A stretch of 37,303 bases of DNA, from positions 1 to 37,303 of the IMG/VR virus record IMGVR_UViG_3300036782_000155; one strand, written 5' to 3'. Both the position numbers and the translations under genes were made by a program. Shown here piece by piece: positions 1 to 37,303 of this stretch. Numbering within the stretch: position 1 is the first letter of the stretch; every line of letters starts with the position of its first letter. Origin of the DNA: a virus. Under the pieces are notes generated by a model. That model saw nothing but the letters and a program-made list of their open reading frames with translations, ran no database searches and was not told the origin of the DNA.

Positions 1-1551
1 ATGACAGCCAAAGAACATGGCGTTTTGCTCGGCTACAAAGTTGGCAGCGGAGAGCCGGTGACGATTCCTCTGCGCCATCTCTGCGTGACCGGGCAAACGC
101 AAGAAGCCGGGAAAACGACGGCGCTCGAAGCGCTGATTGCGCGCAGCGGCAAAAAGGCGATCGCCTTTGTCACCAAGCGTGGCGAGAAGAGCTTCGAGAG
201 CGGCCGCAAAATTCCTCCCTACTTTCAGGAGCGCGTTGACTGGGAGTTTGTCGAGTCCATCCTCGAAGCGATCATGCGCCAGAAAATGAAGTTCGAGCGT
301 GCCTGGATCGTGCGCGCAACGCGCGGCGCGCACACTCTTGCCGACGTCCGGCTCAACGTCGCCACGGCGATGGAGAAGGCGAAGCGCGGTCTGGATGCCG
401 ATGTCTACATGATGCTGGGCGAGTACCTGGATAAGATTCTGCCGCTGCTGGCGCGGCTTCCCAAGGCCGATCGCATCGATCTGCAGCCTGGGCTGAATGT
501 GATGGACTTGCGGCAATATCCGGAAGAACTTCAGATGCTGATCGTTTCTTCCAGCGTCCGCTGGGTGCATCAGCGAGAAGACGAAGTAATTACGGTTCTG
601 CCGGAGGCCTGGAAGTTTGCTCCGCAAGGCCGCAATACTCCGGTAATTGTCGAAGTGCGCAAGATCGCGCGCGAGGGCGCTGGACTCAAGAATTATCTCT
701 GGATCGATTCCCAGGACATCGCCGGCGTGGAAAAAGAAATTCTGCGCGGCGCCGCGGTGTGGCTGCTGGGCGTGCAGCGCGAAGCCAATGAGATCGAGCG
801 CGCGTTGAAGTCGATTCCCAAAGGCATCAAGCGTCCCGACGCCGGCGAGATCCCGCGGCTCGGCCTGGGCGAATTCTTTGCATGTTGGGGGCAGCACGTT
901 GAAAAAGTGTATGTACAGCCGGCGTGGATGTATGCGGACGATGCCCGTTCGATCGCCATGGGCGAAGCTGACGCGCATAACTTTATCCGGATATCTCCGG
1001 CCAAAAGCGAGGATGAAAATATGGACTTCAAAGCCGCCTACGAGCAAGAAGCAGCAAGCCTCTCAGAAGCGCAGAAAACAATTCGCGAGCTGGAGACGAG
1101 GATCGCCGACTTAGAAGGGCTGATGCTCCGAAACAGCATGGCTCAAGAGCGGAAAGCTCCGGCGCCGGCCGCACGCGCGAATGAGCCCGCCAACGGCAAC
1201 ACCGTGAAGCGTTCCCCTGCCGACATCAACGGCGAAGTCGCGATGGCTCTGGAACGCAGAATTCCGGTGATCGATGTCAGTGTGCGCAAGTACGTGATTG
1301 AGGCCGACGACAGCACGCTCAAAGGACGCCTCGCCGTGCTGATCTCGCAGAACTTTTTCGATTCCGCGAAAACCGGAAACGCTGCCTACGTCGAGATGCA
1401 GCGCCGCGGATTCTCGACCGCGAAGCCGAATGTGTATCGCGAACTCGATAAGCTCGCGGAAATGGGCTTCCTGACGAAGGAAGGCACCGAAGGCTATCGC
1501 ACCGTTTCCGGCATGAAGGTGAACGTGAAAGAGGTCCGCACCGTCGCCTGA
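1..1551 (+). CDS. HerA/FtsK-like P-loop ATPase with C-terminal winged helix
   Basis: 516 aa, starting at the first base of the window, so its ribosome site is not visible. Residues 31-39 (GQTQEAGKT) form a Walker A loop with one residue more than the usual GxxxxGKT. Residues 196-206 (VITVLPEAWKF) sit where HerA-type ATPases carry Walker B, with PEAW replacing the usual DEAH-like box. Residues about 340-378 look like a coiled coil, followed by an Ala/Pro linker and a winged-helix-like segment (about 440-508). HerA/FtsK-family ATPases move DNA or remodel DNA complexes; here the substrate is unknown. It heads an operon of small phage genes and is distinct from the terminase at 9945-11786. The ATPase call is firm; the HerA/DUF87-like placement is from memory of similar proteins. 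Confidence 0.75.
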   Translation: MTAKEHGVLLGYKVGSGEPVTIPLRHLCVTGQTQEAGKTTALEALIARSGKKAIAFVTKRGEKSFESGRKIPPYFQERVDWEFVESILEAIMRQKMKFERAWIVRATRGAHTLADVRLNVATAMEKAKRGLDADVYMMLGEYLDKILPLLARLPKADRIDLQPGLNVMDLRQYPEELQMLIVSSSVRWVHQREDEVITVLPEAWKFAPQGRNTPVIVEVRKIAREGAGLKNYLWIDSQDIAGVEKEILRGAAVWLLGVQREANEIERALKSIPKGIKRPDAGEIPRLGLGEFFACWGQHVEKVYVQPAWMYADDARSIAMGEADAHNFIRISPAKSEDENMDFKAAYEQEAASLSEAQKTIRELETRIADLEGLMLRNSMAQERKAPAPAARANEPANGNTVKRSPADINGEVAMALERRIPVIDVSVRKYVIEADDSTLKGRLAVLISQNFFDSAKTGNAAYVEMQRRGFSTAKPNVYRELDKLAEMGFLTKEGTEGYRTVSGMKVNVKEVRTVA

Positions 1552-1596
1552 AAAGTTTGTTCGTAAATCTCAACCGCCAATGGAGGAAACAACGTC

Positions 1597-1797
1597 ATGG
1601 CCTCAGCAGCCTGCCGTCGCATTGCACCAGCGCCCGCGCTCACACTCGAAGTCCACACCGAACAAAACCCGCGCCCGGCCACGCTTCACCAGGTCTGCCG
1701 CGATTTAGAGCAGCTCTGCGAAATGGGCCTGCTGGAAGCCTTTCGCGATGAGTACAACATCGTGCGCTATCGGACTACGGGCGCCAAGCTCGTATGA
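1597..1797 (+). CDS. Small winged-helix-like protein
   Basis: 66 aa, with a good Shine-Dalgarno GGAGG 12-16 bases upstream of the ATG. The C-terminal half (DLEQLCEMGLLEAF then a YRTTG turn) has the same pattern as the end of the preceding ATPase (ELDKLAEMGFLTKE then YRTVSG). It therefore looks like the recognition-helix-plus-wing half of a winged helix, either a truncated paralogue of that tail or a partner protein. Its stop overlaps the next start as ATGA, suggesting translational coupling. It is too short for a complete winged helix, so DNA binding is only inferred. Confidence 0.6.
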   Translation: MASAACRRIAPAPALTLEVHTEQNPRPATLHQVCRDLEQLCEMGLLEAFRDEYNIVRYRTTGAKLV

Positions 1798-2054
1798 ATC
1801 CCGATCGCATAAGTTTGACTTCGACTTCGCCGACTGATCGTGGCCCGGTCGGCGTCGAGGACGGCGTGCAACGTTCCCCCGTCGTCGCCGTCCTCAATCT
1901 CCCGGTGGAAGACATGCGCTGGTGCGCTACCTGCGGCCGCGAGGAGTGCTTCGTCGCATTTCTGGAGGGAGCTGCCGGACGCATCGGCTCCTGCTTAGGA
2001 TGCGGCGAGATTTCGTTTGTCCCATTCACGCGCGCGACGACGGAGGTTGCCTGA
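1794..2054 (+). CDS. Small zinc-ribbon-like protein
   Basis: 86 aa, starting in an ATGA overlap with the previous gene. Two Cys pairs (CATC near residue 44 and CLGC near residue 69), separated by about 21 residues, form a likely treble-clef or zinc-ribbon site. The first 35 residues are Ser/Thr/Pro rich and probably disordered. No enzymatic motif is visible. It is one of several small CxxC proteins in this operon. The function is unknown; metal binding is inferred from Cys spacing only. Confidence 0.6.
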   Translation: MNPDRISLTSTSPTDRGPVGVEDGVQRSPVVAVLNLPVEDMRWCATCGREECFVAFLEGAAGRIGSCLGCGEISFVPFTRATTEVA

Positions 2055-2055
2055 A

Positions 2056-2787
2056 ATGGTGCGCGCGTGGACGCCTGCGGATTACTGGATGCTGCAAATG
2101 TTTTATCCACACATCTCGACGCCGGTGTTGGCGCGGCGACTCAACAGGACGGTGCCGGCGACATATGGCCAGGCGAAGAAACAGGGACTCTCCAAAAGCG
2201 CGATCTATCTAGCGAGTCCGGATGCGTGCCGCCTGCGTCGCGGTGACAAAGTGGGCATGGCTTTTCGTTTTAAAAAAGGCATCGTCCCCGCAAACAAGGG
2301 AAAGCGAATGCCCGGATGGGGACCGGGCAGGATGCGTGAGACGCAGTTCAAGAAAGGCCAGGTTCCGCGCAATGCGATGCCGCTGTGGAGCTTCCGCTGG
2401 TACCAAGGCGGCAGCGATGCGGCTCCTGGATATTTGCTGCTGAAAACCGGCAAGCCATGCCCGAAGCCGATCGATGGCTGGGAGTTTGTACACAAGCTGA
2501 TCTGGGAACAAGCGAATGGTCCGCTTCCCGACTGGCGCATTGCGCGGCTTTGGTGGAAAGACGGCGATCACGCGAACTGCGCGCTGTCCAATCTCGAACT
2601 GGTTTCGGCACAGGAACACATGGCGCGGACGACGGTGCACACGCTGCCGGCGCCGCTGCCTCAACTCATCCAGCTGGCGGGCGCGCTTAAACGCAAAATC
2701 AATCGCAAGGAGAAACAGAGAAATGGCGAAGAATACGTTGAACGATCTGCGGGACCATCTGTTTGCCACGCTGGAAGCGCTGTCTGA
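2056..2787 (+). CDS. HNH homing-type endonuclease
   Basis: 243 aa. I chose the ATG at 2056 because GGAGG lies 10-14 bases upstream; the frame is open further upstream but without a better start. The N-terminus (residues 5-45) looks like a helix-turn-helix of the TxxLARRLNR type often found in phage HNH enzymes. Two FKKGxxPxN-type repeats follow (about 72-105). The nuclease core is VHKLIWE (H146), DGDHANC (169-175) and SNLELVS (178-184). HNH enzymes cut DNA using one metal ion. Free-standing copies are frequent selfish genes in phages. The end overlaps the next gene by 65 bases in another frame. Confidence 0.85.
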   Translation: MVRAWTPADYWMLQMFYPHISTPVLARRLNRTVPATYGQAKKQGLSKSAIYLASPDACRLRRGDKVGMAFRFKKGIVPANKGKRMPGWGPGRMRETQFKKGQVPRNAMPLWSFRWYQGGSDAAPGYLLLKTGKPCPKPIDGWEFVHKLIWEQANGPLPDWRIARLWWKDGDHANCALSNLELVSAQEHMARTTVHTLPAPLPQLIQLAGALKRKINRKEKQRNGEEYVERSAGPSVCHAGSAV

Positions 2788-2983
2788 CGCAGAGAAGCCA
2801 ATGGAGATCGAGCGCGCGAAGGCGATTTGCTCGACCGCGCAAACGATCATCGACTCGGCGCGCGTCGAAGTGAAGTACATCGAAGTGACTGGACGCGAAG
2901 AGAAATCGCAGAAGTTTTTCGCTGGCCAAGTCCCTGATGCGCCGATCACTTTTTCAAGTCGACGAGGCAACTTGCCGGCATGA
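2723..2983 (+). CDS. Conserved small phage protein (helical)
   Basis: 86 aa. The ATG at 2723 has AAGGAG 11-16 bases upstream and lies inside the end of the HNH gene. The sequence opens MAKNTLNDLRDHLF and continues with charged amphipathic helices. This pattern (NDLRDHLFATLEAL, then an AxxIxxxAQTIIDSARVE-like helix) recurs in phages beside HNH or early genes, from memory, with no assigned function. The last 20 residues are polar and probably flexible. It is followed by an ATGA overlap with 2980-3270, so the two are probably co-translated. Confidence 0.75.
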   Translation: MAKNTLNDLRDHLFATLEALSDAEKPMEIERAKAICSTAQTIIDSARVEVKYIEVTGREEKSQKFFAGQVPDAPITFSSRRGNLPA

Positions 2984-3270
2984 ACCGCGAACTCTTGAAC
3001 CTCTCGCTCTTGCTGTGCGCCCTCGCCAAGGTCTTGCTCTACACCGGAGTGGGGCCGGGGATCGCGCTGATGGTCATTGCGGAATCAAAGCCTGTACGGC
3101 TCTACGTGTTTCGCTGGGCGAAGTATCTCGGGATGCCCGTGCTGGGCGGAACGCGCAAAGGCCAGTTCTGCAAAGTTCTAGTGCGCGGCGGACGCAACTC
3201 CTGCCTGGTCGAATTCCCGGACGGATTGCAGGTGGTGACGAGCCGCAATGCGTTAAGGAAAAGCAGTTGA
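2980..3270 (+). CDS. Small protein with one N-terminal membrane segment
   Basis: 96 aa, ATGA-coupled to the previous gene. Residues 5-33 are hydrophobic (LLNLSLLLCALAKVLLY and onwards), so one membrane helix is likely. The remaining 60 residues are basic and beta-like (GQFCKVLVRGG, SCLVEFPDG). A membrane-anchored small phage protein fits, but I recognise no family. The 89 bases after its stop hold no gene, only a weak 6-bp hairpin (3323-3340), before the next small gene. Confidence 0.6.
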   Translation: MNRELLNLSLLLCALAKVLLYTGVGPGIALMVIAESKPVRLYVFRWAKYLGMPVLGGTRKGQFCKVLVRGGRNSCLVEFPDGLQVVTSRNALRKSS

Positions 3271-3359
3271 GTTTGAAACCGGGGTTCCCCTTCAAAAAAT
3301 GCAAGTCGGCGGGAACTGAGTCCTGGGCAACTAGGCCCGGAGCGGAAAAGGGACGACAG

Positions 3360-3530
3360 ATGAACATGCAAACTCAGACGGCTATCGTTTGTTCGCACAA
3401 ATGGATTGCAACTGGATGGTCTATTTTTGGGCAAGCAAATCAGTGGGTATGCATGTTTTGCCGAACACCGTGGATGCTTACAGGCAACCCTGGCCCCGCC
3501 CCACGGAAAGGAATGGAGGAACAACGGTGA
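3360..3530 (+). CDS. Small CxxC protein
   Basis: 56 aa. The ATG at 3360 is preceded by AAAAGGGA about 6 bases upstream. Cys11, His13, Cys31 and Cys34 (CSHKW, then VCMFCRTPW) could bind one zinc ion; the two Trp residues after each knuckle recall zinc-ribbon modules. The last eight codons (RKGMEEQR) are part of a 27-bp sequence that is repeated exactly at the end of the next gene. GTGA overlap with the next start. Confidence 0.5.
   Translation: MNMQTQTAIVCSHKWIATGWSIFGQANQWVCMFCRTPWMLTGNPGPAPRKGMEEQR
3504..3530 (+). repeat. 27-bp direct repeat, copy 1 (gene end plus ribosome site plus GTG start)
   Basis: Bases 3504-3530 are identical to 3650-3676. Each copy encodes the last residues of one gene (RKGMEEQR), supplies the GGAGG ribosome site of the next and contains its overlapping GTGA start/stop. 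The spacing between copies is 146 bp. Confidence 0.9.
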
Positions 3531-3676
3531 GCGACACAGTTTCAATCGTCGGTCCCCGAAAAGACGGCTGGTGCTACGCATGGCACATGGGGTGGAAGAC
3601 CTACCTGCATCCGCTGTTTATGGCGCAGTTGGCAGCGGCGGCGGCGTCTCGGAAAGGAATGGAGGAACAACGGTGA
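3527..3676 (+). CDS. 49-aa protein of unknown function
   Basis: GTG start at 3527 overlapping the previous stop (GTGA), with GGAGG at 3515-3519. The product is 49 aa, with a Trp/Tyr/His-rich centre (WCYAWHMGWKTYLHP) and an Ala-rich helix. It ends RKGMEEQR like its upstream neighbour. No family recognised. Support comes from spacing, ribosome site and coupling on both sides rather than from similarity. Confidence 0.45.
   Translation: MSDTVSIVGPRKDGWCYAWHMGWKTYLHPLFMAQLAAAAASRKGMEEQR
3650..3676 (+). repeat. 27-bp direct repeat, copy 2
   Basis: Exact second copy of 3504-3530, again spanning a gene end, a GGAGG ribosome site and a GTGA junction. It lies between the genes 3527-3676 and 3673-3846. 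Confidence 0.9.
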
Positions 3677-3846
3677 CTTCTCACAAAGAGTTCTACGCCA
3701 ACAACATATCGGACAAAGACCGGCTTCTTCTGGAAGAATTTCGCAAATTTGATGAGCGCCGCGCCCAGCGTGAGGCCGAGAAAAGAGGAGCGAAATTACT
3801 TTTGCCAAAAGCGAAGGCGGCGTCCCGGAAAGTGAGGCAGGCGTGA
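3673..3846 (+). CDS. 57-aa basic helical protein
   Basis: GTG start in the second copy of the 27-bp repeat, with GGAGG 8-12 bases upstream. The product is 57 aa and highly charged, with a likely single long helix (LLLEEFRKFDERRAQREAEKR) and a Lys/Arg-rich end. It could bind nucleic acid or a protein partner, but no motif proves this. It ends in another GTGA overlap, continuing the coupled chain. Confidence 0.5.
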   Translation: MTSHKEFYANNISDKDRLLLEEFRKFDERRAQREAEKRGAKLLLPKAKAASRKVRQA

Positions 3847-4229
3847 GCACAGACGAGGAAAATATTTCGGTCGAACTGACTGACCAGAATGAATTGCATT
3901 GCTTCAAGCTGATTTTCCGCGCGAAGCACGAGAACTTGGGCGAACGATTGCCGCTCGAAATTTTTCTGCACACGCGGCAAGCCTTTGACCTGTTCCACAA
4001 ACTCGGACTGAAGCTGATGGATTATTTCTCGCTTCACTCGCTTGATCTGCTGAAGAAGTTGGGCGAGAGGGACGAGATGCGGCGATTGCTGGAAGCGGCA
4101 TCGCATGGCCTCCGCAGTTATCAGTACGGGAATGCGGCGACCGATCCGGCAAAAGATATGGCTGACTCGATTGACCGTTTCCTAAACACAGGCGAGCCGC
4201 AAACGTTGGAAGGAAGGGCGGCACGATGA
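3843..4229 (+). CDS. Hypothetical protein, 128 aa
   Basis: GTG start coupled to the previous stop. The N-terminal 45 residues are beta-like (ISVELTDQNELHCFKLIF, a plausible short sheet). They are followed by LEIFLHTRQAFDLFHKLGL and further amphipathic helices, and a polar tail. No catalytic or metal motif is seen and no family is recognised. Codon use matches neighbouring genes, and both ends overlap neighbours by four bases, so it is very likely expressed. Confidence 0.6.
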   Translation: MSTDEENISVELTDQNELHCFKLIFRAKHENLGERLPLEIFLHTRQAFDLFHKLGLKLMDYFSLHSLDLLKKLGERDEMRRLLEAASHGLRSYQYGNAATDPAKDMADSIDRFLNTGEPQTLEGRAAR

Positions 4230-4657
4230 ACGCCTTCGCTCTCCAACCCTTCGGACCGCCTGCCCCATGCGGTTTTCCGCGCTGCACGCTGACTGCATTT
4301 CACGATGGCGATCACCAGTTCCCTGCTCCCAAGCCCGGCCTGGTGCAGCCTAAGTTCGATCAGCATTGCGTCGTTTGCGGACAGCCCTTCACCGTCTACG
4401 CTCCACCCAACTTCCCGAAATATGAAGTGCATCGCACCTGTGGGAAGGAAGAATGTTTGCTTCATCTGGCTCGCCACGATGCGCAGCCAGTTCCACAAAT
4501 GTGCCGCTGCCCACAGCGCGACTATCCGCACGAGCTGGCGATCCACACGCAACTCCGCAGTGAATCGTTCAATCCCGCGTTTCGCTATCGCTGGCCCTGG
4601 TCGCTAATGCTGTCGCTGCGCGAAGAGCCGAGCACGGAAAGGCGGCGGGATGCCTGA
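4226..4657 (+). CDS. Cys-rich putative zinc-binding protein
   Basis: 143 aa, ATGA-coupled. Cys/His groups: CGFPRC with downstream HDGDH, CVVC (about residue 50), CGKEEC (about residue 72) and CRCPQ. The CVVCGQPF and RTCGKEEC pairs resemble a zinc ribbon; the first group, CxxxxC followed by HxxxxH, resembles a small knuckle. No enzyme motif is visible. Together with the genes at 1794, 4650, 4886 and 5571 it belongs to a battery of small metal-binding-like proteins in the early operon. Function unknown. Confidence 0.6.
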   Translation: MNAFALQPFGPPAPCGFPRCTLTAFHDGDHQFPAPKPGLVQPKFDQHCVVCGQPFTVYAPPNFPKYEVHRTCGKEECLLHLARHDAQPVPQMCRCPQRDYPHELAIHTQLRSESFNPAFRYRWPWSLMLSLREEPSTERRRDA

Positions 4658-4889
4658 CTCAACTCTCATCGCTAACGATTCCCTGATGGCCTACGCTCTG
4701 CGCACGTTTCGCAAGGCCTGCGCTTGCGGAGAGCAGGCCGTCGCGCTCTGCGATTGGCCGATGCCGAATAAGAAGTCAGGCCACTGCGACACGCCGATGT
4801 GCGATGCGCACCTGAAGATCACGCGCCAGGGCCTCTGTTTCTGCCCAGAACATCAGGCGCTTCCCAATCCCTTCGAGGTGGCTGCATGA
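4650..4889 (+). CDS. Small Cys/His-rich protein
   Basis: 79 aa, overlapping the previous gene by eight bases. CACG, C, HC, CDAH, CFCPEH supply at least seven Cys and three His residues in 60 positions. The pattern CxxHxxxxxxxxxCFCPEH is typical of a treble-clef-like site seen in many small unannotated proteins. ATGA-coupled to the next gene. Role unknown. Confidence 0.55.
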   Translation: MPDSTLIANDSLMAYALRTFRKACACGEQAVALCDWPMPNKKSGHCDTPMCDAHLKITRQGLCFCPEHQALPNPFEVAA

Positions 4890-5173
4890 AAGCGAGAACC
4901 GCGCATTGCAAATTCTGCGGTTGCACCGATCGCCGTAGCTGCGCGATCCCGATGCGCTACGAGCCGACTCCGGATGACCCCGGCCTGCTCGAATCGTTTG
5001 GCGACGAATATCCCATCGTTCTGATGCCGGCGGGAAGCGTCGCGGAGTTCACCACACCCTGCCATTGGATCGCTCCCGACATTTGCTCGGCGCCGGCATG
5101 CGTCGAAAAAGCCTATCGCGAACGCTGCGCCTGGATGGATGCGGTGATTGCTGCCGAGTTGGAGGCCGCATGA
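4886..5173 (+). CDS. Small CxxC protein, 95 aa
   Basis: ATG at 4886 in an ATGA overlap. It opens with HCKFCGCTDRRSC, a knuckle reminiscent of phage proteins that start with a C-x-x-C-G-C-T motif. Further on it has TPCHWIAPDICSAPAC. The C-terminal helix is acidic. The Cys-CHW-C spacing suggests a second metal site. This start removes the out-of-frame-looking N-terminus that a longer reading would add. No known function. Confidence 0.6.
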   Translation: MKARTAHCKFCGCTDRRSCAIPMRYEPTPDDPGLLESFGDEYPIVLMPAGSVAEFTTPCHWIAPDICSAPACVEKAYRERCAWMDAVIAAELEAA

Positions 5174-5247
5174 CGCAGTACCTGGTCAATTGCGCGCTCG
5201 GTGTGCTCTGGATTTTGTGGATCGTATACCGGCTGATGAATTCCTAG
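5170..5247 (+). CDS. 25-aa single-helix membrane peptide
   Basis: ATGA-coupled to the previous gene. The product is 25 aa, and almost all of it (residues 4-22) is hydrophobic with Trp residues at the interface, so it is a one-pass membrane peptide if made. It is immediately followed by the Flp pilin gene. Peptides this small can be chance reading frames; the support is the overlap, the hydrophobicity and the neighbours. Confidence 0.45.
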   Translation: MTQYLVNCALGVLWILWIVYRLMNS

Positions 5248-5268
5248 CCGGAGAAAGGAGAAACTCTC

Positions 5269-5424
5269 ATGCTGAAGAGACTTTGGAACGACGAGGCTGG
5301 TCAGGACATGGCCGAATACGCCGTGATGCTGGCCGTGATCCTTGTCATCGTCGTGGGCACGATCCGTCTGGTCGGATCGGACACCAACATGCTGTTCTCG
5401 CAGACTGTCAGCGCCATGCAGTGA
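5269..5424 (+). CDS. Flp-family type IVb pilin
   Basis: 51 aa, ATG at 5269 with AAGGAG 9-14 bases upstream. The sequence runs MLKRLWNDEAG then QDMAEYAVMLAVILVIVVG. This is the classic Flp prepilin layout: a short charged leader ending in Gly11, the probable prepilin-peptidase cut, then mature residues Q1 to E5-Y6 (the diagnostic Glu-Tyr pair) leading into one hydrophobic helix, and a short polar tail. Flp pilins build Tad pili on the cell surface. No Tad assembly, prepilin peptidase or secretion ATPase gene is present here, so it would need the host's system. A pilin in a phage early operon is unusual. Confidence 0.85.
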   Translation: MLKRLWNDEAGQDMAEYAVMLAVILVIVVGTIRLVGSDTNMLFSQTVSAMQ

Positions 5425-5460
5425 ATGAAGTTTCGGCCCTCTCCCGGAAAGGAGTTCTCT

Positions 5461-5574
5461 GTGACGCGAATGGAAACCGGAGTAACGCTGATCTTCGCTT
5501 TTGTCGGCGGAGTTTTCGCGGGGATTGGGCTATACGTGGTATTGGTAGTTGCGAAAGGGGCGGGCCTCGAATGA
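5461..5574 (+). CDS. 37-aa single-helix membrane peptide
   Basis: I chose the GTG at 5461 because AAAGGAG lies 7-13 bases upstream; an ATG at 5425 directly after the pilin stop would add 12 residues. Residues 8-31 form one hydrophobic helix rich in Gly and Val. It ends ATGA-coupled to the next gene. Together with 5170-5247 and the pilin it forms a run of three tiny one-helix membrane proteins; whether they act together is unknown. Confidence 0.5.
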   Translation: MTRMETGVTLIFAFVGGVFAGIGLYVVLVVAKGAGLE

Positions 5575-6101
5575 GCGCTAATAACTCGCCACGACATTTC
5601 GAGTGGACGTTTTCAACGCGAATCCGCGAACGTGATTGCCGGCGCTGCAAGGCCAGCACATCAGCTTTTTTGACAGACATGCGCACTGGCGTGCGCTATC
5701 CTTTTTGTTCCCGATGTTTTTTCACGGCCGTCAAGTCCGTTAGTGGACTTAGCTCGACAGTGCTCAATCTGACCGGAGGAGTTTCAAAGATGAAAAACGC
5801 AATCTATCGCCAAGGCGATGTTCTGATTCGGCGTATCCAGAGCCTGCCGACGCAAACGGCTCAACCGCGGCTGACCGGCATACTCGCCTACGGCGAAGTG
5901 ACGGGACATGCTCACAAGATCGAGAACCTGAAAGTCGCCGAGGTTCTCGAGATCGAGAACGGTCTTTACCTGCGAGTAGGAGAAGAAGGCGTTCGCGTCG
6001 TCCATGAAGAGCACGCTGCGATCACTCTTCCGGCCGGCAACTACGAAGTCGAGATCCAGAAGGAATACACGCCGGCGGAGATCCGCAATGTCGCAGACTA
6101 G
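5571..6101 (+). CDS. Long form: CxxC domain fused in frame to the RQGDVL protein
   Basis: From the ATG at 5571 (ATGA overlap) the frame is open for 176 aa. The first 73 residues carry two Cys pairs (CRRC, then CSRC about 23 residues later), a probable zinc knuckle. The second part is the conserved protein described at 5790-6101. No stop separates them, so either a fusion protein is made, or the internal start at 5790 gives the short form, or both are made. A 6-bp hairpin (5733-5750) lies between the two parts. Confidence 0.5.
   Translation: MSANNSPRHFEWTFSTRIRERDCRRCKASTSAFLTDMRTGVRYPFCSRCFFTAVKSVSGLSSTVLNLTGGVSKMKNAIYRQGDVLIRRIQSLPTQTAQPRLTGILAYGEVTGHAHKIENLKVAEVLEIENGLYLRVGEEGVRVVHEEHAAITLPAGNYEVEIQKEYTPAEIRNVAD
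5790..6101 (+). CDS. Conserved RQGDVL-type protein (short form)
   Basis: 103 aa from an internal ATG preceded by GGAGGAG at an ideal distance. The pattern IYRQGDVLIRR, LAYGEVTGHAHKI, LYLRVGEEGVRVVHEEHA, LPAGNYEV, KEYTPAEIR is, from memory, a widespread unnamed family of about 100 aa that nearly always starts at this Met. It is often followed by a protein with the C-terminal domain seen in the next gene. It is all-beta in appearance, and conserved His residues (TGHAH, HEEH) could bind metal. The function is not established. It overlaps the next gene by 14 bases. Confidence 0.75.
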   Translation: MKNAIYRQGDVLIRRIQSLPTQTAQPRLTGILAYGEVTGHAHKIENLKVAEVLEIENGLYLRVGEEGVRVVHEEHAAITLPAGNYEVEIQKEYTPAEIRNVAD

Positions 6102-7359
6102 GCCACCCTCCGTTCTCGATCGCTATGTGGAAGCCTGCAACTATCCTGGCAGGCTCGATGAATCCGCGGTCGAATCGGAGCTGCGGCGCTATCTTCGGGC
6201 GCTCGGCGTGAAGCGGGAAATCGTGCGCCTTCGCGAAGGCTGGACTCTCGCGGAACATCCGCCGCTGGTGAAGTATGTAGGCGAGATCCTGGATAGGATC
6301 TCGACGGCCGCCCGCGACGCCCTCGACGCCCGCGACGCCCTCGACGCCCGCGACGCCCGCGACGCCCTCGACGCCCTCGACGCCCGCGCCGCCCGCGCCG
6401 CCCTCGACGCCCGCGCCGCCCTCGACGCCCGCGCCGCCCTCGACGCCCGCGCCGCCCGCGCCGCCCTCGACGCCCGCGACGCCCTCGACGCCCGCGACGC
6501 CCTCGACGCCCGCGACGCCCGCGCCGCCCGCGCCGCCCTCGATGCCCGCGACGCCCGCGCCGCCCTCGACGCCCGCGCCGCCCTCGACGCCCGCGCCGCC
6601 CTCGACGCCCTCGACATTCCGTTCCGCGGCGATGCAGCTTCGCTGCATCGCCTTGCAGCCTGGTGTATTCAAGTCGGCGGCTGGGGCTGGTGGAGATTCG
6701 AGTTGAGCTGGATCGCGTCGACTCACGTCGGCGCGCAACAGCTCAACTCTCCGAAGTCAGTACAGTCCTGGACTGAACCCATCTTTGAAGCTTTCCTCGC
6801 CGGCGCCTGGTTTCTTCATTGGACCGAAAGCACTCTGTACTGGGTTGCGAAGCCAGGGGTTCACGTAGAGGAGACTGCCAACGGCCGACGCCTGCATAAT
6901 TCCGAGGCCGCCGCGATCCGCTCGGACATCGAGAACCTCTATTTCTGGCACGGCGTGATGGTGCCGGCATTCGCCGTGGTGAAGCCGGAGTGGATCACGC
7001 TCAAACACATCGCCGATGAGACGAACGCGGAAGTGCGCCGCGTATTCATCGATCGCTATGGGCTGACTCGCTATCTGATCGACAGCGGAGCCAAGAAGAT
7101 TGCCGAGGACGAGTTCGGAGAACTCTATCGCGCCGAACTCGATGGTGACGAGCCGTTGGTGATGGTGAAGGTGATCAACTCAACTCCGGAGATGGATGGC
7201 AGCTCGAAGCCGTATTTCCTGCGCGTGCACCCGGAAATTAGGCCGCTGATGAACGCTGGCCTTGGCGATGAGCAGAAACCGACGCCGCTGAATGCTGTCG
7301 CGTCAACCTTCGGAATGACTGGCGAACAATATCTGAAGAGGCTCGTCGCTCAGACTTGA
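6088..7359 (+). CDS. Repeat protein: [D/A]A[R/L] tandem repeats plus conserved C-terminal domain
   Basis: 423 aa from the ATG at 6088 (GGCGGA upstream). Three parts are visible: a helical N-terminus (1-73); 34 perfect triplets of Asp/Ala-Ala-Arg/Leu (residues 74-175); and a conserved Trp-rich C-terminal region (about 180-423). That last region contains YFWHGVMVPAF, VKPEWITLKHI, EVRRVFIDRYG and a DEPLVMVKVINSTPE segment, which I recall as the DUF6745-type domain (name unverified). In databases this domain commonly sits beside the RQGDVL protein, as here. The repeat block would form an Ala-rich helix with alternating charge. The function is unknown. Its 3' end overlaps a convergent gene by 57 bases. 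Confidence 0.75.
   Translation: MSQTRPPSVLDRYVEACNYPGRLDESAVESELRRYLRALGVKREIVRLREGWTLAEHPPLVKYVGEILDRISTAARDALDARDALDARDARDALDALDARAARAALDARAALDARAALDARAARAALDARDALDARDALDARDARAARAALDARDARAALDARAALDARAALDALDIPFRGDAASLHRLAAWCIQVGGWGWWRFELSWIASTHVGAQQLNSPKSVQSWTEPIFEAFLAGAWFLHWTESTLYWVAKPGVHVEETANGRRLHNSEAAAIRSDIENLYFWHGVMVPAFAVVKPEWITLKHIADETNAEVRRVFIDRYGLTRYLIDSGAKKIAEDEFGELYRAELDGDEPLVMVKVINSTPEMDGSSKPYFLRVHPEIRPLMNAGLGDEQKPTPLNAVASTFGMTGEQYLKRLVAQT
6307..6612 (+). repeat. 34 x 9-bp tandem repeat, coding
   Basis: Unit G[A/C]C-GCC-C[G/T]C repeated 34 times without interruption, 306 bp. Only two of the nine positions vary (A/C at position 2 and G/T at position 8), apart from one GAT for GAC at 6541. 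Such purity indicates recent expansion by slippage or unequal crossing-over. The block is open in several frames on both strands. Confidence 0.97.
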
Positions 7360-7743
7360 TGTGACATAGCCCAGGGAGGTTTTCACCCCATCGCCTAGCG
7401 AAACTTCCAGCAGTTTGCGTTCGGCGTTCCACGTCGCATTTAGGCGTTCCCGACGCTTCGACTTCCACCCGATTGAGCGTAGAAACCTCCTCGCGGTGCA
7501 GCTGGCCTGAGAGTCGGCGCGGGTGAAGCTGAGTTTATAGGAGTCCTTCTCGCCCTCATCCGCGGCCAGAAGTGCGATCTTGCGCTTGTTCCGGTCCCAC
7601 AGGAATTGCACCGCGCCCACTCCGACGCTTTTGGCCAGGTGCGAGGCCGTGGAATTTAGAACGATTCGCCCATCTGGCGTGATCGAAAGCGCTGGTCCTC
7701 CGCGTGAGCGCGTCTTTGGGCGTTCAAATATTTCGTAGGTCAT
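7303..7743 (-). CDS. Conserved hypothetical protein, minus strand
   Basis: 146 aa. The start MTYEIFERPKTRSRGGPALSIT with downstream LLWDRNKRKIALLA-like strands (here FLWDRNKRKIALLAA) looks like a real conserved protein. I recall similar unnamed proteins in Actinobacteria and Acidobacteria, beta-rich at the N-terminus and basic at the C-terminus. It runs against the surrounding genes and converges on 6088-7359 with a 57-base tail overlap. Its upstream region (7744-7800) is AT-rich and may hold its own promoter, but no clear -35/-10 pair was found. It could be a regulator or a cargo gene; no DNA-binding motif is evident. Confidence 0.7.
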   Translation of the reverse strand: MTYEIFERPKTRSRGGPALSITPDGRIVLNSTASHLAKSVGVGAVQFLWDRNKRKIALLAADEGEKDSYKLSFTRADSQASCTARRFLRSIGWKSKRRERLNATWNAERKLLEVSLGDGVKTSLGYVTSSLSDEPLQILFASHSEG

Positions 7744-8038
7744 AAAGTAGACTTTAGATTAGCACAGATATGAGACAGTAACAAACAACGTCTCCGCGAG
7801 GATGTATAGATGTATTGCCTCTCGGCGCGGCGACCCGTTCCAGCACGAACGTAACTTGCGCTGTCTCCCCCTCGGCGTTGATCCTGCATCCTGAACGGGC
7901 GGCGGACCAGTGACCCTAAGCGCCGCGTCTCTGACGCCCCGACTTCTTCGCTCGATCTGCCGCCTGCCTAGTTTCCAGGTACTCCCGCACCACGCCGGGA
8001 AGCCCCGTCACCCCCTTACCTGAAGTGTATCCAGCGCC
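7744..8038. other. Intergenic stretch between divergent genes
   Basis: 295 bases between the minus gene and the next plus gene. The first 55 bases are AT-rich and suit a promoter for the minus gene. A short inverted repeat CGTTC/GAACG lies near 7834-7850. On the minus strand, 7916-8011 is a 31-codon frame from GTG with protein-like composition (TGLPGVVREYLETRQAADRA), perhaps a gene remnant. No tRNA or terminator recognised. Confidence 0.4.
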
Positions 8039-8365
8039 ATGAAAGTCGCCTTTTTAGATCACACCCAACTCCCTGGGGCTACGAAGCCTTCCGGGGGGTA
8101 TCTCGATCGGATCGATGCCGATCGGCTCGTCAGCGAATTGATTGCGGAACGCATCTCGGCTAAAGTCATTCGAGCTTTTGCCCCTGGTTCCTCATTCCGC
8201 CGCCTGCCAGGCTCTATTCCCTCGCCGGGCAGGCTCGCTCTCGCACCGAAGGAAGTCGGAAATGTCCGCTTCGCGAACGTGCCCACGCGCGCCGGCCGCT
8301 ATATTGCCGAGATGCACAAGCTCGCGCTCAAAGCTTTTAAATCGAACTTCCTCCGCACAGCCTGA
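8039..8365 (+). CDS. Hypothetical basic protein, 108 aa
   Basis: ATG at 8039 with only a weak ribosome site (GAAG). The sequence has a DADRLVSELIAERISAKVIR helix and a Gly/Pro/Arg-rich middle, and ends in a basic helix. No family recognised. The start is uncertain because the codon bias is weaker at the 5' end and the overlapping minus strand also has a short open frame there. It probably opens the second group of small pre-terminase genes. Confidence 0.5.
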   Translation: MKVAFLDHTQLPGATKPSGGYLDRIDADRLVSELIAERISAKVIRAFAPGSSFRRLPGSIPSPGRLALAPKEVGNVRFANVPTRAGRYIAEMHKLALKAFKSNFLRTA

Positions 8366-8372
8366 GCCATGC

Positions 8373-8573
8373 GTGCCCAGCTTCATCGAACTGCTTGCTC
8401 TTTCCGACAGCGTTACTTTGCTTTCCCAACTGAAGGCTGCCCGGACGCCGATGATGCCGGAGAGGATCGAATTCCTGTCCTGGATGGCTTTGGTGATGTT
8501 CGACGGCTACGAAGTGTTCCCCGCCCATGACTCCACTCGAACAAAAAGCGCGCGATCGAGCGATCCGGAATAA
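8373..8573 (+). CDS. Small hypothetical protein, 66 aa
   Basis: GTG start at 8373, seven bases after the previous stop, no strong ribosome site. Codon use in this frame is typical of the window (mostly G or C in third position). The product has plausible helices (FIELLALSDSVTLLSQLK, RIEFLSWMALVMF). The last 15 codons overlap the next gene. A competing 53-aa frame at 8369-8530 has poor codon use. Confidence 0.4.
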   Translation: MPSFIELLALSDSVTLLSQLKAARTPMMPERIEFLSWMALVMFDGYEVFPAHDSTRTKSARSSDPE

Positions 8574-8781
8574 TCCGCGTCGCCTGCCGGAACGTTGGAT
8601 CAAGGCTTACCTCGAACGGAAACCGGAACAGCTAGCAGAGGATGTGCTTCAGGTTTTTGACGAGAATTACAAACTTCGGCGCCACGTCGAGCGCGACCGC
8701 ATCATCATTGCGGTCTTCACTTCGATCCTGACTGGCCTGTGCTGGGAAGGACTGAAGGCGCTAGTTCAATTCGTCCGATGA
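8527..8781 (+). CDS. Small protein with C-terminal membrane helix
   Basis: 84 aa. A highly charged N-terminal helix region (1-58) ends in RRHVERDR, and a hydrophobic segment follows (59-83, IIIAVFTSILTGLCWEGLKAL). The layout is that of a tail-anchored small membrane protein. ATGA-coupled to the next gene. No family recognised; it lies upstream of the packaging genes, where phages often keep variable accessory genes. Confidence 0.5.
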   Translation: MTPLEQKARDRAIRNNPRRLPERWIKAYLERKPEQLAEDVLQVFDENYKLRRHVERDRIIIAVFTSILTGLCWEGLKALVQFVR

Positions 8782-8963
8782 AACGCGTAAAACACATCGC
8801 GCTTAATGTTCCGATGGAGATGTGGTTCGAGCTGATCGACGCTGCGGCCGAATGCTACCAGAAGGACGAGCGTCGTGACTGCACTCCGGAATCCTTTGCC
8901 CTCGAAGCGATCCAGTCGGTCCTAGCGGATCGCCGATTGAACCGCATGGAGTTGGCTGGATGA
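8778..8963 (+). CDS. Small hypothetical protein, 61 aa
   Basis: ATG at 8778 in an ATGA overlap. The opening KRVKHIALNVPMEMWFELIDAA resembles the start of ribbon-helix-helix proteins (a beta strand followed by helix A), and a second helix follows (PESFALEAIQSVL). A small DNA-binding or antitoxin-like protein is therefore possible. This is inferred from pattern only. It could be a regulator of the late operon downstream. Confidence 0.5.
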   Translation: MKRVKHIALNVPMEMWFELIDAAAECYQKDERRDCTPESFALEAIQSVLADRRLNRMELAG

Positions 8964-9028
8964 CAATTTTGATCCTCATCATGCCATGCCGCCGTCTCTC
9001 CGGTCCCGCTACTATTCGCGAGGGCTGA
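8960..9028 (+). CDS. Possible 22-aa peptide
   Basis: ATG at 8960 overlaps the previous stop (ATGA). The frame has a short hydrophobic start (MTILILIM) and a basic end. It is too short to judge; listed because it continues the coupled chain. Confidence 0.2.
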   Translation: MTILILIMPCRRLSGPATIREG

Positions 9029-9046
9029 AGTGAAAGACGAAACTGC

Positions 9047-9379
9047 ATGCCTCGACGTGCACCGATCGCAAAGCCACCACGGTTCGAATCGGCGAACGGC
9101 AGTCGCGAGCGGCGACGACGCGAAAGCGGACTTCGCCGGCTATACGACTCAGCGCAGTGGCGTGAGCGCACCAGGCCGTTCGTTCTCGAGCGTGACCCGA
9201 TGTGCAAGATCGCGAAGCTTTGCGGCGGCAACGAGCCCAGCACCGACGTCGACCATGTCATCAAGGCTGCGGTCTATATTGCGCAGAACGGCGGCGACTG
9301 GCGCCGCTTCTATGACGTCTCAAACCTCCAGGGCGTCTGTAAGGCAGACCACACCGCGAAGACCGCGCGTGGGGGGTAG
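9047..9379 (+). CDS. Packaging-associated HNH endonuclease
   Basis: 110 aa. A basic N-terminus is followed by YDSAQWRERTRPFVLERD (33-50), then VDHVIKA (D69-H70), a NGGDWRRFYDVSNLQGVC segment (N93) and a final DHTAKTA (H102). This is the standard layout of the small HNH proteins encoded next to phage terminase genes. These act with the terminase, nicking or cutting DNA during packaging. Cys53, Cys59 and Cys98 could hold a structural metal. The start is the only ATG giving the full domain; the ribosome site is weak. About 95 bases separate it from the small terminase, a possible place for a packaging site. Confidence 0.85.
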   Translation: MPRRAPIAKPPRFESANGSRERRRRESGLRRLYDSAQWRERTRPFVLERDPMCKIAKLCGGNEPSTDVDHVIKAAVYIAQNGGDWRRFYDVSNLQGVCKADHTAKTARGG

Positions 9380-9475
9380 GGGGCTGATTTTCGCCAGCCG
9401 GCGAGGGCCTGCGACCGATGTGCAGTCACGCGCGCAATTCCGCAGCAAACGATTTTTTTTCAATTGGGGAAAAAT

Positions 9476-10012
9476 ATGGGCGCTAAGGGATCCGGTGGTC
9501 ACAACAAAAAGCCATCGAAGCTCAAAGCGATCCAGGGCAACGCCGGCAAGCGCAAGATTAATCATCGCGAACCGAAGCCTACACCAGGCATCCCACTGAT
9601 GCCGGCACACCTAGCGAAGGACCCAGTCGCAAAAGCGAAGTGGAAGGAGCTGGTGCCGATCTTGAATCGCATGGGCGTGCTGACAACCGCAGACGGTGAC
9701 GGCCTGGCTGCTTACTGTGCGCTGTTCTCGCAGTGGGTCAAGTGTGAGGCCGCGATTCGGAAGCTTGGCATGTTCACCGCTGACGTCGATGAGACCAGTG
9801 GCCTAGCGAAGATCAAACAGAATCCAGCGGTGCGCGTGAAGGCAGATACGCTTCGCCTCATGCGTCAATTTGAAAACGAATTCGGCCTTACGCCAGCGGC
9901 GCGCTCAAATCTGAGCGTCGGCCAAGGTCGGGATCTCGAGCCAGATGTTAAAGCACAAGACGCACTTCAAAACTTCATCGACCGAAAGCCTGTTAGCGCG
10001 CGCACACAATAG
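9476..10012 (+). CDS. terS: Terminase small subunit, P27 family
   Basis: 178 aa. I chose the ATG at 9476 (GGGGAA 5-10 bases upstream) over a TTG at 9464. The Gly/Lys-rich basic start (MGAKGSGGHNKKP) and the APHLAKDP-like segment (AHLAKDPVAKAKWKELVP) identify the family. So do the LTTADGDGLAAYC and SQWVKCEAAIRKLG helices and the FENEFGLTPAARSNL box. The small subunit recognises phage DNA and regulates the large subunit at the start of packaging. Its end overlaps the large subunit by 68 bases in another frame. Confidence 0.93.
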   Translation: MGAKGSGGHNKKPSKLKAIQGNAGKRKINHREPKPTPGIPLMPAHLAKDPVAKAKWKELVPILNRMGVLTTADGDGLAAYCALFSQWVKCEAAIRKLGMFTADVDETSGLAKIKQNPAVRVKADTLRLMRQFENEFGLTPAARSNLSVGQGRDLEPDVKAQDALQNFIDRKPVSARTQ

Positions 10013-11786
10013 CACGCCGGCAGTGGCGCGCTATTGTCTCGACGTCCTCACCGGTAACATCCCTGTCGGGCGCCTGGTCTTCCTCTCGGTCGAACGCCAC
10101 GTCCGCGACCTGATTGAAGGCCAAAAGCGCGGACTGTGCTATGACGATGCAGCCGCGGCTTATGTCATCGAATTCTTTGAAAACTTCCTGGTCTTCGCGG
10201 AGGGCGAGCACGCCGGAAAGCCGTTCATTCCGTCGCCCTGGCAGCAATTTGTTCTTGCAATGTTGTTCGGCTGGAAGACGGCCGATGGCTTTCGCAGGTT
10301 CCGGACGGCCTATCTTGAGATCGGCAAGGGGAACGGCAAATCCCCGCTGGCGGCCGGAATTCTGCTCTTTATGCTCATCGCCGACGGCGAAGAGAGCGCG
10401 GAGATATACTCGGCCGCGGTCACGAAAGACCAGGCGAAGATTCTTTTCCGCGATGCGGAAAATATGCGGACCGCGTCGTCTTGGCTTCGCCAGAAGATCG
10501 CTGCCCACCGCAATAATCTCTCCGTTGCGTCGACCGCCTCATTTGCGCGGCCGATTTCTTCTGAGAAGCGCGGCCTTGATGGCAAGCGCGTCCACTGCGC
10601 TCTGATCGACGAACTGCATGAGCACCCGAGCGATGTTGTTGTGAACAAGATGCGCGCTGGCACTAAGGGGCGCCGGCAGGCACTCATCTTCATGATTACA
10701 AATTCGGGATTCGATCGCGAAACCGTCTGCTATTACCAGCATGAGTATTCGAGGAAGGTCCTCGATGCGATCATCGAGGCCGACGCGCACTTCGCCTATG
10801 TCTGCCACCTCGATGCCTGCGAAGAATGCCAGGCGAACGGCTACACCCAACCGAAAGAAGGCTGCAACAACTGCGACAGCTGGCTTGACCAGGACGTCTG
10901 GATCAAGGCCAATCCGAATCTGGGCGTCTCGATCGGGGTGAAGTATCTGGACGAGCAAGTACAGGAGGCCGTCGCGATGCCTTCTAAGGAAGGGATCGTC
11001 CGGCGTCTGAATCTTTGCTTCTGGACGCAGGGGGAGAAGCGCGCGATCGGCGCTGTTGCCTGGGCTCGCTGCAGCGGTCTGGCACGAGAAGAGGATCCTG
11101 TTGCCTGGCGTGCTCGCCAGTTCGAGCAACTACGCGGACGCAACTGCGGCGCCGGGATGGATCTGGGATCGACCGATGACATGACGTCCGTTGTCTATTT
11201 TTTCGATCGCCAGCCTGGTGTGGCAAAACCGATAGTTCTGCCGTTCTTTTACGCGCCGGAAGAGAGCGTAGCCCTCCGCACGCAGCGCGATCGAATCCCT
11301 TATGAGATGTGGCGACAGCTTGGCTTTCTGAAGGTCACTCCAGGCCAGGTGCGCGACGACGACTTTATCCGCAAGGATATTAACGACTGCGCGCGGCTCT
11401 TCAATGTGAAGGAACTGCGTTTCGATCCGCATCGCGTCCTATTGCTTTTGAACCAATTGCAAGGCGATGGATTCAGCGTGGAGAGCAACGCGCACCGGAA
11501 TCGACTGGAAGGCCATCAGCAGGGCTTTATTTCGATGCACGACCCGACGAGTCGCGTTCTTACCATGATCAAGAATGGCGACTTCGAGCACGGCAACAAC
11601 CCCGTACTGACCTGGATGGCGGATAACCTGGTCATCGTCGCCGACGCAGCCGGAAATCAGAAACCGGTGAAGCCCTCGAATCCAAGTTCTCCGAAAAAGA
11701 TCGACGGCATGGTTGCTTTCATTCTAGCCACGGCAGCCATGGATGCCCATCCCGTCACCGCGCGGCCTCGAGTCCACGTCGTATGA
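9945..11786 (+). CDS. terL: Terminase large subunit
   Basis: 613 aa, Terminase_1-type. Walker A is GKGNGKS (127-133) and Walker B is ALIDELHEH (219-227, D222-E223). The nuclease domain begins with GAGMDLGSTDD (D406) and ends with the usual KIDGMVAFILATAAMD segment. This motor-nuclease pumps DNA into proheads and cuts it. Odd feature: residues 287-310 hold five Cys (CHLDACEEC, then CNNC) between the ATPase and nuclease domains, a likely zinc knuckle replacing the usual acidic loop. The first 25 residues lie in the overlap with the small subunit and the start is uncertain; the next candidate is GTG at 10023, without a ribosome site. Confidence 0.95.
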   Translation: MLKHKTHFKTSSTESLLARAHNSTPAVARYCLDVLTGNIPVGRLVFLSVERHVRDLIEGQKRGLCYDDAAAAYVIEFFENFLVFAEGEHAGKPFIPSPWQQFVLAMLFGWKTADGFRRFRTAYLEIGKGNGKSPLAAGILLFMLIADGEESAEIYSAAVTKDQAKILFRDAENMRTASSWLRQKIAAHRNNLSVASTASFARPISSEKRGLDGKRVHCALIDELHEHPSDVVVNKMRAGTKGRRQALIFMITNSGFDRETVCYYQHEYSRKVLDAIIEADAHFAYVCHLDACEECQANGYTQPKEGCNNCDSWLDQDVWIKANPNLGVSIGVKYLDEQVQEAVAMPSKEGIVRRLNLCFWTQGEKRAIGAVAWARCSGLAREEDPVAWRARQFEQLRGRNCGAGMDLGSTDDMTSVVYFFDRQPGVAKPIVLPFFYAPEESVALRTQRDRIPYEMWRQLGFLKVTPGQVRDDDFIRKDINDCARLFNVKELRFDPHRVLLLLNQLQGDGFSVESNAHRNRLEGHQQGFISMHDPTSRVLTMIKNGDFEHGNNPVLTWMADNLVIVADAAGNQKPVKPSNPSSPKKIDGMVAFILATAAMDAHPVTARPRVHVV

Positions 11787-12046
11787 GCGCAAAACCAGTC
11801 AGCATCAGCGATCTCGGCGGGCAGAACGAAAAGGACAAACTGCTCAAGGCCAAGCGGCGAAGCGAACTCCGCGACGATGTTCTTTACGTCGCTGGAGCGC
11901 TCCTGGTCACCGCGGGCGTCGGATTGCTCCGCATCAGCTGGGCCTTCATTGCTGCCGGATTTTTTTGCATGCTGTTGCCTCTCCTCCAGCTCGCGACAGG
12001 GTTCATTCGGGGTTTGAGGTCGATCCCTTCCGGGAGTCGAAGATGA
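11783..12046 (+). CDS. Small two-helix membrane protein
   Basis: 87 aa, ATGA-coupled to the terminase. The first 30 residues are charged. Two hydrophobic segments follow (about 34-49 and 51-73), then a basic tail, so a helical hairpin in the inner membrane is likely. It sits between terminase and portal, where phages often carry small unassigned genes. No family recognised. Confidence 0.6.
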   Translation: MSAKPVSISDLGGQNEKDKLLKAKRRSELRDDVLYVAGALLVTAGVGLLRISWAFIAAGFFCMLLPLLQLATGFIRGLRSIPSGSRR

Positions 12047-12240
12047 ACGAACCGATAGTTGAACAGCTCGGTGAAATGAATCCGTTAGGCCATGCGAGAC
12101 TCACGTGCAAGATTTATCGCAATCCGGACGGGTCGCCCATCAAGAGTCCCGAGGCGATTAGGTTTCCTGCGCTTTCGCGCCGACAGCGTCGCGCCATCTC
12201 ACGCCAGGTTCTAAAAGAGATGCGGAAGAAGCCGGCATAA
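12043..12240 (+). CDS. Small hypothetical protein, 65 aa
   Basis: ATG at 12043, ATGA-coupled to the membrane protein. The sequence suggests a short beta hairpin (HARLTCKIYRNPDGSP) and a strongly basic C-terminal helix (RRQRRAISRQVLKEMRKK) that may contact DNA or the portal. No family recognised. Two bases separate it from the portal start. Confidence 0.55.
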   Translation: MNEPIVEQLGEMNPLGHARLTCKIYRNPDGSPIKSPEAIRFPALSRRQRRAISRQVLKEMRKKPA

Positions 12241-12242
12241 CC

Positions 12243-14066
12243 ATGGGCCTGATCTCCGAAACCCGCACATCACTGGAAAATCCGCAGACGCCGCTCTCCT
12301 ACCCGAGCGAATGGCTGTTAGATATTTTCAACGGTGGTCGCACCGACTCCGGGATCCGCGTCTCGGAGATGACCGCTCTTCAGGTTTCCACCATCTGGGC
12401 CTGCTGCGAAATCAAGGGCGGCGCGATCGGCGCCCTTGAGTTGAAGATTTTCGAGAAGCTTGTGACGGACAGTGGCCGGCTGAAGCGCCGTATCGCCCAC
12501 GATCACGACTACTGGGATCTCCTCGAGCACGAGCCCAATTCCGAGATGTCGGCATTCACCATGAAGAAAACGGTGCAGGTGCACCGCATGCTTTGGGGGA
12601 ATGGCTATATCGAGATACAGCGCGATCGGAGCGGACGAATTATTGCTCTCTGGCCGCGAAATCCGGCGCGTATTCGGCCGCATCGCGTGATTGCCCCGAT
12701 TCCGGTGACCACCTCGGACGGTATCGTACTGACCGCACGTCCAGGGCAAATGGTCTATGTGACTACCGAGGGCATGGAAACCGAAAGCATGAATCCGGAG
12801 AGTCCGTCTTTCGACGCGGCCGGCCCGCATGGCGATCGTTACATCTTTCCCGAAGACGTGATGCACATTCCCGGCCTCTCTCTCGACGGCCGCATTGGGC
12901 AAGACGTCATCCAGCTCGCACGCAACGCTGTGGGCCTGGCGCTGGCTACGGAAAAGTTCGGCGCAAAGTTCTTTGGCAATGGCGCGATCGGCCGCGGCGT
13001 TTTCAAGATTCCCGGAACTCTGACTCCCGAGGACATGGCGAATCTGCGCAAGGAAGTGCAGGAAGCCTGGGGCGGAGAGAACGCCAATCGTCCCATGGTG
13101 CTCGATAGCGGCATGGAATATGTCGCAACTTCGACGAAGCCCAATGAGGCTCAGTTTCTCGAAACCCGCGAGCACGAAGTGATTGAGCTTTGTCGCATTT
13201 TCACCACGCCGCCGCACATGGTTGGAGTGACCGAAAAGACTAGCCGTGCCAACACCGAACAGATTGGCCAGGAGTTTTTAACGTTTTCCCTCGCTCCTGA
13301 CCTTTGCGCCTGGGAACAGGAAGTGAAGCGCAAGATGTTGCCTTCTCCCGATCGCGGGCGCAACGCGGCAAAACGCTTCGGCGTGTTTTTCGACACATGG
13401 CCTCTGGTCACTCCATCCGCTAACGATTTGCGCGCTTTCGTCCAGGCCATGATTCAGTGGGGCGTGTGGGAGCCGAATGATGCGCGCGAGCGCATGCACA
13501 TGAATCCTCTCGATACGCCCGCGGCCGATTCCACCTGGATGCAGATCAATATGGCCCCGGTCGACCAGCTTTTTGAGACTCCTGCTCTGCCTGGCGCCGG
13601 CGACGATGAAAATAACGAACCGGCCGACGATGGCGCCAAGCCAGGATCCAAAAAGCGAACTGCCCGCACGGAAGAACTTCTTGTCGCACGCCTTTCCCGC
13701 GCTTATTCCCGCGTCTTCCGTGATGCTTTTGGTCGCATCTGCCGGCGATCGCAGGCGGATGAATCGACTTTCCGGCAGGTTTTCCTGCCGGTCCTGGTCA
13801 GCATCGGTGAGGAGCTCGAGCAATACGCCGCGCAGATTCTAGGCACGGTCACGAGTCCTGACGGACTTGAGAGCTCGCGCTTCCTCGCCGGCTACCTGGG
13901 AACCATGTTTCATCGATTTGAGGGCGAGTCCTGGGCATCAGCGAACGGATCCGCTCATGAGATCTGTGTGCGCGAGCTGAGCCGGGCGATTCGGGCGCTC
14001 GCCATAGAAGCTTACCGCAATGCCGCAACCGCCGCGGCAAAACTAGAAACCGAGGTGGAGTCATGA
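12243..14066 (+). CDS. Portal protein, HK97 type
   Basis: 607 aa. The core (about 1-455) matches HK97-type portals: ALQVSTIWACCEIKGGAIG, an NGYIEIQRDRSGRI strand pair, DVMHIPGLSLDG, the FGNGAIGRGVF loop, ETREHEVIELCRIFTTPPHMVG and the NTEQIGQEF helix. Twelve copies form the DNA entry ring at one capsid vertex and bind the terminase. It is about 150 residues longer than typical. After an acidic, Pro-rich linker (about 457-480) comes a helical domain rich in Arg and Ala that I do not recognise. It overlaps the protease gene (ATGA). Confidence 0.95.
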   Translation: MGLISETRTSLENPQTPLSYPSEWLLDIFNGGRTDSGIRVSEMTALQVSTIWACCEIKGGAIGALELKIFEKLVTDSGRLKRRIAHDHDYWDLLEHEPNSEMSAFTMKKTVQVHRMLWGNGYIEIQRDRSGRIIALWPRNPARIRPHRVIAPIPVTTSDGIVLTARPGQMVYVTTEGMETESMNPESPSFDAAGPHGDRYIFPEDVMHIPGLSLDGRIGQDVIQLARNAVGLALATEKFGAKFFGNGAIGRGVFKIPGTLTPEDMANLRKEVQEAWGGENANRPMVLDSGMEYVATSTKPNEAQFLETREHEVIELCRIFTTPPHMVGVTEKTSRANTEQIGQEFLTFSLAPDLCAWEQEVKRKMLPSPDRGRNAAKRFGVFFDTWPLVTPSANDLRAFVQAMIQWGVWEPNDARERMHMNPLDTPAADSTWMQINMAPVDQLFETPALPGAGDDENNEPADDGAKPGSKKRTARTEELLVARLSRAYSRVFRDAFGRICRRSQADESTFRQVFLPVLVSIGEELEQYAAQILGTVTSPDGLESSRFLAGYLGTMFHRFEGESWASANGSAHEICVRELSRAIRALAIEAYRNAATAAAKLETEVES

Positions 14067-14908
14067 TGGAACGCCGTTTTGTAAAAGGTGCGCAAGTCCG
14101 CGCCGTGAAGTCCGGCGACAAACCAGGCATCGAAGGCTACGGCGCCGTGTTCAACGAGGAATATGTTCTCTACGAAGATACAGGTTGGCGCTTCGTCGAG
14201 ATCATCAAGGCCGGCGCCTTCAGCCGTGTGCTCAAAGAGGCCCAGGACACGCGCTGCCTGTTCAACCACTCCGCCGACAATTTGCTCGGCCGTACGACGA
14301 ACAAAACCTTGCGCATGGTGGAAGACGATCGTGGTCTGAAGTACGACAATGATCTCGATCTGCGCACTACGGTCGCTCAAAATGTGCAGGCCTTCATCGA
14401 CCGCGGTGATCTTACCGGCTGCAGCTTTGCCTTCACGGTCAGCAAGCAAGTCTGGCGCGAAGAGACCAGCGCCGATGGAAAGATGACCATCAGCACGCGC
14501 GAGATCGAGGAGATCGGAGAACTCTTCGACGTCGGTCCGGTCACCTATCCCGCCTATGAAGGTACCAGCGTGGCGCCGCGATCGCAGGCGCAGCTCTCCG
14601 AAATGCGCAGCCGTGTGCTCTCGATCAACGGCTTGCCCGTGGAAGTGCGGTCGCGCATCGAAGCCACGCGAAAAAAGAAAGACAAAGAAGACAAACCAGA
14701 GTGCAGCTGTCGCTGCGTGGCGTGCGCTCGGGATAACGATTGTGAAGGTTGCCCTGACCACATGGTCGACTGCGGCGACGAAGAAAATTGCGGCTGCATG
14801 GGTGATCGATCGAGCCGCTCAGCGGGGACAGCGATCGATCTCGATCGTACGCGCCTCGAGGCCGATGTTGACGCCCGTCTGCGAAAGGTAGGGCTGAAGG
14901 CCAGCTAG
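14063..14908 (+). CDS. HK97-type prohead protease with Cys-rich tail
   Basis: 281 aa. The N-terminal 175 residues have the family signatures: IEGYGAVFNE, AGAFSRVL, the catalytic His in LFNHSAD (H69), the catalytic Ser in TGCSFAF (S121) and VTYPAYEGTSV. This serine protease cuts the scaffold domain from capsid subunits during head maturation. Odd feature: residues 214-245 hold nine Cys in 32 residues (for example CSCRCVACA and CGCM), after a Lys-rich linker, followed by a short charged helix. A metal-binding or disulphide-rich tail is not part of the core family. Confidence 0.93.
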   Translation: MMERRFVKGAQVRAVKSGDKPGIEGYGAVFNEEYVLYEDTGWRFVEIIKAGAFSRVLKEAQDTRCLFNHSADNLLGRTTNKTLRMVEDDRGLKYDNDLDLRTTVAQNVQAFIDRGDLTGCSFAFTVSKQVWREETSADGKMTISTREIEEIGELFDVGPVTYPAYEGTSVAPRSQAQLSEMRSRVLSINGLPVEVRSRIEATRKKKDKEDKPECSCRCVACARDNDCEGCPDHMVDCGDEENCGCMGDRSSRSAGTAIDLDRTRLEADVDARLRKVGLKAS

Positions 14909-15048
14909 TTTCCCAACAAGTTTCGCTTTTTCCTGCGCGCCCAATGGGGCTCGGCGTGATAGCCGAAGCGCAGAAGAGAGCAAACGCGCATCCCGTGGCC
15001 AGTGGCCGCTTGATCGGCGCGAATTCGATCCAAGGTGAGACAACAATT

Positions 15049-16590
15049 ATGAGTCTGCTCAAGATTCGTGAACTGAATGAGCGGATCGCCAAGCTGAACG
15101 AAGGTGATCTGCAACCGCTGCGTGTGGCTCTCCGCGATGCCAAGACCACAACGGAGATCCGCGAAGCGAAAACCAAAATCGATAAAGCCCTGGATGACCT
15201 TGATGCCATGGTCGCAGAACGCGACGGTCTGCAGGCCGACTTGAATCGCGAATCGCGTCTTGCCCTGGTCGATCCCAGCGGCCGCCGCGAAGATCCAATC
15301 CGGCCGGCGAACGGCGACAAGCGCGCAGCCGTCGTTCTTTACAATCGCGCCCTGAAGCGTCACGGCGTCTCTTGCGTGCGCGACGCTCGCGGCCAGATCG
15401 TGGTGCGCAATCATGCACTTGAGAACGTCGCGGCAGAAGTGCGCTCGCTGATCGAGGATCTGGACGACCGCTACTGGCAGGCTTTCCGCAATCATTCGAT
15501 TGCGGTGTTGAGTGGCGACGCCGGTCTCTGCCCGGCCGAGGATCGCGCCATCATCCTGGGCCAGGTCGAGGAGTTCCGTTTGCTGGGCGCCAGCGATAGC
15601 AAGTTCAACCTGAGCGATCGTGAACGCCGCGACATGGGCATTGGCACCAACACGCTGGGCGGGTATTTCGTTCCTCGCGGCTTCGTCTACGAAGTCGAAG
15701 AGGCGATGAAATGGTACGGGTCCATGTTGATGTCGTCCGAAATCATGGACACTGCCACGGGCCAGCCTCTTCCCTACCCCACCGATAACGACACCACAGT
15801 GGTGGGCGAGATCGTGGGCGAAGGCAAGCAGGTGAGCGCCGCCGACGTCACCATCGGCCAGATCCTGTTCGGCGCGGAGAAGTTTTCCACCAAGATGGTG
15901 AAGGCCTCTCTCGAGCAGCTGCAGGATTCGGCCTTCGCGCTCGCGCCTTACGTCCGCAACAAGTTCGCCATTCGCCTGGGACGGATACTGAACACCAAGT
16001 TCACGCTGGGTAACGGCAACAGCGCAAATCCGGTAGAACCCACTGGCCTGGTCACTGCGGTGGTCGCCAACTGCGCCGCGGCGCAGCTGGCTTCTGCCGG
16101 CGTGCTTTACGGTACGGGCTTGTTGGCCGCGGGCAGCTCGCCCAACACCGGAGGCGCTGAAACGGGCGGCACGTCGATCGGCTCGCAGGATTACACGGAT
16201 CTTGAGCACACCGTCGATCCGGCATATCGCCTGGGGGCGTCCTACATGTTCCATGACCAGACGCTGCGCGTCGCCAAGCGACTGCTCGACAAGTACGGCC
16301 ATCCGCTGTGGAAACAGACGATGGCTGCCGGCGAGCCCGATCGCCTCAACGGCTATCCGTACTGGATCAACAACGACATGGCCACGATCGCGGTCAACGC
16401 GAAGACCGTGCTCTTTGGGGACATGAAGAAATACCTCATCCGCCGCGTAAAAGAGCTGGGCGTGATCACGCTTCAGGAACGCTTCGCCGATTACGGCCAG
16501 GTAGCCTACATCGGCTTCGCGCGTTATGACGGCAATCTGCTCGACGCCGGCACGCATCCGGTGTGCTTCCTGCAGCAGGCTGCGGCCTAA
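15049..16590 (+). CDS. Major capsid protein, HK97 fold
   Basis: 513 aa. I chose the ATG at 15049 (AAGGTGA upstream) rather than the ATG at 14944, which would add a basic non-conserved leader. Residues 1-75 are a charged coiled coil, the internal scaffold (delta) domain removed by the protease. Residues from about 195 hold the HK97 fold: TNTLGGYFVP, MSSEIMDTATG, a long helix ending KFAIRLGRILNTKF, then YMFHDQTLRVAKRLLDKYG, WINNDMATI and VLFGDMKKYLIRRV. It forms the icosahedral shell. A strong hairpin follows the stop codon. Confidence 0.96.
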   Translation: MSLLKIRELNERIAKLNEGDLQPLRVALRDAKTTTEIREAKTKIDKALDDLDAMVAERDGLQADLNRESRLALVDPSGRREDPIRPANGDKRAAVVLYNRALKRHGVSCVRDARGQIVVRNHALENVAAEVRSLIEDLDDRYWQAFRNHSIAVLSGDAGLCPAEDRAIILGQVEEFRLLGASDSKFNLSDRERRDMGIGTNTLGGYFVPRGFVYEVEEAMKWYGSMLMSSEIMDTATGQPLPYPTDNDTTVVGEIVGEGKQVSAADVTIGQILFGAEKFSTKMVKASLEQLQDSAFALAPYVRNKFAIRLGRILNTKFTLGNGNSANPVEPTGLVTAVVANCAAAQLASAGVLYGTGLLAAGSSPNTGGAETGGTSIGSQDYTDLEHTVDPAYRLGASYMFHDQTLRVAKRLLDKYGHPLWKQTMAAGEPDRLNGYPYWINNDMATIAVNAKTVLFGDMKKYLIRRVKELGVITLQERFADYGQVAYIGFARYDGNLLDAGTHPVCFLQQAAA

Positions 16591-16603
16591 GTCGTCCCAG
16601 GGG

Positions 16604-16643
16604 TTTCCGCGACCGCTTCGTCTTTCGGGAGCGGTCGCGGGGA
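16604..16643 (+). terminator. Strong hairpin after the capsid gene
   Basis: Perfect 11-bp GC-rich stem (16607-16617 with 16630-16640), extended by three weaker pairs, with a 12-base loop. The sequence downstream is not a clear T run. It may act as a partial terminator or as an RNA-processing or stabilising element that sets capsid mRNA apart from downstream mRNA. Confidence 0.65.
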
Positions 16644-16694
16644 ACTTCTGTTTCCGAAGGTTCTAACCAAATTTCGCAAGAGGAGAAGACTCTT

Positions 16695-17243
16695 ATGCAC
16701 CCGATTCTTTGTTTCGCTTTCGCATTCACGTCCGCGGTGGGATTGAAAGGCCTGATCGCCTGTCTCGCCGCGCTTGGCGCCGCAGCGCTGTTCGGAACTA
16801 CCATCACCGCGCAGACTCCCGGCCCTATGGTCGCACCCACCTCGCCCGACTATGACACGATCGTTGGCCAAAGCAGCAACCTGCCATTTCAGTTTGAAGT
16901 GCTTACCGGCACAACCGACGTCATCACAGGCGGCGGCGGACTGCTCGGCAATGGCGCTACGCCGCCCATTTGCGGCACCAGCTTCATCGAAACAGCCGGC
17001 GTCGACGCTTGTACGTTGGCTACTCCGGTTGCTGGGTCGCCTGCTGCGGGCGGTAACGATGGCCTGGAGATCACGATCATCGACAACAGTGCGCACGCCC
17101 ACACCGTGACTACTGCTGCCGGCAAGATCATTCCAGCTCATCACCTGATGACCTTTAACGGCACTCAGGGCAGCTTTGTGACGCTGGTGGCCAGGAACGG
17201 CTTCTGGATCCCCGTACAACAGAGCGGCGTCACCATCAGCTAG
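16695..17243 (+). CDS. Putative head decoration protein with hydrophobic leader
   Basis: 182 aa from the ATG at 16695, which follows AGGAGAAG. Residues 1-40 are hydrophobic with a TITAQ-like end, resembling a signal peptide or membrane anchor. The rest is Gly/Thr-rich and beta-like. The C-terminal strands (LEITIIDNSAHAHTVT, then FVTLVARNGFWIPV) resemble small capsid-stabilising or decoration proteins that are encoded just after the capsid gene. That role is inferred from position and look. A leader on such a protein is odd, because phage heads assemble in the cytoplasm. Confidence 0.6.
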   Translation: MHPILCFAFAFTSAVGLKGLIACLAALGAAALFGTTITAQTPGPMVAPTSPDYDTIVGQSSNLPFQFEVLTGTTDVITGGGGLLGNGATPPICGTSFIETAGVDACTLATPVAGSPAAGGNDGLEITIIDNSAHAHTVTTAAGKIIPAHHLMTFNGTQGSFVTLVARNGFWIPVQQSGVTIS

Positions 17244-17250
17244 GTTTGGG

Positions 17251-17299
17251 CACTGGAAGCCGCCCGTTTTTTTCTCTCGCGGCTTCCAGTGACGTTTTT
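17251..17299 (+). terminator. Intrinsic terminator
   Basis: Perfect 13-bp stem (17251-17263 with 17279-17291), 15-base loop containing seven T, followed by ACG and five T (17295-17299). It lies eight bases after the stop of the preceding gene. This is the clearest intrinsic terminator in the late region. Confidence 0.8.
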
Positions 17300-17326
17300 C
17301 CACCTTTCCACGAAAGGCAATCTCAC

Positions 17327-17590
17327 ATGAACGGTTACAAAACGATTCGTGTTCGAAGTACCGGCCAGGTGACGGAGATGGTTCCTGATGTGGCTCGCGC
17401 CATGATCAACAGCGGCATGGCCGAAGAAGTCGGTTCTCCCTCTTCTTCAGGGGATCGCGTAAAGCCTGAATCGAAGCCTGAATCGACGGCCGTCGCGCCC
17501 GCCGGCGAACGAGCTGTGGCGCCGGCGCAAGCCGGTCCCACCAAAAAGCCGGGATTGTTCTCACGCAAAAACAAAAATCGATCGAGGTGA
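17327..17590 (+). CDS. Small head-region protein, 87 aa
   Basis: ATG at 17327 with AAAGG upstream. The N-terminal 40 residues (IRVRSTGQVTEMVPDVARAMINSGMAEEV) match, from memory, a short segment common in phage proteins encoded between capsid and connector genes. The rest is a disordered Pro/Ala/Ser/Lys tail with a basic end. An exact duplication of AAGCCTGAATCG occurs at 17461-17472 and 17473-17484. Function unknown. Confidence 0.65.
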   Translation: MNGYKTIRVRSTGQVTEMVPDVARAMINSGMAEEVGSPSSSGDRVKPESKPESTAVAPAGERAVAPAQAGPTKKPGLFSRKNKNRSR

Positions 17591-17595
17591 ACTTC

Positions 17596-17907
17596 ATGGA
17601 AGCTGCCGCTTTAATTGTCGCTGCACTCGTGGCTGATCCCACGACTGAGTCGCTGCTGGCCGATCTATCTCCTGAACGTCAGGAGAGCCTCAAACACTAT
17701 TGGGGTTTGGTGATCGAGGCTGAACTCCAGGCTCTCTTCCCGCCGGCGCCGCCAACATCTGCGCCAGTTGCGCCTGCGCCAGTTGCGCCGATCGCCCCGT
17801 CACCTGAAGTCGCCGCAGCGCCCGCGGTCGAAACTGCACCCGCGGCTGCTACGTCTGCCGAAGGCCCGGACGCTACCGCGCCGGTTCAGCCAGGAGCTGG
17901 CAGCTAA
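17596..17907 (+). CDS. Small head-region protein with Ala/Pro-rich tail
   Basis: 103 aa. I chose the ATG at 17596 (GAGGTGA 7-13 bases upstream) over a GTG at 17587. About 50 residues of helix (MEAAALIVAALVADPTTESL, LKHYWGLVIEAELQALF) are followed by a low-complexity tail of Ala, Pro, Val and Thr. No family recognised. It lies directly before the gp6-like connector and may be a head accessory protein. Confidence 0.55.
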   Translation: MEAAALIVAALVADPTTESLLADLSPERQESLKHYWGLVIEAELQALFPPAPPTSAPVAPAPVAPIAPSPEVAAAPAVETAPAAATSAEGPDATAPVQPGAGS

Positions 17908-17910
17908 CCC

Positions 17911-18810
17911 GTGCCCTACATCGTCGAAGAGATCGCGCCGATCGCCGAGCCGTTGCTGCTCGCGGACGTGAAGAACTACCTGAAGCGGTCGCCGGCCGAT
18001 ACGGCCGACGACAGCTTCATCACGGAGTTGATTCAGTCGGCGCGCGAATATGTCGAAGGGTTTACCGGGCGCTCGCTGATCAACAAAGGCTACCGGCAAT
18101 CGCTCGATTCTTTTCCCTACTTCGTCGACTCGGTCACCAGCCAGCAGGCGTATCCGCCCAGCTACTACTCGCTGCCGCGGTACTCGACAACGCTGTGGAA
18201 CTATTCGCAGATGATCAAGTTGCTGCGTGGCCCGCTGCGCTCGATCACCAAGATCACCTACAGCGACAGTGTCACCGGGAATATCGATGCGCTGTATCCC
18301 GCTCTATTCAGCTGGCAGCCGTTGCATGAGTACAACCTGTCCGATCAGATTGAGGATCCAAACGGCAATTTACAGGTGGTCACCGGAGTCACTCAGGCCG
18401 ATGAGGACTCAACCTCGATGTCGGGGACAAACCAGCCGGCGTGGAGCATGGCGCTCAATGGGACCACCACGGACGGCATGCTGACCTGGACCTGCATGGG
18501 ACCGGTGCCCGACTCCGGAGACTTTATTTACGACTACGATTCCGTGCCTCCGCGCATCTTCCCGCTTGCCGGCGGAAACTGGCCGCCGGTGCTTTACGTT
18601 CCGAATGCGGTGCAGATCCATTTCATCGCTGGCTATGGCAGTAACGGAAAAGCGGTGCCGGCCACGTTGCGGCACGCCATGCGCCTGCTGATTTCAGACG
18701 GCTATTTCAATCGCGATATTTCTTTCAGCGGAGCGATCTCGCAAAATCCCGCGCTCGATCGCCTGCTCAATCGCTGGAAAGTTTACATCTTGTCCCCCAC
18801 GCGGGGCTGA
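17911..18810 (+). CDS. Head-tail connector, gp6-like, with inserted module
   Basis: 299 aa from GTG. The N-terminus (LLLADVKNYLKRSPADTADDSFITELIQSAREYVEGFTGRSLI pattern, residues 15-57) and the C-terminus (PATLRHAMRLLISDGYFNRD, about 250-270) are typical of HK97 gp6-type connectors that form a ring under the portal. Typical members are about 100-200 aa. This one carries an extra beta-rich segment (about 133-201) with LQVVTG and GTTTDGMLTWTCMG, matching two segments of the tail hub protein (31770-33911). The GTG start has AGGAG only at a long distance, so the start is fairly but not fully certain. Confidence 0.85.
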   Translation: MPYIVEEIAPIAEPLLLADVKNYLKRSPADTADDSFITELIQSAREYVEGFTGRSLINKGYRQSLDSFPYFVDSVTSQQAYPPSYYSLPRYSTTLWNYSQMIKLLRGPLRSITKITYSDSVTGNIDALYPALFSWQPLHEYNLSDQIEDPNGNLQVVTGVTQADEDSTSMSGTNQPAWSMALNGTTTDGMLTWTCMGPVPDSGDFIYDYDSVPPRIFPLAGGNWPPVLYVPNAVQIHFIAGYGSNGKAVPATLRHAMRLLISDGYFNRDISFSGAISQNPALDRLLNRWKVYILSPTRG

Positions 18811-18837
18811 AGACAACCAACCTACAGGAGAATAGCA

Positions 18838-19275
18838 ATGAAGAAAACCACGCCTTCGCTTTTCACGCGCATCACGGCCGTTATGCTGATGGTCGTTATC
18901 GTGAGCGTAGCTGCTTTTGCCACGCCCACCGCTCTTACGCCGGTCCAGCTGAAGCTCAACAACTATGCGGTGCTCGCGGGCGATCTCACGCTCACTTTCA
19001 CCGCCATGGATGCCAGCAACGGAAACAGCTACGCGGCCACCGGCCAGGAAGTTCTGATTTTCAATAACACCGATACCTCTGCACACACCGTCACCATCAG
19101 CAGCGTCGCCGACAACCTGGGCCGAACTGACACCTCGCTCACCAACTACAGCATTGCGGCCAACGGCTTCATCTCGATCCAGATGAAGTTCCTGCCGGGC
19201 TGGATCTCGGGTGGCTTGGTCACCATGACCACGAGCTCGGCGCTGGTGAAAGTGGCCGTAGTTCGCTGGCAATAA
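18838..19275 (+). CDS. Secreted-type small beta protein in the head operon
   Basis: 145 aa, ATG with AGGAG 9-13 bases upstream. Residues 1-29 form a textbook signal peptide: KK, then a hydrophobic core (AVMLMVVIVSVAAFA) and an AFA cut site. The mature part is beta-rich (ALTPVQLKLNNYAV, QEVLIFNNTDTSAHTVTISS, VTMTTSSALVKVAVVRW) and resembles small phage structural proteins found between connector and closure genes. It shares an AHTVT strand with the protein at 16695-17243. An exported or envelope-linked role cannot be excluded. Confidence 0.65.
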   Translation: MKKTTPSLFTRITAVMLMVVIVSVAAFATPTALTPVQLKLNNYAVLAGDLTLTFTAMDASNGNSYAATGQEVLIFNNTDTSAHTVTISSVADNLGRTDTSLTNYSIAANGFISIQMKFLPGWISGGLVTMTTSSALVKVAVVRWQ

Positions 19276-19282
19276 GTACGGC

Positions 19283-19669
19283 ATGTCTCTTCGTCGCCTA
19301 AGCTCGCTGCCGCCGCTGCCCGGTGCGACCACGCCATTAGGGGCCTTCAATCGCGTGGTCACGCTGCTGCAGCCTGGCGCGAAGAATCTCGATGGCACGA
19401 CGCTGCTGCCCAGCCCTTTCGCGGTCGGCGTCTGGGCGGCGATCCGCGCGCTCTCTGCGCAGGAAGTCGACAAGCAGCAGCAGATCGAGCAGAAGGTTTC
19501 GCACCTGGTAACGATTCCCTTTATGCAAGGCGTTACCCAGGACATGCTGGTCAGTAACACATTCGACGGCCAGGTGCGGACCTTTCAAATCGTAGCCATT
19601 GAAGACGCCGATGAAGGCCGCTACGAGCTGCGCATGCTCTGCGCCGAAATTGGCCAGAGCGCCCAATGA
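19283..19669 (+). CDS. Head closure / head-tail adaptor protein
   Basis: 128 aa. The pattern VWAAIRALSAQEVDKQQQIEQ, SHLVTIPFMQGVTQDMLV, RTFQIVAIEDADEGRYELRMLC is that of the Phage_H_T_join/SPP1 gp16-like family. In this family a small beta barrel seals the portal channel and receives the tail. Its position two genes after the connector is standard apart from the inserted signal-peptide gene. The start ATG is eight bases after the previous stop. Confidence 0.88.
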   Translation: MSLRRLSSLPPLPGATTPLGAFNRVVTLLQPGAKNLDGTTLLPSPFAVGVWAAIRALSAQEVDKQQQIEQKVSHLVTIPFMQGVTQDMLVSNTFDGQVRTFQIVAIEDADEGRYELRMLCAEIGQSAQ

Positions 19670-19691
19670 CCATTTTTCAGGAGATTCCGTT

Positions 19692-21176
19692 ATGACAAAA
19701 CGAAATTCAGTTTTCACGATCGCAGGAATTTTCATCTTCCTGCTGCTTTGCCTCGTGCCCACCGGCGAAGCGCAAACCTGCGTACCGGCCTCCGATCCCG
19801 GTAGTCCAGCCTGGCAGCTGGGACTGAAGTGCAATTTAACTTCTGTCTCAACCCCCTATCAGTTCAGCGTCGGGAGTCTCACCTATTGGCAAATCACTTG
19901 GGTACCGTCAGGAACAGTTTCGGCCGCTTCGCTGTCGCTCGATTCTTCGGCAACGGGAGCTGCGGGGGATTACAGCACGGGCGGAATTATTACCTCTGGC
20001 ACTATCGGATCTCTTGCTTCTGCTGGCTCCTATACGAGTTCGACTCCCACGACGCCGACGAATTTCGGCCAGATCACTCCCAGCGTCACGGGATCCGGAA
20101 CGGTCACCCTATTTCTCTTTGGCTATAGAAGCAACTCGTCTGCCAGCTCAGGGCCGACTGTCACTCAGGGAACCACTCCGTGGGTGGACAATATCTCGCA
20201 GATCGGCGGCACGGCCATTTCGCTCTACGGCCTGCTCCTCAACGGAGTCGCCGCCACAGGCACCGCAACCAGCGGGGCTGTGAGATTGCCGGGGTTTTCA
20301 GCGACCGGCTCTTTGTGGATAGGAGGTTCGTCGATCACCGGCTCCCCGTCAGGATGCCAAGTTGCACTCGATCTGCAGGGTTCGAACGGCGGGCCGCTGA
20401 GTTCGGCGATCGCCACTGTTGCCTTCACTCCAGGAAACAGTTATCAGTCTTTTTCGGTCGCTCCCTCGCTGGCCTACGCATACGGCGACAACCTGGTCGC
20501 CGTCTTCACCTGCGGCACCTATCCCACTGCGGGAACCATCTCGGTGGGATTTGATTCTCTGCCAGCGACCTCGATACTCACTTCGAACTTTACAACCTTT
20601 AACGGAAATGCCTGGCCTTCCGCGGGGGTGAGCAGCGGTATTCCGAAAGTCGGTATCGTCGGAAACGGTGGAAACAACATTGATACCGCTCCAGGAGCCG
20701 CACTCCCTGGGCACGGCATTGAAACCGTCACCCAGTCCCAGAGCACCGGATCACTTCCCGCCGCGACGACCAACGCTAAGGCTAATAACTTTCTTTCCGA
20801 TCTCGTCGGAAATCTCTTTGTTCGCACTGGAAGTTCGCAGCCGTTCTCGGCTTTCATCACTCTCAGCACCAACACGACAACGCAGATCGAGGCGACGCCG
20901 GGCGCAGGGCTGACTCTCTACGTCACGAACGTCGTATTCAACACCCGAACTGCTGGCTCGGCGACGACTCTCCAGTTGGTCCAGGGTACGGGCACAAACT
21001 GCGCCACTGGACAGACGACCCTCACGCCGACGTTTCCGGACACCGCCGTCAGCGTGTCGCAGTTGAATCTTAATTCTCCACTCGTGCCAGTTGCCGCGAA
21101 CGCAATCTGCGCCACGCAAGCCGGCACCACCGCGGGAACCGCTGACGTCCTGATCACGGGGTTCGTTGCGCCGTGA
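19692..21176 (+). CDS. Large Ser/Thr/Gly-rich virion-type protein with signal peptide
   Basis: 494 aa. ATG at 19692 with AGGAG upstream. Residues 1-29 form a signal peptide (IAGIFIFLLLCLVPTGEA). The mature part is beta-rich and low in charge. It contains TPWVDNISQIGGTAIS, a phrase common in phage fibre and virion proteins, and a C-terminal segment (TTTQIEATPGAGLTLYV, TTLQLVQGTGTNCATGQTTL) that I recall from virion surface proteins. It is probably a fibre or adhesion protein exposed on the particle or on the cell. It is directly coupled (GTGA) to the glycosidase gene. Confidence 0.65.
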   Translation: MTKRNSVFTIAGIFIFLLLCLVPTGEAQTCVPASDPGSPAWQLGLKCNLTSVSTPYQFSVGSLTYWQITWVPSGTVSAASLSLDSSATGAAGDYSTGGIITSGTIGSLASAGSYTSSTPTTPTNFGQITPSVTGSGTVTLFLFGYRSNSSASSGPTVTQGTTPWVDNISQIGGTAISLYGLLLNGVAATGTATSGAVRLPGFSATGSLWIGGSSITGSPSGCQVALDLQGSNGGPLSSAIATVAFTPGNSYQSFSVAPSLAYAYGDNLVAVFTCGTYPTAGTISVGFDSLPATSILTSNFTTFNGNAWPSAGVSSGIPKVGIVGNGGNNIDTAPGAALPGHGIETVTQSQSTGSLPAATTNAKANNFLSDLVGNLFVRTGSSQPFSAFITLSTNTTTQIEATPGAGLTLYVTNVVFNTRTAGSATTLQLVQGTGTNCATGQTTLTPTFPDTAVSVSQLNLNSPLVPVAANAICATQAGTTAGTADVLITGFVAP

Positions 21177-22642
21177 GATTCAGGCTTCTATTACACGCTG
21201 CTGCGCTTCTATCGCTGCTGTCAGCGGCGGTGGCGCAAACTGTCCCCAGCTCGTCTTTTTTTGGGGCTGACTGGAATAGCGTTTCAGCAACGCCTCCGCC
21301 CCCAACCTGGCCTCCGACCGATGGCACTGGCAGCGTTGCGGCCATCAAGTATTTCCGCGTGTGGGACTCAGCCATGAAATGGCTGAATGTCGAACCCTCC
21401 TCCGGAACGTTTGTCTGGACGAAACTCGATGAGGTCGTGAACACCCTCGCTCCTGGCCAGGGAATGAAGGTTTTCTACACGGTCGGCGCGACTCCAATTT
21501 GGGCCACGGCATGCAATGGCCAGCCGGATCCAGGAACCTGCTTTCCTGGACCGACCGCCTCCGGTTATGGCGGAGGGACGCAATGCGCGAGCGCGGGCGA
21601 TGGGAGCTGCCTTCCACCGAGTGACGTAAACGCAGACGGCACCGGCACCGACGCGCAGTTCCAGAGCTTCATCAGCACGGTGATGAATCGCTACACCACG
21701 AAGATCGCCGCCATTGAGACGTGGAACGAGCAAGATTCCCCGAACTTCTGGTGTCCGGGTGGAACTGGAGCTGTGGCGGCATGCGGCACCACCACGGCTT
21801 CTCTGAGCCGCGCGGTTCGCATGGCTTGGGATCTCTATAAAATCGCGCACTGCGCGAATGCCAGCATCCAGGTAATTGGCCCATCTTTCCATGGCTTCAG
21901 CTCTGGGCTCGGCGGATGGATGAACCTCTACGCCAATACCTCGATCTCAGCTCCGGCCGGCAGCATCAACGGATGCAACTGGTCCGCGCAAACCGTAACT
22001 GGAGCAGAGACCTTCGATGTCACCAACGATCACATGCGAGGAACTCCGAACTCCGATCCGACGCAGATCATTCAGCAGTACAACGCGGCCGTCGGCGAAA
22101 TCACCCGCGACAGCCTGCCTACGGCCTTGTGGAACGGGGAGTGGGGCCCGGTTTCAACTTCGGAAGCCGCAAACAGTGACATTCTCGCCGCCTACGTTGC
22201 CATCGAATACGTCCTCCAGGCTTCATTCTCGAACCCCCCGATTCTGACGTCTGTCTATTACACATGGGATGCTCATCTCGGCCTGGGCCTGCAGGGAAAC
22301 GTTGCTGCGACGGCCTATGACACTGTGGCCAAGTGGCTTATCGGCTCGACGGTAAATGCGGCGACCGTGACTGGATCGATCTACAAAATCAGCGGCACTA
22401 ATGCGTCCGGAACCGCTTTCAGAATCACCTTTGATACTTCTCAAAGTTGTGGATCCGGATGCTCAACATCGCCACAAACTGAGACCGGCTATGGCAGCTA
22501 TCTTGACCTGCAGGGATTGAGCCACAACATCAGCGGCACTGCGCCGGTTGGGTTGAAGCCTATTTTGCTGCTCGCTTCTGGCGCGACATCTACGGTCACC
22601 GGAAGCATCGGACTCTCGGAACTCGGAATCGGAATTCGCTGA
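21173..22642 (+). CDS. Secreted glycoside hydrolase, clan GH-A (TIM barrel)
   Basis: 489 aa from a GTG coupled to the previous stop. The signal peptide (1-21) ends AVAQ. The barrel shows KYFRVWD (59-65), a TVGATPIWAT strand, IETWNEQD (181-188) with likely acid/base E186, a TNDHMRG strand, LWNGEWG (319-325) with likely nucleophile E323, and YYTWD (362-366). Clan GH-A enzymes (GH5, GH39 and relatives) cut polysaccharides with retention; the substrate here is unknown. Beta-rich C-terminal 100 residues may bind carbohydrate. The gene sits between head-closure and tail-terminator genes, suggesting a virion or secreted depolymerase. The exact GH family needs a profile search. Confidence 0.82.
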   Translation: MRFRLLLHAAALLSLLSAAVAQTVPSSSFFGADWNSVSATPPPPTWPPTDGTGSVAAIKYFRVWDSAMKWLNVEPSSGTFVWTKLDEVVNTLAPGQGMKVFYTVGATPIWATACNGQPDPGTCFPGPTASGYGGGTQCASAGDGSCLPPSDVNADGTGTDAQFQSFISTVMNRYTTKIAAIETWNEQDSPNFWCPGGTGAVAACGTTTASLSRAVRMAWDLYKIAHCANASIQVIGPSFHGFSSGLGGWMNLYANTSISAPAGSINGCNWSAQTVTGAETFDVTNDHMRGTPNSDPTQIIQQYNAAVGEITRDSLPTALWNGEWGPVSTSEAANSDILAAYVAIEYVLQASFSNPPILTSVYYTWDAHLGLGLQGNVAATAYDTVAKWLIGSTVNAATVTGSIYKISGTNASGTAFRITFDTSQSCGSGCSTSPQTETGYGSYLDLQGLSHNISGTAPVGLKPILLLASGATSTVTGSIGLSELGIGIR

Positions 22643-23097
22643 TGGCGGTAAAGAACGGATTGTTCATGCTGTTATCGACGACGCCGAGCGTCGCTTCACT
22701 GATCGCGCCGGCGCCGAATTCTGCTCCTGGCACCGGAATTTATTTCAGCCTGGCGGTGAAGCAGGCCGCGCGGCCGTACGTTGTGCTTCACCTGATCACG
22801 AGCTCGCCGGCGGAGAAAAGTCTTGACGGATCCAGTTCTCTCACCCGCGGCCGCTTTCAGTTTGACAGCTACGCCGACGACGCTACGACCGCGCGCCAGC
22901 TCTCACAGGCGATTCGCGCCTTTCTTCAGGATTTCAGTGGAGCGCTGCCGGACGAGACCGTGGTCACGTTCACGCACGTGCATTCCGATCAGGACGACGC
23001 TTTCGAGCAAGGCGGCATCGGCTACCTCTATCGCTCCATGCTCGATATCGAAGGCTTTTACACCGAACCGCTCGTCGCCGGCACGCCCGGCAATTAA
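22642..23097 (+). CDS. Tail terminator / completion protein (DUF3168-like)
   Basis: 151 aa, start overlapping the previous stop by one base. The pattern LFMLLSTTPSVASLI, YFSLAVKQAARPYVVLHLI, LTRGRFQFDSYADDATTARQL, IRAFLQDFSG, and a final YRSMLDIEGFY fits the DUF3168/lambda gpU-like family. These proteins cap the tail tube after it has reached full length and join it to the head. It is encoded directly before the tail tube gene, as usual. Confidence 0.85.
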   Translation: MAVKNGLFMLLSTTPSVASLIAPAPNSAPGTGIYFSLAVKQAARPYVVLHLITSSPAEKSLDGSSSLTRGRFQFDSYADDATTARQLSQAIRAFLQDFSGALPDETVVTFTHVHSDQDDAFEQGGIGYLYRSMLDIEGFYTEPLVAGTPGN

Positions 23098-23154
23098 ACC
23101 CAACTTCCATTCGCACACGTTCAAAAACATCCACACAACACTTAGGAGAATGCC

Positions 23155-23616
23155 ATGACCACCAAGGCCTACACCGGCGCCGGATCTTCGCTGCAGACCA
23201 GCCCGGACGGAGTTACCTATACGCCGATCGCTCAAGTCAAAATGATTAAGCCGAGCGGCGCGAAACTGAAGACGGGAGACATTACCAACCTCAGCTCTCC
23301 CACAACCTCAGGCGGAGTCGTCGTCGACGAATTCATTCCCACGACGATGGATCCTGGCACTTACGATCTGACCGGCATCACCGATCCGGGCAACTCGACC
23401 TATTTCAACCTGATGACGTTGCAGGAGACGGCCACACTCGAGTACTTCAAACTCGTGCTGCCCGACACTTCGAATTTCAAGTTTCAGGGCTACCTGACCG
23501 ACTTCACTCCGGCCGACATCGACGTGTCGAAGCCGATTGAATTCACGGCGAAGATCAAGGTTTCCGGACCGTCGACCTTCACCCAGGCTGGCACCGGCCT
23601 CACCGTCCAGGAGTAG
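23155..23616 (+). CDS. Major tail tube protein
   Basis: 153 aa, strong ribosome site (AGGAG). It is a beta-sandwich protein of the lambda gpV N-terminal-like type: GSSLQTSPDGVTYTPIAQV, VDEFIPTTMDPGTYDLTG, ATLEYFKLVLPDTSNFKFQGYL, then SKPIEFTAKIKVSG and TFT near the end. Hexameric rings stack around the tape measure to form the tail tube. Position before the chaperones and tape measure is standard. Confidence 0.92.
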   Translation: MTTKAYTGAGSSLQTSPDGVTYTPIAQVKMIKPSGAKLKTGDITNLSSPTTSGGVVVDEFIPTTMDPGTYDLTGITDPGNSTYFNLMTLQETATLEYFKLVLPDTSNFKFQGYLTDFTPADIDVSKPIEFTAKIKVSGPSTFTQAGTGLTVQE

Positions 23617-23619
23617 TTC

Positions 23620-23862
23620 GTGGTCGACGCGGCGGGATCTCCGTTGAAGGCAGGCGACGACGCAGTGCTGGTGTGCGAAGTGCTGCGCGTCGTCGAAGCC
23701 GTCGAAGATACGGAGCCTGGCGTCGTGGTGCGAATTCTGAACTCGGATCAGACGCTCTTCGTCTCCGCGCGCAAGATTCCGCTGCGCGGCCTGGTGGCGT
23801 CGGAAGAGCTGATGAAGTTACAGGTCTCTGAGCCAAAGATAACGATTCATGAGGAACTATGA
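23620..23862 (+). CDS. Small tail-region protein, 80 aa
   Basis: GTG start with AGGAG about 10 bases upstream. Beta-rich in pattern (GDDAVLVCEVLRV, GVVVRILNSDQTLFVSARKI), suggesting a small SH3-like barrel; the tail is acidic. ATGA-coupled to the first tail chaperone. No named family recognised. Confidence 0.6.
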   Translation: MVDAAGSPLKAGDDAVLVCEVLRVVEAVEDTEPGVVVRILNSDQTLFVSARKIPLRGLVASEELMKLQVSEPKITIHEEL

Positions 23863-24320
23863 ACCCAATTCAAGTGTTGCAGCGCGAGCTGGCGCCGGCC
23901 GTGGTGGTCGCGATCGGCGGCAAGGATTTAAGCCTGGTCTACGATCTCCAGGCCGTGATCCTCTACAAACAGAAAACCGGCGACAGTCTCTTTCAGGAAG
24001 GCACGTTCGCCAAAATCAATCCGCAGGAAGATCCGGAGCGTTTTGCAGCGTGCCTGTGGGCTGGGCTGCAACGCAAGCATCCTGAGGTCACGCTCGCGTG
24101 GCTCGGCGAGGAGATCCCGTTCGGTCCGGAAGTGAATCCGCTGATCGAAGCGATGACGAAGGCGGTGACGGCGCATTTTCCGAAGGCCAAGGCCGCAAGC
24201 CCAAACGCCGCGGCGCCGGAAGAAACTCCGGCACAGGAACCGCAGGAACCGCCGCCGCCGCTGCCGATGCCGGTGGAATTGAAGCGTTCCGCAGCATCGC
24301 CCGCTTCGATCTCGGGCTAA
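23859..24320 (+). CDS. Tail assembly chaperone, G-like (frame 0 product)
   Basis: 153 aa. The N-terminal domain (VVVAIGGKDLSLVYDLQAVILYKQKTG, CLWAGLQRKHPEVT) is typical of siphovirus tail chaperones that coat the tape measure before tube assembly. The C-terminal 40 residues are Pro/Glu/Ala-rich and look like non-conserved readout of the region overlapping the second frame. It sits between the tail tube and tape measure genes. It shares its start with the frameshift product below. Confidence 0.88.
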   Translation: MNPIQVLQRELAPAVVVAIGGKDLSLVYDLQAVILYKQKTGDSLFQEGTFAKINPQEDPERFAACLWAGLQRKHPEVTLAWLGEEIPFGPEVNPLIEAMTKAVTAHFPKAKAASPNAAAPEETPAQEPQEPPPPLPMPVELKRSAASPASISG

Positions 24321-24595
24321 GCGATGACGAGTTTCTGCGGGAGACGCCGCGCACGTTTCAAGCGTTGGTCGATCGCTTCAACGCCCAGGAGCGGCGCAGC
24401 CAACGGCGGATTGCCTCGGTCATCGCGGCGCTGTTCGAACTACATCGCGATCGGGATAAGCGCCCAGAGCCTTTCACGGCCGACGACTTCCTCCGCGGCG
24501 CCGGCGACGACGAAGACGACGACGCGCCGCCCACGCCAGAGGCGCTCGAAGAATTCAAACAACGCATGATGAAGAGTTTCGGAATTAAGGACTAG
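23859..24595 (+). CDS. Tail chaperone -1 frameshift product (GT-like)
   Basis: Predicted 245-aa fusion: frame 0 from 23859 to the slip site at 24200-24206, then the -1 frame to the stop at 24593-24595. The second frame has no good start of its own. Beyond the overlap it encodes a conserved-looking helical part (FDLGLSDDEFLRETPRTFQ, LVDRFNAQERRSQRR) and an acidic/helical end. That part is the usual T domain that recruits tail tube subunits. Lambda G/GT is the model. The arrangement is visible; actual slippage is inferred. Confidence 0.8.
24200..24206 (+). promoter_or_regulatory. Programmed -1 frameshift slippery site
   Basis: C CCA AAC, a canonical X XXY YYZ heptamer in the correct phase of the first chaperone frame. 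Both tRNAs can re-pair on CCC AAA after slipping one base back. A GC-rich 5-bp stem (24215-24219 with 24228-24232, 8-base loop) starts eight bases downstream, a suitable stimulator distance. Confidence 0.75.
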
Positions 24596-24606
24596 GAGAA
24601 CAAAAG

Positions 24607-24855
24607 ATGCATTACAAAAATGGACGTGAAGCGAAAAACGGCGACAAGGTTGTGCTGATTCCGAGCTATGGGCCGCCGGTCATCGGCATTCTCTACGACG
24701 CGACCGCAGGAAATGATTTTTGTAATGGACGTATCGCGCCGATCAAGCCGAACGATCCCTGCCCGAATCTGAAAGAGGTGCTTCATCTCGACGATGTGCT
24801 CCTGGCGCTTCCGGCAGAAGTTCCGGACAGCTCAAAGGCTGCGCAAGAGAGCTAG
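24607..24855 (+). CDS. Small conserved phage protein, 82 aa
   Basis: ATG with AGGAG 9-13 bases upstream. The layout MHYKNGREAKNGDKVV, GILYDATAGNDFCNGRI and an LHLDDVLLAL end is, from memory, a recurrent small unnamed protein in phages and bacteria. It looks like a compact beta barrel with one Cys pair (Cys39, Cys53). It lies between the chaperones and the gp10-like gene. Function unknown. Confidence 0.65.
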   Translation: MHYKNGREAKNGDKVVLIPSYGPPVIGILYDATAGNDFCNGRIAPIKPNDPCPNLKEVLHLDDVLLALPAEVPDSSKAAQES

Positions 24856-25424
24856 TGCCGGACGCGATCACAATTCAGGTTGACGGCCTCGACGAGTTGG
24901 GCCGCGCCCTCGAGTCAATTCCGGCTGTGCTGGCGACGCGCGTCATGCGTGGGGCGTTGCACGCTGCCGGCGACGTCATGGCTGAGGCGATCGAACTCAC
25001 CGCGCCCGTGCGCAGCGGCGCACTGAAAGCGGACATTATCACCAAAGTCCGCGTGGGCAGCGATCTCTCCGACAACTATGTCATCGTCGGTCCAGGGTAC
25101 GAGCGCGGCGCTCTCACGGTGAAGGGTGTCACCCGCAACAAACGGGGCGGCATTGAAGCTGTTGTCGATACCACCGAAAGCCCCGGCGTTTATGCGGCTT
25201 TCGTCGAGCGCGGCCACCGTCCGCCAGGTCACGGCGTAAGAAACGATCGCGCCGGCAAACACTCGCACGCCCACGAACTCGAATTCGGTGGCGCTAGCAC
25301 GCCACCGCATCCCTTCATGCGGCCGGCGTTCGACTCGTCGAAGGAAGCTGCGCTCGACACGTTTGTAGAATACGTTCGGGCAGGCCTGAACGGAGTGATT
25401 GAAGCAGTGAGGAACCAAAGTTAA
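24855..25424 (+). CDS. HK97 gp10-like tail component
   Basis: 189 aa, GTG overlapping the previous stop by one base. Features of the HK97 gp10 family are a VDGLDELGRALESIP start, an ALHAAGDVMAEAIELTAPVRSGAL helix (the PVxxGxLxxxI-like turn), AAFVERGHRPPG and PPHPFMRPAFDSSKEAAL. These proteins act at the head-tail interface or in tail completion. In most siphoviruses the gene lies before the tail terminator; here it is found after the chaperones. Confidence 0.88.
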   Translation: MPDAITIQVDGLDELGRALESIPAVLATRVMRGALHAAGDVMAEAIELTAPVRSGALKADIITKVRVGSDLSDNYVIVGPGYERGALTVKGVTRNKRGGIEAVVDTTESPGVYAAFVERGHRPPGHGVRNDRAGKHSHAHELEFGGASTPPHPFMRPAFDSSKEAALDTFVEYVRAGLNGVIEAVRNQS

Positions 25425-27668
25425 ATGCCCGATGTAGGCTCAATCTCGGTTCGCATGGGTGTCAACCTGGCTGACTTCCAGGCTGGCCTGAAACAGGCGA
25501 CGGCTCTGGCCAGCTCGGAATCCGGCCTGATGTCGGCGGAGATGAAGCGCACCTCGCGCGAAGGCGCGGAGTCCTGGCGTCTGATCGATGAAGCGCTCGG
25601 CATCCACATCTCGCGCCCGCTCACCAAGATCGTTACGCAGGAGTTCCCTGCCTTCGCCAGCGCGCTGCAATCCGTTCTGGGAGTCGGCGTCGCTGGCGCT
25701 CTGGCCGTTGCCGGCTTCGACGTTTTCGAGAAGATTTCCAAGTCGATCGAGAAAGCACAGAAGGCGCAGGAAGAGCTGAAAGCAGCCAGTGAGAACGTGA
25801 GCAATGTGTTTGCACGGGAGATGAGCGCCTACAAGGACAAAGATAAAGCTGTCACTGCTGCCACCGAAGCCGTAGATCGTCTCGCTGAAGCGGAAATGAA
25901 ACAGGCTAAGGCCTCGCAAGAAGCCTCCGGTTGGCTGTCTCAGGCCGAGAGTGCTGTTGGCGAGTTTTTCCACGTCGCAACTTCTTTTTCCGGCACGCTC
26001 GGAGTGGAGCAGATCAACAAGAAACTAGGGGAGTTTAAGCAGCAATACGACAGCCTGGGCTTGACCGATTCGATCAACAAGACCCGCTCGGCTGCGAAGC
26101 TGCTCGCGGATGAATTCGACAGGGCAAAGCAGTCGGTCACGCAGATGCAGGACCTTCACATCACTGCATTCCAAGAAGTGATGAACTATTTCAGTGCGGC
26201 TGCGGGCCATTCGGAATTGATGAAGATTGGGTTTACCGACAAAGAGATCGATGCCGCGAAAGCCCTCGCCGAAGCCTTACAGAAAATCCAAACGGTTCAA
26301 GACGCCACCTCAGCCGGTGTTCAGAAGCAGGAAGCGCAAGCCGCAGCGCTAGAGCGGCAAAAGGAAGCGGCCGCGGCGCTAGCCGATCTCTATCGATCGA
26401 TGAGTGGCTCGATTGCAAAGCTTCAGCCCGTGACCGATCCTCTCGACAAGCTGAGGGTTGAGATCAGGCAGATGAAAGAGAGTGCCGAAAACGATTTCCG
26501 CCAGCTCGCACATAATTCGGATCAGGCACTTCAGCTCACCAGGGCTAGGGCTACACTGAAGGCTTTTGAAAGCGACCTCGATCGCGTCTTCGCCAAGGCG
26601 AAGGCTGATGCAGATCTGCTGAAGGCGACGGCCGAGCTCCCCACAAAGATCGCGCCGACCGGAGCCGCTCCACAGTTTCCTACAGCGAACGCGCAGCCAA
26701 CTCTCGGCGCCGGCGGATCGACGGCCGCACAACTTGACACTTTCACCAAAGACCTGGCTGCGCAACTGAAGCTGGCGGCGCAGGCTTATGAGGAGGTCGT
26801 CACTCCCCAACAGAAATATCAGCTCGCGCAATCCGAACTGAATCTGCTGCTCAAGCAGGGATTGATCGACCAGAATGCCTTCACCGCCGCGATGCAGAAA
26901 GCGCGCGAGGAAATGGCCAAGGCTACGGACCAGATGGAGAAGCTGCTGAAAGAAGGCGGCGCCGCGGGAGGATTCAAGGCGTTCATGATTCAGCTTCAGG
27001 GCCAGGGATCGAAAGGCTCCGATGCGCAATTCACCTTCGATCTGCTGAACAAAGGGTTGCAGGGCTTCGAAGATCAGACCGTGAAAGCCCTCACCGGCGC
27101 GAAGACCAGCTGGCGCAGTTACTTCCTCGAACTCGATCAGATGGCACTGAAGTTTCTGCTGAACAAAGAGATCTCCAGCCTGCTGAAAATGTTCTCGAAT
27201 AGTTCCTTCGGCAAGTCGCTGGGCTTGCCCAACATCGGCGGAGCGTCGCAGGCGACAACGACCACCGCCAACACGACGGCCGTCACCTCGAATACCACCG
27301 CGCTGATCGCCAACACGCAGGCGCTGATCTCCGCCAGCGCGGGCGGCGCTGCCGGCGCGGCTGGCGGCGGCGGGATAATCGACATCGGAAATCAGCAGTA
27401 CGCATCTGGCACTGACTTCGCGCCAGGCGGCATCAGCCTGGTGGGCGAGGATGGTCCGGAGCTGGTTAACCTGCCCACAGGATCTTCGGTCACGCCGAAC
27501 AGCGCGCTGCGCGCAGGCAGCCCAACCGTGCATGTGCACATCGACGCCCGCGGCGGGGAAATTGGAGTCGAGGACAAGATCGCGCGCGCCATCTCCTCGA
27601 GCGCGCCGCACATCATCATGCGCGCAGTCGTCGAAGCGAGCGAGATTCAGCGAAGGACGCCGCGCTAG
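25425..27668 (+). CDS. Tail tape measure protein
   Basis: 747 aa, ATG immediately after the previous stop with GAGGAA upstream. The ISVRMGVNLADFQAGLKQA start is typical. It continues with a hydrophobic patch (VLGVGVAGALAVAGF, about 85-100), long Ala/Lys/Glu/Gln coiled coils, and a C-terminal ASGTDFAPGGISLVGEDGPE segment seen at the end of many tape measure proteins. It sets tail length: at about 0.15 nm per residue, roughly 110 nm. It shares its stop region (CTAG) with the convergent minus gene. Confidence 0.95.
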   Translation: MPDVGSISVRMGVNLADFQAGLKQATALASSESGLMSAEMKRTSREGAESWRLIDEALGIHISRPLTKIVTQEFPAFASALQSVLGVGVAGALAVAGFDVFEKISKSIEKAQKAQEELKAASENVSNVFAREMSAYKDKDKAVTAATEAVDRLAEAEMKQAKASQEASGWLSQAESAVGEFFHVATSFSGTLGVEQINKKLGEFKQQYDSLGLTDSINKTRSAAKLLADEFDRAKQSVTQMQDLHITAFQEVMNYFSAAAGHSELMKIGFTDKEIDAAKALAEALQKIQTVQDATSAGVQKQEAQAAALERQKEAAAALADLYRSMSGSIAKLQPVTDPLDKLRVEIRQMKESAENDFRQLAHNSDQALQLTRARATLKAFESDLDRVFAKAKADADLLKATAELPTKIAPTGAAPQFPTANAQPTLGAGGSTAAQLDTFTKDLAAQLKLAAQAYEEVVTPQQKYQLAQSELNLLLKQGLIDQNAFTAAMQKAREEMAKATDQMEKLLKEGGAAGGFKAFMIQLQGQGSKGSDAQFTFDLLNKGLQGFEDQTVKALTGAKTSWRSYFLELDQMALKFLLNKEISSLLKMFSNSSFGKSLGLPNIGGASQATTTTANTTAVTSNTTALIANTQALISASAGGAAGAAGGGGIIDIGNQQYASGTDFAPGGISLVGEDGPELVNLPTGSSVTPNSALRAGSPTVHVHIDARGGEIGVEDKIARAISSSAPHIIMRAVVEASEIQRRTPR

Positions 27669-28195
27669 TGTTGTGCCGGCGAATTTTGCCACCAGTCGGT
27701 TTTTTGCTGCTGCGAGCTGGCGGAAGTTTTGTTCGATGCCCTGGCCACGGCCTTGCGAAACCGGGATTCGCATTTTGCATCCGACGATGGTGAATTCTCT
27801 ACGCAGTCCTTGAAGTGGCGGAAGGGCTTTGAGTCTCGATCAACAGTTTGCCCGACCAGTTCGAGCAGAATGCGACCGAGAAGGTCGGGGCCGTCCGAGT
27901 GAGCCAGGCCAGAAAACCGGCTCTGGACGGTGGCGACGCAGCCCTTCTCGGCGGCGGGAGCAAGGCTGAGCGTGATCATGCGTTCCCCGCTCCACGCGCC
28001 GCCGGCGGCGAGGGAAATCACTTGCTCCTCTTTGGAGATGCTGACAATTCGATAGTCCTGCGTCTTTGCCACCGTGACTGAGGCGGCCCATACCGTCTCG
28101 CACGATTCGGGAAAAATCCTCTGCCGGTTTTTCATCGCGACCGCTTGAATATCGAGCAACGCTGTCAGTGCCAGCAGATATGCGATTCGCTTCAC
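27665..28195 (-). CDS. Minus-strand exported protein, probable moron
   Basis: 176 aa. I chose the GTG at 28195 because GGAGGAAA lies just upstream; the longer open frame has a non-conserved leader. Residues 1-20 form a signal peptide (VKRIAYLLALTALLDIQAVA). The mature part has FPESCETVWAASVTVAKTQ, YRIVSISKEEQVISLAAGG, an SGERMITLSL strand and two later Cys, so a small alpha/beta periplasmic or lipocalin-like domain is possible. The C-terminal 40 residues are polar. It interrupts the tail operon on the opposite strand, as lysogeny-expressed cargo genes do. Function unknown. Confidence 0.7.
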   Translation of the reverse strand: MKRIAYLLALTALLDIQAVAMKNRQRIFPESCETVWAASVTVAKTQDYRIVSISKEEQVISLAAGGAWSGERMITLSLAPAAEKGCVATVQSRFSGLAHSDGPDLLGRILLELVGQTVDRDSKPFRHFKDCVENSPSSDAKCESRFRKAVARASNKTSASSQQQKTDWWQNSPAQH

Positions 28196-28285
28196 GTTTC
28201 CTCCAGGCGGCGCCGAGCATGATGCCACGCGCTGAGCAGCTCCGCAAGCGGCCCGAACGGGCCAGAGACGAAAGACTCTAATTCC

Positions 28286-29332
28286 ATGGCTTACGAAATC
28301 TGGGACGGATTCGACAACTACGACACCGCTCATGACGAGTGGGAGACGGTCAACGGCTCGCCGAGCTATTCCACCAGCTACGCCCGCTTCGCCGCGGCGT
28401 CCGGTTGCGTCAGCAAGGGCGTCAGCATGGGACTCAGCACCTGGAAGCGCAAGAACCTCAGCGGCAACCGTAGCGGCCTGATCTTGTCTTTCCCTTTCGA
28501 GATCAGTTCTCTCTCCTTCACCGGCTATGAGGATTTTCTCGGCTTCCTCGACAACGGCACCATGCAGTGCATGCTGGGCGTCAGCGCTTCAGGGGCGCTG
28601 GCGATCCGGAATGGCAGCGCCGGCGTCGTCCAGGGCGCGACCGCTCCGGGAGTGATCGCGTCCGGAAATTATTATTTCATCGACCTCATCATCACTTTCG
28701 GTTCCACGACCGGAAGCGCGACCCTTTACCTCAGCACGCCTGCGGGCGGCGCCGCGATCCTGACTCTGACCAACATCAACACGATTGCCAATTCCAACGC
28801 ATATGCGAACCAGGTGGAGATTGGCGAGTTGCGCGGTAACAACCTGACACTCTACTTCGACGATTTTCATTGCCACACCAACTCCGGCGCGGCCCCCAAC
28901 ACAGTCCTCGGCGAAGGCACGCGGATCTATACCAAGATGCCGAATGGCGCGGGCTACGCCACCACGCTCACGCCGAATGGCGCTTCCGCCAACTGGCAGT
29001 GCGTTGACGATGTTCCTCCGGACGACGACACCACTTACGTTTCCGCGGCCTCGTTCCCTCTGACCGAAGGCTATGCCGTCGGTGCCGCAAGTTTCACCGG
29101 CACCGTGAACGGTGTGGTGAGGAAGTCGCGCTTCCGCAAAGACGACGGCGCGGCGCATACATTCCAGAACGGCGTGCGATCGAGCAGCACCAATAGCCTG
29201 GCGACGGCCGTCAACGTTCTCTCGACTTATTCCTGGACCGACAGTTTCTACGCGCTCGATCCTGCCACCAGCGCGGCCTGGACCGCGGCGGCGGCGGATG
29301 CGGCGCAACCCATCATCTCGGCAGCTTCTTAA
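28286..29332 (+). CDS. Tail protein with ConA-like (lectin) domain
   Basis: 348 aa. The opening WDGFDNYDTAHDEWETVNGSP and following strands (TLYLSTPAGGAAILTLTNI, LTLYFDDFHCHTNSG) fit a concanavalin A-like jelly roll. The second half (TRIYTKMPNGAGYATTLTPN, NWQCVDDVPPDDDTTYVS) is a phage-tail segment that I recall from many virion proteins. It probably decorates the tail or tail tip and may bind sugars. It follows the moron directly (its start is 90 bases from the moron start, on the other strand). Substrate unknown. Confidence 0.75.
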   Translation: MAYEIWDGFDNYDTAHDEWETVNGSPSYSTSYARFAAASGCVSKGVSMGLSTWKRKNLSGNRSGLILSFPFEISSLSFTGYEDFLGFLDNGTMQCMLGVSASGALAIRNGSAGVVQGATAPGVIASGNYYFIDLIITFGSTTGSATLYLSTPAGGAAILTLTNINTIANSNAYANQVEIGELRGNNLTLYFDDFHCHTNSGAAPNTVLGEGTRIYTKMPNGAGYATTLTPNGASANWQCVDDVPPDDDTTYVSAASFPLTEGYAVGAASFTGTVNGVVRKSRFRKDDGAAHTFQNGVRSSSTNSLATAVNVLSTYSWTDSFYALDPATSAAWTAAAADAAQPIISAAS

Positions 29333-30160
29333 ATGGCGCAACGCTCCACGCATGAAGCCACTCTCGTTTCTGCGATCAATGGCGGCAAGTTCCGATCGAC
29401 GCATGAAGCGCTGCTCGCCTCCGCCATTGTCAGCAGCGGCAAGCTGCGATCGACGCACGAAGCTATTCTGATTTCCGTTACCGCCCCGATTACCATGTCG
29501 CTCTCGTATCCACTCACGCCGCCAACGGCGCTCGGTCCGCAGGAAGTGAAGTTTCGCCTGGTCAGCGTGGTCGGTGAAACTGCATCGCCTTTCAGCGGCA
29601 GTCAGCAAGAGCAGCAGTGGCCGGCCCAATGGTGGGAGATTGAAGTTACGCTGCCGCCGATGAAGCGCGCCATCAGCCTGGCGCAGCGCAATGCCGACAA
29701 ACGCTTCACCGCCGAACTGTGGGCCAGCATGCTCGCCGCTCTCGGCGGGCGATTCGGAACATTCCTGATGGGCGATCCCAACGGGGTCGCGCCGCAAGGC
29801 GTGGCCACCGGGACTCCGGTCACGGCCGGCACCAGCGCGGTCGCGCCCAACAATGTAATCACCACGAGCGGTTGGATTCCGGGCGTGACTGGAATTCTTC
29901 TCGCCGGCGATTACATTCAGGTAACTCCCACCGGGGGATCGCAGCGGCTCTACAAACTCTTGCTCGATGCGAATTCAGACGGCGCCGGCAACTCCAGCCT
30001 CACGGTTGCGCCCATGCTGCACGAATCGCTCAGCAGCGGCCTCTCGATCGTGACCGCGAATCCCCGAGGAACTTTCCGCCTCGATGAGAACAAAGCCGAA
30101 TGGGACGTGAAGCAGGCCCGCACCTACGGCATCAGCTTCAAAGCGAAGGAAGCGATCTGA
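29333..30160 (+). CDS. Tail tip protein, distal-tail-like, with RSTHEA repeats
   Basis: 275 aa, ATG immediately after the previous stop. The first 52 residues hold three RSTHEA repeats. Residues about 70-145 show a WWEIEVTLPPMKRAISLAQRN segment and an LGGRFGTFLMGDP box. This pattern recurs in tail proteins encoded between tape measure and hub genes. The rest is beta-rich (VGILLAGDYIQV-like strands, here TGILLAGDYIQVTPTGG) and ends in TYGISFKAKEAI. A distal-tail or baseplate adaptor role is inferred from position. Confidence 0.75.
   Translation: MAQRSTHEATLVSAINGGKFRSTHEALLASAIVSSGKLRSTHEAILISVTAPITMSLSYPLTPPTALGPQEVKFRLVSVVGETASPFSGSQQEQQWPAQWWEIEVTLPPMKRAISLAQRNADKRFTAELWASMLAALGGRFGTFLMGDPNGVAPQGVATGTPVTAGTSAVAPNNVITTSGWIPGVTGILLAGDYIQVTPTGGSQRLYKLLLDANSDGAGNSSLTVAPMLHESLSSGLSIVTANPRGTFRLDENKAEWDVKQARTYGISFKAKEAI
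29342..29488 (+). repeat. Three coding RSTHEA repeats
   Basis: Repeat units of 17, 18 and 14 codons starting at 29342, 29393 and 29447. Each begins RSTHEA followed by x-L-x-S, with GGKF or SGKL linkers. Third-position differences between copies show that they are not a very recent duplication. Confidence 0.9.
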
Positions 30161-30381
30161 TGGCCTGTCTTTGTATTGCTGGCTGCAGCGTAAACGGGCT
30201 CTGTCCTGAGCATGGGGATCGCATGGCGCAACTGGATCGGGCAGCTGAGCACGCCTATCGCGCATTTTGCGAATCGCCGGATCCGCCTTATCGTCTGCCG
30301 CGCACAGTGGAGTGGGCCGATTTGCCCGAAGTCGTGAAGAAGGCCTGGCGCGCCGCGGCCGCGGCCGCGCGCAAAGACTAA
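30160..30381 (+). CDS. Small Cys-rich helical protein, 73 aa
   Basis: ATG overlapping the previous stop by one base. Residues 3-17 (CLCIAGCSVNGLCPEH) have four Cys and one His, a likely knuckle. The rest is helical, with a conserved-looking PRTVEWADLPEVVKKAW and an Ala-rich basic end. I know of no named family. It lies within the tail tip cluster, so a small tail accessory or assembly factor is possible. Confidence 0.55.
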   Translation: MACLCIAGCSVNGLCPEHGDRMAQLDRAAEHAYRAFCESPDPPYRLPRTVEWADLPEVVKKAWRAAAAAARKD

Positions 30382-30382
30382 C

Positions 30383-31315
30383 ATGCCTCGCGCACTCTCA
30401 GCCGCTGTACTCGCCGCGATCGCTGCCAAGACGGTGACGATCGCAATGTTTGCGGAGATCGCCTTCGCCGACAACACGCTGTATCTGTTCAGCGGCGTTG
30501 GCACGATCACTCCCGCGGGTCCGCCGGCGAATCCAGCTTCGACTTTCCCTTATGGCGAGACTTTTACCGGCCTGGGCTGGCTCGCGAAGTTCTCCGCGAT
30601 CCCGCAGACCACGAAGGTGCAGGCGCAAAATGTCACGCTTTCGCTGAGCGGAATTCCGGCCAACCTGGTCAGCGAAGCTGTGGGGCAGGTGCGTATTGCC
30701 GGCAGCGTCACTCTCTGGTTCGGACTGTTCAGCACAACCACCGATGCGCTGCTTGCCGATCCGGTTCAGGTCTTCGCGGGCTCGCTCGACGTGCCCAGCC
30801 TCGCCGACAACGCTGACACTTCTACGCTCTCGATCACCTGCGAGAATTCCCTGCTCTCGCTCAACTTGGCTCCCAACCGTCGCTTCGACGATCCCGACCA
30901 GCAACTGGAATATCCGGGCGATCTCGGTCTCAGCTTTGTGCAGGCGCTGCAAACTATTCAACTCTTCTGGCCATCGCCGGCCGATAGCGGCAGTCCCTAT
31001 CCCGTTTTCATGAGCGTGTCGCCGTCTTCTGTGGATCTCGCGGTCGGTGCTTCGATCACGATCGAAGTGACCGTGCACTATTCGGACGGAAGCACCTACA
31101 CCAGGCCGGCCGGAACGGGTAGCGGCCCAGTATTCGATCTCGGGATGGCATCGAGCAATCCGAAAATAGCAACCTTCCAGTACACCTCGACGGGCAATGT
31201 GACAGGAGTCTCGCCGGGAGCCTGCAACATCATGGCGCGCATTCCCTATGGAAGCAGCACGGTGGGAATCGCGGGCGAGTACCGCTCCATTTGCAGCATC
31301 TTCGTGCACAGCTAA
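30383..31315 (+). CDS. Tail protein with C-terminal Ig-like domain
   Basis: 310 aa. The N-terminal 195 residues (TVTIAMFAEIAFADNTLYLFSG, GLGWLAKFS, AQNVTLSLSGIPANLVS, VQVFAGSLDVPSLADN, RFDDPDQQLEYPGDLGLSFVQ) follow the layout of DUF2163/lambda gpL-like tail tip proteins. Residues about 210-310 (SVSPSSVDLAVGASITIEV, a SDGSTYT strand, ASSNPKIATFQ, GNVTGVSPGACNIMA) are a BIG2-type Ig domain, which in phages usually gives weak binding to cell-surface sugars. Position before the NlpC-like and hub genes supports a tip role. Confidence 0.8.
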   Translation: MPRALSAAVLAAIAAKTVTIAMFAEIAFADNTLYLFSGVGTITPAGPPANPASTFPYGETFTGLGWLAKFSAIPQTTKVQAQNVTLSLSGIPANLVSEAVGQVRIAGSVTLWFGLFSTTTDALLADPVQVFAGSLDVPSLADNADTSTLSITCENSLLSLNLAPNRRFDDPDQQLEYPGDLGLSFVQALQTIQLFWPSPADSGSPYPVFMSVSPSSVDLAVGASITIEVTVHYSDGSTYTRPAGTGSGPVFDLGMASSNPKIATFQYTSTGNVTGVSPGACNIMARIPYGSSTVGIAGEYRSICSIFVHS

Positions 31316-31327
31316 CATTTTTCCTTC

Positions 31328-31759
31328 ATGCCTCTTCAACGCATCCCTAACTGGCGCGAACGCCTCGGCCAAATCATTGCGAGCGCCGGCGAGCTGGAGT
31401 TCCAGTGGGGCGTCTTCGACTGTGCGCTGCACGTTTGCAATTGCATTCGCGCCATCACCACAACCGCAATCGATCCAGGGCACAGTTATCGCGGAACTTA
31501 TTCCGACGAGGCGGGCGCAGCGGCAATTTACGGCTCGAGCCTCGAGCAATTCGTCGCCGGCATCGCCGCGACTCTGGCCTTGCCGGAAGTTGCGCCGACG
31601 TTCGCGCGCCGCGGCGATCTCGTCTTCATCGACAACGGCACGGCGCAGGGCGCGATCGGAATTGTCAGCCTCGACGGCCGCTTCGCATCGTGCGCTTCGG
31701 ATAAAGGACTCGCCATGATCAGAATTCGCCATTGGAAGCGAGCCTGGCAAATCGGATGA
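31328..31759 (+). CDS. NlpC/P60-like tail tip protein, catalytic triad incomplete
   Basis: 143 aa. The WGVFDCALHVCN box (Cys32) and the RRGDLVFIDNG strand followed by GAIGIVSLDG match small phage tail proteins of NlpC/P60 descent (DUF6950-like from memory). The usual His in the S-H-V-G segment is missing (QGAIGIVS here), so peptidase activity is doubtful. It may instead be a structural tip subunit, like the lambda gpK N-terminal partner. No ribosome site is obvious. It overlaps a short decoy start before the hub gene. Confidence 0.72.
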   Translation: MPLQRIPNWRERLGQIIASAGELEFQWGVFDCALHVCNCIRAITTTAIDPGHSYRGTYSDEAGAAAIYGSSLEQFVAGIAATLALPEVAPTFARRGDLVFIDNGTAQGAIGIVSLDGRFASCASDKGLAMIRIRHWKRAWQIG

Positions 31760-31780
31760 GCAAAACAGGATGAGCAAAAC
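31754..31780 (+). repeat. Tandem duplication around the hub gene start
   Basis: A 13-bp unit (GGATGAGCAAAAC) occurs at 31754-31766 and again at 31768-31780, period 14. It duplicates the ATG. The first ATG gives only a five-residue frame; the second (31770) starts the tail hub gene. Confidence 0.9.
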
Positions 31781-33911
31781 TGCAAAAGAACTGGGCCTGA
31801 TCCTGGGCGGAATCGCGCTCGGCGGCGTGGGCGCGCTGGCCTATTACGGCTTGCTCTCGTTTGGGATCGGCCCAGCGACGTTTTCCACGATGCTCGGCAT
31901 CGGGCTGAGTTCTGCGCTCTCCGGCATTGGGCTGGCTTTGCGGCCTCCGCTGCAACCAGTCGGCGCTGCGAACTCGATCAGCGTAAACTCCGGCATCTCT
32001 CCGCGGCGCGTCATCTATGGCCAATTTCAAACCGCGGGCGTTTTGACCTATGCGAGTTTTCCCGGCAGCCAAAACCAGTCGACAACGAGCCAATTCCTGC
32101 ACCTGGTCTACACTCTTACCGGCCACGAGATCACCAGCTTCGACGCTGTCACAGTCGATGGCTTCGTCTATAACTTCGGCAGCGACATTTTGCAGGATTC
32201 TTCCCTTCCCGATACGCCCTGGCAGATTCATCCTGACGCCTTCCCCACCATCAACGATTTCTACTGGCAGCACATGATGTTTGAGTTCGATGCTGGCAGG
32301 CCGGCCGATGGAGCGCAGCCTTTTCCGAATCTTGCGAACGCCGATTCTGCGTGGACCAGTGCGTGCCTGCAACGAGGCTGCGCCAAGGTGCACGTGATTC
32401 TGCGCGCCGACAGTGGCCTGACCGCGCTCTATCCCAGCGGGCAGATCCCGAACATTCAGTTCCTGGTGACCGGAAAAAAGATCGTCGATCCGCGCATCGT
32501 TACCGCCTGGGCGCCGAGCACCAATTATCCGCCTTACGACTACACCATCGACAACAACGGCTATATCTGGTTCCAGCAGGCGAACCCCTTCATTACGCCC
32601 AGCAGCGGCCTGACGCGGCCGAATTTTGAAGCGTTATCTGGGACCGCCGGCGCCACACTCGCAGACAACACCTGCGTCTGGTTCAACACCGGTTGGCCGG
32701 TGGCCGCAGTTTACAACGGGACAACCGCTCCGCCTTCGCTGGCGCAGGGGCCATGGGGCACGCCGGCAATTCTCGTGAACGATGGCTGGGTTGCAGGGGA
32801 AACCTACGGCAGCGGCGCGGTGGATCTCGTCGTAATCGAAGCGCCGGTTGGCTATTTACAGATGCTCACTGGCGCGGGAACTGGAGCGGCATCGCATCCC
32901 GTGTTTGCCACAACGCGGGGAACGACCACGACCGATGGAACGCTCACCTGGACTTGCCTCGGCCGTTCGACGCATGCCATCAATCCGTCGAACAATGCGC
33001 TCTGCGCCAACGATTATCTCCAGGACAGCTTCAACGGCATCGGCGCGGCGGCGGCCACTATCGACACGGCTTCGGTGATCGCGTCCGCCAACGTTTGCGA
33101 AGAGCAGGAACTGATTATCTGGAACGCCGATAACACGGTGGTCTACGAAAATCTCTACACCTGCAATGGCATGTTCGATCACAGCTCGACCCGTGGCGAT
33201 GTACTCTCGGCGCTGTGCGCCTCGATGGCCGGCTGGGCGATTCCTCCCGGCGACCTCTGGCACATTTTCGCCGGCTCCTACATTACGCCCACGCTTTCGT
33301 TTGGTGACGACGATCTGCGCGCCGGACTCAAAGCCGACTTTCGCTTGTCGCGCCGCGAAGTCGCGAACGGCATTAAGGGCACCTACACGCCCGCATTTCT
33401 TCCCGCGAGTCCGGCCGCGGCCATCAGCCTGACCTCCGTTCCGGGCACATGGCAGTCGCAGAGCTTTCCTCCGTACCAGGCCAACGGCCTCGCCGGCAAA
33501 CCGAATTTTCTGAACACTGAAGACGATGGCCAGGTGATTTGGCAGGACGTGCACTTTGAATTTACGACGTCGGTTTGGACCGCACAGCGCCTGGCGAAGA
33601 TCGCGCTGATGCGTTTGCGCTTCCAGCAGACGCTGACCCTGCAATTCAAGCTGACCGCATTCCAGCTCGAGGCCGGCGACACATTCTATTTCACGCACGC
33701 TCGCTGGGACATCAATGGCGGCGTATTTGAAGCCTCGCAGTGCTCGCTGACGTTTGACAGCGACAAAGATGGCATGCCGATCGTCGGCGTCGATGTGGTC
33801 GCGCGCCAGGTGGATCCATCGATCTACAGCTTCACGCCGCCCTCGAGTTCAACCGACTACGGCGAATATTCGCCCTTCGGCGTGACCGGCGTCATGACGG
33901 GAGTCGAGTAA
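31770..33911 (+). CDS. Central tail hub / tip attachment protein, gpJ-like
   Basis: 713 aa. The hydrophobic Gly-rich start (about 8-60) and SISVNSGISPRRVIYGQFQTAGVLTY are hallmarks of tail hub proteins. Later segments are CEEQELIIWNADNTVVYENLYTC (about 443-465), RGDVLSALCASMAGWA and a C-terminal part with LQFKLTAFQLEAGDTFYF. The hub closes the tail and triggers DNA release. Two beta modules (about 245-308 and 336-399, the second with YLQMLTG and TTTTDGTLTWTCLG) are inserted in it and resemble the module in the connector. It is shorter than lambda gpJ (about 1130 aa). Confidence 0.85.
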   Translation: MSKTAKELGLILGGIALGGVGALAYYGLLSFGIGPATFSTMLGIGLSSALSGIGLALRPPLQPVGAANSISVNSGISPRRVIYGQFQTAGVLTYASFPGSQNQSTTSQFLHLVYTLTGHEITSFDAVTVDGFVYNFGSDILQDSSLPDTPWQIHPDAFPTINDFYWQHMMFEFDAGRPADGAQPFPNLANADSAWTSACLQRGCAKVHVILRADSGLTALYPSGQIPNIQFLVTGKKIVDPRIVTAWAPSTNYPPYDYTIDNNGYIWFQQANPFITPSSGLTRPNFEALSGTAGATLADNTCVWFNTGWPVAAVYNGTTAPPSLAQGPWGTPAILVNDGWVAGETYGSGAVDLVVIEAPVGYLQMLTGAGTGAASHPVFATTRGTTTTDGTLTWTCLGRSTHAINPSNNALCANDYLQDSFNGIGAAAATIDTASVIASANVCEEQELIIWNADNTVVYENLYTCNGMFDHSSTRGDVLSALCASMAGWAIPPGDLWHIFAGSYITPTLSFGDDDLRAGLKADFRLSRREVANGIKGTYTPAFLPASPAAAISLTSVPGTWQSQSFPPYQANGLAGKPNFLNTEDDGQVIWQDVHFEFTTSVWTAQRLAKIALMRLRFQQTLTLQFKLTAFQLEAGDTFYFTHARWDINGGVFEASQCSLTFDSDKDGMPIVGVDVVARQVDPSIYSFTPPSSSTDYGEYSPFGVTGVMTGVE

Positions 33912-33927
33912 GGAGTAACTGAAAGCT

Positions 33928-34380
33928 ATGGCCATCAACTGTCTCGAAGACCAGCTCCGCCGCGATGAGAGCGAGCGGCAATTCGCCTACGACGACGCCA
34001 CGGGAAGAACTTTGGGTAAAGGCGATCGGCTCCAGGCAAATTTAACGATCGGCGTCGGCCGCAACCTGAGCGCGAAAGGCTTATCGCAAAAAGAGCGCGC
34101 ATATCTTCTGGCCAACGACATTGCCGACGCCACAGCGGACCTCGCGGCCCATCTGCCCTGGGCGCTCGAACTCGACGATGCACGCAAGGGTGCGATGCTG
34201 AACCTCGTCTTCAATATGGGCATTAGGGGTGTGATGGGCTTCCCGAAATTTCTAGCGGCGATGCAGGCGGGCGACTGGGCGACGGCCAAGGCCGAGTTGC
34301 TCGACTCCGAGGCCGCGCGCCAGGAGCCGGATCGCATCGATCGCCTCGCGCTGCAAATCGAGACTGGATTCTGGCAATAA
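33928..34380 (+). CDS. Endolysin, T4-type lysozyme (GH24)
   Basis: 150 aa with AGGAG about 13 bases upstream. Comparison with T4 lysozyme by eye: RRDESE gives the catalytic Glu (E14), YDDATG the Asp (D23) and LTIGVGR the Thr (T40). LNLVFNMGIRGVMGFPKFLAAMQAGDW matches the T4 helix region, and the end ETGFW matches the T4 GTW end. It cuts the peptidoglycan glycan strand at lysis. No signal peptide is seen, so a holin is needed. The His after GIG in T4 is Arg here. Confidence 0.9.
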   Translation: MAINCLEDQLRRDESERQFAYDDATGRTLGKGDRLQANLTIGVGRNLSAKGLSQKERAYLLANDIADATADLAAHLPWALELDDARKGAMLNLVFNMGIRGVMGFPKFLAAMQAGDWATAKAELLDSEAARQEPDRIDRLALQIETGFWQ

Positions 34381-34445
34381 CACTTCCCTTCCCCGTCTCT
34401 TTTTTCGATGGTCCTGTGGTGGGACATCAACCGAGGAGAACAATC

Positions 34446-34607
34446 ATGAAGGACTGGAAAACCACCGCTGCCGGCGTGGCCACGATCGTGGGAGCGCTCT
34501 GCGCTACCGCGCTGAAAGTTTACAACCATCAACCCGTCGACGTGCCGGTGCTGCTCGGCTCGCTCACCGCCGGCGTCGGCCTGATCAAAGCCGCGGACTC
34601 GCGCTAA
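34446..34607 (+). CDS. Holin-like small membrane protein, 53 aa
   Basis: ATG at 34446 with GAGGAGA upstream. Layout: a charged start MKDWKTT, a hydrophobic segment (AAGVATIVGALCATAL), a short polar loop and a second, Gly-rich segment (LLGSLTAGVGLIKAA). Similar 50-70-aa proteins beginning K-x-W-K-T-T are common beside endolysin genes and often suspected to be holins. The role is inferred from position. Confidence 0.65.
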   Translation: MKDWKTTAAGVATIVGALCATALKVYNHQPVDVPVLLGSLTAGVGLIKAADSR

Positions 34608-34611
34608 AGAC

Positions 34612-34947
34612 ATGAACCCCTTCGACGCGATCGCCGCACTGATCCTCGGCAAGATCAAAGACGGCATCTGGGCGCAGTGGCTCAAGTTTCTCTTTGAGTT
34701 ATTGTTCTCGGCCGTCGTCTCGTTTCTGTTCACCTGCGGCACGGTGCTGGTGAGTGGAGAGCCGGAGCTGCTGGCGATCGGCGCCGGCATGATCATGGCC
34801 GCGCTCGCCCTCACCGTGTTATTCCGCCGCGAAGCTTCGCGGCTCACCAAGGGAATGCTCGTCGTGCTGCCCTCAGCTGAGGCCACGAAAGAGATCGCCA
34901 CCGATTTTGAAGTCATTCAGAAAGCAGAGGAGAAAACAAAGTCATGA
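34612..34947 (+). CDS. Lysis-region membrane protein, 111 aa
   Basis: Two hydrophobic segments (about 24-48, FLFELLFSAVVSFLFTCGTVLV; about 52-70, LLAIGAGMIMAALALTVLF) and a charged cytoplasmic-type tail. Size and topology allow a class II holin or an antiholin. It is ATGA-coupled to the next gene and five bases after the previous one. No family recognised. Confidence 0.6.
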   Translation: MNPFDAIAALILGKIKDGIWAQWLKFLFELLFSAVVSFLFTCGTVLVSGEPELLAIGAGMIMAALALTVLFRREASRLTKGMLVVLPSAEATKEIATDFEVIQKAEEKTKS

Positions 34948-35288
34948 CGTTCAAAGGTATTGCCACTGATCTCATCGCGGCCGCCAAGAAATTCAAGGCC
35001 GCAATTCTGTCGGCCGCGGCCGACGCCCCTAAAGTCATCGGTAAGATTGAGGCGGACGCGCCGGAAGTGGAAGCGCTCACCGAGTTGGCATTCCCTGGCG
35101 CCGCCGCGGTGGAACAAGCTGGACTCGTTGTGCTGGAGAAGATCGCAGAGGCAGTCGAAGCCGCGGGCACCGCAGCCTCGGCCAACGGATTGAGCGTGTC
35201 GCTCGATCAGGCCACCGTCACCGCGGTGAAGGGCGTGCTGCCCACGCTCAAGGGTTTGGCGACTCCGGCCGCTGCGCCCGCGAAATAA
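34944..35288 (+). CDS. Lysis-region helical protein, 114 aa
   Basis: Ala-rich amphipathic helices throughout (IATDLIAAAKKFKAAIL, VEALTELAFPGAAAVEQAG, AVKGVLPTLKGLA), with no membrane segment or enzyme motif. I recall similar unnamed proteins just after endolysin or holin genes. ATGA-coupled to the membrane protein. It ends nine bases before the convergent minus gene, with no obvious terminator between. Confidence 0.6.
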   Translation: MTFKGIATDLIAAAKKFKAAILSAAADAPKVIGKIEADAPEVEALTELAFPGAAAVEQAGLVVLEKIAEAVEAAGTAASANGLSVSLDQATVTAVKGVLPTLKGLATPAAAPAK

Positions 35289-35296
35289 GCAACTTC

Positions 35297-35731
35297 TTAG
35301 CTGGCCAGGCGCTTCGCGTGCGCCGACTCTGGATCGGATTGATCGAGCGTCGGCGCATTCGGCAGCGCCATCACACGGCGGAAGTCGTTCCACGCTTTGA
35401 GAATTTTTGTGTCGCTCATTGCGGGCACGGGCAAGCCTTGCGCTTTCCTCATCTCGATCCAGCTCAGAAAGGTGAAGCTCGGGTCCGCTGAGAAAATCTC
35501 GCGCGCGCGCTCGTAGACGATGTAGTTCAGCGGTTGCGTTTTCTGGTTTGGGGCGTCGCCTTTCGAGATCAGATCCGCGCACGTCATGCAGATTGAAACC
35601 GAGGCCTGCGAGGAACGAACGGCATCGTCAACCCCGACGACGCGCAGGCGGATATCGACCACGATCGCGGCGACGTTGATCTCGACGACTTCAAGGCAGC
35701 GAAAGCAGGGAGCGGTTTGGCGAGCTGGCAT
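35297..35731 (-). CDS. Minus-strand zinc-knuckle protein
   Basis: 144 aa, GGAGGGG ribosome site just upstream of its ATG. Residues 9-12 (CFRC) and 48-51 (CMTC) form two Cys pairs about 35 residues apart, with beta strands between them, a plausible zinc ribbon. The C-terminal half is helical (NYIVYERAREIFSADPSFTFLSWIEMRKAQG). It is encoded opposite to the late genes, beside the integrase region, so it could act in lysogeny. No DNA-binding domain is proven. Confidence 0.65.
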   Translation of the reverse strand: MPARQTAPCFRCLEVVEINVAAIVVDIRLRVVGVDDAVRSSQASVSICMTCADLISKGDAPNQKTQPLNYIVYERAREIFSADPSFTFLSWIEMRKAQGLPVPAMSDTKILKAWNDFRRVMALPNAPTLDQSDPESAHAKRLAS

Positions 35732-35747
35732 TTTTCCCCTCCGGGAA

Positions 35748-35775
35748 GCGTTTTGGAAATGGTTTTGGAAACGCG
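35748..35775. promoter_or_regulatory. Operator-like repeat between divergent genes
   Basis: GCGTTT and AAACGC flank two direct copies of TTTTGGAAA (35751-35759 and 35763-35771). The element lies in the 90 bases between the divergent starts at 35731 (minus) and 35822 (plus), the only place that could control both. No convincing -35/-10 pair was found. Confidence 0.45.
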
Positions 35776-35821
35776 ATTAGCTTACCAGACAGCCACTTAG
35801 CCCAGACTCAGAGGAGTAAAC

Positions 35822-36313
35822 ATGGCAACAACAAACGCAGCGATTGAGAAGGCTCCCCTGCCGGCGGAGTTGGATCCGCTCGCAGAACAGTTCCACGATC
35901 TAGAGCTTGGGCTCTCCAGTGCGCGGCGCGAAGTGACCGCGAAGCAGGCGGCATTGGCGAAGATGGAGCTTGAGTTTATCGAACTAGTGAGATCTCACGG
36001 AAGCACTCATGCGGAGAAATCAAAGATTCTGCACGGCATTGTTTGGGAGATGGTCGCGACGTTCTCTCAATACACCACACAGGACGGCGCCGCGATCGAG
36101 CGTTTTCGCGAAGCACTGGTGAAGGCGAAGAAGACCAGGCTGTTGAAAAAGATTTTCGAGGCCGACACGCGCTGGACGATGAAGGCCTCGGCCGCGGAGA
36201 TCGTGAAGACCGAGCAACTCACTCCGACGCTGATGGCGCTGCTGTTGCAGTGCTCGGTGACGAAAGACAGGAAGCCCTCGCTGGACGTGCGGCAGAAAAA
36301 GAAACCGGCCTGA
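35822..36313 (+). CDS. Helical protein upstream of the integrase
   Basis: 163 aa, AGAGGAG 8-14 bases upstream. Mostly charged helices: LAEQFHDLELGLSSARREVTAKQAAL (likely coiled coil), IVWEMVATFSQYTTQDGAAIERF, ALVKAKKTRLLKKIFEADTRW and a basic end RQKKKPA. The pattern resembles phage proteins of about 160 aa such as Gam-type nuclease inhibitors only in general look; no key motif confirms that. It overlaps the next small gene by one base. Confidence 0.65.
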   Translation: MATTNAAIEKAPLPAELDPLAEQFHDLELGLSSARREVTAKQAALAKMELEFIELVRSHGSTHAEKSKILHGIVWEMVATFSQYTTQDGAAIERFREALVKAKKTRLLKKIFEADTRWTMKASAAEIVKTEQLTPTLMALLLQCSVTKDRKPSLDVRQKKKPA

Positions 36314-36429
36314 TGACGAAAGTGTATCGAGAGCGCGAGATCTGGAAGTGGTTTCGGCGGCTGTGGTTTCGAATCCGCTATACCGCGGTCGAGACCGATC
36401 AGCCGGTCGGAACCGACAGGCCAGCCTGA
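36313..36429 (+). CDS. Basic 38-aa protein
   Basis: ATG overlapping the previous stop by one base. The product has an Arg/Trp-rich helix (YREREIWKWFRRLWFRIRY), strongly amphipathic, and a polar end. It could bind DNA or membranes. It is the last gene before the terminator. Short, but supported by coupling and composition. Confidence 0.45.
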   Translation: MTKVYREREIWKWFRRLWFRIRYTAVETDQPVGTDRPA

Positions 36430-36462
36430 GCGCTTTTCAGCGTTTCAATTCACCTGATCTGA

Positions 36463-36497
36463 AATCGGCTCTTCGCGGAGCCGATTATTTATTTATC
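36463..36497 (+). terminator. Intrinsic terminator before the integrase
   Basis: Perfect 9-bp stem AATCGGCTC/GAGCCGATT (36463-36471 with 36478-36486) with a 6-base TTCGCG loop, followed by the AT-rich ATTTATTTATC. It ends the 35822 operon 18 bases before the integrase start. Confidence 0.75.
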
Positions 36498-36514
36498 AGT
36501 CAACGGTCCACACA

Positions 36515-37303
36515 TTGAAAGCCCCAGTCTCACTCACATTCGAAGAACTCCTCGCAGTGTTGGGGAAGGCGAGAGAGCGCCGGCTGCGCGACTGGGTCAT
36601 GCTTTTGTTTCTCGTGTGGCACGGGCTGCGCGCGAGTGAACTCGTTCAATCAAGCACGCGCCAGGCGGGATTATTCTTCACGCGCGAGAAAGCAGAAAGG
36701 CGACGTGCAGAGATTGGCGCGGCCGCAGCCGTGACCGAGGTGACACGCCGGATACAGGGAAAGCCGAGGATCTGCTTCCTGGTTACCACCGAGCAGCCGA
36801 TTACGCGGTCGGGCATGACCTACGGGTCCGTCGTCGGCGGTGAGGTCGAAGTGCAGCGACTGAAGCGATCGCTGAAGACCACCCAAGACCTGCATGAGCA
36901 CGAGAACGAACTCCTGAACGAGCGCAAGGCCTGGTCGCAGTGGCTGCGCGAGGCGCCGCGGAGAGGCAAAAAAGGGGCGGCCCGGGGCTGTTTGCCGGAA
37001 GTGCAACAAAATGTGATTTTGTCGCATTTCCAGGCCTCGGAGAGCGTTTTTCGGATCAGTCGAAGCCAACTGTGGCGGATCTGGCGACGCTACGCGACCG
37101 AAGCCGGCCTTCCGCCCAGGAAGAGACATCCGCACTGCGCGAAACACACCATTGCGACGCTTCTCGTCGATGCCGGTGTTCCGTTACCAAAGATTCAGGT
37201 CCACCTGGGACACGCATCGCTCGCATCGACGGGAAAGTACACATTGCCGCGCGAGGATGAAGTGTCCCGCGCCGTCGGCAAAGCGATCGGCTCGCTGATG
37301 TAG
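36515..37303 (+). CDS. int: Tyrosine recombinase (phage integrase), catalytic domain only
   Basis: 262 aa from a TTG (no earlier start before the terminator). The protein begins at the catalytic domain, with no N-terminal core-binding domain. Catalytic residues by eye are HGLRASEL (R39), RLKRSLKTTQ (K116), HPHCAKHT (H207, K210, H211), LGHASLASTGKYT (H233, Y242). The second Arg of the R-H-R set is Lys here; I recall the same KHS/KHT form in Acidobacteriota integrases. Residues about 45-100 are an insertion between the Arg-I helix and the beta hairpin. It would integrate or excise the phage by recombining att sites. It ends on the last base of the window. Confidence 0.85.
   Translation: MKAPVSLTFEELLAVLGKARERRLRDWVMLLFLVWHGLRASELVQSSTRQAGLFFTREKAERRRAEIGAAAAVTEVTRRIQGKPRICFLVTTEQPITRSGMTYGSVVGGEVEVQRLKRSLKTTQDLHEHENELLNERKAWSQWLREAPRRGKKGAARGCLPEVQQNVILSHFQASESVFRISRSQLWRIWRRYATEAGLPPRKRHPHCAKHTIATLLVDAGVPLPKIQVHLGHASLASTGKYTLPREDEVSRAVGKAIGSLM

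Follow-up and report, generated by a model that had tools for sequence, protein, structure and literature searches.

A Flp/Tad-type pilin gene in a tailed prophage of Terriglobia and its possible role in altering the host Tad pilus

Flp pilins in cells and in phages

Tad pili are used for attachment to surfaces and for biofilm formation, and phages adsorb to them; blocking of pili by phages from within the cell is known. Flp/Tad major pilins, including Caulobacter PilA and the solved Tad pilins 8u1k and 8u2b, share a G-x4-E-Y motif, a single helix and a mature form of about 40 residues. In Caulobacter, the Glu at +5 and the Tyr at +6 hold the filament core together; assembly depends on them, whereas expression and processing do not (PMC11067988). 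In Agrobacterium fabrum, two pilins encoded at separate loci can replace each other (cited in PMC10934763). Orphan Flp pilins, such as Sinorhizobium smc02446 and those of Terriglobia, are encoded by lone chromosomal genes away from a tad locus.

Flp pilins have been listed as adhesion factors in the Vibrio harveyi prophages phi345 and phiGANI1709 (PMC12482185), and one has been annotated in a phiLM21-like prophage of Sinorhizobium meliloti (PMC12429752). Like the pilin described here, these are located inside tailed prophages, a likeness by annotation; they are known by annotation or virulence-factor matches only, and they belong to other hosts and other pilin subfamilies. No functional study of phage-borne Flp pilins was found in the literature searched. 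A likeness can also be proposed to Gp05 and Aqs1 of the Pseudomonas phages D3112 and DMS3, respectively. These small proteins target the type IV pili of the host and keep other phages out (PMC11436027), but both bind the PilB motor and neither is a pilin subunit.

The pilin gene described here was found in a 37,303-nt stretch of viral DNA (IMG/VR record IMGVR_UViG_3300036782_000155, positions 1 to 37,303), hereafter called the window. Its product shares the motif, the single helix and the mature length of the Flp/Tad major pilins, including the one of its own host, whereas the gene sits in a phage in which no assembly gene was found. It resembles the orphan pilins in being a lone gene away from a tad locus, but it lies in a phage gene module instead of a chromosomal setting. 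We consider it very likely that the gene is a phage-encoded, selectively kept Flp pilin. Coordinates of the pilin gene and of other features of the window are provided in Table 1.

Table 1. Positions of the pilin gene and of other features in the window
Feature	Position	Strand	Remarks
P-loop gene (GQTQEAGKTT), 516 aa	1..1551	+	63% identical gene precedes pilin in phage L089
Small Cys-rich protein gene	1794..2054	+	collinear L089 homologue, 41% over 58 aa
Cys/His-rich protein gene	4226..4657	+	collinear L089 homologue, 25% over 182 columns, E 2e-10
25-aa ORF, one hydrophobic stretch	5170..5247	+	directly upstream of pilin; unmatched in L089; candidate gene
Shine-Dalgarno AAAGGAG	5254..5260	+	8 nt before ATG of pilin; read from sequence
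Flp/Tad prepilin, 51 aa	5269..5424	+	cleavage predicted after G11; helix begins at residue 8
37-aa ORF (GTG start), one hydrophobic stretch	5461..5574	+	directly downstream of pilin; unmatched in L089; candidate gene
Terminase small and large subunits	9464..11786	+	start of structural module
Tyrosine integrase	36515..37303	+	marks temperate phage; chromosomal flanks in host genome G323

The pilin, its prophage and the host

The predicted product, MLKRLWNDEAGQDMAEYAVMLAVILVIVVGTIRLVGSDTNMLFSQTVSAMQ (51 aa), consists of a leader running to G11, the residues Q-D-M-A-E-Y, a single helix and a short tail, so that G11, E16 and Y17 of the G-x4-E-Y motif fall at positions -1, +5 and +6. AlphaFold predicted one helix spanning residues 8-50 (mean pLDDT 82); a Foldseek search with this model returned zero matches, which is a weak test for a single helix. 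The prepilin layout claimed in the initial annotation is borne out by these residues, by the predicted helix and by relatives in tad loci, and the strong ribosome site reported there is present at the positions given in Table 1.

Relatives of the pilin were encoded at a minimum of 394 cellular loci, the best being about 74-76% identical, and the ORF is therefore not a chance reading frame. Across the best 80 of these relatives, all labelled Acidobacteria, identity ranged from 63 to 76% in a set that was fetched by using peptide patterns and is biased to conserved cores. Genes of a tad locus were in reach at 16 of the 80 fetched loci and not at 64, with some loci ending at contig ends; the closest cellular relatives were orphan copies outside tad loci. 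A family profile built from 26 relatives matched the solved pilins 8u1k and 8u2b (E about 4e-10). The Pfam model Flp_Fap (PF04964) scored the window pilin at 15.7 bits (E 0.013), below its gathering cut-off of 32.2. Given that the host's own Tad-locus pilin also fails (16.6 bits), as does every acidobacterial relative scored, this cut-off is uninformative for the subfamily. Searches of PHROGs and NCBIfam with the pilin gave sub-threshold or irrelevant matches only.

Nucleotide differences between the window pilin and two host paralogues (11/6/23 and 14/6/29 at first, second and third codon positions) or the copy in phage L089 (13/7/22) were in excess at third positions, with dN of 0.17-0.30 and dS of 0.70-1.72. 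The initial annotation had held that the joint lack of an Flp profile match and of reading-frame conservation would speak against a pilin; what was found was this third-position excess and dN below dS.

The prophage itself was located by scanning 399 Terriglobia genomes. It was found in a 5-Mb genome (G323), to which the window is 100% identical over 30.8 kb and 99.9% identical over the left 6.45 kb, and where it is flanked on both sides by chromosomal genes; the IMG/VR contig is hence confirmed by a second assembly. As the initial annotation had suggested checking, the host does possess Tad genes: G323 carries a full tad locus in the order flp-rcpC-rcpA-tadZ-tadA-tadB-tadC (named by gene order, homology across genomes, and P-loop and T2SSF matches), two A24 prepilin peptidases and three orphan pilins in addition to the prophage pilin. 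The pilin of this tad locus (contig C4, position 343301) is 65% identical to that of the window. In five other Terriglobia genomes (G001-G005) pilins numbered 4-12 per genome; most lay elsewhere, with at least one close to tadBC. In each of the six genomes one relative of the window pilin lies near tadBC. A large set of orphan pilins outside the tad locus was observed in these six genomes.

The window has the gene set of a temperate tailed phage (terminase, portal, protease, head protein, connector, tape measure, tail fibre, lysozyme and integrase), and the pilin gene is embedded among phage genes, as a phage accessory (moron) gene would be, with small genes before it and the terminase further on in the integrated prophage. 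The description of this region as an early operon holds to the extent that a plus-strand run of small genes precedes the head module, gene order alone being its basis. A promoter search near the pilin gene gave no match, and the gene is therefore probably transcribed together with its neighbors. A search of the window for a T2SSF platform gene was negative and scanning of its larger ORFs revealed no pilus family, in keeping with the earlier statement that pilus assembly genes are absent.

The P-loop protein at the left end of the window was considered as a candidate pilus motor; it had no match in Pfam or PHROG, its predicted model had a pLDDT of 34, and its motifs are presumably HerA/FtsK-like. 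Homologues of this gene were observed in phage L089 (63%) and on a contig of a further genome, G113 (42%). G113 lacks both this Flp type and the TadBC pair, which would fit dependence of the phage pilin on a host Tad system, although this is one case and the contig is a candidate relative only. An array in which an 18-bp unit is repeated in tandem (about 17 copies, encoding Ala/Arg/Asp/Leu repeats) was also noted at 6309-6615, inside a gene at 6088-7359 that holds DUF6745 as well; in the G323 copy of the prophage the array is about 162 bp (9 units) shorter.

Pilins in other viral contigs

The same early module was found in only one other phage, L089 (46 kb), in which the P-loop gene, two small Cys-rich genes and the pilin (63% identical) are collinear with those of the window. 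The terminase and head genes of L089 have no similarity to those of the window. Between the two pilins dN was 0.25 and dS 0.70, and the third-position excess had a p of 0.017. They were paired in a DNA tree (aLRT/bootstrap 71.5/87) and not in a protein tree, both trees being of low resolution at 51 codons. A terminase-based search for close relatives of the prophage recovered two short contigs, both without the early region, and prophages with an about 40% identical terminase had no pilin beside it. Searches of an isolated-phage collection with the window pilin and with an approximate Caulobacter PilA sequence gave no match.

Four large-phage contigs (L091, 455.7 kb; L092; L093; L094, 463 kb) carry a pilin in a shared neighborhood that comprises some ten or more homologues (mostly at 30-70% identity), including a clamp loader and a weak endolysin match. 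The phrog_2 profile detected a terminase in L091 and L094 (E about 1e-8), and searches of the giant contigs for tail-sheath and PF03237 were negative. The four pilins form one clade (aLRT/bootstrap 96.4/98 for DNA and 86.9/94 for protein). Across their core, dN was 0.07-0.17 and dS 1.1-2.7 (dN/dS about 0.05-0.11), and the pilin is under purifying selection inside this large-phage lineage. Hosts of these giants can be predicted solely from the kinship of their pilins.

Pilins were also present beside a tail gene in a 102-kb viral contig (L090, terminase E 8e-33), beside the terminase in L095, and in L004, where terminase-like genes were judged by eye only. Proteobacterial-type Flp probes, three approximate sequences that show presence in viral contigs and not exact kinship, detected pilins in 28 further viral contigs, at least 8 of which share genes, some near-identical (L151, L155, L157, L158 and L160-L163). 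In this group the pilin was about 0.9-3.4 kb from the large terminase gene in all three contigs tested, and dN/dS was about 0.05-0.4. Carriage of Flp pilins by phages is therefore recurrent. The suggestion that similar copies are spread among related prophages needs correction: close relatives of this prophage do not share the pilin widely, the only phage found with the same early module was L089, and recurrence was seen in unrelated phages, including giants.

One contig was excluded from the count of phage copies. L003 has two similar pilin genes (1066-1212 and 4415-4564) flanking a terminase-like remnant, with host-like genes at both ends; it seems to be a contig of host DNA that retains part of a terminase, possibly the trace of a phage or element that inserted next to a pilin gene.

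Possible effect on the host pilus

Glu at +5 and Tyr at +6 were kept in all eight phage pilins examined, which argues for assembly into filaments; the pilin of L090 has Ala in place of Gly at -1. Five residues of the window pilin (M14, D38, M41, L42 and V47) were unseen in 80 distinct cellular pilins, 79 of which have two or fewer such private residues themselves. All but M14 lie in the C-terminal part (38-47), the region in which the window pilin mainly differs from its cellular relatives. In Caulobacter the C-terminal part of the pilin extends outward, and phage PhiCb5 contacts N43, K48 and T51, equivalent to residues 40, 45 and 48 of the window pilin, which the unseen residues adjoin. The Caulobacter natural variants N43R and T51A go with loss of PhiCb5 adsorption. 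The large-phage clade has unseen residues of its own: I46 and K49 in all four pilins and S40 in three. The C-terminal changes may also be drift.

Since the changes spare the assembly core and affect the C-terminal half that faces outward, the most likely effect would be a changed pilus surface. We propose that a temperate tailed phage may have taken a Terriglobia-type Flp prepilin gene from an acidobacterial genome and kept it; a host A24 prepilin peptidase would cut the product after G11, and the host Tad machine would incorporate it into the Tad pilus of the host, either alongside the host subunits or in their place. Competing Tad-binding phages would then adsorb less well, a superinfection exclusion by receptor modification. 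To our knowledge, no Tad-binding phage of Acidobacteria has been described. Expression, processing, incorporation and the effect on adsorption are predicted from sequence, and the chain as a whole, although favored over the other readings considered, is put forward tentatively, as possible but a little short of probable. Most simply, the phage pilin would assemble like an ordinary subunit and alter the surface of the filament. The presence of pilins in giant phages points to use in productive infection, not in lysogens alone. That unrelated tailed phages, from a 37-kb temperate phage to giants of 455-463 kb, might repeatedly have taken and retained Flp pilins to form chimeric Tad pili with a changed surface, as a form of receptor editing by supply of the receptor's subunit, is a more doubtful proposal.

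Other roles would fit parts of these data. In a form of lysogenic conversion, an extra orphan pilin could raise or change Tad piliation; attachment or aggregation of lysogens or infected cells would then improve, or the receptor used by the phage itself would be kept available. Terriglobia keep 4-12 pilins, most outside the tad locus, and extra pilins therefore seem useful to cells; the V. harveyi prophage pilins, moreover, have been listed as adhesion factors (PMC12482185). The giant-phage copies may be hard to explain by a benefit to lysogens, and no separate promoter match was found near the pilin. A benefit of attachment to lysogens is possible for the window phage and less so for the giants, and overall we regard this role as unlikely. 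The variant subunit could also, in excess, clog or cap the Tad machine, lowering piliation and excluding other phages. It would then resemble the pilus-blocking proteins of D3112 and DMS3, but by way of subunit mimicry; there are established examples of phage proteins that arrest the assembly of type IV pili (PMC11436027), and the phage pilin departs from cellular pilins at positions that these conserve. Such a poison would, however, be free to lose the assembly residues, all of which are kept and under purifying selection, and this explanation is unlikely.

Chance capture of a host orphan pilin that has no function for the phage is quite unlikely. Capture as such is likely, given the many pilins that host genomes hold; orphan copies are the closest cellular relatives, and the more distant prophages have no pilin beside the terminase. 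The third-position excess between the window and L089 copies speaks against a mere passenger, as do the strong purifying selection and conserved synteny in the large-phage clade, where a passenger is most clearly disfavored; for the window lineage the argument is one phage comparison. The two small hydrophobic ORFs that flank the pilin might suggest a membrane protein of lysis or membrane takeover, with a function similar to that of a holin and not of a pilin. A holin would not be expected to be highly identical to tad-locus pilins and to retain every residue for processing and assembly, the flanking ORFs are unmatched in L089, and the lysozyme gene is far off at 33928-34380, which makes such a function very improbable.

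If the phage pilin is built into the host pilus as proposed, phages that supply such a subunit would have a simple means, unlike those known, of editing a receptor or adhesin at the cell surface. Because Tad pili serve attachment, biofilm formation and phage adsorption, phage pilins would link the prophages that a cell carries with its adhesion and its resistance to phages. Genes of this type are easily missed, being shorter than 60 codons and, in Acidobacteria, under the Pfam cut-off. Acidobacterial Tad-locus pilins (L069, L018 and the host pilin) scored about 17-21 bits on PF04964 against its gathering score of 32.2, and annotation relying on that score will therefore miss them.
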